In this document: in pieces, positions 1 through 42,684 of the stretch
Position numbering within the stretch: the first letter of the stretch is position 1
How the letters are laid out: the number at the start of each line of letters is the position of its first letter
Source: a virus
Virus record (IMG/VR): IMGVR_UViG_3300045051_000090
Location: 1-42,684 of that record
Direction: 5' to 3' (one strand)
Length of the DNA stretch: 42,684 nucleotides
Made by a program: the position numbers and the translations under genes
The notes under the pieces: model-generated
Told to the model about the DNA's origin: nothing
The model's input: the letters and a program-made list of their open reading frames with translations, nothing else
The model's database searches: none

Positions 1-127
1 AAAAGGTGGCAAGGCATTAGCGGCTGCTATTCTTAAATCTTGTGATTCTGCATACGTTGAACCACGACTAGTTGAACAACCAAAACCAGTAACTCCAGTA
101 GAGACACCGGCAGAAAAACCACAAGTT
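1..127. repeat. Assembly-overlap repeat, left copy
   Basis: Identical to 42558-42684. The amidase reading frame is continuous if the two copies are merged, which shows that the molecule is circular or circularly permuted. The length of 127 is a common assembler k-mer, so a biological direct terminal repeat is less likely. Confidence 0.95.
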
Positions 128-412
128 CCACAGCCAGAGCCTGCACCAGTTACTCCAACTCCACCAGTAGTTGTTGAGCAACCAAAGGTTGAGACACCTT
201 CACCAAAAGGTGAGATTAGCAAGACTGAAATAATCGCTTCATTACGAGGTGGATTATACACATTCGGCGGAATCGTCGGAGCGCAGTTAGTTTTAATCGC
301 TGCTCAAATCCAAACTGGCAGAGTAGATTTTAAGACCATCGGTCTAACTCTACTTGCAACATTCCTTTCAATTTTTGGCAACATTGTCAAAAAGACATTC
401 GAAGGTAAATAG
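1..412 (+). CDS. N-acetylmuramoyl-L-alanine amidase with membrane tail, C-terminal part
   Basis: This is the 3' part of the endolysin gene that starts at 42055 and crosses the circular junction. The reading frame begins at base 2 and ends with TAG at 410-412. The joined gene is 915 bp (304 residues). This part encodes the end of the amidase domain, a Pro/Glu/Val-rich linker (about residues 190-237) and then two hydrophobic helices (about 253-271 and 281-297) separated by a short polar turn and ending in a Lys-containing tail. The two-helix hairpin resembles a small holin or a membrane anchor. It was inferred by eye, not by a predictor. A terminator follows at once, so this is the last gene of the late operon. 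Confidence 0.9.
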   Translation, partial: KGGKALAAAILKSCDSAYVEPRLVEQPKPVTPVETPAEKPQVPQPEPAPVTPTPPVVVEQPKVETPSPKGEISKTEIIASLRGGLYTFGGIVGAQLVLIAAQIQTGRVDFKTIGLTLLATFLSIFGNIVKKTFEGK

Positions 413-437
413 GGTAACTCCTCCGCCCTTTTACATA

Positions 438-470
438 TAAAAAGACACCCAATCGGGTGTCTTTTTTTTA
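438..470. terminator. Bidirectional rho-independent terminator
   Basis: Perfect stem AGACACCC (443-450) / GGGTGTCT (455-462) with loop AATC, extended by A-T pairs on both sides. A run of T follows on the plus strand (462-469) and a run of A precedes it, so it also works on the minus strand. It sits between the converging endolysin and NinG-like genes and ends both operons. Confidence 0.93.
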
Positions 471-869
471 TTCTAGCTCTTTGATTTTGGCTAGAATCTC
501 TTTATTTAATTGTTCTAGCTCGTCGATCGTAAATGACTGCGAGGATTTGTCTAATTCTTCTAGTTCGTCTATGACTGCTTGACCGTAGTAAAACAGCATA
601 TAGCGGTAGTATGGGATTAGGTTGCCGTGTTTGAAGACGTTACAACCGACACATTGAGGGTGAACATTTCTCTCATCAAAAAGAACTGCGTTGTGTCTTC
701 CCGGAATAAAGTGTCCTGCTTGCATTTCTTTCCAAGGTTTCTGAACTTGGCAGGTGACACAGGTTACATAGCCCCTGTGGTCGGCATACTTCATTCGGAT
801 ATACTTACTAAAGTTTCCCCAGACTTTGTCCTTGACTGACGACAGTTTTACGGGTTTTTTCTTTGCCAT
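468..869 (-). CDS. ninG: NinG/Rap-like HNH-type recombination nuclease
   Basis: 133 residues. The pattern matches the lambda NinG (Rap) family: a zinc pair CVTC at 37-40, AGHF near 52-55, then NVHPQCVGCN near 68-77 followed by a GN..Y element. Family members act on branched recombination intermediates. This fits the ERF annealing protein and PD-(D/E)XK nuclease encoded at 13.9-15.2 kb. The tail from about residue 100 is an acidic coiled-coil-like helix. The last gene of the minus operon, it ends inside the shared terminator. Its start overlaps the small upstream gene by 62 bp. The family is a good match; activity on Holliday junctions is inferred. Confidence 0.85.
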   Translation of the reverse strand: MAKKKPVKLSSVKDKVWGNFSKYIRMKYADHRGYVTCVTCQVQKPWKEMQAGHFIPGRHNAVLFDERNVHPQCVGCNVFKHGNLIPYYRYMLFYYGQAVIDELEELDKSSQSFTIDELEQLNKEILAKIKELE

Positions 870-975
870 TGTCTTCCATTACTACTTGCCCTAGAAATTT
901 ACCATTATCGTCGAAGACGGCTGATAATTTCTTTCCGGCGATTAAGTCTTCCTTTGTTGCTCTTCTAAAAATCAT
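808..975 (-). CDS. Hypothetical 55-residue protein
   Basis: Small frame starting MIFRRATKED and ending SLGKL. The ATG overlaps the stop of the glycosyltransferase gene by an ATGA junction and has a GGAGAGAAG ribosome site 3 bases upstream. Its 3' end overlaps the NinG-like gene by 62 bp in another frame. Basic at both ends with one short beta-like stretch (KLSAVFDDNGKFLGQVV). No family recognised. The good ribosome site and ATGA coupling are the reasons for calling it. Confidence 0.6.
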   Translation of the reverse strand: MIFRRATKEDLIAGKKLSAVFDDNGKFLGQVVMEDNGKEKTRKTVVSQGQSLGKL

Positions 976-1589
976 TTCTTCTCTCCGTCCTTATCGAGTG
1001 CATAAATCTCGTGAGTGCCGTTATTGAGGTATTTACCTCCCCAATTACGGGTTCGCAAGTGTTTGACATCTTCTAGCATTGTTAGCGGAATGCCCTTGTC
1101 GTGAAGGAGTTTACAGAAATAAACATCTTCACCACCCCAATCTCTCTTAACCTTCTTCCACTCATATTTGCCGTTCTGTTCAATTAAGGCAATATCTGTT
1201 CTGAAGTAGGGCTTTTCGAGTTGCTCGAAAACCTCTGCGTTGATTAAGATACAGCCGAACCCTGCGTATTTGAAGTCGCCCTGTTCTCCTGCTGCTTTCG
1301 TCCCTGTTTGCATATAATAGTCGGCTGCGACAACTGGCTGATTTAGTGCGATTGCACTATTTAACCACCCGACGCGAGGAACAATATCGTCGTCTACAAA
1401 CCAAATCTTAGTTGCCCCCATTGCCAACGCCCTTGCGACAAGTTCGTTTCGGCAATCTGGTAACGGTGAGTCGTGAGTAAAGAGAATAAACTTGCGGTCT
1501 TCCGATTCAAGCACACTCAAATTACCAAGGACATTTTCCATTGTTCGGGAGTTGATTAAACCCCTAGTTGGTAAACATACTCCTATCAT
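972..1589 (-). CDS. GT-A fold glycosyltransferase-like protein
   Basis: 205 residues. The N-terminus MIGVCLPTRG reads as the first strand of a nucleotide-sugar fold, THDSPLPDCRNELVARAL as its helix, and WFVDDDIVP (63-71) supplies a DXD-type metal site. A downstream WGGEDVYF (151-158) is the usual acceptor-side ED motif of family 2 transferases. It is short, so probably a single catalytic domain without a membrane segment, and would act in the cytosol. The substrate is unknown: candidates are a modified phage base, a virion protein or a host surface precursor. No base hydroxymethylase is encoded here, which argues against T4-like DNA glucosylation. ATGA overlap with the next gene. Confidence 0.75.
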   Translation of the reverse strand: MIGVCLPTRGLINSRTMENVLGNLSVLESEDRKFILFTHDSPLPDCRNELVARALAMGATKIWFVDDDIVPRVGWLNSAIALNQPVVAADYYMQTGTKAAGEQGDFKYAGFGCILINAEVFEQLEKPYFRTDIALIEQNGKYEWKKVKRDWGGEDVYFCKLLHDKGIPLTMLEDVKHLRTRNWGGKYLNNGTHEIYALDKDGEKK

Positions 1590-1771
1590 TCTTCCTCCTC
1601 TGAACTCATTGCGAATCCTATACAGCTTGCCAACTCTCTTCTTTGTTCGTTCTTATAGTCTTCGTCAATCCATACATCGTGGACTGGTGACTCTTTCTCA
1701 AGCTCTATTGCCTCTATTGCAGAATTAGCCATAATATATTTCCTAACAATATATCTATCCTTTTTCACCAC
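1586..1771 (-). CDS. Hypothetical acidic protein
   Basis: 61 residues, starting MVKKDRYIVRKY and ending in a run of Glu. It overlaps the glycosyltransferase start by 4 bp and the preceding gene by 7 bp, so it is translationally coupled in the operon. The sequence IMANSAIEAIELEKESPVHDVWID resembles small phage proteins with one beta hairpin and a helix. Function unknown. Confidence 0.7.
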   Translation of the reverse strand: MVKKDRYIVRKYIMANSAIEAIELEKESPVHDVWIDEDYKNEQRRELASCIGFAMSSEEEE

Positions 1772-2052
1772 TTGCCTCCGTCTCCGTAAACGTGTTCTAA
1801 TAGTGATTCTTCTGTCAGAGTCGTTAAGGCTCTTTTAAGGTCAGCTTCCGTTACATAATCAACAATGTTTTCTACATCTCGAAGGTAGCGAACTCTAACC
1901 GATTTTTTGACCCACTTTTCATTATTTTCAGCACGGTTCAGACGCAATAACGCGTTTTTCGCTCGAAAATGATGTGTTGCCGCTTTCCCGTCTTCTCCGA
2001 CGAAAATCAGCGAATAAGCAAGTCTTGATAAGTAATCGGCTTTTCTAGCCAT
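1765..2052 (-). CDS. Hypothetical basic protein
   Basis: 95 residues, rich in Arg and Lys in the first two thirds, with no recognised motif. Start chosen at the ATG at 2052 because GGGGAGAAGA lies just upstream; this gives a 46 bp overlap with the preceding gene in another frame. The end overlaps the following gene by 7 bp. Function unknown. Confidence 0.7.
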   Translation of the reverse strand: MARKADYLSRLAYSLIFVGEDGKAATHHFRAKNALLRLNRAENNEKWVKKSVRVRYLRDVENIVDYVTEADLKRALTTLTEESLLEHVYGDGGKW

Positions 2053-2240
2053 TCTTCTCCCCTATCGTTGTTTAACTCTACCCCTCCGGGTATGCCTTCT
2101 TTTGCCATACAACAAACGTGATACCCTTTGAACTTTCCAACCGTTAGCGGACAAAACCGCTCATACCTGTATTTAGGACATCGACCGTCTTTGAAGTATG
2201 CTGCACAATGCAAGTCTCTACTTTGATTAAAATCGGTCAT
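2007..2240 (-). CDS. Hypothetical cysteine-containing protein
   Basis: 77 residues with five Cys (HCAAYF, GRCPKY, RFCPLT, HVCCMA), arranged like a small metal-binding or Fe-S knuckle protein. It overlaps its upstream neighbour by 4 bp (ATGA) and its downstream neighbour by 46 bp. No named family can be assigned. Zinc or Fe-S binding is inferred from Cys spacing only. Confidence 0.7.
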   Translation of the reverse strand: MTDFNQSRDLHCAAYFKDGRCPKYRYERFCPLTVGKFKGYHVCCMAKEGIPGGVELNNDRGEEWLEKPITYQDLLIR

Positions 2241-2500
2241 ATCAATTTTTCCTGTTTAAGTTGCGGTGTCGGTTCTGGGATTTTCTCCTCCTCTACAATC
2301 CACCAATTAGGGTCGAGAGCAGGTTCGAATATCTTTGCTTGACGGTTGTCCTTGAAGTATTTATACCTCTTCCAAACAGCTTGAGTCATTTGGGTTTTTT
2401 GGGCGAGAGTGAGGCTTCCGTTGAAGGTTATTTTCTCTCCAACCATTCTGAAAACCTCACCATCGTCAGCTTTCGCTAAGAACTCGTCCCAATTAGACAT
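2237..2500 (-). CDS. Hypothetical protein
   Basis: 87 residues, with a Trp-rich middle (NWWIVEEEK) and a charged C-terminus. Ribosome site AAGGGGAC just upstream of the ATG. It abuts the preceding gene. No recognised domain. Confidence 0.7.
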   Translation of the reverse strand: MSNWDEFLAKADDGEVFRMVGEKITFNGSLTLAQKTQMTQAVWKRYKYFKDNRQAKIFEPALDPNWWIVEEEKIPEPTPQLKQEKLI

Positions 2501-2860
2501 CTAGTCCCCTTGTATTTCTGGGTCGTTGATTAGTCGTGAACCGGCAGGTGCAACTAATCCTTGTAATTGTTCTCTAAGGGTAATCAAGTAGACAAGAGTA
2601 TCGGTCGCTTCTTGAATTGCGTTGTCTAATGCCCCCGGTTTTTGCCAGAGTTTACCGCCGTGTTCGTGTTGACCATTTCGGTATCTGACATTGATTGATT
2701 CGTGAACTTGGTCTAAAACTCTTGAAAGGTGAGCTTCACTACCTGCGTCCATATCATAATGATTCTTCTTCCAATCCTCGAATGCGTCTTGAACTTGGTC
2801 TACTGAAATACCGTGTTCAACTACTGGTTCGATTTTTGGTGCTTTTACTCGTTTAGCCAC
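2501..2860 (-). CDS. MazG-like nucleotide pyrophosphohydrolase, tentative
   Basis: 119 residues. The segment RNGQHEHGGKLWQKPG followed by AIQEATDTLVYLI has the EHG...E-x-x-D layout of the all-alpha NTP pyrophosphohydrolase (MazG/dCTPase-like) fold seen in many phages, which would hydrolyse a nucleoside triphosphate to the monophosphate and pyrophosphate. Only one acidic motif is clear, so the call is tentative. The start chosen is the GTG at 2860, which overlaps the TAG of the upstream gene and has AGGTG at good spacing; a GTG three codons upstream is also possible. Confidence 0.5.
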   Translation of the reverse strand: MAKRVKAPKIEPVVEHGISVDQVQDAFEDWKKNHYDMDAGSEAHLSRVLDQVHESINVRYRNGQHEHGGKLWQKPGALDNAIQEATDTLVYLITLREQLQGLVAPAGSRLINDPEIQGD

Positions 2861-3204
2861 TAGAAACACCTATTGTTATAGCCACCGCATTCGCCACGTT
2901 CAATCCGTGCTGCCTCGGCTCTTAATGTTGGGTCTTGTGCATAAACTCGTAGTAGGTGGAAGTAATCTCTATTTGTCATAGACATTTGCTCTTCCCTTGC
3001 TCCCCTTGAACCTTGAAGATAATCAAGTTTCATTTTGTATTCCCCGATTGTTCGGTTCGCTTTTTCTAGTTCTCGTGAGTAGTAGTCTCTGTCATAAGAC
3101 AGTTCGTCTACCTTAACTTGGAACTGGACAATAGCCGATTCGAGGGATTTGATTCGTTTGTCTTTTTTGTCCACCTTTGCAGGTGCTTTTTTCGCTGTTG
3201 CCAT
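2860..3204 (-). CDS. Coiled-coil hypothetical protein
   Basis: 114 residues. A Lys/Ala-rich start (MATAKKAPAKVDKK) is followed by a heptad-like coil from about 16 to 70, then a short basic tail with two Cys. Strong ribosome site GAGGAGAAG. Its start lies 92 bp inside the 3' end of the upstream gene. Function unknown. Confidence 0.7.
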   Translation of the reverse strand: MATAKKAPAKVDKKDKRIKSLESAIVQFQVKVDELSYDRDYYSRELEKANRTIGEYKMKLDYLQGSRGAREEQMSMTNRDYFHLLRVYAQDPTLRAEAARIERGECGGYNNRCF

Positions 3205-3877
3205 TTCTTCTCCTCTTTAGATAATTGTGTAATTTTGCTTGTCGTCTATACTTCTCTTTTGAATCAACCTCTTGCTCTTCATACTTCTCAATTTTCTCTC
3301 CGTCATAAGTATAAAGTTGCTTTTCTTCTTCTTTTTCCTCGAAGATACCCATCTTATATACTTCGTCGAAGTGAACGTCCATTGCCTTATTTATAAGAGC
3401 AGACATCTCTTCTTGGTATTTTCTTTGTTGCTCGGCCATTCTTTCTTGTTCGATTGCAACGCCCGTTGCCGTTTGATACATTACCGCCTTGTCGTCCCGA
3501 TAAGCCATCTGTCGGTTATACTGGAAATCCCTGTTTGTAAAGGCGATCGGATAACCACAGTCTCGACATCTTTGGGTATGTCCCAAGGCCTGCCGGACAT
3601 AGCGCTCAATCGCTTCGATACCAAGGTCAAATACGTGGAACGCGTGTTGTTGAAAACCACAACCGCAGGGGCATTTGCCAGTAATTTTGAAGATTGAACC
3701 GTGAGTGTGCATTTGCTGCTCTTGGTCGATTTGTAAAAGGTCATACCGGTCTTGAAGGTATTTTAGAAGAGTGTTAGACGAGCCTTGCGCGTATGGTGAT
3801 ACTGTTGCAAAAGCCATTGCTTCCTCTCTAGCCATTAGCATTTCTTTAGCCCAGAACTCCGGGACACAGAAATCCAT
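3113..3877 (-). CDS. Hypothetical zinc-ribbon protein
   Basis: 254 residues. Two Cys pairs, KCPCGCGF near 68-75 and RCRDCGYP near 103-110, form a probable zinc ribbon. The second half is charged and helical (EEKEEEKQ) and ends in a basic Cys-containing tail. The last 92 bp overlap the next gene, so the basic tail may be a by-product of frame overlap. No family assigned. It lies in a run of structural-looking helical genes of the minus operon. Confidence 0.7.
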   Translation of the reverse strand: MDFCVPEFWAKEMLMAREEAMAFATVSPYAQGSSNTLLKYLQDRYDLLQIDQEQQMHTHGSIFKITGKCPCGCGFQQHAFHVFDLGIEAIERYVRQALGHTQRCRDCGYPIAFTNRDFQYNRQMAYRDDKAVMYQTATGVAIEQERMAEQQRKYQEEMSALINKAMDVHFDEVYKMGIFEEKEEEKQLYTYDGEKIEKYEEQEVDSKEKYRRQAKLHNYLKRRRNGNSEKSTCKGGQKRQTNQIPRIGYCPVPS

Positions 3878-4299
3878 TACTTACCTTCTTTTTTTGCTCC
3901 TGCTGAAACTGCTAGAGTGTCAATTTTGACTTCTGGTAGTTTGTTTAGTAGTCCAGTAACTAGGTCTTTTACGTCGTAAATATCGCCAGATAGGTCTACC
4001 ATTTCTCGAAGCATTTGAACTTCTTTTTGAGCCTCTGCTGCTGATTGATTTGCCTTATTAACTGCGTTAGTTTTTTCTAGCTCAATCTTTGAAGCCTTAA
4101 TTGCAGCGTCTCTTTCCATATCTTTGATTTTGTTGTCATAATCCGTAGTTAAATCTTTAACTTCGTCTTTATGAGCTTGTTTAACATCTCGTAGCTCTTC
4201 TTCAAGTCTCTCGTTGATTGACTCTGCTCTCTCAACGTCGGCTTCAAGCATTTCTACTTGTTCTTTTAGTTCTGCGTTTGTTACCAACAAATTAAACAT
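3877..4299 (-). CDS. Coiled-coil hypothetical protein
   Basis: 140 residues, almost wholly a Glu/Lys/Ala-rich coiled coil from about 5 to 105 (ELKEQVEMLEADVERAESI and onward), with a short C-terminal region. Ribosome site GAGGAGAG before the ATG. It overlaps the neighbours on both sides by 1 bp. Probably an oligomeric cytosolic protein; role unknown. Confidence 0.75.
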   Translation of the reverse strand: MFNLLVTNAELKEQVEMLEADVERAESINERLEEELRDVKQAHKDEVKDLTTDYDNKIKDMERDAAIKASKIELEKTNAVNKANQSAAEAQKEVQMLREMVDLSGDIYDVKDLVTGLLNKLPEVKIDTLAVSAGAKKEGK

Positions 4300-4673
4300 T
4301 ATTTTCTCTCCTCTTCATTTTTATCGTTCCAAATCCAACCGAATAAAATCCAATATGTGAACCAGTTGTTACAGAATGAATTATCATATCTGACTGTTGA
4401 AGGCGCTCGATAACCTGTGTATGTTCTACCAGTTTTAACGTCTACCTTCGGGGTTCTTGGTGTTGTTACTCGTGGAGTTGTTGTCCTAGGCGTTGTCGTC
4501 CTAGGTGTTGTTGTTCTTGGTGTCGTCGTCCTTGGGACTGACGGCGTTGTTGTTCTTGGTGCGACTGGAGCAGTCCTTACGGGCATACTCGGTCTCACAC
4601 TAGTAGCAGCGATAGCCGGAGTTACAATTCCTAGACATAGAACTAACATTATTGTTGTTACAAAGACTTTCAT
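4299..4673 (-). CDS. Secreted or membrane protein with TTTPR repeats
   Basis: 124 residues. A typical signal peptide (basic MK, then VFVTTIMLVLCLGIVTPAIA, with a likely AIA cleavage site) leads into a Pro/Thr/Arg region with about four tandem TTTPR units plus variants (residues about 40-75). The C-terminus has an aromatic hydrophobic segment (WFTYWILFGWIW) ending in a charged tail, as in a membrane anchor. The repeats are 15 bp DNA repeats near 4470-4550 with third-base variation, so the peptide is conserved. It would lie in the host envelope. Possible roles are superinfection exclusion or envelope remodelling; both are guesses. Confidence 0.75.
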   Translation of the reverse strand: MKVFVTTIMLVLCLGIVTPAIAATSVRPSMPVRTAPVAPRTTTPSVPRTTTPRTTTPRTTTPRTTTPRVTTPRTPKVDVKTGRTYTGYRAPSTVRYDNSFCNNWFTYWILFGWIWNDKNEEERK

Positions 4674-4681
4674 ATTCTCTC

Positions 4682-5431
4682 CTAATTGTAGATTTTGTTA
4701 TTGAATAGCGTCTTATGTCCGATAATCGGAATGTCTTGAATAAAGTAACGGTTTTCGTCGACTACTTTAGTAATAAGGACTAATCCTTGTTGCCAATCTG
4801 GGTCAGAACAATACTCTGGGTCTAAACCACATAGACAACCGCTTCCCACTCCCACAACCGTTTTCTCTTCGTCTCCGAATGTCTTGTAGAATTTACCTAG
4901 TTTATGAGTGTGTCCTTGGATAACCGTTTCGGCATATTTTAGGACTAGTTTCTTCTCGGACGCACAAGAGTTCGCAAGGGCGACGTCGAAGTGACCAATC
5001 ATTATCTTGCCAACGGTTGTGTAGGCGCTTCTGCCCTTAGAACGCACGTATTCGATACCACGTTCTTCTAACCGGAATAATTCTTCTATCGTGAGTGACC
5101 TTAGACTTGATAGCTCGGCAGCCTTGCTCCATAAATACTTTTGGAGTCGAGCCTCGTGGTTGCCTTCTACCCAGATAATCTGGGCTTTTTTAGCGACCGA
5201 ACGCAACTCTGATAATAGTTGGTTGCCGTAGTCTATTTCGTCTTGGAGCGATAAAGCTCGATTAGGGTCTTTGTCAAACCTAGAGACACCATAGAAATCT
5301 ATGAAATCCCCATTAAGGATTATCCGTTCCGGTTTCACATCTCGGACAATCTGTTTGGCTATATCCCACGTTATCCTGTCGACATATTCTCCGTGAACAT
5401 CTCCTAGGACAATCGTTTTCTCAAGTTTCAT
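4682..5431 (-). CDS. Calcineurin-like metallophosphoesterase
   Basis: 249 residues with all signature metal-binding motifs in order: GDVHG (10-14), NGDFID (about 40-45), GNHEA (about 90), GHF and QGHTH (about 172-176). The enzyme would hydrolyse a phosphomono- or diester using two metal ions. Similar phage enzymes act on nucleotides, proteins or RNA 2',3'-cyclic phosphates; here the substrate is unknown, though a 3'-end processing role alongside the RNA-repair genes at 10-12.8 kb is possible. Clear ribosome site AGGAGAG. Confidence 0.9.
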   Translation of the reverse strand: MKLEKTIVLGDVHGEYVDRITWDIAKQIVRDVKPERIILNGDFIDFYGVSRFDKDPNRALSLQDEIDYGNQLLSELRSVAKKAQIIWVEGNHEARLQKYLWSKAAELSSLRSLTIEELFRLEERGIEYVRSKGRSAYTTVGKIMIGHFDVALANSCASEKKLVLKYAETVIQGHTHKLGKFYKTFGDEEKTVVGVGSGCLCGLDPEYCSDPDWQQGLVLITKVVDENRYFIQDIPIIGHKTLFNNKIYN

Positions 5432-5437
5432 TCTCTC

Positions 5438-5770
5438 CTATTTCTTTTTTGGTGCTGTTTTAACTTCTAGGACTGGTGCTTCTTCTACTACTAGAGTTGT
5501 GCCTTGGTCTGCAAGTTCTGCTTCGATTTCTTCACGGTCGCCTTCTGCAATAGCAGTTTCGATCTCGTCAATTTCTTCAGCAGTTGGAACTTCAGTTTCC
5601 TCAACTTCCTCAACTTCAGCTTCAGCCATAACCGCTTCACGACGTTGTTGACTCTTAGATTTTTCAACTAGTGTAAATCCTTGTCTTGTTCGTTCTGCGA
5701 CTAGATGTTCTGCTACGCCCATTTGAATACCACTTGGGTTAATCATTTGAACATACTTTTCTTCTGACAT
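5438..5770 (-). CDS. Acidic hypothetical protein
   Basis: 110 residues. The N-terminal 40 residues (VQMINPSGIQMGVAEHLVAE) look like a small folded motif seen near the start of various phage head-associated proteins. The rest is a low-complexity Glu/Val tail ending in PKKK. Ribosome site AAGGAGGGG. First gene after the tRNA array, so it is probably co-transcribed with the tRNAs. Confidence 0.75.
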   Translation of the reverse strand: MSEEKYVQMINPSGIQMGVAEHLVAERTRQGFTLVEKSKSQQRREAVMAEAEVEEVEETEVPTAEEIDEIETAIAEGDREEIEAELADQGTTLVVEEAPVLEVKTAPKKK

Positions 5771-5796
5771 AGTTTTCCCCTCCTTTCTTTAGATTT

Positions 5797-5873
5797 TGGT
5801 CAGAGTGGCAGGAATCGAACCTGCGACCTCTGGACTCCAAGACCAGCGCGCTGACCAACTACGCTACACTCTG
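5797..5873 (-). tRNA. tRNA-Pro (UGG)
   Basis: 77 nt with encoded CCA. Acceptor CAGAGUG/CACUCUG, T loop UUCGAUU, anticodon loop CUUGGAG. The inner pair of the anticodon stem is U-U. The body closely resembles bacterial tRNA-Pro. Confidence 0.9.
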
Positions 5874-5877
5874 AAAT

Positions 5878-5952
5878 TGGTAGCGGGGGCAGGAATCGAA
5901 CCTGCGATAAACTGTTAATGAGACAGTTGAGATACCACTTCTCTACCCCGCC
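5878..5952 (-). tRNA. tRNA with CAU anticodon (elongator Met-like)
   Basis: 75 nt with encoded CCA. Anticodon loop CUCAUUA in stem AACUGU/ACAGUU; position 37 is U, where a purine is normal. Acceptor GGCGGGG/CCCCGCU has a G1-U72 wobble. The body is most like elongator Met; a lysidine-type Ile tRNA cannot be excluded. The 5' end directly touches the tRNA-Trp gene. Confidence 0.85.
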
Positions 5953-6021
5953 AGAACTAGGATTCGAACCTAGACTTTCGGTTTTGGAGACCGACGTGCT
6001 AACCATTGGCACTATTCTCCT
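5953..6021 (-). tRNA. tRNA-Trp (CCA), 3' acceptor strand incomplete
   Basis: Anticodon loop CUCCAAA in stem UCGGU/ACCGA, T arm CUAGG/CCUAG with loop UUCGAAU: a clear tRNA-Trp body. The 5' strand is AGGAGAA, but the 3' strand has only UUCU before the next tRNA begins, so three pairing bases, the discriminator and CCA are missing. Only 69 nt are encoded. Confidence 0.75.
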
Positions 6022-6025
6022 TTAT

Positions 6026-6100
6026 TGGCCCCTCCCCGGAGACTTGAACTCCGACTACCGTCGTGACAGGGCGGTGTGTTAACCGTTACACTAAGGAGAG
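6026..6100 (-). tRNA. tRNA-Asp (GUC)
   Basis: 75 nt with encoded GCCA end. Anticodon loop CUGUCAC, acceptor CUCUCCU/GGGAGGG with two G-U pairs, T loop UUCAAGU. One C-A mismatch lies in the anticodon stem. Confidence 0.88.
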
Positions 6101-6105
6101 ATATT

Positions 6106-6180
6106 TGGCTGCTAAGACAGGACTCGAACCTGTAACGCCCCGATTAACAGTCGGGTATTCTACCATTGAATTACTTAGCA
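6106..6180 (-). tRNA. tRNA-Asn (GUU)
   Basis: 75 nt with encoded GCCA end. Anticodon loop CUGUUAA in stem CCCGA/UCGGG; acceptor UGCUAAG/CUUAGCA fully paired. Confidence 0.93.
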
Positions 6181-6184
6181 TTAT

Positions 6185-6258
6185 TGGCTCTCGAGGAAGG
6201 ACTCGAACCTCCATTCACGGCTTCAAAGGCCGGTGTCCTACCTTTAGACGACTCGAGA
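6185..6258 (-). tRNA. tRNA-Gln (UUG)
   Basis: 74 nt with encoded GCCA end. Anticodon loop CUUUGAA, acceptor UCUCGAG/CUCGAGA fully paired. Confidence 0.93.
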
Positions 6259-6261
6259 ATA

Positions 6262-6346
6262 TGGTCACGGAGGAGAGACTCGAACTCTCAAGACCGAAGC
6301 CACAGGTTTCTAAAACCTGCGTGTATACCAGTTCCACCACTCCGCG
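6262..6346 (-). tRNA. tRNA-Leu (UAG)
   Basis: 85 nt class II tRNA with a long variable arm (GGCUUCGGUC) and encoded ACCA. Anticodon loop UUUAGAA, acceptor CGCGGAG/CUCCGUG. Confidence 0.92.
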
Positions 6347-6347
6347 A

Positions 6348-6423
6348 TGGTCGGGAAGTTGGGATTTGAACCCAAATGGCTGCCTTCACAAAGCAGAAGC
6401 CTAACCGTTAGCTGACTGTCCCG
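6348..6423 (-). tRNA. tRNA-His (GUG), unusual acceptor
   Basis: 76 nt with encoded ACCA. Anticodon loop UUGUGAA in stem CUGCU/GGCAG. The acceptor pairs CGGGA/UCCCG and AG/CU with one bulged C. The discriminator is A rather than C and no G lies at position -1, unlike most bacterial tRNA-His. Confidence 0.82.
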
Positions 6424-6424
6424 A

Positions 6425-6501
6425 TGGAGCTTCTTCGAGGAGTCGAACCCCGGACATCATACTTACAAGGTATGCGTTCTAACCAACTGAACTAAAGAAG
6501 C
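6425..6501 (-). tRNA. tRNA-Thr (UGU)
   Basis: 77 nt with encoded UCCA end. Anticodon loop CUUGUAA in stem CAUAC/GUAUG; acceptor GCUUCUU/AAGAAGC fully paired. Confidence 0.93.
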
Positions 6502-6503
6502 AT

Positions 6504-6595
6504 TGGAGGAAGGAGTGGGATTTGAACCCACGGACGCCCTTGCGAGCGCCAACAATTTTCAAGACTGCCTCGATAAACCACTCCGACACCCTTCC
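6504..6595 (-). tRNA. tRNA-Ser (UGA)
   Basis: 92 nt class II tRNA with a long variable arm and encoded UCCA. Anticodon loop CUUGAAA; acceptor GGAAGGG/UCCUUCC. Discriminator U instead of the common G. Confidence 0.9.
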
Positions 6596-6720
6596 TTGAG
6601 CCGTGGGGAGTCGCCTAGGATTATGAGTCCCCACGGTGACGATTTTGTTGATTTGTCTCGCCCTTTAACCTCCCGACGGCTTTTAATAGCTAGTGCCTCT
6701 AGCCGAGAGTAAAATTTTGA
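6596..6720 (-). other. Structured spacer inside the tRNA array, unidentified
   Basis: 125 bp without a canonical tRNA. It contains a 9-bp GC-rich stem, CCGTGGGGA (6601-6609) with TCCCCACGG (6628-6636), and on the minus strand a loop that reads CUCAUAA, like an anticodon loop with CAU. Further upstream on the minus strand there is a second stem, CGGCU/AGCCG. It may be a decayed tRNA or a separate small RNA. Confidence 0.45.
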
Positions 6721-6802
6721 TGGACGTGGTGGGAATCGAACCCACGTGTGGAATCCAGTTTACCTTTTACAGTAAACTATCAACCCTCAACCTTTCACGC
6801 CC
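6721..6802 (-). tRNA. tRNA-like element, GUA-containing, enlarged anticodon loop
   Basis: 82 nt. Acceptor GGGCGUG/CACGUCC fully pairs (one G-U) and the T arm GUGGG/CCCAC with loop UUCGAUU is perfect. The anticodon region reads GUUUA-CUGUAAA-AGG-UAAAC, so the loop holds three extra bases, and no good D stem is visible. No CCA is encoded. A normal tRNA-Tyr lies at 6881-6966. Possibly a decayed or specialised tRNA. Confidence 0.55.
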
Positions 6803-6803
6803 T

Positions 6804-6879
6804 TGGTGGAATCTCTGGGAATCGAACCCAGACCTCCTCTGTGCAAGAGAGGAATGCTAACCGTTATCACTAAGACCCC
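6804..6879 (-). tRNA. tRNA-Ala (UGC)
   Basis: 76 nt with encoded ACCA. Anticodon loop CUUGCAC in stem CCUCU/AGAGG. The acceptor carries the G3-U70 pair that identifies alanine. Confidence 0.94.
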
Positions 6880-6880
6880 T

Positions 6881-6966
6881 TGGTGGGGAGCATAGGATTC
6901 GAACCTACCAAGCCAATGGCGCCGGATTTACAGTCCGGTGCGACTCACCACCTTCGCCGACTCCCC
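6881..6966 (-). tRNA. tRNA-Tyr (GUA)
   Basis: 86 nt class II tRNA with encoded ACCA. Anticodon loop CUGUAAA in stem CCGGA/UCCGG, long variable arm, acceptor GGGGAGU/GCUCCCC. Confidence 0.93.
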
Positions 6967-6970
6967 TTGG

Positions 6971-7028
6971 TGGTCGGGGGGCAACCCCCGGCTTCTAGGC
7001 TGTTATCCTAGTTACCGGAGACCCCCCG
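6971..7028 (-). other. Arm-less tRNA-like hairpin with encoded CCA
   Basis: 58 nt. A 7-bp acceptor-like helix CGGGGGG/CCCCCCG is followed by A and CCA, and a 5-bp stem CUAGG/CCUAG holds a 7-base loop AUAACAG (anticodon position AAC). Between them only CCGG/CCGG pairs; no T loop or D arm is present. It has the spacing and CCA end of the neighbouring tRNAs but lacks two arms. The strand is set by the CCA and the neighbours; the element is nearly palindromic. Confidence 0.5.
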
Positions 7029-7059
7029 ATTTGGTGGCAGACCTGCCAAGACATCAGTC

Positions 7060-7254
7060 TCAACAACTGCCCTCCTCGTCGTCCACCTTTGACGAGATAG
7101 CCTTGACGGACGCAACCGAAGCGTCACGGACTGAACGCTCTGCTCGTTCTGCTACCAACTTGCGGTATGGCAGACACGGCGCTTCACACCCATAATACTT
7201 CTCGGGCGTCGTCTCGCGACATTCTCGACAACAAATAGGCTCAATCGAATCCAA
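7060..7254 (-). CDS. Small Cys-rich zinc-binding phage protein
   Basis: 64 residues. ICCRECRE followed by YYGCEAPCLPYRKL has the CxxC...GCxxxC..Y layout of a widespread family of small phage zinc proteins of unknown role (these usually read C..C..R..GCH..C..Y). The C-terminal half is a charged helix. The start is TTG at 7254, directly after the upstream stop; GGAGAGGTGG lies 7-8 bases upstream and supports it. It stops just before the tRNA array. Confidence 0.7.
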   Translation of the reverse strand: MDSIEPICCRECRETTPEKYYGCEAPCLPYRKLVAERAERSVRDASVASVKAISSKVDDEEGSC

Positions 7255-7518
7255 TTAAATCACCACCTCTCCATAGTTTTCAAAACGACGGAAATAACAG
7301 CATATTGCTTGGAACTCGCAGCGACCAATGAGACACTTGCGCTCGTGAGCCTTCTTACACCTCGACATAAAGTGGCCGTGGTAGTTGTGGTGAAGGTCAT
7401 AAGGCAGGGTCATTGGCTCGTTCTTGATACCCAACTTCTTGTAGAGCTTCTTCGGCCAGTAGAAATGGTGGTCGTCCTTCTTACGGACTTGCTTCCCCTT
7501 ATTCTTACGCTTGGCCAC
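7255..7518 (-). CDS. Hypothetical basic His/Cys-rich protein
   Basis: 87 residues. Lys-rich start, then DDHHFYWPKKL, LHHNYHGHF and four Cys in the C-terminal third (RC, KCLIGRC, CC). The His clusters and Cys pairs suggest metal binding, perhaps a degenerate HNH-like fold, but no full motif is present. Start is GTG with GGGGGTGA upstream. Function unknown. Confidence 0.65.
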   Translation of the reverse strand: MAKRKNKGKQVRKKDDHHFYWPKKLYKKLGIKNEPMTLPYDLHHNYHGHFMSRCKKAHERKCLIGRCEFQAICCYFRRFENYGEVVI

Positions 7519-7550
7519 GTCGTCACCCCCTAAGTGGACGTTGTGAACTT

Positions 7551-7608
7551 ACTTGGCTAATGCCACCTGTGCAGGGAATTTCGAACTCCCCCGCAAAGCT
7601 GACTTCAG
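7551..7608. other. Intergenic stem-loops with a T-arm-like sequence
   Basis: Three small stems follow one another: GGCTAATGCC near 7555, GCAGGG/CCCCGC near 7571-7594, and AGCTGACTTCAGCT near 7598. On the minus strand the middle one carries UUCGAAA in a GGGAG/UUCCC stem, like a tRNA T arm, but no acceptor or anticodon arm can be paired. No gene found. Confidence 0.35.
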
Positions 7609-7824
7609 CTAAATACCCCTCAATAAATTTTTTAACTGTATCTTCAGACGCTTTTTGCTTGGCTTTTTGATCGTAGGCTTAGTATATCCACAGAAGGCGC
7701 AAGCGTGGACAGTTGCTACTGAAGTGAACTTAAATTTCTTAGGAACAGGTATTCTACGACGACATCTCGGACACTCTGCCAGAACCGAGATTACCTTTCC
7801 TTTTTCGTCTACATTTTTTATCAT
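7609..7824 (-). CDS. Small zinc-ribbon protein
   Basis: 71 residues. CPRCRRRIPVP and CAFCGYTKP form a classic four-Cys zinc ribbon (about residues 18-21 and 42-45) with a strongly basic C-terminal tail, suited to nucleic-acid binding. The ATG overlaps the stop of the upstream membrane protein (ATGA), so it is likely translated by coupling. Role unknown. Confidence 0.75.
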   Translation of the reverse strand: MIKNVDEKGKVISVLAECPRCRRRIPVPKKFKFTSVATVHACAFCGYTKPTIKKPSKKRLKIQLKNLLRGI

Positions 7825-7979
7825 AGCCAGTTTATAACTCCGTAAATTAAGACTAGATAAATTACTGCTGCAATGAATCCTGCCGTGAAACCATAGGGCT
7901 TTGCCTCTCGTGGTCGGTCGATATTATACATTGCTGATAATGCGTTCATTGTGAACAAAATGATAAGTGCGATTTTCAT
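7821..7979 (-). CDS. Small membrane protein, two helices
   Basis: 52 residues, too short for many gene callers. Starts MKIALIILFTMNALSAMYNI and ends with a second hydrophobic helix (AGFIAAVIYLVLIYGVINWL), separated by a polar RPREAKPYG turn. Ribosome site AGGAGAG at 5-bp spacing. It would sit in the inner membrane as a hairpin. It lies near a transglycosylase, so a holin-like or envelope role is possible but not shown. Confidence 0.75.
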   Translation of the reverse strand: MKIALIILFTMNALSAMYNIDRPREAKPYGFTAGFIAAVIYLVLIYGVINWL

Positions 7980-7987
7980 TTTCTCTC

Positions 7988-8227
7988 CTAAAAGTTTTTA
8001 ATCTTTATTTTAATACCGTTGTTTAGTTGAATTTGTGTCCAAGAACCTTGTTGTTCAACGGACTGGATTCGAATGTTTCTTTTTATTTCTTCGTAAACGG
8101 GAACGAACTCTGGCTTTTTTGTCCCTTCATTTACTTGTTTGACTAATTTTCTACGCTTGTCGGTAAATTTTGCCCCCCGCAAAAGATTCTCGACTTGTTT
8201 GATTGTGTAAAACCCCGGCTTAAACAT
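7988..8227 (-). CDS. Hypothetical basic protein
   Basis: 79 residues, Lys/Arg-rich, starting MFKPGFYTIKQVENLLRGAK, which reads as a helix-turn-helix-like opening, and ending in a beta hairpin (TQIQLNNGIKIKIKNF). It overlaps the upstream membrane gene by 8 bp. DNA binding is possible; family unknown. Confidence 0.7.
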   Translation of the reverse strand: MFKPGFYTIKQVENLLRGAKFTDKRRKLVKQVNEGTKKPEFVPVYEEIKRNIRIQSVEQQGSWTQIQLNNGIKIKIKNF

Positions 8228-8399
8228 CTTCGTCCTCCAATATCCATTTAATCAATTTTAGATAAGGGATATACATTAGTCCGAAGAATATTGCTGACCA
8301 GATAAGTCCATAAAAAAAAGACACATATATCGCCCAAAAGGACACAGCGAACCAATATAGTGCTGTTGCGATAGTTGTGACTACTTCTAATTTATTCAT
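8220..8399 (-). CDS. Small membrane protein, two helices
   Basis: 59 residues, not in most gene sets because of its size. Two hydrophobic helices (about 8-29 and 33-50, with ALYWFAVSFWAIYVSFF and IWSAIFFGLMYIPYL) and an acidic tail EDEDV. Ribosome site GAGGGGAA before the ATG. It shares the arrangement of two small membrane proteins per operon seen in lysis regions. Role unknown. Confidence 0.72.
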   Translation of the reverse strand: MNKLEVVTTIATALYWFAVSFWAIYVSFFYGLIWSAIFFGLMYIPYLKLIKWILEDEDV

Positions 8400-8480
8400 T
8401 TCCCCTCACTTTTTGTTTTTGGACTGTCAGCTCGCGCGAAACTGACGAGTGAAGCGTTTTTTGTTTGTCCAATATTTGTT

Positions 8481-8555
8481 TTATTTTGTTTGATATGTGC
8501 CTAAGACTCTATAAACGAAGAAAAAAGATAATACCCAGATACCTACGAGGAGCAT
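8481..8555 (-). CDS. Possible 24-residue membrane peptide
   Basis: Very short frame MLLVGIWVLSFFFVYRVLGT ending QTK. One hydrophobic helix with a basic end. GGTGGAG lies 5 bases before the ATG, inside the end of the transglycosylase gene. Real expression is uncertain. Confidence 0.35.
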   Translation of the reverse strand: MLLVGIWVLSFFFVYRVLGTYQTK

Positions 8556-9106
8556 TTGACTCCACCGTAAATCGGCTGAAGGCTTGGGCTACACACCGCA
8601 TACCACGCTGACCAGTTACGAACGCCACGTCTCGCACGAACATATTTTTGGTAGGCGCGAGCGACATTTGCTTCGGGGTCATAGATCGGTTCTTGGTGCA
8701 GTTGGAACAAACCGTGGTCTTGTGTAGACGATATTTTTGTGGGAACACAGCCGGACTCTTTGTCCATTACTAACATTGCTGTTTCTACTTCCCAATCGTA
8801 TTTAGCGACTATTGGTCGATATACTTCACAATTACCAGAAGCCGAGGCGAGACGCACATTTGAGGCCTTCGCTTGTTTCAGCTTTTCGTTTTCTTCCTGT
8901 TTTGTTTTTAGTTCGTTTTCAAGTTGCTTGTTTTTTTCGTTTAGTGCTTCATTCTCTTGCGAGAGCTGAATTACTTGTTCTTGTAGAGTCTTTACTTGTC
9001 TTTCCAAGTTGTCTTGTCTGATTTGTCGGGCTTGGACTAGTCTACCTCCTACGAGTGTCACTAATATTAAAAATAATACTAGATAGACTTTTCGGTTCTT
9101 ACTAAT
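8543..9106 (-). CDS. Membrane-anchored lytic transglycosylase, probable ATT start
   Basis: 187 residues with the ATT start at 9106, or 172 with the GTG at 9061. ATT is preferred: AAGGAG lies 6 bases upstream, and it adds a basic-plus-hydrophobic anchor (SKNRKVYLVLFLILVTLVGG) that the short form loses. A long coiled coil follows (about 30-80), then an SLT-type lysozyme fold: WEVETAMLVMDKESGC with catalytic Glu near 117, QDHGLFQLHQEP and NWSAWYAV. The enzyme would cut peptidoglycan glycan strands from the outer face of the membrane. An in-frame TAA at 9122-9124 limits how far upstream the start can be. It is far from the late lysis genes, so it may act in entry or early envelope remodelling. 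Confidence 0.8.
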   Translation of the reverse strand: MSKNRKVYLVLFLILVTLVGGRLVQARQIRQDNLERQVKTLQEQVIQLSQENEALNEKNKQLENELKTKQEENEKLKQAKASNVRLASASGNCEVYRPIVAKYDWEVETAMLVMDKESGCVPTKISSTQDHGLFQLHQEPIYDPEANVARAYQKYVRARRGVRNWSAWYAVCSPSLQPIYGGVKCSS

Positions 9107-9209
9107 TTTTTGCTCCTTTTTTTAAGCTACATCAGAGATTCCCTTGTTTTGTTTCAAAGTTCCCTCTTACTCTGAAGACTCCGTTACCGACTACGCGAAT
9201 AACTTAGTT

Positions 9210-9320
9210 CCCCCCTATTAGGCTTAGTTAACAGGTGTGCAGGGATAGAGTTCGTTAAGCTCTAACTTCCGTCACCGAAGACGGCGGCATACTTTAGCCT
9301 AATCCCCGCGCACCTATCAA
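9210..9320 (-). ncRNA. Structured leader RNA, possible riboregulator
   Basis: On the minus strand, 9302-9315 pairs with 9233-9246 in a 14-bp helix (one C-A mismatch, one G-U). Inside lie a hairpin CCGUC-UUCGGU-GACGG (9269-9284) and a stem AGAG/CUCU. AUUAGGCU (9296-9303) is also complementary to AGCCUAAU (9217-9224) beyond the helix, so a pseudoknot or a switch between two folds is possible. It lies between a strong promoter and the transglycosylase gene. Confidence 0.55.
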
Positions 9321-9351
9321 ATAATTTACAATGTGCTATATGTATATATTA

Positions 9352-9381
9352 AGTATAAAGTATTCGGTATATACCTGTCAA
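9352..9381 (-). promoter_or_regulatory. Sigma70-type promoter
   Basis: TTGACA (9376-9381), 18-bp spacer, TATACT (9352-9357), reading leftward into the leader RNA and transglycosylase gene. The spacer starts with the palindrome GGTATATACC, a possible operator. Confidence 0.85.
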
Positions 9382-9409
9382 CACTATTTTATACCCTTAT
9401 TTTAATAAG

Positions 9410-9418
9410 TTATCCACA
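9410..9418 (+). promoter_or_regulatory. DnaA box
   Basis: TTATCCACA, an exact match to the DnaA consensus. The flanks AGTTATCCACAGTTT are the same as at 20210-20224, also just upstream of a minus-strand promoter. Confidence 0.6.
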
Positions 9419-9606
9419 GTTTCTAACCAGTAGGCACGATAGGGGATTACCCCAACATATCACTTGAGCGGTAACTTAATAGTTCTATGTGTAGAAAAAT
9501 GCTAGAAGTGTTATGACCAAGATAAAGCCCCCAACCGTATAAGACACTACCTCATACTTAGTATTATTCTTTATCCCACTTCTTTTTATTAGGCTCTGCC
9601 CCTTTT

Positions 9607-9630
9607 ACAGCCACTTTTAGCGAATATGTT
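9607..9630. repeat. Dispersed control motif, copy A
   Basis: ACAGCCACTTT-TA-GCGAATATGTT. Apart from a TA insertion it is identical to 21048-21069 in the other gene-free region. Confidence 0.8.
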
Positions 9631-9743
9631 GGTCGGCTGATACTGTCCTAAATTTTGGAAGACATTTTTTTTCGTTTTCTATTGTTGGAGGAACGCCTTA
9701 AAACCCCCTAAATTTTTCATTGTGCCTATATATAAGTCTTACA

Positions 9744-9774
9744 CGAAAGAGGACTATGTTTCAAGTCCTTTCTC
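9744..9774 (-). terminator. Possible terminator hairpin
   Basis: AGAAAGGACTT / AAGTCCTTTCT-like arms: plus-strand GAAAGAGGACT and AAGTCCTTTCTC pair with one bulge around ATGTTTC. It lies just beyond the stop of the gene at 9790-10038. The T run is poor, so the call is weak. Confidence 0.35.
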
Positions 9775-9789
9775 GTTTATTACCTATAA

Positions 9790-10038
9790 TTAACTAAAGA
9801 AATAATCTTTCTTACCGCACTTACATTCCAAGTCTCTAACAATGCGACCATTAAAATATTCTCTTTCTTTAACTACTTCGAATTGGTGTTCTCCCTTGTA
9901 AAATTTACACTTCTTGTTCTTTTTACTAAGAGATCGTTTGTTGCCTTTTACTTCTTCCGGAGGGTCAATTTCGCCAATATATTCCATTTGAATATGCTTT
10001 GGCGCTCCCCAATTTACGTCTTTCGTGCCTCTTGCCAT
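9790..10038 (-). CDS. Hypothetical basic zinc-like protein
   Basis: 82 residues from the ATG at 10038, which has AAGG about 8 bases upstream and follows the stop of the nucleotidyltransferase gene by one base. Lys-rich centre (KGNKRSLSKKNKKCKFYKG) and a C-terminal CKCGKK, three Cys in all. The last gene of the RNA-repair operon. Nucleic-acid binding is plausible; family unknown. Confidence 0.65.
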   Translation of the reverse strand: MARGTKDVNWGAPKHIQMEYIGEIDPPEEVKGNKRSLSKKNKKCKFYKGEHQFEVVKEREYFNGRIVRDLECKCGKKDYFFS

Positions 10039-10039
10039 T

Positions 10040-10810
10040 TTAGCAACCTTCACACATCGGTTCTGTGTATGCCTTGTGAATGAAATCTTCAATCCACTCA
10101 ATATCTGGCTTCATTTCCTTAAATTCACTTTTAGCCTCTGCAACTGCGACACGATTATTCATATCACTCATTGCTGCGACTATCTCTGGCAAATAAGGTT
10201 GAATCTCGGCTACTGACAATGGCTTAATTTTTAGTAACAAATCCTTAAAATCGCATTCGTCCAAATTACATTTGAACTCTCCGGTTAATAGGAACTGTTC
10301 ACATTGCCACATTACACGAAGGAAGGCGACGGCAAATTTTGCTGTTCGTTCCTGTCCTTTTACACCAACGTCTTCAAAGTTATAAAACTTGTTCCATTGA
10401 TTGTGTGCGTAACCTCTTGAGGCGTTGACAAAATGGTGAGTGTCCATAAATTTAGTCCAGTTCTCTCTCATTTCGTCGATTATAGGACTTGTCTCAATTA
10501 CTTGGTCAGAGAAGAATACCTCCAAGATCGTAGCGTTTCCCTTTGTCGCTTGTTTACAAAAGTCGGCTAGTTCATACGAAGTGTTGTCTTCGTCGCCTTC
10601 AATCCAAGTTGTGTTCTTCTGTTTTTTGAATGGGCTTAGGACGTTCTTCAACGGTGAGATATGAATGCCCCGATAATCCCAATCAGAATTTTCGTTGGCG
10701 AGGCCGTGAAGCCTCGAACCAACAACTACCTTTGTTAATACTTTAACCTCGTCTTCTGATTCGTGAACCATCAACTCGGCAACTTCTTTTGCTTCGTCTG
10801 GAAATAACAT
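10040..10810 (-). CDS. RlaP-like nucleotidyltransferase (pol-beta superfamily)
   Basis: 256 residues. VVVGSRLHG (28-36) followed by NSDWDYRGI (41-49) is the GS...D-x-D-x-R-G signature of the RlaP/YcgL-type nucleotidyltransferases (Pfam PF10127). Asp43 and Asp45 would bind the metal and nucleotide. This family is linked by gene neighbourhood to RNA ligases and proposed to add or edit nucleotides on damaged RNA ends; the two genes upstream here are indeed a polynucleotide kinase-phosphatase and an RNA ligase. The C-terminal half is helical. The ATG at 10810 overlaps the upstream TGA; a GTG one codon earlier is possible. The exact reaction is unknown. Confidence 0.85.
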   Translation of the reverse strand: MLFPDEAKEVAELMVHESEDEVKVLTKVVVGSRLHGLANENSDWDYRGIHISPLKNVLSPFKKQKNTTWIEGDEDNTSYELADFCKQATKGNATILEVFFSDQVIETSPIIDEMRENWTKFMDTHHFVNASRGYAHNQWNKFYNFEDVGVKGQERTAKFAVAFLRVMWQCEQFLLTGEFKCNLDECDFKDLLLKIKPLSVAEIQPYLPEIVAAMSDMNNRVAVAEAKSEFKEMKPDIEWIEDFIHKAYTEPMCEGC

Positions 10811-11019
10811 CACAATACTCCTCCTCTTACAATTTCTTTGTCAGAAATCTCTTTTAACCATTTTTGGGCTTGTTTTAGAGAGGTTGTAGTAGGACTTTCT
10901 TGCGAATACATACAACCGGACTCGTAACAACTCCACGTTTCAACGTAATAATGCTTTACGCCGTTCCTTTGCTCACGAAAAGCGATTCTCGGTAAATGCT
11001 CTCTTCTAAACAGTCCCAT
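10810..11019 (-). CDS. Hypothetical small protein in RNA-repair operon
   Basis: 69 residues, two Cys (WSCYESGCMYS) and a C-terminal helix (SLKQAQKWLKEISDKEIV). Ribosome site AAGGAGAT before the ATG. Sits between the kinase-phosphatase and the nucleotidyltransferase with 1-bp spacing, so it is co-translated with them. No family recognised; it could be a partner of the repair enzymes. Confidence 0.7.
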   Translation of the reverse strand: MGLFRREHLPRIAFREQRNGVKHYYVETWSCYESGCMYSQESPTTTSLKQAQKWLKEISDKEIVRGGVL

Positions 11020-11886
11020 CTAAAAATCTCCTTCAGCCACTTGTAGGCAAGTTAATCCTTTGTCTCTCCACATTTCGACCACTTGATTCCGGTCGTCGAG
11101 GACAAATTGGACGTTATATTTGTCTTTTACGTGCTGATTAAATAACTCTTCTTTGACGATTGCGTCTTTTCGGCTATCACCGGCCTCTCGCATAAGTAAT
11201 TGGTCAAAAGGCACATTATTATCAATTAGCCAGTTTTCAGTTGCTTCACGACAAGAACCGTCTCGACCCGATAACATTATGATTTCGTGCTGATAACCGA
11301 CAAATCTTGATAAAATCTCCAGAATTGGCTCATTTACACGGTCTATACCGACCTTTTCCCAATCATAAGGCGACCTTTTACCCATTTTTGCGATAGTTCC
11401 GTCAATGTCGCACAATATTGCCTTCTTTAAATCAGTATTTGGCACATATTGCTCCAGTTTTGGCTTAACATATTGGTTATACATACGCATAATCACGTCT
11501 TTACCAACTGAATTTTGACGTTTGAGGTCTCTTTTGATACATTCTGCGACCGGAACTTTCAAGAAACTGTCGTCTTCAGTCACAATTACCTTGTCTCCGA
11601 ATCTTTGCTTCACAATCCAAGAGATTCTCTTGAAGTGAGAGTCGTCTAGGTTAGTATCGTCGACGACTACGTTCTTACCTTCGTCGAGTGCTAGAAGGAT
11701 AAGATAATCTCTCATATCCTTCACGAACTTCTCATTTGACTTAGACCACTTGGAATTGTCCATCATTGCTCTAAGATCGTCTTTATTTACTCGTTTCCAC
11801 CCGAACTTGTCTACTAATTGTTTTGCGAATGTTGATTTGCCACTTGCCGGTAGTCCTTTAAGAAGCAATACTTCCTGCTGTTTCAC
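11020..11886 (-). CDS. pseT: Polynucleotide 5'-kinase / 3'-phosphatase, T4 PseT type
   Basis: 288 residues (T4 enzyme 301). Kinase half: P-loop GLPASGKST (11-19), then RVNKDDLRAMM and NVVVDDTNLD. Phosphatase half of the HAD type: CDIDGT (159-164), MLSGRDG (204-210) and the closing DDRNQVVEMWR (264-274), very close to the T4 protein over the last 30 residues. The enzyme turns 5'-OH and 3'-phosphate or cyclic-phosphate ends into ligatable 5'-phosphate and 3'-OH ends, as needed to mend tRNAs cut by anticodon nucleases. GTG start with a GAGGGGGT site; it overlaps the ligase gene by 29 bp, so the two are made together. Confidence 0.95.
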   Translation of the reverse strand: MKQQEVLLLKGLPASGKSTFAKQLVDKFGWKRVNKDDLRAMMDNSKWSKSNEKFVKDMRDYLILLALDEGKNVVVDDTNLDDSHFKRISWIVKQRFGDKVIVTEDDSFLKVPVAECIKRDLKRQNSVGKDVIMRMYNQYVKPKLEQYVPNTDLKKAILCDIDGTIAKMGKRSPYDWEKVGIDRVNEPILEILSRFVGYQHEIIMLSGRDGSCREATENWLIDNNVPFDQLLMREAGDSRKDAIVKEELFNQHVKDKYNVQFVLDDRNQVVEMWRDKGLTCLQVAEGDF

Positions 11887-12823
11887 TTTCTACCCCCTCG
11901 AAACTGTTTTCAATTAACTTTTGTTTATACCATTCTGGGACGCCACGAGTCGCAACACGCAATACTTCGCCTTTGAACTCGTTGAAAAGGAAGGTCTTAA
12001 TGTTTTCTGACTCCTCTTCCAAGATGTCTTCTTTGATTTCGGCTAGGATTTTGCCAATATCTCTTGGCTCATTCTCTAACTCATTTCTTTCTCTTAGATG
12101 TTGGATTGCTTTTTCCCATCTTGCTTCAGTTCTAAAACTCTCCTTGAAGACGTCGAACTTCCCTCTAACGGTATTTTCAGCATTCCAGTTCTCTCTATGA
12201 ACTTCTTTGAATTGTTCAGAGACATATTTACCCATCATTATTGCGATAGGTTGTCCACCAAGGAGGAATGGCTCGTTGTAGTTTTTGACGACTACGCCTT
12301 CGATAGATACTTCCCCATTTTTGGTCTCAACCTTGCCAAGCACACTAGGTGTCTTTAGTAGGTCAAGAAGCATTGTAGGATTTTCAATCTTACCTTTGAA
12401 TAATAACGGAACGGTCTCAAGGTCTAGGACGTCAGCGTATTCTTTTAGTTTGTCATACTCTGAAATAAAGTGTCCATTATCACAGACCCCGAAAATCATA
12501 ATGTTGTGTTTAGGAGTTCTTTCGTATTTGAGAACATTGTGCTTTGGTGAATCCACGCATTCTCCGTAATAAAAAATACCCTCTTCTAGTTTGCCTTGCT
12601 CAAATAGTTCTGACACATAGTCAGTTGCCTGTTTGAACATTTTTTGTGGTGTCTCCGGCCAGATTCTTGCTCCTTTAGACCGAACGAATAGTTCACCATC
12701 TGCGACGACTCCGAACCCGAATTGTGAGCCGTCAATTTTTTCTGTAACCTCTACCTCTCCAGTAAAGATTCTTGAAATGAAGTCGCTACCTACTGCGAAT
12801 ATTTTTGGAAATGCCGGTATCAT
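11858..12823 (-). CDS. RNA ligase, Rnl-type nucleotidyltransferase
   Basis: 321 residues with the covalent nucleotidyltransferase motifs in order: motif I TEKIDGSQ with nucleophile Lys29, VRSKG (48-51), motif III YYGECV (85-90), motif IV EGVVVK (175-180) and motif V MMGKYVSEQFK (196-206). This is the RNA_ligase family, nearest by pattern to Rnl2-like ligases: ATP adenylates Lys29, AMP moves to the RNA 5'-phosphate and the nick is sealed. The C-terminal 110 residues are helical and not shared by all relatives. Strong ribosome site GAAGGAGGGGG. It heads the repair operon with the kinase-phosphatase. Confidence 0.92.
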   Translation of the reverse strand: MIPAFPKIFAVGSDFISRIFTGEVEVTEKIDGSQFGFGVVADGELFVRSKGARIWPETPQKMFKQATDYVSELFEQGKLEEGIFYYGECVDSPKHNVLKYERTPKHNIMIFGVCDNGHFISEYDKLKEYADVLDLETVPLLFKGKIENPTMLLDLLKTPSVLGKVETKNGEVSIEGVVVKNYNEPFLLGGQPIAIMMGKYVSEQFKEVHRENWNAENTVRGKFDVFKESFRTEARWEKAIQHLRERNELENEPRDIGKILAEIKEDILEEESENIKTFLFNEFKGEVLRVATRGVPEWYKQKLIENSFEGVESETAGSIAS

Positions 12824-13203
12824 TCTCCCCCTCCTTCGATAAATGTTGTTATTACCTTGAAATTCTTAACTACGATATTAAACCCACCTAGGTTATATTC
12901 TTCTTTCTTGTCTTCGTCAAACGACCCCAGAGTTCTAATACAGTTTTCGGTGCGAGGAGGAACGATTCTCTTCTTAATCTCCTCAATGTCTACGCCTTCC
13001 ACCCTCTCTAAATATCTAATAACGGCGTGGTCGGTAACTTGGATTGGTCTTGTCTCTCGTTCGTTTTTTATTCTTAACTCTTTTAGTTTCTCAATTCTGG
13101 TCTTAATTGTGTCAGTAATTAGTTTTTGCTCTTCATAGAGTTTGTTTAGTTCTTCTTGGTGTTGTTCAACTAATTCTGCTGTTGTTTGTGTTTTTGCCCC
13201 CAT
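12820..13203 (-). CDS. Conserved phage protein, RelE-fold-like
   Basis: 127 residues. An N-terminal coiled coil (10-50) precedes QVTDHAVIRYLERVEGVD (55-72), a motif common in phage proteins of unknown function, and a beta-rich end (EYNLGGFNIVVKNFKVITTF). The H-x-x-x-R-x-x-E-R pattern followed by a sheet recalls RelE/BrnT-type RNases, but no partner antitoxin is seen. Overlaps the ligase gene by 4 bp, which ties it to RNA repair. Confidence 0.65.
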   Translation of the reverse strand: MGAKTQTTAELVEQHQEELNKLYEEQKLITDTIKTRIEKLKELRIKNERETRPIQVTDHAVIRYLERVEGVDIEEIKKRIVPPRTENCIRTLGSFDEDKKEEYNLGGFNIVVKNFKVITTFIEGGGE

Positions 13204-13211
13204 ACCTCTCC

Positions 13212-13496
13212 TTAAAATAATTTAGTTTGTTCTGCTGTCTCCTCTGGTTCTTCAATTTCTGGTTTTCTTATTTTAGTAGGATATGAGTCGGCGTCGATAT
13301 AATTACCTTTTACGACTAGGTTATCTAGGTCGTTCCCTACTCTTAGCAATCCGTCCCAATGGCTGTAATTCCGATAGCCGGTATCAACCCAACTGGTTCG
13401 TGACTTGCCGTCTTCACACTTAAAACATACTAGATACGCTGTCCGTCCTGTCTTCTGACTTTGTTGTGCGTCAATTTTTGTAATTTGTGCTTTCAT
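13212..13496 (-). CDS. Hypothetical protein of the recombination module
   Basis: 94 residues. A small beta-rich domain (QITKIDAQQSQKTGRTAYLV, CFKCEDGKSRTSWVDTGYRN) with an OB-fold-like strand pattern and an acidic tail ending EETAEQTKLF. The acidic, Phe-terminated tail resembles that of single-strand DNA-binding partners. No named family. AAGGAG site before the ATG. Confidence 0.65.
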   Translation of the reverse strand: MKAQITKIDAQQSQKTGRTAYLVCFKCEDGKSRTSWVDTGYRNYSHWDGLLRVGNDLDNLVVKGNYIDADSYPTKIRKPEIEEPEETAEQTKLF

Positions 13497-13505
13497 AATT
13501 CTCCT

Positions 13506-13697
13506 TTACTCGGAGGTGGTGGAGGAGACGAGTGCCTCCTCCAATAGTTCGGTGTTTCGGTCTGCGTCAAAGAGTTCTTCTTCAAAGTCCTCTATCTTTT
13601 TAGCAAATACTAGGAATCCTCTATTAGATAGTTCTTCTCTTAACTTTTCTAAGACCGTAAATTCAATATGCTGTTTGTCCATATTGCCGATACACAT
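13506..13697 (-). CDS. Hypothetical small acidic protein
   Basis: 63 residues, helical and acidic (EDFEEELFDADRNTELLEEA). AAGGAGGGGGA immediately upstream supports the ATG at 13697; an internal ATG (residue 6) lacks such a site. Function unknown. Confidence 0.65.
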   Translation of the reverse strand: MCIGNMDKQHIEFTVLEKLREELSNRGFLVFAKKIEDFEEELFDADRNTELLEEALVSSTTSE

Positions 13698-13712
13698 TCC
13701 CCCTCCTTCTTG

Positions 13713-13997
13713 TTAAAACGGTATATCTTCTATGTTGATTTCGTCGTCACTCGACTGTGGCGTTGGTTTTTCTCCGTAGATTCGCTTCCAGTCATACTCG
13801 CTGATTAGTCCTAATGCTTCAGCCGTGTCTAAGTCCATAAGTAGTTCATAGTCGGGCTGATTCTCTTTCTCTTTGTTTTTGTTGGCAAAGATTGCCAAAC
13901 GTGCGTCGTTGTTTAGTAGAACAGAGATGTAATTAGTGCCATTACTGGCTGACTTCTTCCAACCTGCCCCGATTTTCACATTCCTCGGCTTGTCCAT
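13713..13997 (-). CDS. DUF736-like protein with SSB-type acidic tail
   Basis: 94 residues. The first 60 (KIGAGWKKSASNGTNYISVL, then LAIFANKNKEKENQPDYEL) follow the DUF736 pattern of small OB-like phage and plasmid proteins. The C-terminus DDEINIEDIPF closely copies the DDDIPF tip by which bacterial SSB recruits repair and replication proteins. It probably binds single-stranded DNA and replaces SSB in recombination with the ERF and nuclease genes next to it. Its start lies 56 bp inside the nuclease gene, with AAAGGAGAG upstream. Confidence 0.65.
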   Translation of the reverse strand: MDKPRNVKIGAGWKKSASNGTNYISVLLNNDARLAIFANKNKEKENQPDYELLMDLDTAEALGLISEYDWKRIYGEKPTPQSSDDEINIEDIPF

Positions 13998-14583
13998 ATC
14001 TCTCCTTTAAGAGTTCTGCTAGGAAGTTGACCTTCGTTCTAGCCCACTCTTCAATTTTAGCAAAATCATTATCTGTTATTTCTTTTCTGATTACTTGGTG
14101 TCCAAGTAGTTTGATTCTATCTCTGTCCCAAATCTCGCAAAGGTAGTAGTATTCTCTGATATTACAGTCCTTATGGTGATTTAGAAGCCAAGCGTAGAAT
14201 ATACATTGTTTGTGATACTTGTAGTTATCTGCGTTTGAAGTTGTTTTGAGGTCTGCTATCCACGTCTTACCGAATGCGTCCGGTGTCCAATGGATAATAA
14301 CATTCTCAAAGATTTCTAACTGATAACTCTTTTCAATCCCTACGATCTCGAGATGGCTGACTTGAATCTCGCCGTCGAAACGAGCAGGAAGTTTGTTATC
14401 CTTGAGACACTCGTCTTTGAAGAGGTCGTGCCTTGTAGTCCCAAATTCCATAAACTCATTTGAACGAGAAACTCCTGTTAATCTTCTCTCAATTATCTCC
14501 TCTGCTTTGCTCGGAATACAATTAGTTAGTTCCGACCAACGTGTGTGGAGTTTCCCGTCTGGCTCAAATAAGTATGCTTCCAT
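13942..14583 (-). CDS. PD-(D/E)XK exonuclease, RecB/Cas4-like
   Basis: 213 residues. FGTTRHDLF (47-55), HWTPDAF (98-104), WIADLKTT (108-115) and KQCIFYAWLL (125-134) give the full H...PD...D-x-K...Q-x-x-x-Y set of RecB-type nucleases, with Asp102, Asp111 and Lys113 as the likely catalytic residues. Paired with the ERF annealing protein directly upstream, it would resect DNA ends to give single strands, as in phage Red-like systems. TAATG coupling with the ERF gene. Confidence 0.88.
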   Translation of the reverse strand: MEAYLFEPDGKLHTRWSELTNCIPSKAEEIIERRLTGVSRSNEFMEFGTTRHDLFKDECLKDNKLPARFDGEIQVSHLEIVGIEKSYQLEIFENVIIHWTPDAFGKTWIADLKTTSNADNYKYHKQCIFYAWLLNHHKDCNIREYYYLCEIWDRDRIKLLGHQVIRKEITDNDFAKIEEWARTKVNFLAELLKERYGQAEECENRGRLEEVSQ

Positions 14584-15152
14584 TATAAATCGAAGTCGTC
14601 TTGAACAACTGGCTTAACGTCTGTATTTACTGGCTGTTCGACTTTTAGTTTGTCTTTGTTTTCAGCACTTACTTCTGTTTTGCCGTGGGTATTGGTAGTA
14701 TCACTATCTTTTGTGTCGTCAATCAAGAACATACCATTTGCTGCGTATTTTCTTGCGTAACTTGAACTTGCTCCGGTGATTTGAGAACCGTCCATACCCT
14801 TCTTGTCTAGTTCTTCTCTAGCGTAGGCGTGAGTGGCTATCATTTCTCCTGTCACAATATCAAGGACGGCGACAGTTGCTTTTACATAGTATCTCTCACC
14901 GATATTGACCAATTCGTCAGAGACAACCATTGTTAGTTCGTTCTCTTCCAAGAGTGGCTTTACTGCCTCGAAGATGTCTTCGTTGTTACGGTAGTAATAT
15001 TTACCAAATGAGTTATACTGTCCTTTAGGGGCTTTGAGTGCCAACTGAACTCTTGAGAGTTTTTGTCTGATATTCAAAACCTCTTTTTTTGATGTCTTCT
15101 TTTCTTTCGCCTCGACAACTGGCTCGATTTCTGGTGTTTCTACTTTAGGCAT
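14583..15152 (-). CDS. erf: ERF-family single-strand annealing protein
   Basis: 189 residues from the ATG at 15152 (AAAGGAGAT 7 bases upstream; a TTG two codons earlier lacks spacing). The core NSFGKYYYRNNEDIFEAV, GMDGSQITGASSSYARKYA and MFLIDD is the ERF family signature. Such proteins coat and anneal complementary single strands, circularising or repairing phage genomes. The C-terminal 40 residues are low-complexity and end in the acidic QDDFDL, which may bind a partner. Lies between a Gp157-like gene and the nuclease. Confidence 0.92.
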   Translation of the reverse strand: MPKVETPEIEPVVEAKEKKTSKKEVLNIRQKLSRVQLALKAPKGQYNSFGKYYYRNNEDIFEAVKPLLEENELTMVVSDELVNIGERYYVKATVAVLDIVTGEMIATHAYAREELDKKGMDGSQITGASSSYARKYAANGMFLIDDTKDSDTTNTHGKTEVSAENKDKLKVEQPVNTDVKPVVQDDFDL

Positions 15153-15495
15153 TTTCAATCTCCTTTACCTTAATTCTTACACTCGCTTTGACTTCAGAGA
15201 CCTTAGAGAACTTCTCATAAACCTCTGGGGCTTCTTCTTTGATTTTTGCTGTATCAAGAGTCGTTCTACTGCTTGGCTTAACATAGGTGATTTTAATAAT
15301 ATCATTCTCGAAGTTTTCCACCTTGTTATTTTCCATTGCTGTTTTGATCGAATCTCTAAGTTCAGCGTCTTTCTCTTGAAGTGTCTTTAGTTGTGTCTGA
15401 AAACCTGCGACTGCTAGTGTTATCTTTTCATTGATAACGGCAATCTGTTTATCAGTTTCAACTAACTCGGCTGTTAATTCTGTAATCTTAGCCAC
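15145..15495 (-). CDS. Gp157-like phage protein
   Basis: 116 residues. N-terminal coiled coil (1-55), then VENFENDIIKITYVKPSS and a C-terminal segment with PEVYEKFSKVSEVKASVRIK, the layout of the siphovirus Gp157 family, which often lies beside ERF-type genes. Its role is not established; nuclease inhibition has been suggested for relatives. GTG start with AGAGGTG upstream; an 8-bp overlap couples it to erf. Confidence 0.65.
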   Translation of the reverse strand: MAKITELTAELVETDKQIAVINEKITLAVAGFQTQLKTLQEKDAELRDSIKTAMENNKVENFENDIIKITYVKPSSRTTLDTAKIKEEAPEVYEKFSKVSEVKASVRIKVKEIENA

Positions 15496-15496
15496 T

Positions 15497-15748
15497 TTAC
15501 ACCTCTACTTTTTTTGGTCGTCCTGCTTTCTTTTTAGCAGGGGCCTTAGTTGCTTTCTTTTGACTTGGCTTTACTTTACCTTCGTATGATTCTTTTTGAA
15601 GTTTCATAGCGACGGCACAAGCAGTCATAATTTCCATTGAAAGTTCTTCCATTGCCTCAAGAGCAATTCTTCTCTCGAATAGTCGACCTAGTTGGAACAT
15701 TCCTAGTCCCAATACAACTCCTAGTATAAAGTTAATTACTGCTAACAT
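15497..15748 (-). CDS. Membrane-anchored basic protein
   Basis: 83 residues. The N-terminal hydrophobic segment (MLAVINFILGVVLGLGMFQL) is a signal anchor, followed by an amphipathic helix and a basic tail rich in Lys and Ala (KPSQKKATKAPAKKKAGRPK), like a histone or AT-hook tail. It could tether DNA to the membrane; this is inference. GAAGGGGAAG site at the ATG. Confidence 0.7.
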   Translation of the reverse strand: MLAVINFILGVVLGLGMFQLGRLFERRIALEAMEELSMEIMTACAVAMKLQKESYEGKVKPSQKKATKAPAKKKAGRPKKVEV

Positions 15749-15912
15749 TCTTCCCCTTCTTTCTTTTTGTTACTTTCGATATAGTTCTTCCAGAGTGCCT
15801 TCGTCATTTTAGTTACGTCTGAATGATTTTGTTCCACAACGTCGGTGAACTCTTTATGAAGTTCTAATTCTTCCGGTGTGTTTAGTTTAATAAAGATGTT
15901 TTTAAGTGCCAC
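15742..15912 (-). CDS. Ribbon-helix-helix-like small protein
   Basis: 56 residues from a GTG at 15912 (GGAAGGAGAG upstream). A single strand NIFIKLNTPEE is followed by two helices (LELHKEFTDVVEQNHSD and VTKMTKALWKNYIES), the layout of Arc/CopG-type DNA-binding proteins. It would act as a dimer on a palindromic operator; candidates are the inverted repeats in the promoters at 16074 and 9352. Overlaps both neighbours. Confidence 0.6.
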   Translation of the reverse strand: MALKNIFIKLNTPEELELHKEFTDVVEQNHSDVTKMTKALWKNYIESNKKKEGEEC

Positions 15913-16051
15913 TTTTCTCTCCTTCCTCTACAATCTCCTCCAACTCCTCAATGGCATAGTGGACTTCTGCTTGTAGGTCGGTCTCCCCCGAATATCCACT
16001 CGATAGACCTTCAATTATTCTCTTAATCTTTTGTAATAATACCTCCTCCAT
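15902..16051 (-). CDS. Hypothetical small acidic protein
   Basis: 49 residues from the ATG at 16051, which has AAGGAAAGGAG upstream; a longer frame starting at 16102 would run through the promoter and is rejected. Two acidic helices (LLQKIKRIIEGLSSGY and EVHYAIEELEEIVEEGEK). First gene after a consensus promoter, so probably strongly expressed. Function unknown; it could modulate the RHH-like protein whose start it overlaps. Confidence 0.65.
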   Translation of the reverse strand: MEEVLLQKIKRIIEGLSSGYSGETDLQAEVHYAIEELEEIVEEGEKSGT

Positions 16052-16073
16052 ATTATTTTCTCCTTTCCTTAAC

Positions 16074-16102
16074 AGTATATCAAAAGTGATATACGTTGTC
16101 AA
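16074..16102 (-). promoter_or_regulatory. Consensus sigma70 promoter with operator-like palindrome
   Basis: TTGACA (16097-16102), 17-bp spacer, TATACT (16074-16079). The spacer and -10 hold GTATATCA-CTTT-TGATATAC, an inverted repeat with 8-bp arms, a likely repressor site. Confidence 0.9.
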
Positions 16103-16105
16103 TAC

Positions 16106-16381
16106 CTATTCGCTAAAATGTTCTAATAAATTATCGTCTGCGTTTAAGAGTATTTCACAGTCACAATAGCCACCATTGTCTTTAGCCACGTCTAAGACCA
16201 TTTCGATCTGATACTCTTTCAATCCCATACTCTTTAATATCTTCCGTGAATGCTTATGCGACACTCCGTCGCAGTTCCAAGTCGATTGAAGTGGGTCTTG
16301 CTCGTTCATTACGAAGTCGCAACCCTCCTTTCCGGTCAACCTGTCCAAGAACTCGTTTATCACTTCTCTAGTTACTTTCAT
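16106..16381 (-). CDS. DUF2695-like protein
   Basis: 91 residues. The C-terminal GGYCDCEILLNADDNL is the hallmark of the DUF2695 family; the rest is helical with one more Cys (EGCDF and WNCDG). Function of the family is unknown. Small, acidic, probably cytosolic. It ends just upstream of the promoter at 16074, so the operon is boosted there. Confidence 0.7.
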   Translation of the reverse strand: MKVTREVINEFLDRLTGKEGCDFVMNEQDPLQSTWNCDGVSHKHSRKILKSMGLKEYQIEMVLDVAKDNGGYCDCEILLNADDNLLEHFSE

Positions 16382-16524
16382 TTCTTTCCTTTCCTGTCCA
16401 ACTTACAGCAGTCGCACAAGCCCTCATTATCGAGGCATTCTTCTTTACTCATTAAGATTCCACAGTCCAAGCAATAGTGCTTGAAGCCACCATTACACTT
16501 ACACTCAATTATTGCTGTCGCCAT
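16378..16524 (-). CDS. Small Cys-rich zinc protein
   Basis: 48 residues with eight Cys and one His: ECKCNG, KHYCLDCG, EECLD and LCDCCK. The spacing fits one or two treble-clef or zinc-ribbon sites. GGAAGAGA precedes the ATG at 16524, which lies 20 bp inside the upstream gene; the stop overlaps the next ATG (ATGA). Function unknown. Confidence 0.65.
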   Translation of the reverse strand: MATAIIECKCNGGFKHYCLDCGILMSKEECLDNEGLCDCCKLDRKGKK

Positions 16525-17134
16525 TCTCTTCCTCCCCCTCATTTAGATTTTCAAAACAGTCGTCACAGACCCAACCTCGTTCTTCGTCATACGTCGCTAA
16601 ATTCTTCTCAACCTCTTCTTGGCATTCGTCACACCATACTTTGCTATACTCTCTCTCTTCGTCCCAAAACTCGTCTCCGTGAGCATACATTGTTCCTTCA
16701 AATTGACAACCACTTTCTTCGTAGTCCAAAGTGAACTCCAACTCTGGGTATAACTTACCAACGGCTCTCAACCATTCTAAAGGTGGACACCACGCACTAT
16801 CGAACCAATACTTTAAGACATTCTCGTCCTCACTCGAAAGAGTCGCATTGACGTCCCACTTTACGCCCCAATTCATTACTTGCCAATCATACCAATTATC
16901 AGCCCCATATTTCTTAATCAGTTCTTCGTTCTTTTCTCGACTCGGAGCAGTAGTCCCAACCAATTCTTTTGGTAACGGAAGGAAGTTACCAAGAGACAAA
17001 TCCGTGTCATACTGATAATCTTCGCCTCCACTAGTTACTTCGACTTTACCGTGAAACTCGGCTTTCTTTTTGAACTCTTGTAGTTTTTCCTGCTCTCCTT
17101 CAACCGTGAGCATATTATCACACCAATTAGGCAT
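16505..17134 (-). CDS. YubB/Api92-like ferredoxin-fold protein
   Basis: 209 residues. MPNWCDNMLTVEG, then NFLPLPKELV, YGADNWYDWQVMNWGVKWD and WCPPLEWLRA form the conserved pattern of the YubB ferredoxin-like (DUF1281/Api92) family carried by plasmids and phages. Its role is unknown, possibly host takeover or antirestriction. A C-terminal add-on CDECQEEV...CDDCF (about 175-195) forms a zinc ribbon. Strong GGAGGAG site. Confidence 0.8.
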   Translation of the reverse strand: MPNWCDNMLTVEGEQEKLQEFKKKAEFHGKVEVTSGGEDYQYDTDLSLGNFLPLPKELVGTTAPSREKNEELIKKYGADNWYDWQVMNWGVKWDVNATLSSEDENVLKYWFDSAWCPPLEWLRAVGKLYPELEFTLDYEESGCQFEGTMYAHGDEFWDEEREYSKVWCDECQEEVEKNLATYDEERGWVCDDCFENLNEGEEENGDSNN

Positions 17135-17408
17135 TTCTCCTCCAATCGTTTTCTTTCATAAATTTATCCTGTGCTTTTTGGTCAAAGCCCATTTCCTTAA
17201 AGACGTCAACCTCTCTGTCTATTGCTTCGGCTTCTTTCATTTCGGCATAGTCCTCCACAAAACGATCGAAATTCTTAATCGCCTTCAAGAACCCTTCGTC
17301 CTCTGTGCTTCGGTATTGTCTAAACAATTCCGTTACTTCATACTCATAGTCGTTGACTATATCGTCCCAATTCTCTTCTAACCATTCTCCAAATTTTGAA
17401 CCGTCCAT
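17127..17408 (-). CDS. Hypothetical acidic protein
   Basis: 93 residues, helical, rich in Glu and Asp (EYEVTELFRQYRSTEDEGFL) with a basic end. AGGAGAAC site. Overlaps the YubB-like gene by 8 bp. Unknown; acidic early proteins of this type can act as DNA mimics, but nothing specific is visible. Confidence 0.7.
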   Translation of the reverse strand: MDGSKFGEWLEENWDDIVNDYEYEVTELFRQYRSTEDEGFLKAIKNFDRFVEDYAEMKEAEAIDREVDVFKEMGFDQKAQDKFMKENDWRRNA

Positions 17409-17422
17409 AGTTCTCCTTTCTT

Positions 17423-17653
17423 TTATAAGGGTAAATTATCACTACACTTCTTACAGACGTTCGACCCTGTTCGTCCGTGTCTAATTCCACAAATCTCACA
17501 ACCTTGCTCTGGCACTCCAGCCCATTCAAGTAGTTCGACGTCTCCGTCTTCAATGAACTCGACGAGAGACGACAGTTCGGCAATTTCTCCGTAACTAATC
17601 CGTTCCTCACGGATTTCTGTTCTCAATTCTTCTAATCGTTTTCTAGCGTCCAT
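17423..17653 (-). CDS. Zinc-knuckle hypothetical protein
   Basis: 76 residues. Helical acidic N-terminus, then GCEICGIRHGR and VCKKCSD, a four-Cys ribbon at about 52-70. GGAGAAG site; overlaps the upstream gene by 11 bp. Function unknown. Confidence 0.68.
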   Translation of the reverse strand: MDARKRLEELRTEIREERISYGEIAELSSLVEFIEDGDVELLEWAGVPEQGCEICGIRHGRTGSNVCKKCSDNLPL

Positions 17654-17957
17654 TCTTCTCCTTTCGCAAGTAGTTTATAACTCGCAAATGATAATCACAA
17701 TTTGTTATTTGCTTTCTCTTCACACGAACAGTTATATTGTTCTCAAAGTGAAGCAAAAGTTCTTTCTTCCTGTCGTCTATTCCGACTCCAGTAACAGTTA
17801 TGTTACGGAATAACGGAATAATATCGTCTAGGGTTAAATCTGCCTCTGGGTATTGTAGCGTTCCGACTTCGCCACACTTAGGGCAAGTGTTCGCCCTTTC
17901 TTTTACAGTCCCCTTAAAGCCACATTGTCGACATTCAACGTCTTCATATACGTCCAT
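17643..17957 (-). CDS. Zinc-ribbon hypothetical protein
   Basis: 104 residues. ECRQCGFKG and TCPKCGEVG (about 8-33) form an N-terminal zinc ribbon, followed by a small alpha/beta domain (TLDDIIPLFRNITVTGVGID). GGAGACAG before the ATG, which lies 55 bp inside the upstream gene. Unknown role. Confidence 0.68.
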   Translation of the reverse strand: MDVYEDVECRQCGFKGTVKERANTCPKCGEVGTLQYPEADLTLDDIIPLFRNITVTGVGIDDRKKELLLHFENNITVRVKRKQITNCDYHLRVINYLRKEKNGR

Positions 17958-18106
17958 TCCTGTCTCCTTTCTATTTCCCTGTTAATCATAGAGAGTATTT
18001 TCAAATCTCTCACACTATAACAACCTGTTCCGTAAATTAAATCTTCCAATTCCTCCTTCTCTTTTTTCAGTTCTTTAATACACATATTTTCTAATTCCAA
18101 TACCAT
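17903..18106 (-). CDS. Coiled-coil hypothetical protein
   Basis: 67 residues from the ATG at 18106; the site GAAGGAGGGGG sits directly before it, which rules against a TTG five codons upstream. A helical coil (CIKELKKEKEELEDLIYG) and a second helix (VRDLKILSMINREIERRQ). Unknown. Confidence 0.62.
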   Translation of the reverse strand: MVLELENMCIKELKKEKEELEDLIYGTGCYSVRDLKILSMINREIERRQEWTYMKTLNVDNVALRGL

Positions 18107-18126
18107 TTCCCCCTCCTTCAATAATA

Positions 18127-18342
18127 CTAGTTAAAGTTATACTCTCGTTGTAACTCTTGCTCGTCGACCTCTTCGCCACACTCGGCACAAAATATCGTTG
18201 TTACTTCTGACTCTGGGCTAGTAAAGTGAACTCCGTCCTCGGTTATTGTTACGTCCCAAATATAATCCTCGTATGCTCGGAAGTTCTCGCTTCCACACTT
18301 ACACTTTAATTGTTCGTCTTCTTTTAATACAGTTTTAGACAT
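18127..18342 (-). CDS. Zinc-binding acidic protein
   Basis: 71 residues from the ATG at 18342 (GGAAGGAGACG upstream; a TTG six codons earlier is rejected). CKCGS near 14-18 and FCAEC near 51-55 make a split zinc ribbon around a beta hairpin (DYIWDVTITEDGVHF). Unknown role. Confidence 0.68.
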   Translation of the reverse strand: MSKTVLKEDEQLKCKCGSENFRAYEDYIWDVTITEDGVHFTSPESEVTTIFCAECGEEVDEQELQREYNFN

Positions 18343-18475
18343 TTTCGTCTCCTTCCTCAATTCTTGCTTTCTCTTCGCAAGTTTTCGCTAATTTTAACCA
18401 ATGTTCTGACTTAAAGTTATAATGCTTTTCAATCCAGTTTATTACGTCCCAATATTGTAGTTCGTCTTTATCCAT
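18335..18475 (-). CDS. Hypothetical small protein
   Basis: 46 residues: MDKDELQYWDVINWIEKHYN and on to EEGDENV. TAATG overlap with the upstream stop and an 8-bp overlap downstream fit tight coupling. GAAAGGAAAG site. Helical; no family. Confidence 0.6.
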   Translation of the reverse strand: MDKDELQYWDVINWIEKHYNFKSEHWLKLAKTCEEKARIEEGDENV

Positions 18476-18939
18476 TATGCTTTCCTTTCATACGTCTCGG
18501 CTGTTACTGGTGTTATAAAATACCATTCTCCAGTCGGTGCGTCGTGGTGAAAATTGTTAATTGCTATTCCGTTTTTATACTTGTAAATATAGAAAGTAAC
18601 GTCCGTGTCTGGCAAAACTGCTTGAAGTAACTCTCTCGAACCATACGCCTTAAAGTATTTCTCTCCGTCTAGTCGTCTCCAACCAAAGCCCTTAACGACT
18701 CCGTGCCAATACTCGCTGTCTATAATCCGACAAAGATAATCGTCCAGTTCCTCGGTCATAAATCTCCAGTCGTCGTCCATATCCCAATTTTGGACTCTTT
18801 CTATTGCTTCCTCTCTTGTCGGTGCTTTGTCGAGGTCATAGATTTCATAATCCTCAATGACGCTTTCAATAAAGCCCTCAAAGATTTCTGACTCGTCCCA
18901 AGACGTGATTAAACTTCCGACTCCTTTTGGCTTAGACAT
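18475..18939 (-). CDS. Hypothetical acidic protein
   Basis: 154 residues, acidic in the first half (DESEIFEGFIESVIEDYEIYD, DMDDDWRF) and beta-rich at the end (VTFYIYKYKNGIAINNF, GEWYFITPV). AAGGAGAC site. No recognised family. The acidic surface and early position would fit an anti-defence DNA mimic, but this is only a guess. Confidence 0.7.
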   Translation of the reverse strand: MSKPKGVGSLITSWDESEIFEGFIESVIEDYEIYDLDKAPTREEAIERVQNWDMDDDWRFMTEELDDYLCRIIDSEYWHGVVKGFGWRRLDGEKYFKAYGSRELLQAVLPDTDVTFYIYKYKNGIAINNFHHDAPTGEWYFITPVTAETYERKA

Positions 18940-19198
18940 TTTTGTCTCCTTTCATTTCTAATAATCTAATCCCACAATTAAGACCGTATAAATAACCTGC
19001 CTCAAATTGTAAATTCTCATACTCGTTAAATGCTTCAATACTGATTAAATTCTCTTCAATAACTTTTGGCGTCCTTTCTATTCCTAACTCGTTGAATATT
19101 CTGGCATAACTTTCATTTTCTGCCACCTCATTCAAGAACTCGGCTTTCTGTTCTAGTAACTCCCTTAAAGGGTTAATTTTGCTTTCTTTTGTGGACAT
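18932..19198 (-). CDS. Hypothetical helical protein
   Basis: 88 residues, helical throughout with a C-terminal AGYLYGLNCGIRLLEMKGDK. AAGGAGAC site. It is the first gene behind the promoter at 19314 and its mRNA carries the folded leader at 19217-19294, so its expression may be controlled at the RNA level. Unknown function. Confidence 0.7.
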   Translation of the reverse strand: MSTKESKINPLRELLEQKAEFLNEVAENESYARIFNELGIERTPKVIEENLISIEAFNEYENLQFEAGYLYGLNCGIRLLEMKGDKNV

Positions 19199-19216
19199 TG
19201 CTGTCTCCTTTCTTTT

Positions 19217-19294
19217 GACGACTCGAGGCGTTGAACTCGCTTTTTGCGTTGCCTTTGACCTAACTTGTCAAAGTGTCGTTGCCTCGTTGTCGTC
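19217..19294 (-). ncRNA. Folded 5' leader (three-way-junction-like)
   Basis: In the minus-strand transcript GACGAC-AA-CGAGGC (19281-19294) pairs with GCCTCG-A-GTCGTC (19217-19229), a 12-bp closing helix. It encloses a perfect 7-bp hairpin CTTTGAC-AAGTTAG-GTCAAAG (19253-19273) and a smaller GC-rich stem around AACGCAAAAAGCG. The ribosome site of the next gene follows 6-10 bases after the helix. Confidence 0.6.
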
Positions 19295-19313
19295 GCTTTC
19301 TTTTCTTTCTCTT

Positions 19314-19342
19314 AGTATATCATAGATATATTATAAATACAA
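19314..19342 (-). promoter_or_regulatory. Sigma70-type promoter
   Basis: TTGTAT (19337-19342), 17-bp spacer, TATACT (19314-19319). The end TGATATACT is the same as in the promoter at 16074. Confidence 0.75.
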
Positions 19343-19353
19343 TACTTTTCTAT

Positions 19354-19382
19354 ATTCTCCCAATTCTGGCTAGATTATCCCA
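19354..19382. repeat. CCAATTCTGG repeat, copy 1
   Basis: ATTCTCCCAATTCTGGC followed by TAGATTATCCCA. Shared with 20243-20271 and, in part, 20365-20387. It lies just upstream of a minus-strand promoter and covers the stop of the small gene at 19370. Confidence 0.75.
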
Positions 19383-19510
19383 CTTATAAAGTCAAGGTGT
19401 GAAGCATACAAGAACAGTCCCAAGATAATCAAAGCCCAAATAATACCTTTTACGTTGTTAAAAATCCTTTCTCTTCGCTGTCTCTTTTGTTTTTCTCTCC
19501 AATAACTCAC
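19370..19510 (-). CDS. Small membrane protein
   Basis: 46 residues from a GTG at 19510 (AAAGGGG 6 bases upstream). Very basic start (YWREKQKRQRRER) and one hydrophobic helix (IIWALIILGLFLYASHLDF). Inner membrane, basic end in the cytosol. It lies between a terminator and the repeat/promoter region. Unknown role. Confidence 0.62.
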   Translation of the reverse strand: MSYWREKQKRQRRERIFNNVKGIIWALIILGLFLYASHLDFISGII

Positions 19511-19526
19511 GTTGACCCCTTTCAAT

Positions 19527-19551
19527 ACAAAAGAGGGCTAAAAAGCCCTCT
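19527..19551 (-). terminator. Rho-independent terminator
   Basis: AGAGGGC-TTTTTA-GCCCTCT on the minus strand followed by TTTGTATT, directly after the stop of the gene at 19554. Confidence 0.8.
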
Positions 19552-19553
19552 AA

Positions 19554-20114
19554 TTAGATGTTATTCTCAATAATATCAGTTAAATCAATATCGCCTTCCA
19601 AGTCCAAAGCCCTTTCGATAATCTCGTCGGCGTTGTCTTCCAGTTCCTTTTCATAATCGAAACTGCTTAAACTTTCGAGATTTCCGTAACCGTTAAATCT
19701 GATATATTCGTCATTCCAAGATTGAATATTGCCGAAGAAAGTCCTCTGGACTGCGTTGATTACGTTACCCTCGAAGAACATATTGAAGAACTCATCATCA
19801 AAGTCATAGACCTCAAGAGATTCGAGAGAGCCGTCCCAACTGTTCACGGCTCGGACGATTTCCCTCAATAGTTCGCTATTGTCTCGATTCTCTTCTAGTA
19901 GTGTTTTGTTGTCTTTCTCTTCTGCGATATAAAAAGCGTCTTCGCTTTCGTTTAATTCTCCGGTGCTTGTTTCGATTCCGACATAATTGCCCGATTCTGG
20001 CAAGTATTGAAGTAAATATTGTCCAATACTGTCCTTGATAACGAGATAGTTCTCATTCTTCCAATGGACTTTTTTGCCCTCGTCTACTGCCTTTTTAATT
20101 TCTGCTAGTGTCAT
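19554..20114 (-). CDS. Hypothetical acidic early protein
   Basis: 186 residues from the ATG at 20114, which has AAAGGTGG at good spacing; a GTG three codons earlier lacks one. N-terminus LAEIKKAVDEGKKVHWKNENY is a common phage opening; the C-terminal half is very acidic (DYEKELEDNADEIIERALD) with YIRFNGYGNLESLSSF. First gene of the rightmost minus operon, with its own promoter (20179) and terminator (19527), so it is expressed alone and early. An antirestriction or host-takeover role is plausible but no motif proves it. Confidence 0.75.
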   Translation of the reverse strand: MTLAEIKKAVDEGKKVHWKNENYLVIKDSIGQYLLQYLPESGNYVGIETSTGELNESEDAFYIAEEKDNKTLLEENRDNSELLREIVRAVNSWDGSLESLEVYDFDDEFFNMFFEGNVINAVQRTFFGNIQSWNDEYIRFNGYGNLESLSSFDYEKELEDNADEIIERALDLEGDIDLTDIIENNI

Positions 20115-20178
20115 TTCTGCCACCTTTCTGCCTTTCGGCGTTTATTATTTTATGCCGAACTCTCTCGGCTATATATCC

Positions 20179-20207
20179 ATTCTATATTATAAAGCATATA
20201 TTGTCAA
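20179..20207 (-). promoter_or_regulatory. Sigma70-type early promoter
   Basis: TTGACA (20202-20207), 17-bp spacer, TAGAAT (20179-20184), reading into the gene at 19554-20114. A TATAAT lies inside the spacer at 20186-20191. Confidence 0.85.
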
Positions 20208-20211
20208 ATAG

Positions 20212-20220
20212 TTATCCACA
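20212..20220 (+). promoter_or_regulatory. DnaA box
   Basis: TTATCCACA, exact consensus, 5 bp from the -35 of the early promoter. Same context as 9410-9418. Confidence 0.6.
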
Positions 20221-20242
20221 GTTTTTAGGACTTTTTTTGATT

Positions 20243-20271
20243 ATTCTCCCAATTCTGGCTTATTATTCCCA
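20243..20271. repeat. CCAATTCTGG repeat, copy 2
   Basis: ATTCTCCCAATTCTGGC followed by TTATTATTCCCA; matches copy 1 over the first 17 bases and copy 3 over the last 23. Confidence 0.8.
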
Positions 20272-20364
20272 TTACAAGAATAAAGAAGAAAGACCAAGAG
20301 ACAAAAGCCCTTAAATTATAACTAAACTATATTAGACCATCTTATTAGACATAAGTAAATATAA

Positions 20365-20387
20365 CCAATTCTGGCTTATTATTCCCA
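20365..20387. repeat. CCAATTCTGG repeat, copy 3
   Basis: CCAATTCTGGC followed by TTATTATTCCCA, identical over 23 bp to the end of copy 2, 116 bp away in the same orientation. Confidence 0.8.
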
Positions 20388-20761
20388 TAAGAGAACATAA
20401 CAATAAAGGGCTTTCACGCTTACAAGGTATAAGAGAGACATCAATCAAATCATTGAAAGTAGTTTAACCCTCTAAAAGACCCTAAAATATATTAAAGCGA
20501 GGCAATAAAAGAGAGAGAGACCCCCCCCACCCCCACCGAAAGGAGTCCCACAGAGCCAGTTACAGTAGAGTGAGGGAGAGGAGAGATGTTATGTGTCTGT
20601 GTCACTACTACTTTTAACGAAGGTGCGAAGCAATGGGCGAAGCCCTAGGGGGGCAGGGGCTATATATGTGACCACCACAGAGATCAAGGGATTCTAAAAT
20701 ATATAGATATAAAAAATACTTGGCAAGGAAGATTAAAATGTTGTGTAGTAGTATTTCCCTA

Positions 20762-20790
20762 TTGACAATATATTATATATGATATAGGAC
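20762..20790 (+). promoter_or_regulatory. Possible late-operon promoter
   Basis: TTGACA at 20762-20767 and TATAGG at 20783-20788 (15-bp spacer) in an AT-rich track reading toward the late genes. A second candidate nearer the genes is TTGCGA (21023) with TATACA (21045), 16-bp spacer. Neither is decisive. Confidence 0.45.
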
Positions 20791-20969
20791 TATAAGTATA
20801 GGGTAGTAGACAATACTAGTATACAACGGACAAGGCTTAGGCAGTCGAACGAGATTGATGGGGAGCGTGTGGTTGACCAATACTAGCGTCACTATGAGGG
20901 TAAGACCTATTGGGAACACAAGTTTATATGCTATTAGAGCTAAATATGTGTAGGGGTTAATAAACTTAG

Positions 20970-21092
20970 TTACAAGCCGAAAAGCGCAAGCTAACGGCAT
21001 TTAACACGGTCAGTTAGGCTTTTTGCGACCTAGTCGCGATAACCTATACAGCCACTTTGCGAATATGTTTGATGTGGGGACTCACGTCCCCT
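20970..21092 (+). ncRNA. Structured leader upstream of late genes
   Basis: Three hairpins in a row: GCCG...CGGC (20976-20998) holding AGC-GCAA-GCT with a GNRA loop, GCGAC-CTA-GTCGC (21025-21037), and GGGGAC-TCAC-GTCCCC (21076-21091). The control motif copy B (21048-21069) lies between the last two. It could be a leader RNA of the late operon or an anti-termination site. Confidence 0.5.
21048..21069. repeat. Dispersed control motif, copy B
   Basis: ACAGCCACTTT-GCGAATATGTT, identical to 9607-9630 apart from two missing bases. Confidence 0.8.
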
Positions 21093-21150
21093 TTCAAGCA
21101 GACAATTAAGGGAGGGCGTCAGCTTTCCGACAATGGAGGAAAAGAGAGAA

Positions 21151-21321
21151 ATGTTACAAGCAAATCAAGCGTTTGAATGGGAAGTTAAAAATGTGAAGGC
21201 CGGTGTAGACCGCGAAGGCAATCGTATTGTTGACCTCCACTTCAGAACTAATGACCTGTCAGTATTATTACTAGCAAGTAAAATCGGGACAGAGACAATT
21301 AAACTCGAGCTGAAAGGCTAA
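21151..21321 (+). CDS. Hypothetical protein, first late gene
   Basis: 56 residues from the ATG at 21151, behind GGAGG and AGAGAG; an ATG at 21133 would add six residues but has no ribosome site. Beta-rich: FEWEVKNVKAGVDREGNRIV and DLHFRTNDLSVLLLASKIG. Lies directly before the small terminase gene. Unknown function; its position suggests packaging or regulation. Confidence 0.65.
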   Translation: MLQANQAFEWEVKNVKAGVDREGNRIVDLHFRTNDLSVLLLASKIGTETIKLELKG

Positions 21322-21334
21322 TACTAAAGGGATA

Positions 21335-21748
21335 ATGACAGAAGTAGTTGAGGGCGAAGTCCTTACAGAAGAGCAAGTTCAAGAGGAACTGCAACCTACA
21401 AAAAAGAGAAGGGTGAGAAGAGACCGAAAGATTCGTGACAAGATGTTTGTTGACGAATATATGCGTAATGGTGGAAACGCCACGAAAGCGGCTTGGGCTG
21501 TGACTGGAGCTAAGACAAAGGCCTCCGCACAGTTTATGGGACACCAACTCTTACAAAGAAACAAAGAAGACATTGAACAAAGAATGGTTAAGTTCGGTCT
21601 AACCGACGAACTAGTGTTCAAACGTCATAAAGATATTATAGAAAATGGTGGAGATACCGTCGCAATGAAGGGTATTGACACTTATTACAAAGTTACACGA
21701 AAAGAGGGTGGCTCTGACGGCAACGTCACAATTCACTTTAACTTCTAA
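21335..21748 (+). CDS. terS: Terminase small subunit
   Basis: 137 residues. FVDEYMRNGGNATKAAWAVTG (about 37-57) is the helix-turn-helix typical of small terminases (Terminase_2-like), followed by a helical oligomerisation region (LLQRNKEDIEQRM, LTDELVFKRHKDII) and a beta end. It would bind the packaging site on phage DNA and hand it to the large subunit encoded 17 bp downstream. The N-terminal 35 residues are acidic then very basic (PTKKRRVRRDRK). Confidence 0.85.
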   Translation: MTEVVEGEVLTEEQVQEELQPTKKRRVRRDRKIRDKMFVDEYMRNGGNATKAAWAVTGAKTKASAQFMGHQLLQRNKEDIEQRMVKFGLTDELVFKRHKDIIENGGDTVAMKGIDTYYKVTRKEGGSDGNVTIHFNF

Positions 21749-21765
21749 GGTAGAGGGGGGAGAAA

Positions 21766-23064
21766 ATGCCTTATATCGAACACGAATATACACCTCACCC
21801 AAAGCAATTAGAGGTGCATAGATCGGAAGCTCGTTTTATTGTGTTGAACACAGGAAGACGTTTTGGCAAATCAATACTTGCCTACAATCACGTATTGAAA
21901 AAAGCACTTCAAAAACCCGGACGTTACTGGATTGTCTCGCCTACATATAGACAGGCGAAAGACATTTACTGGCGTGAAATCGTTGAGAATTACACTCCTA
22001 AAGAGTTGATAAAAAGAAAGAATGATACCGAGCTTTTAATAGAACTAAAAGCCCCAAACGGTGAGACTTCGACTATCGAACTTAAAGGTGCTGACAACTA
22101 CGACCGTCTCCGTGGTGCGAGAATTGATGGACTTGTTTTAGATGAGGCAGCATTTATGAAGCCATTTGTCTGGCAAGAGATTCTTGAGCCAATACTCGCG
22201 GAGTCTGGTGGTTGGGCTATCTTTATCTCAACTCCTAAAGGCTTTAACTGGTTCTATGACTTGGCAGAACACGCTAAAAGAACTAAGGGTTGGCAATATT
22301 TTCACTTCACTTGTTACGATAATCCTTATTTTCCAAAGCACGAACTTGACCGTCTTAAAGACGAAACACCGGCTGACACGTGGGCGCAAGAATATGAAGC
22401 CCAATTTACGAAGAATGCAGGACTTGTCTTTAACGAATTTGATACCGCACTACACGTTGTTAATAAAGCATTTATTGAAAAACATCGTTCCAAGTGGGTC
22501 AAATACCGCTCAATCGACTTTGGTCAAACAAACCCGACTGCCGTCCTCTGGATTGGCGTCGACGAAGAAGGAAATGTCTACGTTTTTGACGAACTTTACA
22601 GGACTGGTCTTAGAACTTCAGAACTAGCGCATTTAATATACGCTAAATCTGTTGATTACTACACCAGAACAATAGGAGACTCGGCAGCAGCACAGTCAAT
22701 TAACGACCTTGCTGAACACGGAATCTTCGTTGAGCCGGCTACTAAAGCTCAAGGCGCAAGCGGAGAGAACTATGTAACCGCCGGTATCGCAAAAGTCAAA
22801 GAATTTTTGAAAGTTAACCCAAATACAGGCAAACCTAAACTCTATGTGGCCGAACATTGCCAAAATCTAATCGACGAGTTCCTCTCTTACGAGTGGGAAG
22901 TGTTGAAAAAAGAGAATGAAGGCGATAAGAACGCTCCAGAGAAGCCAAAAAAGGTTAATGACCACGCACTTGACGCGCTCCGTATGTTTATTTACGAGTA
23001 TACGAAGCCAATGAAGTATAAACAGCAAGAATATACTCCGGCTAACTCAATTACCGGATATTAA
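21766..23064 (+). CDS. terL: Terminase large subunit
   Basis: 432 residues, a usual length. ATPase half: Walker A GRRFGKS (30-36), VSPTYRQAKD adenine-side motif (about 59-68), Walker B GLVLDEAAF (about 122-130) and coupling motif FISTPKG. Nuclease half: SIDFGQTNPTAVL (about 249), GDSAAAQS (about 305) and DHALDALRMF (about 402), the three acidic sites of the RNase-H-like fold. It pumps DNA into the prohead and cuts it. Headful or site-specific cutting cannot be decided, though the circular assembly suits permuted ends. Confidence 0.97.
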   Translation: MPYIEHEYTPHPKQLEVHRSEARFIVLNTGRRFGKSILAYNHVLKKALQKPGRYWIVSPTYRQAKDIYWREIVENYTPKELIKRKNDTELLIELKAPNGETSTIELKGADNYDRLRGARIDGLVLDEAAFMKPFVWQEILEPILAESGGWAIFISTPKGFNWFYDLAEHAKRTKGWQYFHFTCYDNPYFPKHELDRLKDETPADTWAQEYEAQFTKNAGLVFNEFDTALHVVNKAFIEKHRSKWVKYRSIDFGQTNPTAVLWIGVDEEGNVYVFDELYRTGLRTSELAHLIYAKSVDYYTRTIGDSAAAQSINDLAEHGIFVEPATKAQGASGENYVTAGIAKVKEFLKVNPNTGKPKLYVAEHCQNLIDEFLSYEWEVLKKENEGDKNAPEKPKKVNDHALDALRMFIYEYTKPMKYKQQEYTPANSITGY

Positions 23065-23072
23065 GGAGCAAA

Positions 23073-24944
23073 ATGGCTGAAAAAGCAACTAAAAACAAGA
23101 AGGCAGTCCAAAACAGCGACGAAATCGTCGGTCTTGTTGTCTCACGTTACTCTCAAGCGAGGGACGAACGGAAGGCATACGAGAATAAATGGGACGACCT
23201 TTATCAAATGTATCGGTTCAAACCGAAAAGCATTGTTAAGGGCAGAGCAAATCTTTATATCCCTTACGCATTCTCGAATGTAGAGACAGTATTCCCACGT
23301 ATGATCGCGAAAACGCCTCGTGTGAATGTTGCTCCAGTAGGGCCTCAAGATTTACAAGGCTCATTGATAATGAAATCTTTGATTGAATACACTTGGGAGA
23401 AATATAACCTTGACGAAGTAGTCAGAAGACTCGCTAAATCAACGCTTATATATGGAACAGGTGTTGTCAAAGTCGTTTGGAAGAAAGAGATTAAAGCTCT
23501 TAAATCACTCGAGACAGAACTTGACGCAGATGGTCGAGTTGTTGACTCAAAACAGGTGACTAAATCTAAAGTAACCTACGACGCACCTTGCGTTACAAAC
23601 CTCGATTTACGAGAAGTTTACTTTGACCCAGACGGAGTTACGATAGAATCGTGTCGTTGGATAGTTCACCGTTATATGGCTACAAAAGAAGAGCTATTTG
23701 CGAATCCAAACTACAAGAAAGCCGACTTAGAACAAATCACATACGGTTTTTCTAACGACCAAATCAGACGCGGTCTTCATACAACTATGAGACCAACCCT
23801 ATCGAAGCACGAAGCAGAAGTTCTCGAGTATTGGGAAGACGACCGATTGGTTGTTATCGCCGGTGGTGTAATGCTACGGGACGAACCAAACCCTTATGAA
23901 CACAAAAAGAAACCTTTTGTAGTTATAGTAGACCACATCGACGACCAAATTATCTACGGTATCGGTGAGGTAGAACCAGTTGAAGGACTACAAAACGAAA
24001 TGAACACTCTCCGAAATATGAGAATGGACTTCAACACCCTAACATTGAATCCTGTCTGGCAGGTTCGAGCGGGAGCGGTCACAGACCTCGACCAAATTCG
24101 ATTCACGCCGGGACACAAGATAGTTGTTCAAGGCAACGAAGCGGCAGTTAGACCGATTGATATGCCACACGCACCTCAAACTTCTTATAAAGAAGAAGAA
24201 TCAATAAAGATGGACTTGCAAACGATTACCGGCGTAAGTGACTACTCAAAGGGAAACGAGTCTGGTTCATTGAACGATACTGCAACAGGTATCTCATTGA
24301 TTCAAGAGGCGGCTAATCAAAGATTCAACGCTAAGTTACAGAACCTTGAGTTTGGTCTAAAGAATATCGCAGAACTTATCCGTGACCTATGGTTACAGTT
24401 TGCGACTGAAGACCTAGTAATCAGAGTTACCGAGAAAGACGGTTATCAATTCATTAAGATTAACCCAGAAGAAATTAGGGGTGAATACGACATCAGAATT
24501 GAATCTGGTTCAACAGTTCCATCAAACAAACTACAAGAACGAAACGAAGAAATGAACAAATACAATGTTCTAACTGCGAATCCACTTGTAGCTCAATCTC
24601 CAGAAGCACTACTAGAAGTTACTAGAGGATTGCTAGAAAAATGGCAAGACCCTGCAATGGAGAGCATTATCGAAGCCCTAGGCGCTAAAGTCGGTGAAAT
24701 AAACGAAGAGAAGCAAAAGGCTCAAATGATGGAAGAAGCGCAGAGACAGGCGCAAGGAATGGCCGACGAGACCACTCTAAACTCTGGCTCGGCAATAGAC
24801 CCCGCAATGTTTGAAGACGAAGAGGACGATGTTCCCGAAGACTTCAAGGCACTGGCAGCGCAAATGTTACAAAAAGGCAAAGGCCCAATGATGGGTAGCG
24901 AAGATGTAGTAAACAGCGCGGCTGAATCAATAAGAAATATGTAG
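23073..24944 (+). CDS. Portal protein
   Basis: 623 residues, in the range of podovirus portals. Recognisable parts: YIPYAFSNVETVFPRM clip/wing start, DLREVYFDPDGVTIESCRW, FVVIVDHIDDQIIYGIGEVEP and GVSDYSKGNESGSLNDTATG, common in this portal family. The C-terminal 80 residues are helical, Met/Gln/Glu-rich, and suit the barrel inside the head. It forms the dodecamer through which DNA enters and leaves. Position between terminase and scaffold supports this. Confidence 0.93.
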   Translation: MAEKATKNKKAVQNSDEIVGLVVSRYSQARDERKAYENKWDDLYQMYRFKPKSIVKGRANLYIPYAFSNVETVFPRMIAKTPRVNVAPVGPQDLQGSLIMKSLIEYTWEKYNLDEVVRRLAKSTLIYGTGVVKVVWKKEIKALKSLETELDADGRVVDSKQVTKSKVTYDAPCVTNLDLREVYFDPDGVTIESCRWIVHRYMATKEELFANPNYKKADLEQITYGFSNDQIRRGLHTTMRPTLSKHEAEVLEYWEDDRLVVIAGGVMLRDEPNPYEHKKKPFVVIVDHIDDQIIYGIGEVEPVEGLQNEMNTLRNMRMDFNTLTLNPVWQVRAGAVTDLDQIRFTPGHKIVVQGNEAAVRPIDMPHAPQTSYKEEESIKMDLQTITGVSDYSKGNESGSLNDTATGISLIQEAANQRFNAKLQNLEFGLKNIAELIRDLWLQFATEDLVIRVTEKDGYQFIKINPEEIRGEYDIRIESGSTVPSNKLQERNEEMNKYNVLTANPLVAQSPEALLEVTRGLLEKWQDPAMESIIEALGAKVGEINEEKQKAQMMEEAQRQAQGMADETTLNSGSAIDPAMFEDEEDDVPEDFKALAAQMLQKGKGPMMGSEDVVNSAAESIRNM

Positions 24945-24952
24945 GAGGAAAA

Positions 24953-25195
24953 ATGGCAGAGAAGGCAAATGTCTTGGCACAGGTCAATGACGTATACAAT
25001 CACCCCGGTTGGGCGCACATTGAAAAAATGATTCAAGACGAAATCACAAATTGCCTAATGGCAATAACCGATCTCTCTACCCCCATAGAGGAAGTGGATA
25101 AGCTAAGAATACTCCTAGCATATAACCAACGCTTCTTGGACAAGGTAGAAGCAGATAAACAACAATACAAATTGACACAATCACAGCAGGGGTAA
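24953..25195 (+). CDS. Hypothetical small protein
   Basis: 80 residues, helical (VYNHPGWAHIEKMIQDEITN, STPIEEVDKLRILLAYNQRF) with a Gln-rich end. AGGAGGAA site. It lies between portal and scaffold as in many podoviruses where a small helical protein of unknown function is found there. Confidence 0.75.
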   Translation: MAEKANVLAQVNDVYNHPGWAHIEKMIQDEITNCLMAITDLSTPIEEVDKLRILLAYNQRFLDKVEADKQQYKLTQSQQG

Positions 25196-25213
25196 GTTTT
25201 GCCCCCAACTGTG
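25182..25213 (+). promoter_or_regulatory. Intercistronic hairpin
   Basis: CACAG...CTGTG outer stem with inner GGGG/CCCC, loop TAAGTTTTG. It covers the end of the gene at 24953 and lies before the scaffold ribosome site. No T run, so more likely an mRNA-processing or stability element than a terminator. Confidence 0.5.
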
Positions 25214-25235
25214 ACCGTCAGAAGAAAGGAACAGA

Positions 25236-26042
25236 ATGACAATCAACCAAACCGAAGCACCAGTCGTTGAGACCCCGGAAGGACAAGTCGAAGCACCGGA
25301 AAGCCAAGGAGTTGTAGAACAAACTGTTGAAAGCCCAGAACAAGGGACAGAGACACCTCTACAATCCCCAAGTGAAGACGCGCAAGAACAAGAAGCAGAG
25401 GCTTCACTCTTTCAAACACTAAAAGCCCAAAAGGGTTGGCAGTCGGAAGAGGATTTGGCGAAAGCCTACAAAGAAGCTGAAGCAGAGTTAACCCGTAGAA
25501 GCCAAGCTCTCAAATCTTCAACAGAAGAAATGGAAGCAATGGAAGCGGTTATCGACGGTCTACTAAGCGGTGACATCACCGAAGACCAACTAATCGACCA
25601 ACCACAATACGGCAGACCAACAACACCAGACCCCGTTATTCGGGAAGTTCGTGAAATGAAAGCTAAAATGGACGTTCAGTCCTTCGCCAACAAGTATGAC
25701 GATTTTGCCGAACTACAACCACTTATGTCTGACATACTAGCGAATACACCAGAACAACACCGGTCTATGTTTGAGGGAGTTAAAGGACTTGAACTGTTAC
25801 GTAAGATGGCGAAAGCCGACTATATGGAGCAAGAAGTCGCAAGCGCAGAGAAAAAAGGAAAGCAATCCTTGACTTTGAAAGAAGTTGAGAAGACTAGGGC
25901 AACCGTAGCTGATGGCACAAAAGCAAAACCCTCTGGCGAAAAAGTTTTCAGTAAAGCTGATATTGACGCTATGCCACTCGACGAGTTCATAGCAAAACGA
26001 GATATTATCGAAGACCAACAACGCAGAGGATTACTACGATAA
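25236..26042 (+). CDS. Scaffold-like protein
   Basis: 268 residues, very acidic N-terminus with Gln, Glu, Pro and Thr low complexity (about 1-60), then helices (LFQTLKAQKGWQSEEDLAKA) and a basic C-terminal part (SLTLKEVEKTRATVADGTKA, LDEFIAKRDI). This is the layout of podovirus scaffolding proteins, which line the prohead and leave before DNA fills it; the C-terminal helix would bind the coat. Directly upstream of the coat gene, as expected. Confidence 0.85.
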   Translation: MTINQTEAPVVETPEGQVEAPESQGVVEQTVESPEQGTETPLQSPSEDAQEQEAEASLFQTLKAQKGWQSEEDLAKAYKEAEAELTRRSQALKSSTEEMEAMEAVIDGLLSGDITEDQLIDQPQYGRPTTPDPVIREVREMKAKMDVQSFANKYDDFAELQPLMSDILANTPEQHRSMFEGVKGLELLRKMAKADYMEQEVASAEKKGKQSLTLKEVEKTRATVADGTKAKPSGEKVFSKADIDAMPLDEFIAKRDIIEDQQRRGLLR

Positions 26043-26071
26043 TAATAAAAAATCCAAAGGAGACTTAACAA

Positions 26072-26947
26072 ATGGCACTTTCATACGAAGGTTACATCAA
26101 CGTCACAGACCAAGATGTATTCGTCCCAGAAGTATGGTCTAAGGATATGATAATCGCAAGAGAATCTTATCTAACGGCCGCAAAACTTGTTAAGCGATAT
26201 GACGAAGAAGTATCAAACTTCGGTGATTTAATTCACATTCCAGAAGTTTCTCCTCTAGTTGCAAAAGCAGTTGGAACACCGGGCAGCGATGTTCAAGTTC
26301 AATCTGTTGAAGAAGGCGAAAAAACAATCGCAATCGACAAATACTATGAGGCTTCTTTCTATATCCACGACAAGTTCTCAGCACAAACTAAATATCGCTA
26401 TGCGAAAGAAATGGCAGACCAAGCAGGTCAAGCACTTGCTAAACAAATGGACTCTGACATTCTAGCACTTTACTCAAGCGCAGGTTCTTTCGTCGGTGAT
26501 GGCGCAACAGAAATCACTAAGACTACTCTTCTTGATTCTATCGCTAAACTAGACGGTGCTGATGTTCCTTCAAACGACAGACACCTTATCGTTGACGAGC
26601 TAGGTAAGAAACAACTCTTCAAAGAAGTTGACTTTATCCGTTACGACGCTACTGGACAGGCTTCACCTGCTCTAACTGGCGCTCGACAAGGCGGTGAGTT
26701 CGGTTCTATCTACGGTGTTAAAGTTCACGTATCTACAAACGTTCCTGTTGAAACAGCAACCCCAAATGTTGTTCACGGAATGATGTTCCATCGTGACGCT
26801 ATCGGTCTAGCTGTTCAAAAGAACAACAAAACTGAAACACAAAGAGAATTGAAGAAACTTGCTACTCTAGTTGTTGCAACTGTCCTTTACGGCGTTGCGG
26901 TTCTACGAGCAGACCACCTAGTTGATGTTCGATACAAACAAGCCTAA
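26072..26947 (+). CDS. Major capsid protein, HK97-fold
   Basis: 291 residues. VFVPEVWSKDMIIARESYLT and KYYEASFYIHDKFSAQTKYR, then IAKLDGADVPSNDRHLIVDE, GEFGSIYGVKVHVSTNV and AVLRADHLVDVRY follow the layout of P22/N4-type coat proteins. It would form the icosahedral shell. No N-terminal protease-cleaved delta domain is present, consistent with a separate scaffold. Strong ribosome site AAAGGAGA and well-used codons fit high expression. Confidence 0.92.
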   Translation: MALSYEGYINVTDQDVFVPEVWSKDMIIARESYLTAAKLVKRYDEEVSNFGDLIHIPEVSPLVAKAVGTPGSDVQVQSVEEGEKTIAIDKYYEASFYIHDKFSAQTKYRYAKEMADQAGQALAKQMDSDILALYSSAGSFVGDGATEITKTTLLDSIAKLDGADVPSNDRHLIVDELGKKQLFKEVDFIRYDATGQASPALTGARQGGEFGSIYGVKVHVSTNVPVETATPNVVHGMMFHRDAIGLAVQKNNKTETQRELKKLATLVVATVLYGVAVLRADHLVDVRYKQA

Positions 26948-26980
26948 ACAGGCTTAACTCTAACTGAATAATATGTTTAG

Positions 26981-27013
26981 ACACCGGGGGGTGCATAGTT
27001 ACCCCCTTAGTGT
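26981..27013 (+). promoter_or_regulatory. Hairpin downstream of the coat gene
   Basis: ACAC...GTGT outer pairs and GGGGG/CCCCC inner stem around TGCATAGTTA. No T run. It probably marks mRNA processing or 3'-end protection after the coat gene. Confidence 0.5.
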
Positions 27014-27038
27014 GAACAAATTAAAAAAGGGAGGACGT

Positions 27039-27305
27039 ATGTCAGAAGACACACAAGAACAAGTATTGGAATTTCCAACACTAGAAAGACAATTAGATTT
27101 TCTTAATCGTCAAGCAGACGAAATGAGAATGGCTAACTTCAGAAATGATGTAGCCGCAGAGCTTTACGAGCAGAAGATTGCCATCGCTAAAGAAGCGAAT
27201 GACAAAGAGTCTATTCGTAAATACGAAGAGGAACTCGAAGAGATCGAGAAAGCAAACAAAGGTAACAATCTTTATTTAGAACTTCTAAAGAAAAGAATAG
27301 GATAG
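27039..27305 (+). CDS. Hypothetical helical protein
   Basis: 88 residues from the ATG at 27039 (GGGAGGACGT upstream); a longer frame from 26973 would run through the hairpin and is rejected. Helical and acidic (LERQLDFLNRQADEM, SIRKYEEELEEIEKA). Unknown; possibly a minor head protein. Confidence 0.72.
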   Translation: MSEDTQEQVLEFPTLERQLDFLNRQADEMRMANFRNDVAAELYEQKIAIAKEANDKESIRKYEEELEEIEKANKGNNLYLELLKKRIG

Positions 27306-27325
27306 CTTCTCTCCTCCATAACATA

Positions 27326-27347
27326 GGTCGGGGAGTAATCCCCGGCC
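27326..27347 (+). promoter_or_regulatory. Intercistronic hairpin
   Basis: GGTCGGGG-AGTAAT-CCCCGGCC, eight pairs with one T-G, between 27305 and the next ribosome site. No T run. Confidence 0.5.
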
Positions 27348-27373
27348 ACATTTAATTAGACAAAAGGAGAATA

Positions 27374-28333
27374 ATGAAAAATCCTCTTGAAATTGCTCAA
27401 GACCAGAAAATACTAGCTGACAAGCGCAACAAAGACGAAGCTAGTCATACAGATAAGACAGACAACCGCCTTTGGGTTCTAAGATTGGCGAGTAATACCC
27501 TTAATGCTGTTCGTGAACACACATATAATGTGAAACTCACTAACGAAAAGGACTACACTCGTGATTTAGCCCGAATAGAAAGAGCGGTTCTTCGCATTCC
27601 TAAAGTTGAAGAAGTCTCGGTCAAGAATCAGAAGGATTATGCTAAGGATATTGCTCGAATTGAGAAGGCAATCCTTGCTATCAAGTTCCCAGAAGTCAAA
27701 ATACCTGCTCTTCCAACTATACCAGACAACAAATCAGAGTTGAAGTCAATAGAGAAGGCAGTTAAAGACATTAAATTCCCAGAAATCAAGTTTCCAGAAC
27801 AAAAAGAGACTGATTTTAGTGGGGTTGTTCAAGCGATAAATGAGTTGCAAGAACTCTATAAGCTCTCATTATCCAAGAGTGACACAAAAACGCAAGATTC
27901 CGTTCTGGCCGTGCTTAAAAAATTAGAAACAGGGCTTTCTAATGCGGTCTCAACACTTCAACTAATCAAAGATAAAAAAGACCCAGAAGTAACTGACCGA
28001 ACCGACGAGGTTTTAGCCGGTCTTTTAGAGGTCTCACAAACAATTAGGGAGATAAAATTCCCTGTTCCAAATTTCCCAATCAAACCAATCGTTGACGCAA
28101 TAGAGGCAATCCCAACAACTCCGGCCACAGACGTCTCAACTCTTGCAAAAGAAACAACACTTCAAAAGCTAGTCGGCTTCACTCTCCCAGAGTTTGACGC
28201 CTACTATATCGCATATCCAACTGACACGACTTGGGTTCTCACTTATAAAAAAGCAGGGAATACCGTCGCGACAGTTACGGTTACATTTGTTGATAATACA
28301 CAAGCAAAAGTCTCAAGTGTAGTGAGGTCATAA
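27374..28333 (+). CDS. Head or tail structural protein with repeats
   Basis: 319 residues. Two to three imperfect repeats of a unit (DYTRDLARIERAVLRIP / DYAKDIARIEKAILAIKFPE) and IKFPE / IKFP motifs recurring at about 97, 131, 140 and 229, giving a helix-plus-proline rod, then a small C-terminal beta domain (DAYYIAYPTDTTWVLTYKK, NTVATVTVTFVDN). Rod plus knob suggests a decoration or fibre protein of the virion. Family unknown. Confidence 0.7.
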   Translation: MKNPLEIAQDQKILADKRNKDEASHTDKTDNRLWVLRLASNTLNAVREHTYNVKLTNEKDYTRDLARIERAVLRIPKVEEVSVKNQKDYAKDIARIEKAILAIKFPEVKIPALPTIPDNKSELKSIEKAVKDIKFPEIKFPEQKETDFSGVVQAINELQELYKLSLSKSDTKTQDSVLAVLKKLETGLSNAVSTLQLIKDKKDPEVTDRTDEVLAGLLEVSQTIREIKFPVPNFPIKPIVDAIEAIPTTPATDVSTLAKETTLQKLVGFTLPEFDAYYIAYPTDTTWVLTYKKAGNTVATVTVTFVDNTQAKVSSVVRS

Positions 28334-28551
28334 TGGCTTCGCTAAAATTTGACGAAATTACAGATTTACACGAGGCACTATATCGCCACGGTAAAGGTAT
28401 AAAGAGAAACGCCCATAAACTTCTAGCTCAAGCGCGTATCGCAGAATTACAAGCAATAGATACAAGGAGCTACGATCTGGAAGAAAAGGCACTTATAGAA
28501 AACGAAATTACCGACTTACAGTATTTTCTAGGGAGGACTCAATGGCAATAA
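28333..28551 (+). CDS. Hypothetical small helical protein
   Basis: 72 residues, entirely helical with Leu/Ala/Glu pattern (ALYRHGKGIKRNAHKLLAQA, LIENEITDLQYFLGR). Overlaps the genes on both sides by 1 and 10 bp. Unknown; may be a helper or connector of the neighbouring virion proteins. Confidence 0.7.
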   Translation: MASLKFDEITDLHEALYRHGKGIKRNAHKLLAQARIAELQAIDTRSYDLEEKALIENEITDLQYFLGRTQWQ

Positions 28552-30200
28552 CAATTACAGGGCCGCTAGCCACTCCTGCACCAACCTTGACAGCCTCCGC
28601 CGGTGGTGACGCCACAATGACGGCAGGGACTTATGATGTCGCTGTTGCTTGTGCAAATACCTCCTCATACTCACTTCTAGTCGCAGACCAAAGAAGAAGT
28701 GCAGCGTGGATTGGACAAATTACAATTACGGCGGGACAAAAAATTAACGTGAGTTATCCTGCTGTTCCAAGCGCAACTCACTACAATATCTATATCAAGA
28801 AATCAACCGAGACTTGGTATGGTGGTAACAGAAGAGTCGGAACTTCAGATACAGCAGCAACAACCGCACTTCTAACCCTAGATATTACAACCCTAAATAG
28901 TAGACGACCGCACTTTGATACATTCTCATACGACACAACATATTTTACTCCACCGATTGCCCTTAATACCGGCACAGTTGTAATGCACATCTCGGGGACT
29001 GATATGGCGACTTACTACTACGCAGACCTTTACAACGCAATGGTTGCAGCCGGACTTTCGGCTTACATTGCCTACGACAAAGGGGAGTTCTGGTTCAAGG
29101 GTCAGATTATCGTTGACGCAGGGGCAACAGGCGCACTAGCTTGGTATAACCTCAAGACGGTATCAGATATTGCCCTCAACACCGGTGTTCATTTATTGCA
29201 AGGAATCGTCGTTAATAATTCAAACACCTTCACAATGACGTGGGGAACGACCCAAAGGGGTGCCGTTCTTTATCAAGAGTGTTGGAGTTGGAATATTGAT
29301 ACAAAAAATATGGACTGCACCTGTCTAACAATCCTAGCGGGTAACTGGCAGAAACTTAGAGCGCAGATATATCTTTGGGGTGGAGACCACTACCTTATCG
29401 CCGGAGCAAATACTGGTTCAACTGAAAATATGACCTTGAAGGGCTGTAATGTTCAGAACCAAAAGAACGGCGGAGTATTGTCTGGTATCAGTTCAAACTC
29501 AAGTATTCTAGCTTCATTTGAAAATACAACGACAAAGAACTGCTCATTTGAGTCATACGGACTAACGACCAATAGAACTGGCTACGCTATTCTAAGAGAA
29601 TCAACGGTCGGTAATACTGGTTTCGCAAGACACGTCCGAAGTAGAAACTCAATGAGTCAAGGCATTCGCTTTATCAACGTCAAGTGGAGGAATAACAACA
29701 CAATTATTCCAACAGCCGGCGGGGAATATCTCGAAAGACCAGAAATCTATTGGGAAAGTGGCGCAGCAGGGCTTGTTAATATCTTCTATCAAGCAAATCC
29801 AGTCAAAATAAAGATTGTTGACGAGAACAACCTTCCAGTATCGGGAGCAACAGTCCACTTGAGAAATCTCACAAAGTCAACTTCACCAGTCAACGAAAGC
29901 ACAAATGCCTCTGGCGAAACAACTGAAGTGGACGTCGATTATGAAGAGGGTCAATATGACGGTTCTGGTGTTTACGGAAATGGAACAGGCTCGGATTACT
30001 CTTGGAAACATACCAACTGGACTGTTTACAACTTCAGACTAACGATTTCAAAGGCGGGTTATGAAACTTACGAACAAGATTTCACCTTTAAGAACCCACA
30101 ATATCTAACGATAAAAATTAAGCCGTCAACAATCAAACGATTACCAATCGAACTTGTGGACGGCAAGCCGACACTAAACGTCGGGAATATTAAACTTTAA
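28542..30200 (+). CDS. Virion protein with Ig-like ends, possible beta-helix core
   Basis: 552 residues. N-terminal Ig/FnIII-like domain (about 1-100, TYDVAVACANTSSYSLL, YNIYIKK), a central region rich in Asn, Thr and Ser with short repeats (about 190-400, as in a beta-helix), and a C-terminal domain VKIKIVDENNLPVSGATVHL (about 423-442) typical of carboxypeptidase-regulatory/CNA-B-like modules, which often bind sugars. Between coat and adaptor genes, so it may be a capsid decoration or head fibre that binds host or mucus glycans. Confidence 0.65.
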   Translation: MAITITGPLATPAPTLTASAGGDATMTAGTYDVAVACANTSSYSLLVADQRRSAAWIGQITITAGQKINVSYPAVPSATHYNIYIKKSTETWYGGNRRVGTSDTAATTALLTLDITTLNSRRPHFDTFSYDTTYFTPPIALNTGTVVMHISGTDMATYYYADLYNAMVAAGLSAYIAYDKGEFWFKGQIIVDAGATGALAWYNLKTVSDIALNTGVHLLQGIVVNNSNTFTMTWGTTQRGAVLYQECWSWNIDTKNMDCTCLTILAGNWQKLRAQIYLWGGDHYLIAGANTGSTENMTLKGCNVQNQKNGGVLSGISSNSSILASFENTTTKNCSFESYGLTTNRTGYAILRESTVGNTGFARHVRSRNSMSQGIRFINVKWRNNNTIIPTAGGEYLERPEIYWESGAAGLVNIFYQANPVKIKIVDENNLPVSGATVHLRNLTKSTSPVNESTNASGETTEVDVDYEEGQYDGSGVYGNGTGSDYSWKHTNWTVYNFRLTISKAGYETYEQDFTFKNPQYLTIKIKPSTIKRLPIELVDGKPTLNVGNIKL

Positions 30201-30209
30201 GGAGTAATA

Positions 30210-30854
30210 ATGGCTACAACCTTAGCAACACTCAAAACAAAGCTCAACAACTTCGCTGACGAAACTGTTGACGCGACAAAGGCCGCTCTGTGGATAAACG
30301 ACGCTTACAAGGACGTGGCCTCAAGAATGGACTGGAGTTGGTTAGTATCAAATTCTAACTTCCAAACAGTAGTTGGAGACCACAGTTATACTTTGGCTTC
30401 TGACCTTCTAAAACTCCTAAACATAAAGACCTCACAGACGAATCTTAAAGCAAGAGACAGAAAGTGGCTTTATGACAACTATCCGGAATATCCGGAATAC
30501 CCAGAGTCAGCAGACATCACGACAAATTATGGTGAACCTTCTGACTACTTACAAGTAAACAGGGACGTTTGGCTCTTCCCAATCCCGAAGACCGAAAAAA
30601 CGGTTTACTATCTTTACAAAAAGCAGGTAACAGAACTTACTCAAGATTCAGACGAACCACTAGTTCCAGAGCAATTTAGAGAAGTTATCGCACAAGGTGC
30701 TTACCTTCGATGGCTAGTCGCTGACGAAGCTGACGAATATATGTTACGACAAGCTGAAGACAAATTCGAAAGAATGATTCAGAAAATGATAACAGAAGAG
30801 CAAACAGCTCAAGCCCAAGACCGTCCTGCTGAATACGGACGAAGAGAGATATAG
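30210..30854 (+). CDS. Head-tail adaptor protein
   Basis: 214 residues. LKTKLNNFADETVDATKAALW followed by INDAYKDVASRMDWSWL is the characteristic opening of podovirus adaptor proteins (relatives of HK97 gp6 and tail tubular A-like proteins). VPEQFREVIAQGAYLRWL and the helical end complete the pattern. It joins the portal to the tail nozzle. Confidence 0.85.
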   Translation: MATTLATLKTKLNNFADETVDATKAALWINDAYKDVASRMDWSWLVSNSNFQTVVGDHSYTLASDLLKLLNIKTSQTNLKARDRKWLYDNYPEYPEYPESADITTNYGEPSDYLQVNRDVWLFPIPKTEKTVYYLYKKQVTELTQDSDEPLVPEQFREVIAQGAYLRWLVADEADEYMLRQAEDKFERMIQKMITEEQTAQAQDRPAEYGRREI

Positions 30855-30862
30855 GAGTATAA

Positions 30863-32563
30863 ATGGCAAAAAAGACACGCTTCGCGCTAATGGACTTCTC
30901 TGGCGGACTAAACCAAGCAGTCGTCGCGACAATGATAAAAGATAATCAAGCGTCAGATATTAACAACTGTTATATCGACAATGGCGCTATTGTTAAGCGT
31001 GATGGTTGCCAAAGATTCAACGCCAAAGCACTTAACCCAAACAAGCCGGTCACTTCAATCACTCGTTATTACCGAGAAGACGGCACAAAGAAACTAATAG
31101 GGCTTTGCGGTAGTTCTCTATACTACGTCCCAGACAACGGCTCAACTCCAGAAGCAATTACTGGTGCGAGTTTCACAGATGGCGCTAGGCTAGAGTTCGA
31201 AACTTACATTAACTTCCTCTATATGACAAACCAACAAGACGGAATGTTCAAATATGACAATACACAAGTTGCAGCAATCGGGGCTAATCCTATTGCACCA
31301 CCGGCAGCAAAACACCTTCTATCCCACGACGAAAGAATGTGGGCTGCAAACGGCGCAAATAACAGGTCAAGATTGTGGTTCTCCGCAGCAGGAGACCCTA
31401 CGGCTTGGGTAACAACAGACGATTACTTTGACATTTCTTCAGACGACGGTGACGAAATTACCGGACTTGCCTCATTTCTTGAAGACCTAGTTGTTTTCAA
31501 ACAAAATTCAATCTGGATTGGTCAAAACACTTATGACCCACAGAATGAAGCAATGTTCGTTAAACGTGTTACTGACGCAGGTTGTGTTGCAGGAAGAAGT
31601 ATTGCAACTATCAACAACAGAATCTACTTCCTCGGTAAAGAAGGAGTTTACGAGTTTGACGGCGTTGCCGCTAGACTTATCTCTGAAGCCGTAAAAGACG
31701 AAGTAGCAAATATCAACCCAACTTATAAGGGAAATATCTCGGCAGTTGCGGCGGGTAACAAATATTACATAGCATACACACCACTCGGTTCAAATCAAAA
31801 TACGAAGATGTTGGTCTATGACACAATGACTCGAGCTTGGTCTAAATACGACGGTCTATATGCTCACTCAAACAACCTAATCGTGCTAAACGGTTCAGAC
31901 GACTCTAACGAAATCCTATCGGCTTGTTCTGATTCAACAGGAATTATCTACAAGCTAAATACAGGAACTTCAGACGATGGAGACACCGGAACAGCAACGG
32001 CAGGTGGCAATTCCACAATTACAGATTCAAGCAAGGCTTGGACAACAAATATGTGGATTGGAAACAAAGTCAAAATTGTAGCAGGAACAGGCGTTGGCCA
32101 AGAGAGAGTAATCTCTGGAAATTCTGGTAATGAACTAACAGTTTCACAACCTTGGGCGACTCAACCTTCAACTGACTCACAATATCTAATAGTAGGTAAG
32201 CCGATTAACTTCCTCTACGATACTGGTTGGTTCGCAATGGACGTTCCAGAATCAAAGAAAAAAATGAAGAAAATCTGGGTATATACCGAAGCAAGCGGAA
32301 ACTACGCACTAGAATTTACATACTTCTTCGACTTAGGCTCAACAGGAACAATGATTCCTATCCAACTACTCGGCCCGGGCGCTAAGTGGAATGAAGCAAC
32401 TTGGGGACAAGCGTCTTGGGGTGGCACATCTATTATTTCAGATCGTCGACAGGCTCAAGGCCAAGGTCGATACTTCAAGTTTAGATTCGCCAACAACGGG
32501 GCAGACGAACCAATAACTATCTATGGCGTTTCAAGTTTAATGAAAGTAAAGAGGCCAAGATAA
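30863..32563 (+). CDS. Tail nozzle / stabilisation protein
   Basis: 566 residues. LMDFSGGLNQAV, IKDNQASDINNCYIDNGAIV and KRDGCQRF give the usual opening of podovirus tail-tube proteins (P22 gp10-like), followed by propeller-like repeats (KLIGLCGSSLYYVPD, FLYMTNQQDGMFKY, RIYFLGKEGVYEFDG, MLVYDTMTRAWSKYDG). It would form the short tail through which DNA and internal proteins leave and to which receptor-binding proteins attach. Confidence 0.88.
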   Translation: MAKKTRFALMDFSGGLNQAVVATMIKDNQASDINNCYIDNGAIVKRDGCQRFNAKALNPNKPVTSITRYYREDGTKKLIGLCGSSLYYVPDNGSTPEAITGASFTDGARLEFETYINFLYMTNQQDGMFKYDNTQVAAIGANPIAPPAAKHLLSHDERMWAANGANNRSRLWFSAAGDPTAWVTTDDYFDISSDDGDEITGLASFLEDLVVFKQNSIWIGQNTYDPQNEAMFVKRVTDAGCVAGRSIATINNRIYFLGKEGVYEFDGVAARLISEAVKDEVANINPTYKGNISAVAAGNKYYIAYTPLGSNQNTKMLVYDTMTRAWSKYDGLYAHSNNLIVLNGSDDSNEILSACSDSTGIIYKLNTGTSDDGDTGTATAGGNSTITDSSKAWTTNMWIGNKVKIVAGTGVGQERVISGNSGNELTVSQPWATQPSTDSQYLIVGKPINFLYDTGWFAMDVPESKKKMKKIWVYTEASGNYALEFTYFFDLGSTGTMIPIQLLGPGAKWNEATWGQASWGGTSIISDRRQAQGQGRYFKFRFANNGADEPITIYGVSSLMKVKRPR

Positions 32564-32808
32564 TGAAAAAAGGTGAAAAATACTTTATCCCCGGAAAAAG
32601 ACGAGTCGGACATTGGGGAGTTTATCAGCCAGTTACTAAAGGAGAAATCCTTAAAGTCAACAAAGACTCAATCGAGATTATGCTCGAGGACACCGTAGTC
32701 CCTTCAATAATTCCAATCGAACGAGTTAAAAATACTGGCAAAAAACACAAAATGAAAGACGAAGAGTTAGAAGAACTCATAATTGAAAGGGTGGAAAATG
32801 CTATTTAA
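32563..32808 (+). CDS. Hypothetical small protein
   Basis: 81 residues: a small beta-barrel-like start (GEKYFIPGKRRVGHWGVYQP, TKGEILKVNKDSIEIMLED) and an acidic helix at the end. TAATG overlap with the nozzle gene and an 11-bp overlap with the first receptor-binding gene. Possibly a tail connector; unknown. Confidence 0.7.
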   Translation: MKKGEKYFIPGKRRVGHWGVYQPVTKGEILKVNKDSIEIMLEDTVVPSIIPIERVKNTGKKHKMKDEELEELIIERVENAI

Positions 32809-33778
32809 TAGAAATTACGACTTTCAAGCGGGCGACACAATCGTTGCTGACCAGATAGACCAAGAGTTTAATACGCTTAGAACTATCCTAAACGGCAACA
32901 TTTCTGGCGAGAATATCGCTGACGCCTCAATCGACCTAACAAAACTCTCTGCTGACATCAATCCCGTTATTAGAACAGCAGAACTAGACGGCAACGCAAT
33001 CGTCTCTGGTATCGGATTAACTGGATTTAGTGGTTCTCACACTTCTGGTTGGTCTAATAGAAATGACGTTATTAAGGCAGGAATTGCCTACGTTCGCGGA
33101 GAGAGAGTTGTTACACAAGATTATCCAGTAACTTTCCAAGCTAGTGCTACCTCTTGGGTAGACCTAGACACAGATGGAGTTTTCCACATTACAGTAAACT
33201 CAACTGAACCGGCTGTATACCAAAACTCTATGAGAGTTATGAAGGTAGTCTGCGACGGAACAAAAATAACAGAGTATCAACCTCTAGGGTTTGGCGATGT
33301 AGGAACAGTTATCCCATTCGCAGGTAAATATGCACCTAAAGGATATGAACTCTGTCACGGACAAGAAATAACAAGGTCAACTTACGACAAACTTTGGCAG
33401 GTAATCGGTAGTATACACGGAGCGCCTTCAGACGGCACAAAGATTAAACTACCAGACTGTCGAACAAGAGCAGTCCACGGACACGGCGACCCAACTTATT
33501 ACCTAAATCTAGGTGAAAAAGGTGGCGCAGTTGACAAAAATCACTCACACGGTGTCGGCACAAACGCAGCCGGCGACCACTCTCACGGCACAGGCGCAGG
33601 ATATTATGACGGTGGGGTTTCTTCAAACCTAGCCACATATACATCAAGTTGGGCGCCACCGGGTCACAGACACGACACTTATAGCGGTGGTTCTCACTCA
33701 CACAGCGCTTGGTCAAACAACGCAAGTGTGGCAGTAGACCCATATATCGTTCTAAATTACATAATTAAGGTGGCATAA
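32798..33778 (+). CDS. Receptor-binding tail protein 1, collar-type
   Basis: 326 residues from the ATG at 32798 (AAAGGGTGG upstream; a TTG five codons earlier is rejected). N-terminal anchor NRNYDFQAGDTIVADQIDQE shared with the next three proteins; a middle domain (GWSNRNDVIKAGIAYVRGER) shared with proteins 3 and 4; then a Tail_Collar domain (VIPFAGKYAPKGYELCHGQE, LPDCRTRAVHGHGD) and a His-rich C-terminus (KNHSHGVGT, GDHSHG, PGHRHD, GGSHSHS) as in metal-binding receptor tips. Confidence 0.85.
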   Translation: MLFNRNYDFQAGDTIVADQIDQEFNTLRTILNGNISGENIADASIDLTKLSADINPVIRTAELDGNAIVSGIGLTGFSGSHTSGWSNRNDVIKAGIAYVRGERVVTQDYPVTFQASATSWVDLDTDGVFHITVNSTEPAVYQNSMRVMKVVCDGTKITEYQPLGFGDVGTVIPFAGKYAPKGYELCHGQEITRSTYDKLWQVIGSIHGAPSDGTKIKLPDCRTRAVHGHGDPTYYLNLGEKGGAVDKNHSHGVGTNAAGDHSHGTGAGYYDGGVSSNLATYTSSWAPPGHRHDTYSGGSHSHSAWSNNASVAVDPYIVLNYIIKVA

Positions 33779-34368
33779 TGCACTTCACAAGAAACTACGA
33801 TTTTTCAGCAGGAACAACAATAGTAGCCGATCAAGTCGACCAAGAGTTTAACTCTATTCGAGCAGTCTTGAACGGTAATGTTGACGACTCTAATTTAAGA
33901 GACGCCTGTATCACAACAGCAAAAATTGTAGAGGGCAGCGTCATAACAAGTAAAATTGCGAACAACGCTGTCACGGCAGAGAAAACAGAAGAACTGCCAA
34001 AGTGTGTTGATAGAAAGAACCACGGGTCTAGTGTTGTCGTTACAGACCAACTTATTCAGACCGGTTGGGCTTATGTAATGGGACAGGGAGGAGTTGACTA
34101 TACTCAACTTTCCACAATTATCTTCCCAATTCCATTCGACGAGAATGAAGTTCCTATTGTCACAATAACCCCCGCAGGTAATAGCGGGACTACACTACCG
34201 ACAAAGCCCGGGCAACCGTCTGGCTCTTGGGAAAGAATGGCCGGAGGTATTGGTGAAATAACAAATACCGGCTTTAAGGTAAGAATGGGGACAAACAACG
34301 GCGAAACTATGGCGACTAATGTCTACTATATGTTTACGTGGATTGCAATCGGAAAGAAGGCTAGATAA
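33778..34368 (+). CDS. Receptor-binding tail protein 2
   Basis: 196 residues. Same anchor (TRNYDFSAGTTIVADQVDQE), a short helical repeat region (ITTAKIVEGSVITSKI, NNAVTAEKTEEL) as in trimeric fibre shafts, then a gp53-like H-type C-terminal domain (GWAYVMGQGGVDYTQL, YYMFTWIAIGKKA). It overlaps the previous gene by 1 bp. Probably an alternative or accessory receptor tip on the same baseplate. Confidence 0.82.
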   Translation: MHFTRNYDFSAGTTIVADQVDQEFNSIRAVLNGNVDDSNLRDACITTAKIVEGSVITSKIANNAVTAEKTEELPKCVDRKNHGSSVVVTDQLIQTGWAYVMGQGGVDYTQLSTIIFPIPFDENEVPIVTITPAGNSGTTLPTKPGQPSGSWERMAGGIGEITNTGFKVRMGTNNGETMATNVYYMFTWIAIGKKAR

Positions 34369-35258
34369 TGATTTACACACGGAAATATGACTTTACAGAA
34401 GGCACTACAATCGTCGCAGACCAAATAGACAATGAGTTTAACGCAGTCGCACAGGTCTTAAACGGAAACATCGCTTCAGATAATATCGCAAATGGGGGCA
34501 TAAGCTCGGTTAGTCTTGCAGACGCAGTCAATCCAGAAGTTCGGGACAAGGATATGCACGCAAGTTTCTACTTTTCTGGCATAAACCTAACCCCTACTAG
34601 CGGGTGGACAAACCTAATGGCCACAATCAACGCAGGAGTAGCTTACATTAGAGGTAAAAGAGTAGTTACTGGTGGAGTCGTCAATAAGGCGTTCGCACCG
34701 AATACTACAACTTGGATAGACTTAGACTGGAATGGTTCATTCTACTATCCTACTGGAGCTACTTGGCCAAGTGTTACAGAAAATTCAATTAGAATCGCAA
34801 AGGTCGTAACTGACGGCACAAAAATAACTTCGATTACGGACGTTAGACCATACAAAGAGAGCGTAAAGATCTTCTATGGCGGTAGCTCGGGTAATATCCA
34901 GTTAAACACAACAGGAAACTGGAACTATGTTGAAACGGCTGATGTTTGGTCATTTATTGCACCAAAAGACGGCATAGCATTCGCATTCGCAAATCCATTC
35001 TTTGACAAGCAAAGCACAACGACTTCAGAGCTATCAACGGGATTTTCGATTATAGAAGAGAACACGAGAGTTGCTACGGCACACGTTTACCACGCACCAC
35101 TTTATGCGGCCGCAGTCCAGTATAACAATCAGTTCGTAATGACTCAATTCCCTGTCACGGCAGGAAAGACGTATAAATTAAGGTGGTCTGCTTCAGACAA
35201 CGCAAGCCGTCCACTAATAGTCAGAGCGCACGACGTAAAGATTCTTGTAATCGGTTAA
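34368..35258 (+). CDS. Receptor-binding tail protein 3
   Basis: 296 residues. Anchor TRKYDFTEGTTIVADQIDNE, middle domain SGWTNLMATINAGVAYIRGK and DGTKITSITDVRP shared with proteins 1 and 4, then a distinct beta-sandwich-like C-terminal domain (SGNIQLNTTGNWNYVETADV) unlike the others. Overlaps the previous gene by 1 bp. Confidence 0.82.
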   Translation: MIYTRKYDFTEGTTIVADQIDNEFNAVAQVLNGNIASDNIANGGISSVSLADAVNPEVRDKDMHASFYFSGINLTPTSGWTNLMATINAGVAYIRGKRVVTGGVVNKAFAPNTTTWIDLDWNGSFYYPTGATWPSVTENSIRIAKVVTDGTKITSITDVRPYKESVKIFYGGSSGNIQLNTTGNWNYVETADVWSFIAPKDGIAFAFANPFFDKQSTTTSELSTGFSIIEENTRVATAHVYHAPLYAAAVQYNNQFVMTQFPVTAGKTYKLRWSASDNASRPLIVRAHDVKILVIG

Positions 35259-35266
35259 GGAGAAAA

Positions 35267-36100
35267 ATGCAATATAACAGAAATTTCGACTTTGCTGCCG
35301 GCACAACAATTATCGCAGACCAGATAGACCAAGAACTCAACACTCTCGCAGGTGTTATAAATGGTAATATCAGCACCGATAATCTAGCAATGGGCGGTGT
35401 TACAGTCGACAAACTAGAACAATCAATCAATCCAGAAACCCGATTCCAAGAAGGATTTTCTGAAGGAGTTTTCTCTGGATTGATACCAAACCCTACCTCT
35501 GGGTGGAGCAACAGAAACGCAGACATTGTTTCTGGCACAGCCTATATAAGAGGAAAACGTGTCCAAACATCGACACAAATAGCACACACCTTCGGCGTAT
35601 CAAAAGACACATACATTGATATAGACAAAAATGGTAACTTTGCATATCAAGAGGTATCAAACGGCGCAACAGAACCCGCAGTTACAGCAAACTCTATTAG
35701 AGTAATGAAAATTGTCACAGACGCAACCAAAATCACAGGGTGGTATGACAGACGACCGTGGCAATGGATTTACCCCGGACAAGCAGGAGGCCCCGCCTTC
35801 GAGAACTCTTGGGTAAACTATGACGCCAACTGGATTCCGGCTAGATTCCGAAAGAATCAGATGGGAATTGTCGAGATACAGGGGCTAGTAAAAAGTGGCA
35901 CAAACGCAGCCATCTGGACACTACCACCGGGATTTAGACCAACTCCAACTTACACTCAAGGGCTAATCTTTTGCACACTAGCAGGAGACGGACTTGGAAG
36001 AGTGGATATACAGGTAAACGGAGCAGTCTATAAAAATACTATCGGAGCAAATAACAGTTATGTATCTCTAGCGGGAATACTATTCCGAGGGGAGGCATAA
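35267..36100 (+). CDS. Receptor-binding tail protein 4
   Basis: 277 residues from the ATG at 35267 (AAGGAGAAA upstream). Anchor NRNFDFAAGTTIIADQIDQE, middle domain GWSNRNADIVSGTAYIRGKR and DATKITGWYDRRP, then a short C-terminal jelly-roll-like domain (YDANWIPARFRKNQMGIVEI, PPGFRPTPTYTQG) of the kind seen on siphovirus and podovirus tips. Confidence 0.82.
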   Translation: MQYNRNFDFAAGTTIIADQIDQELNTLAGVINGNISTDNLAMGGVTVDKLEQSINPETRFQEGFSEGVFSGLIPNPTSGWSNRNADIVSGTAYIRGKRVQTSTQIAHTFGVSKDTYIDIDKNGNFAYQEVSNGATEPAVTANSIRVMKIVTDATKITGWYDRRPWQWIYPGQAGGPAFENSWVNYDANWIPARFRKNQMGIVEIQGLVKSGTNAAIWTLPPGFRPTPTYTQGLIFCTLAGDGLGRVDIQVNGAVYKNTIGANNSYVSLAGILFRGEA

Positions 36101-36101
36101 G

Positions 36102-36536
36102 ATGTCTCGAATGTCGTCACCAACACCGATCTATAACACTAAGCGTTCAGAAGACTTACAGAACTTAAACTCGATTCTTCTAGGCCTAGCGATTGACGAA
36201 AGGTTAAGAGTAAAAGCGGTCAAGGAAGTAACCTTGACAAAATCGCAGAATAGTTATACTGCTACCGCACAAGTTACCGTTCCTTTCGATGGTTATCCTG
36301 CCGTTATCGGTGGAATAAAGCTCGTAGGGTCGAATGACTGGTATCAACTACCATATATGGACATTGTCGGAGCAGCAACTCCAACTATGAAAGAGTTTAT
36401 CCGAATACACAGTATCTCATTCCAAGGCGGAATTGCCACAATTACAGTTAAACTAGACTGCAATTCAACAGATTACGCAAACACACTAACAAGAACAGTT
36501 AAATTGATTATATTAAAAGACAAATTTAATAACTAA
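36102..36536 (+). CDS. Hypothetical tail-associated protein
   Basis: 144 residues. Helical start (SEDLQNLNSILLGLAID) then beta-rich (VTLTKSQNSYTATAQVTV, SISFQGGIATITVKLD). It follows the receptor-binding genes at 1-bp spacing, so it may be a tail chaperone or a cap protein. Family unknown. Confidence 0.7.
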   Translation: MSRMSSPTPIYNTKRSEDLQNLNSILLGLAIDERLRVKAVKEVTLTKSQNSYTATAQVTVPFDGYPAVIGGIKLVGSNDWYQLPYMDIVGAATPTMKEFIRIHSISFQGGIATITVKLDCNSTDYANTLTRTVKLIILKDKFNN

Positions 36537-36547
36537 AGGAGACCGAA

Positions 36548-37312
36548 ATGCCACAAATGCAAGATTTTGCACCAGAGGCTAGGCAGAATTACCAAGGGTG
36601 GTTCAATGCTGAAAAAATCAATAGGGACAGTCAAGTCAACACCGCTCAAAAGCGTTTGAACGAAGTTGACCCTTACTATCAAACCCTATTCGACGAACTC
36701 GGGGGAAACCAAAAGAAATCACAAGAAGCACTTACTTCTTCAATGATTCGTAGAGGTGTCTTCCGTTCTGGTGTAATGACACAAGCAGAGGGAAACCTTG
36801 CCGGTGAATACGGCAAAATGAACACTCGTCTCGGTGAAGAAAAGAGACAAAAGAAAGACGAATACACAGGTGTTCTTGATACGGCTACCAAGCTAAGAGA
36901 CAACCTAAACTCTGAACTAGAGGACAAGGTTAACGCACTAGCAAGACAGCTATACAACACTTGGATTAGTCAAGAAAATGAGAAAGCGTCAATCGCAGCT
37001 CAAGCAAAATCTAACAGTAATTACAGCACAACTGGCGGAGACGCATTTGACTACAATGACGGTCTTTCAGACCTAGGCGCAGTTATGTTCAAGACTGGTA
37101 TGACCAGAGAACAAGCAGCAGCACAACTAGCAAGAGACGCAGGTAGAAATGAACAAGCAGTTCTTAAAGACGTTTACAAAACTTATGGCGATAATTGGGA
37201 AATGCCTTGGTATAAAAAGAATAGAGCCGGCTACGGATTTAGTCTCGGTAATGGTGGCGGAGTTAACGCACGTTACAAAGCAATTCTTGGACAACAATCT
37301 GGCGGTTGGTAG
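36548..37312 (+). CDS. Internal virion protein, coiled-coil
   Basis: 254 residues. Helical over 20-150 (EVDPYYQTLFDELGGNQKKS, SSMIRRGVFRSGVMTQAEG), Ala/Gln-rich towards the end with a Gly-rich tail (GYGFSLGNGGGVNARYK). Short ejection proteins of this type precede the large one in many podoviruses. It would be packed in the head and expelled with DNA. Confidence 0.72.
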   Translation: MPQMQDFAPEARQNYQGWFNAEKINRDSQVNTAQKRLNEVDPYYQTLFDELGGNQKKSQEALTSSMIRRGVFRSGVMTQAEGNLAGEYGKMNTRLGEEKRQKKDEYTGVLDTATKLRDNLNSELEDKVNALARQLYNTWISQENEKASIAAQAKSNSNYSTTGGDAFDYNDGLSDLGAVMFKTGMTREQAAAQLARDAGRNEQAVLKDVYKTYGDNWEMPWYKKNRAGYGFSLGNGGGVNARYKAILGQQSGGW

Positions 37313-37321
37313 GAGTAACAA

Positions 37322-40300
37322 ATGGGGAAATATTACGATAGTATCGTAAACGGAGGAGGAACTAGCAAAGGTGGTAAATACCTTAAATTTATCGAAAGCG
37401 GAGCATACAAGAAAAAATCGTATGGTTCTAAATTTGGTATTGCTAGTCTGTCCCCAATCGAACAAGCGTCAAGGCAAGAAGAGCAAAAATACAATCAACA
37501 ACTAGCCGAACAAGAGAGAATGATTGCCGAAGAGGAAAAGGCGAAGAAAGAGAAATGGAAGAGACTTCTTCTAGGAGACCCTTCAAAACCTAAAACTCCG
37601 CTTAAAGGTAATATAGTTCAAAAGGGCGTTCAGATGGCAGACAATGCCGGACGTGGCCAATACGGTCTAGTTGGCGCAGCAGCGACATTCCCTGTCTCTG
37701 GTGTGGCAGCCCTTCTTAATACAGCCGATAAGGGAATCAGAGCTTATACTGGTTCGAAGGTAATGAAAAAAGCCGACGAAGCAGATACTAAAGCTCGTGA
37801 TTATGCTTCAAGGCTACGTAAAGAGGGTAAAATCTCTCAAGAGCAATATGCTAAACTTCTATCTTCATTCGACAAATCTCGAAGATCGGAGATGGACGAT
37901 ATAGACAAGAAATTCGATATATCTAAATCTACCAAAGAACTTACTGCCAAAAAGGTTGCAGGTGACGCAGGTATGGCCGCTATTGATATGGCGACTCTAG
38001 GACTTGGCTCTTCAGTATTCAAAGGAACTTCAAAAGGGTTTCAATACGTTGCGCCAAAAGCAGCAGCAAAACTTGCTACTGAACAAGGTAGTAAAGAGAT
38101 TGTTAAAGTTCTTTCAAAAGAGGGAATGAAAAACGTCGGAAAAACTGGCTTAAAAGGTGCAGGACTTGCGAGTGCAAATACTGTCGCCTACGGAATGAGC
38201 GAAAACAAATCAGCCAAAGACATTGCCAAAGACTTACCTGCAAGCGCAGCCCTAGGTTTCGCGATGGGTTCTGGTGCGGAAGCACTAGGCCAAGGCTTAA
38301 AAAACAAGGGTCTTCAACACAAACTAGACGCAGACGCTTATACGGAAACTCTAAAAAAATACAAGAAAGACTCTTCAGCTTATACTCGAACAATCAACAA
38401 ATCTAACAAAGAGATTGCCTCTAAACAGGAAGAATACAATGTTACGAAGGCTTGGTTAAAAGAGGTTTCTGGCGAACTAAAAGCTAAGAAAAAAGCCGGA
38501 CAATTAAGTCCAACCGACGAACTAGCCCTACGAAAAGAACGTAGCAAAGCAGTTAGAGAACTTCGTGTCCTTCAAAAAGATATGGAGAAACTAGGGAAGA
38601 CTGTTGAGGACTTTTCTTCAAAGAAAGCACAACTTTCTACACAGAAACTCCTAGAGCTAACTCCAACTCAAAAAAGACCAGTTCTCGACGCCGTTAGAGC
38701 GGGACTAAAGGCAAACCCAGAAAGTAAAACTCTAAAATTCATAGAGGAAACTATCTCAAAGCCTAGAGCATACCGAGAAACTCTAACAAATATCGAGAAA
38801 ATCTCACCAGAGACAGCCAAGATTATCAAGGCTCAAGCAGCAACCGAAGGTGTATACCGAGGTGAAGGTGAGATGGTTCTACAAGCGATTCAAACGAAGG
38901 CAAATAAGGATAAGTCTCTTTGGCAAACTCTTGCAAACGAGCTTAGAACAAAACCTCGTGAAGAATTAACTGGAGACGCTAAAATCGTCGCAGACTTGCT
39001 TGATAAAAGAGCAAACGAGCTAAGAAAACAAGGCGTTTCAGTTGGACACCTAGAAAACTACTTCCCACGACTAATTGACCCTTCACAGAAGAGACAATTA
39101 CAAGAGGTTCTTGAAGCAAACGGATTCAAAGACAAGGCCTCAATCCTTGAGACTCTTTACAACCGCAATCTACGGCCATCGAAAGCTGACCTAGAATATG
39201 GACGTGTTTTTGAAGACCTACCAGACGAAGTTAAGGCGCAGATTGAGAAATTCTATGTTCAAGACCCTGCAACAATTCTTGCGAACTGGAATAAAGAAAC
39301 TGCGGGAAGATTGGCTGAAGCTGAATTTTCTGGAGCAAACTTAGAGAGACTAAGAGAATCTTACGGAGACGCTTCCGACGACGCGGCTGCATATATCAAA
39401 GATATGTATAGCCTCTGGAGATTCGGACGGACTAAAACAGATGTAGAACAGACCATCAAAGGAATAGAAGTATTTACCAAGATGGGTATGTCAACCCTAT
39501 CAAACATATCGCAACACACGAATACCGCCACCGTAGCAGGTGTTAGGACAACAGCTAAAGCAATAAAAGAAGCGGCACACGACCCAAAGGCTGCCGAACA
39601 GCTTGCGCTAAAAGCCGGTGTCAATGTTCACGAAATGACCGACGAACTAACACAAGCACTTTACGAAGCTCAAAGAAAAAACCCTGCTGTTAACGCTGCT
39701 GAATGGTTACTAAAAATCAACGGATTCAAGGAAGTTGAAAAAGGTAACAGATTAGTCGCAACAATCGCAGGTAGGGACTTTATTCTAAATCTAGCGAAGA
39801 ACCCAGAGAAATACTCGGACGAACTAGCAGAATATGGTCTTAACTCTCATAAGATTGCACAAAAGGGATTGTCTCAAGACGACCTTCACAGAGGAATTTA
39901 TGAGTTTGTCGGCAAGACACAGTTCTATACCGACACAATGAGACTTCCGGGGTGGACAACAAAAACAGGCACAGGTGAAATTGTTTCGACTCTATCGAAA
40001 TTCTCATTCAAGCAAACGAAACTTCTAAAAGACAATATCGTTAAAAACCTAATGAAAGGTAATCCCGTTCCACTAATGAGATACCTATTTGTCGGTTCAG
40101 TCTTCGGTGAATTAACTGGAGATGTCAGAAACGCTATTACTGGACAAGAACGTGAGTATACTTGGAGCGAGATTCAAGACGGAGTTGCTCAAGGCGACTA
40201 CAACCCTCTTCTACACAGAATGTTAAAAGAGAACGTCGCACGTGCCGGTGGTTATGGCTATATGTATGATATGGCTCAAAATATGGAGTTCGCTAAAGAA

Positions 40301-41467
40301 CCTTGGGAAAAACCTCTTGTTGCTCTCGGCCCTGTCGGTAGTGACGTTAGAGACGTTATAAAAGGCTTCCAAACACATAGCGAAGAAGGTGGCGAAAAAG
40401 CGACTGAATACGCAACTAAACAAGTTGTTAAAAGAATACCATTCCTAGACCCTGCCTTAACTCAAGGCAAAAAACTCGGAGGGGCAGACTACACAGGAGT
40501 CCCAATTATCGGAAAAGGGCTAGATGGCGCAGCAACTACCTATAATCCAAGCGTATTTAAGGCGGGTAACGAACGAGACGCAATGTTGAAGAAGGTTAGT
40601 CCGGAAGCACGTAAACTCTACCCAACGCTTCACCAAATGCACAAGGGAGAAACTCCACTTCTATATACAGCCAGAAAAGCGGCTGCCTATATAGACTACC
40701 CAGAACTATTTGTCCTTGATAAGAAATATTACAAGGCACAAAAAGAGAATACTGGAAAAGATTATGACCCAATCTACGATCTGACGCTAACTCAAGCAAA
40801 GCAAGTATTTGCTCAAACAGCGAAGGGTGACAAATGGAACGAAAAAGAACTCTATGCGCAAGAGTGGTATAAGAACTTCAAAGACAAGCGGTCTGAATAT
40901 TACAACGGCCTACGTGACTCTCGAACAGGGGATTACGCAGGAGCAGAAGCCGACGAGTTCTATGTTGAGAAATCTCAACACGTTAAGGACTTAGAAGCAA
41001 TGGGTAATTACGACAATGCAGCCGTTAAAGATTATCAAGAGAAGAACAAGGCAATGAAAAACGCAAAGCGTGAAGAAATCGGTCTCGTCACGCCAGACAG
41101 ATATGACCTTGAAGGCGACTTGATATTCGAAAGGGGCGCAACCATAGCCAAAGACCAAGGCGGTAAACTTGCTTATATGCAAGCAATCCGTTCGGCGGGT
41201 ATGGGCTACGATAAGTTCTTCGAAGAACACCCAGAACTTGACCCTCTAAATGGGGCGGTTATCAAGGGTTCTGGCCTCGAAAAACAACTGAAGTATCAGC
41301 AAAAAAAGTATGGCAAAAGTATAAATAAACAAGCAAAGATTGGCAAACCGTTAAACGAAAGCACAACAAAAACTAAAAAGAAAGTTTCCCGAGCTAAGGT
41401 AGTGGCACTAGGTAAATCCAGAGCAAAACTGAAACCTAGCAAACGGAAAAAAGTAGGAGGTTTTTAG
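37322..41467 (+). CDS. Large internal (ejection) virion protein
   Basis: 1381 residues, the largest gene. Basic and helical, with Ala/Gly-rich membrane-prone stretches near 110-140 (YGLVGAAATFPVSGVAALL) and 290-325 (PASAALGFAMGSGAEALG), a coiled coil (about 340-440) and a Lys/Arg-rich end. Positions about 845-930 (GKTQFYTDTMRLPGWTTKTG, STLSKFSFKQTKLLKDNI) resemble large polyvalent or internal proteins of podoviruses. Such proteins leave the head first and build a trans-envelope conduit. No lysozyme motif seen here; the transglycosylase at 8543 could take that part. Confidence 0.8.
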   Translation: MGKYYDSIVNGGGTSKGGKYLKFIESGAYKKKSYGSKFGIASLSPIEQASRQEEQKYNQQLAEQERMIAEEEKAKKEKWKRLLLGDPSKPKTPLKGNIVQKGVQMADNAGRGQYGLVGAAATFPVSGVAALLNTADKGIRAYTGSKVMKKADEADTKARDYASRLRKEGKISQEQYAKLLSSFDKSRRSEMDDIDKKFDISKSTKELTAKKVAGDAGMAAIDMATLGLGSSVFKGTSKGFQYVAPKAAAKLATEQGSKEIVKVLSKEGMKNVGKTGLKGAGLASANTVAYGMSENKSAKDIAKDLPASAALGFAMGSGAEALGQGLKNKGLQHKLDADAYTETLKKYKKDSSAYTRTINKSNKEIASKQEEYNVTKAWLKEVSGELKAKKKAGQLSPTDELALRKERSKAVRELRVLQKDMEKLGKTVEDFSSKKAQLSTQKLLELTPTQKRPVLDAVRAGLKANPESKTLKFIEETISKPRAYRETLTNIEKISPETAKIIKAQAATEGVYRGEGEMVLQAIQTKANKDKSLWQTLANELRTKPREELTGDAKIVADLLDKRANELRKQGVSVGHLENYFPRLIDPSQKRQLQEVLEANGFKDKASILETLYNRNLRPSKADLEYGRVFEDLPDEVKAQIEKFYVQDPATILANWNKETAGRLAEAEFSGANLERLRESYGDASDDAAAYIKDMYSLWRFGRTKTDVEQTIKGIEVFTKMGMSTLSNISQHTNTATVAGVRTTAKAIKEAAHDPKAAEQLALKAGVNVHEMTDELTQALYEAQRKNPAVNAAEWLLKINGFKEVEKGNRLVATIAGRDFILNLAKNPEKYSDELAEYGLNSHKIAQKGLSQDDLHRGIYEFVGKTQFYTDTMRLPGWTTKTGTGEIVSTLSKFSFKQTKLLKDNIVKNLMKGNPVPLMRYLFVGSVFGELTGDVRNAITGQEREYTWSEIQDGVAQGDYNPLLHRMLKENVARAGGYGYMYDMAQNMEFAKEPWEKPLVALGPVGSDVRDVIKGFQTHSEEGGEKATEYATKQVVKRIPFLDPALTQGKKLGGADYTGVPIIGKGLDGAATTYNPSVFKAGNERDAMLKKVSPEARKLYPTLHQMHKGETPLLYTARKAAAYIDYPELFVLDKKYYKAQKENTGKDYDPIYDLTLTQAKQVFAQTAKGDKWNEKELYAQEWYKNFKDKRSEYYNGLRDSRTGDYAGAEADEFYVEKSQHVKDLEAMGNYDNAAVKDYQEKNKAMKNAKREEIGLVTPDRYDLEGDLIFERGATIAKDQGGKLAYMQAIRSAGMGYDKFFEEHPELDPLNGAVIKGSGLEKQLKYQQKKYGKSINKQAKIGKPLNESTTKTKKKVSRAKVVALGKSRAKLKPSKRKKVGGF

Positions 41468-41938
41468 ATGGATTTTATAAAAATCTTTCCAGAAACAGCT
41501 CAACACTTCTTGCTAGGTATAGGACTTATAGTCGCAACCTACTTTATATGGAAGTTCAATTCCAATAAGGCAGCGAATGAGGCTATTCATAACTACAAAA
41601 CACTAGCGGAATCTCAAGAAAAGGTTAATGAACAACTACGTTGCGAAATGGCCGAGATTAAAAAGGAGTTCGAGAAACAACTATCAGCTATTCGTGCTGA
41701 AAAGAGAGAGTTAGAAGCTCAAGTCAATCGGTTACAGGGAGAAAATGAGGCACTAAAAAAGTTGCTTACATATCAAGACCCCGGCTTCCGAGACACGGTA
41801 AAAAGTATCTTGATGGAAATCAAGAAGCTAAGAGAAGACTTCGAAGGACACTCTCAACAAGACAACACTAGGTTTGGCGAAATCTTTGGCGCTTTGAAGG
41901 AGCTAAAAGATGGAGAACTTAAAACACTTACGAACTAA
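41468..41938 (+). CDS. Membrane-anchored coiled-coil protein, possible spanin/holin-class
   Basis: 156 residues. An N-terminal transmembrane helix (FLLGIGLIVATYFIWKF, about 14-30) is followed by a long coiled coil (35-100, VNRLQGENEALKKLLTYQ) and a second helix. Just upstream of the amidase, the layout matches an inner-membrane spanin-like or lysis-accessory protein, although no outer-membrane partner is visible. Also possible: a head-tail or ejection protein. AGGAGGT site before the ATG. Confidence 0.6.
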   Translation: MDFIKIFPETAQHFLLGIGLIVATYFIWKFNSNKAANEAIHNYKTLAESQEKVNEQLRCEMAEIKKEFEKQLSAIRAEKRELEAQVNRLQGENEALKKLLTYQDPGFRDTVKSILMEIKKLREDFEGHSQQDNTRFGEIFGALKELKDGELKTLTN

Positions 41939-42062
41939 ATGTGAAGTATACTCGAGGGTCGTGGGATATATTAGACCGACGAACCAATGGAACGACGGGA
42001 AAGTAGCAGAATACCACGACCGAGTAACTTTTAACTTACCAAAGGAGGTAAAAAATGTCTAA
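41910..42062 (+). CDS. Stand-alone glycyl-radical domain, NrdD C-terminus-like
   Basis: 50 residues, missed by size filters. ATG at 41910 with GAAGGAG 7 bases upstream, overlapping the gene before (29 bp) and the amidase (8 bp). YSRVVGYIRP (14-23) then QWNDGKVAEYHDRV (26-39) copies the glycyl-radical loop and C-terminal tail of class III (anaerobic) ribonucleotide reductases; Gly19 would be the radical site. The large catalytic domain and the four-Cys zinc site are absent; only Cys11 remains. It may act like the spare-part protein GrcA/YfiD, replacing a damaged radical domain of the host enzyme. Stand-alone fragments of this family do occur in phage annotations; the function is not settled. 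Confidence 0.75.
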   Translation: MENLKHLRTKCEVYSRVVGYIRPTNQWNDGKVAEYHDRVTFNLPKEVKNV

Positions 42063-42684
42063 AGTATTTATCGCTGCCGGACACGGTGGCGCAGACCCGG
42101 GAGCAGTCGGCAACGGCACTAACGAGAGGGATTTAACTATCCAAATCGTTAACCAAGCTGCTGCGCTATTATCAGCCCAAGATATGAAAGGACGACAACT
42201 TGTTATTGTCCCTCACCACCTTGGACTCGTTGATAGTATCAACTGGATTAACGCTAATACGACTGACAAATATCACGACCTATGTATCGAGGTTCACTTG
42301 AACGCAGGTGGTGGTGATGGAGTAGAGGTATTTTATTTCGATGGAATTGCAACATCTAAGGCATTCGCCCAAGAGTTGTTAGAACCACTCGTTCTTTATA
42401 CTGGACTTCCTTCACGTGGCGTTAAATCAGACGCAACTACAAGATTCGGTAGACTTGGATTTATTCGAGATACTGAACCACTAGCTTCTCTAATTGAACT
42501 TGGCTTTATCGACGACCAAGACGCACCGGCTACAAATGACGTTGCAGTTGTTCGTGAAAAAGGTGGCAAGGCATTAGCGGCTGCTATTCTTAAATCTTGT
42601 GATTCTGCATACGTTGAACCACGACTAGTTGAACAACCAAAACCAGTAACTCCAGTAGAGACACCGGCAGAAAAACCACAAGTT
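42055..42684 (+). CDS. N-acetylmuramoyl-L-alanine amidase (endolysin), N-terminal part
   Basis: 5' part of the gene completed at 1-412. ATG at 42055 with AAAGGAGGT upstream. Amidase_3 (LytC-like) fold: AAGHGG with His10, NERDL with Glu24, EVHLNAGGGDG with His81, and LIELGFIDD with catalytic Glu149. It would cleave the bond between muramic acid and L-Ala of the stem peptide with zinc. No signal peptide at the N-terminus. In the joined 304-residue protein a Pro-rich linker leads to two membrane helices, so the enzyme may export itself or be tethered to the membrane. Confidence 0.93.
   Translation, partial: MSKVFIAAGHGGADPGAVGNGTNERDLTIQIVNQAAALLSAQDMKGRQLVIVPHHLGLVDSINWINANTTDKYHDLCIEVHLNAGGGDGVEVFYFDGIATSKAFAQELLEPLVLYTGLPSRGVKSDATTRFGRLGFIRDTEPLASLIELGFIDDQDAPATNDVAVVREKGGKALAAAILKSCDSAYVEPRLVEQPKPVTPVETPAEKPQV
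42558..42684. repeat. Assembly-overlap repeat, right copy
   Basis: Identical to bases 1-127. See the left copy. Confidence 0.95.

Follow-up and report, generated by a model that had tools for sequence, protein, structure and literature searches.

An environmental phage of about 43 kb carries a compact operon that combines an ATP-dependent RNA ligase, a T4-type polynucleotide 5′-kinase/3′-phosphatase (PNKP) and a nucleotidyltransferase of the RlaP family. Our analysis of the 42,684-base IMG/VR virus record in which it lies, referred to here in its entirety as the window, and of related records shows that this RNA-repair operon is real and conserved, and that the concept behind it has already been published. 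What stands out is that RlaP stays beside a 3′-phosphatase while ligases are swapped or missing. We regard it as moderately likely that the operon is an early-region cassette that heals, refills and seals RNA damaged by host defense nucleases.

Results

The plus strand of the window encodes terminase, portal and head proteins, and the minus strand carries an early-type gene block that runs leftwards and contains the RNA-repair operon. Four minus-strand genes reported in a preliminary description were confirmed as open reading frames that overlap or abut: the ligase (321 aa, positions 11,858 to 12,823), PNKP (288 aa, 11,020 to 11,886), a 69-residue orphan, orf69 (10,810 to 11,019), and RlaP (257 aa, GTG start, 10,040 to 10,813). 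The operon is slightly longer than first described, extending on the same strand upstream to orf127 (127 aa, 12,820 to 13,203) and downstream to an 82-residue reading frame (9,790 to 10,038) whose ATG at 10,038 lies 1 nt past the RlaP stop and which is probably the last gene. Overlaps of 4 nt join orf127 to the ligase start and orf69 to RlaP, the ligase and PNKP overlap by 29 nt, PNKP and orf69 abut, and a good Shine-Dalgarno sequence precedes each of the five genes from orf127 to RlaP. Scans of the operon for promoters and terminators gave nothing above shuffled expectation, and none of 50,697 phage records matched the operon in a megablast search. Upstream neighbors encode an Erf-like annealing protein and a PD-(D/E)XK nuclease.

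Searches of Pfam, PHROGs, NCBIfam and PADLOC found nothing for orf69; its relatives are absent from all fetched loci except the window itself, and the 66-residue reading frame in the equivalent slot of Streptomyces phage Alone3 does not match it. A homologue of orf127 also adjoins the RlaP/HAD pair in one related viral record, L022. PADLOC gave no convincing defense-system match for the ligase, PNKP, orf69 or RlaP, and no Hen1 methylase gene was recognized in the operon. The identities first proposed for the three enzymes are borne out by profile searches, all far above the cut-offs, and their catalytic motifs are intact.

The ligase matches PF09414 (RNA_ligase; E = 5.4e-15, 56.4 bits, cut-off 27 bits) and the PHROGs RNA ligase family phrog_548, and scores 18.3 bits against the Rnl1 profile PF09511 (RNA_lig_T4_1), under the cut-off of 28.3 bits. 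Its motifs include K29xDG, EGVV at residues 175 to 178, and K199. In an alignment of 42 sequences K29, D31, E88, E175, K180 and K199 are invariant; of motif V (KxK) the second lysine, K199, is alone conserved, position 197 being mostly M, S, A or C in the family. The best fold match of an AlphaFold (AF2) model (pLDDT 89.7) is T4 Rnl2 (Z = 16.1, rmsd 3.3, 194 residues), followed by a Naegleria RNA ligase (Z = 15.9) and T4 Rnl1 (Z = 13.2), and full-length comparison with Rnl2 reveals a different domain orientation. Alignment to T4 RnlB by hhalign covers 237 columns (E = 4.5e-7), running via YRTEARW...PKDIG...DI into the Rnl2-type helical C-terminal domain; alignment to RnlA covers 129 columns only, in the nucleotidyltransferase domain, and leaves the Rnl1-specific C-terminal domain uncovered. 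Pfam, fold and profile alignment thus identify the ligase as Rnl2-like, including its C-terminal domain, and not as Rnl1. Identification as a DNA ligase is not favored, because DNA ligases score lower (Z about 11, against 16 for RNA ligases) and because the C-terminal domain matches that of Rnl2. The relatives of this ligase form a large phage family with at least 191 confirmed members, and in most of the 80 that we kept both RlaP and PNKP are absent within about 5 kb; its link to the module is therefore loose. A tblastn search with the ligase against the 50,697 phage records gave a single weak match.

PNKP matches HAD_PNKP (PF25109; E = 5.5e-55, 185.9 bits, cut-off 27.6) and, over residues 4 to 288, phrog_505 (E = 3e-93), and its kinase half matches AAA_33 (E = 4e-17). 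A single chain joins an N-terminal P-loop kinase (GLPASGKS) to a C-terminal HAD phosphatase (DIDGT). The nearest solved structures are Pnkp1 (4xrp, E = 8e-46) and T4 Pnkp (1ltq, E = 3.5e-45), and identity to T4 PseT is 36% over the full length; the protein is a full-length T4-type enzyme. Ligase and PNKP had initially been equated with the T4 pair that repairs PrrC damage; the comparison holds for PNKP but fails for the ligase, which is Rnl2-like, PrrC damage being sealed by Rnl1.

RlaP matches PF10127 (E = 2.4e-23, 83.6 bits, cut-off 23), with a conserved core that starts near residue 23. Its active-site residues, G32 S33, D44xD46 and E81, are present in 23 of 24 aligned sequences. Single-sequence and profile searches against solved structures found nothing significant for RlaP. 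RlaP is a compact nucleotidyltransferase of the pol-beta type whose C-terminal half is helical. In its AF2 model (pLDDT 88.5) the closest fold is that of HalB of the Hailong defense system (Z = 11.1, rmsd 3.8, 176 aligned residues), with aminoglycoside nucleotidyltransferases next (Z about 7). Identity to HalB is only about 10%, and HalB binds oligodeoxyadenylate and dATP analogues, according to PDB titles. The modeled fold supports a nucleotidyl-transfer activity, whatever the acceptor may be; since it is common to kanamycin nucleotidyltransferase, which acts on small molecules, and to HalB, which acts on DNA oligomers, it is no proof of an RNA substrate.

These fold neighbors favor an alternative in which the operon heals and seals RNA with no refilling, and RlaP tags or protects ends (for instance by adding a terminal AMP or oligo) or modifies tRNA or protein. 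Other MNT-like nucleotidyltransferases carry out such tagging or modification, RlaP loci without a kinase and without a ligase occur, and the position of E81 is non-acidic in some distant family members, T4 NrdC.11 included. Yet RlaP is tightly linked to end-healing and sealing enzymes, and no HEPN toxin partner was recognized beside it in the neighborhoods examined; we consider this role for RlaP unlikely. The literature that we searched contained no experimental or biochemical test of any RlaP.

A scan for RlaP yielded 21 viral contigs, with several duplicates among them, and we compared 20 RlaP records, namely the window and 19 of the scanned viral records. Among these, which were picked through RlaP, are few and are mostly incomplete contigs, 18 have a HAD_PNKP domain, 11 have a PF09414 ligase and another 4 have an above-cut-off PF09511 ligase, giving an RNA ligase match of either family in 15 of 20. 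Both ligase profiles are unmatched in G005, G013, G018, G019 and G020, and RtcB as a replacement ligase is absent from the ten records tested, all five of these included; sealing is therefore not always coupled. In L006 RlaP lies near a contig end, and a ligase could therefore be off the contig. The Rnl2-like ligases themselves comprise three unlike groups, represented by the window, by L016 and L018, and by L003 and L004 (about 428 aa).

Phosphatases are more constant. A HAD 3′-phosphatase is located close to RlaP in 18 of the 20 records, and a HAD or metallophosphatase gene in 19 (the exception is G020), as expected if the enzyme would need a clean 3′-OH. In L006, L021 and L022 there is a phosphatase-only HAD gene whose kinase half is missing, and these three records have no above-cut-off AAA_33 kinase; a calcineurin-like phosphoesterase is found beside or near RlaP in L014 and in the bacterial contig L132, and in the Antrihabitans contig L131 RlaP overlaps a HAD-only gene. 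RlaP with a phosphatase but lacking a ligase or kinase was thus seen in three viral contigs, all incomplete, and around a single locus on a bacterial contig. Upstream in L003 and L132 are genes for DUF2828/DUF7788 proteins whose C-terminal part is vWA-like. Identity to the window ranges from 57 to 80% for RlaP, apart from the distant L023, and from 41 to 54% for PNKP. RlaP identity tracks neither PNKP identity nor ligase type, and the partners have therefore been reshuffled or are evolving at different speeds. Conservation in relatives, proposed at the outset as a check, holds for the association of the genes: across the 20 viral records the module is clustered, but its order is reshuffled, with ligases swapped or missing.

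Such clusters might arise by accidental packing of unrelated nucleic-acid genes into an early phage operon, for nucleic-acid enzymes are dense in phage early regions and the window has the Erf-like and PD-(D/E)XK genes upstream. However, clustering recurs in divergent phages with partners and orders swapped, and distances in relatives are shorter than expected both between RlaP and HAD/PNKP (combined P about 5e-6) and between RlaP and ligase (combined P about 3e-6). Adjacency extends to cultured phages as well: RlaP adjoins PNKP in Streptomyces phages Alone3 and BRock, and an RNA ligase in Gordonia phage Daredevil. We consider accidental packing highly improbable. All 10 of the complete or cultured phages with RlaP that were checked, among them T4, have an RNA ligase match somewhere in the genome, the UPEC06 match being under the curated cut-off. 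The RlaP of MW202692 (Podoviridae sp. ctuNt529, Manatee Spring) is 60% identical to that of the window, and its RlaP, RNA ligase and PNKP genes also overlap in one operon-like block, but their order is RlaP-ligase-PNKP rather than ligase-PNKP-orf69-RlaP and its ligase is unmatched by the window ligase in tblastn.

T4 has a counterpart of its own. NrdC.11 (T4 positions 55,435 to 56,445) matches PF10127 with E = 2.4e-12 (46.6 bits and E = 4.6e-12 for the protein) and is thus an RlaP-family protein; it retains the GS and SDxD motifs, without the acidic residue aligned with E81. The suggestion that the phage studied here can rebuild RNA ends as T4 cannot is therefore unsupported at the level of gene content. 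Titles and abstracts of papers naming NrdC.11 revealed no functional study of the protein.

A tRNA array occupies positions 5,797 to 6,966 of the minus strand (Pro, Met, Trp, Asp, Asn, Gln, Leu, His, Thr, Ser, Ala, Tyr), in which ARAGORN counts 11 genes and Rfam 12. The array had been credited with at least 12 tRNAs; it comprises 11 intact genes and one truncated tRNA-Trp (6,018 to 5,953), which is without outer acceptor pairs and runs directly into tRNA-Met. The tRNA-Trp genes of relatives G002 and G015 are complete, which makes decay by deletion the simple explanation. All 11 intact genes encode CCA, and CCA addition to the phage's own tRNAs is therefore unlikely to be the main role of RlaP. 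Arrays of at least seven tRNAs occur in 5 of 19 RlaP records searched, all 5 being among the 11 that have a PF09414 ligase and none among the 8 that lack one (Fisher P = 0.045), a weak link between arrays and this ligase.

Members of the Rnl2 family seal nicks in duplex RNA, and the Rnl2-like character of the window ligase suggests another possibility, that ligase and PNKP mend general nicks in mRNA, rRNA or duplex RNA and not anticodon-loop breaks, the tRNA array being an independent defense or codon supplement. The many RlaP records without tRNA arrays fit this idea as well. Against it, Rnl1-like ligases fill the equivalent slot in other phages of the set, and the PTH2 peptidyl-tRNA hydrolase genes of three RlaP loci, which in L003 and L022 lie between RlaP and the phosphatase, suggest tRNA. 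General nick repair is conceivable, although we doubt it.

Discussion

Nucleotide restoration by a phage RlaP is an idea already in print, where it is still only a prediction. Burroughs and Aravind 2016 is reportedly the source that Iyer et al. 2021 cite for it. Iyer et al. 2021 describe RlaP as the most prevalent repair nucleotidyltransferase of jumbo phages, with a distribution that mirrors RNA ligases, and present the prediction that, ahead of ligation, it restores nucleotides that have been lost to nucleases such as RloC (PMC7824862). The RlaP repair systems of Burroughs and Aravind 2016, as presented there (PMC7824862), combine RlaP, an ATP-type RNA ligase and PNK-HAD and have the same proposed role as the operon described here. 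They differ, by the description of Iyer et al. 2021, in residing in jumbo phages, whereas here the genes form a compact operon in a phage of about 43 kb, with a ligase slot that varies and can be missing.

Two better-studied sets of enzymes invite comparison. In T4, PrrC damage is repaired by Pnk and Rnl1, and the discoverers of RloC considered that excision of the wobble nucleotide could defy phage repair, a point that they left open (PMC2610378). The T4 set of PseT, RnlA, RnlB and NrdC.11 resembles the window in having a PNKP (36% identical), an Rnl2-like ligase and an RlaP-family member, but its genes are scattered at 55.4, 108.6, 134.0 and 136.3 kb, and its PrrC-repair ligase is Rnl1, for which the window holds no above-cut-off match. 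In the bacterial Pnkp1-Rnl-Hen1 complex (PMC4411300), the PNKP (4xrp) belongs to the same family and works with an RNA ligase, whereas the window operon has no recognized Hen1, and the abstract on the bacterial complex does not mention RlaP (PMC4411300).

In the reading that we favor, the target would be RNA, and most probably tRNA, that a host defense nuclease has cut; tRNA is pointed to by the PTH2 genes of L003 and L022 and by the arrays of at least seven tRNAs. PNKP would remove a 3′ or cyclic phosphate and phosphorylate the 5′-OH, RlaP would extend the clean 3′-OH by one or a few nucleotides wherever the nuclease has shortened the end, and the Rnl2-like ligase would join the ends last. 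RlaP is repeatedly paired with a 3′-phosphatase, even in records where no ligase and kinase were found, as would suit an enzyme requiring a clean 3′-OH. More tentatively, and with less confidence than in the cassette as a whole, we suggest that its core could be a unit of RlaP and 3′-phosphatase that cleans and refills 3′ ends, into which different ligases, Rnl2-like subtypes or Rnl1, are plugged and from which ligase and kinase can be dropped. NrdC.11 would then belong to the same class, and T4 itself may be able to mend RloC-type damage, which is supposed to overcome its repair enzymes.

With all three enzymes encoded in one operon, this small phage lends itself to reconstitution, and NrdC.11 opens the question to genetics in a laboratory phage, making the idea of nucleotide restoration directly testable. 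That unrelated ligases are exchanged while RlaP is steadily retained hints at the step that these systems share. Should RlaP indeed replace trimmed nucleotides, it would provide a phage answer to RloC-like, nucleotide-excising nucleases, whose damage is beyond mending by simple healing and sealing.

Results and Discussion

The RNA ligase encoded in the window belongs to a large phage family of at least 191 relatives, the best 80 of which are 39–59% identical to it, and PNKP and RlaP are mostly absent beside the ligases of these 80. In viral relatives that encode RlaP, the RlaP neighbourhood contains a PTH2 peptidyl-tRNA hydrolase gene (L003, 6687–7058; L022, 6683–7042; L018, 7274–7693), which overlaps RlaP in L003 and L022. 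Upstream of RlaP in the phage L003 (4186–5709) and in L132, a Gastranaerophilales MAG contig (1876–3315), lie DUF2828/DUF7788 proteins whose C-terminal region is vWA-like; they are possibly Ro60/TROVE-like RNA scaffolds. T4 nrdC.11 (NC_000866, 55435–56445), annotated simply as a nucleotidyltransferase, is an RlaP-family (PF10127) member that retains the GS and SDxD residues.

Adjoining the tRNA array of the window is a minus-strand calcineurin-like metallophosphoesterase gene (4682–5431), whose product could be a further end-processing enzyme. Elsewhere, four successive plus-strand ORFs (32783–36100) all share an N-terminal module, NYDF.AGTTIVADQ.DQEFN, and differ at their C-termini, resembling a tail-appendage protein set with exchangeable tips.

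Within the array, an 85 nt tRNA-like RNA (6718–6802, minus strand) matches both ends of tmRNA (RF00023) at 41.4 bits, below the gathering score of 47. It lacks the tmRNA interior, including the tag region, has a G3-U70 pair, and carries TCA in place of CCA. L140 contains a comparable sub-threshold tmRNA-type match of 82 nt (621–702).

The array also includes a tRNA-Trp with a CCA anticodon (5953–6018, minus strand), in which the D, anticodon and T arms are intact and the acceptor stem has four pairs only. Because its 3′ end runs directly into an abutting tRNA-Met at 5952, the outer 3′ acceptor strand and CCA are absent, a situation also known from overlapping mitochondrial tRNAs that require rebuilding of their 3′ ends. 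The truncated tRNA-Trp is probably a decayed copy, but it is a natural candidate substrate for RlaP.
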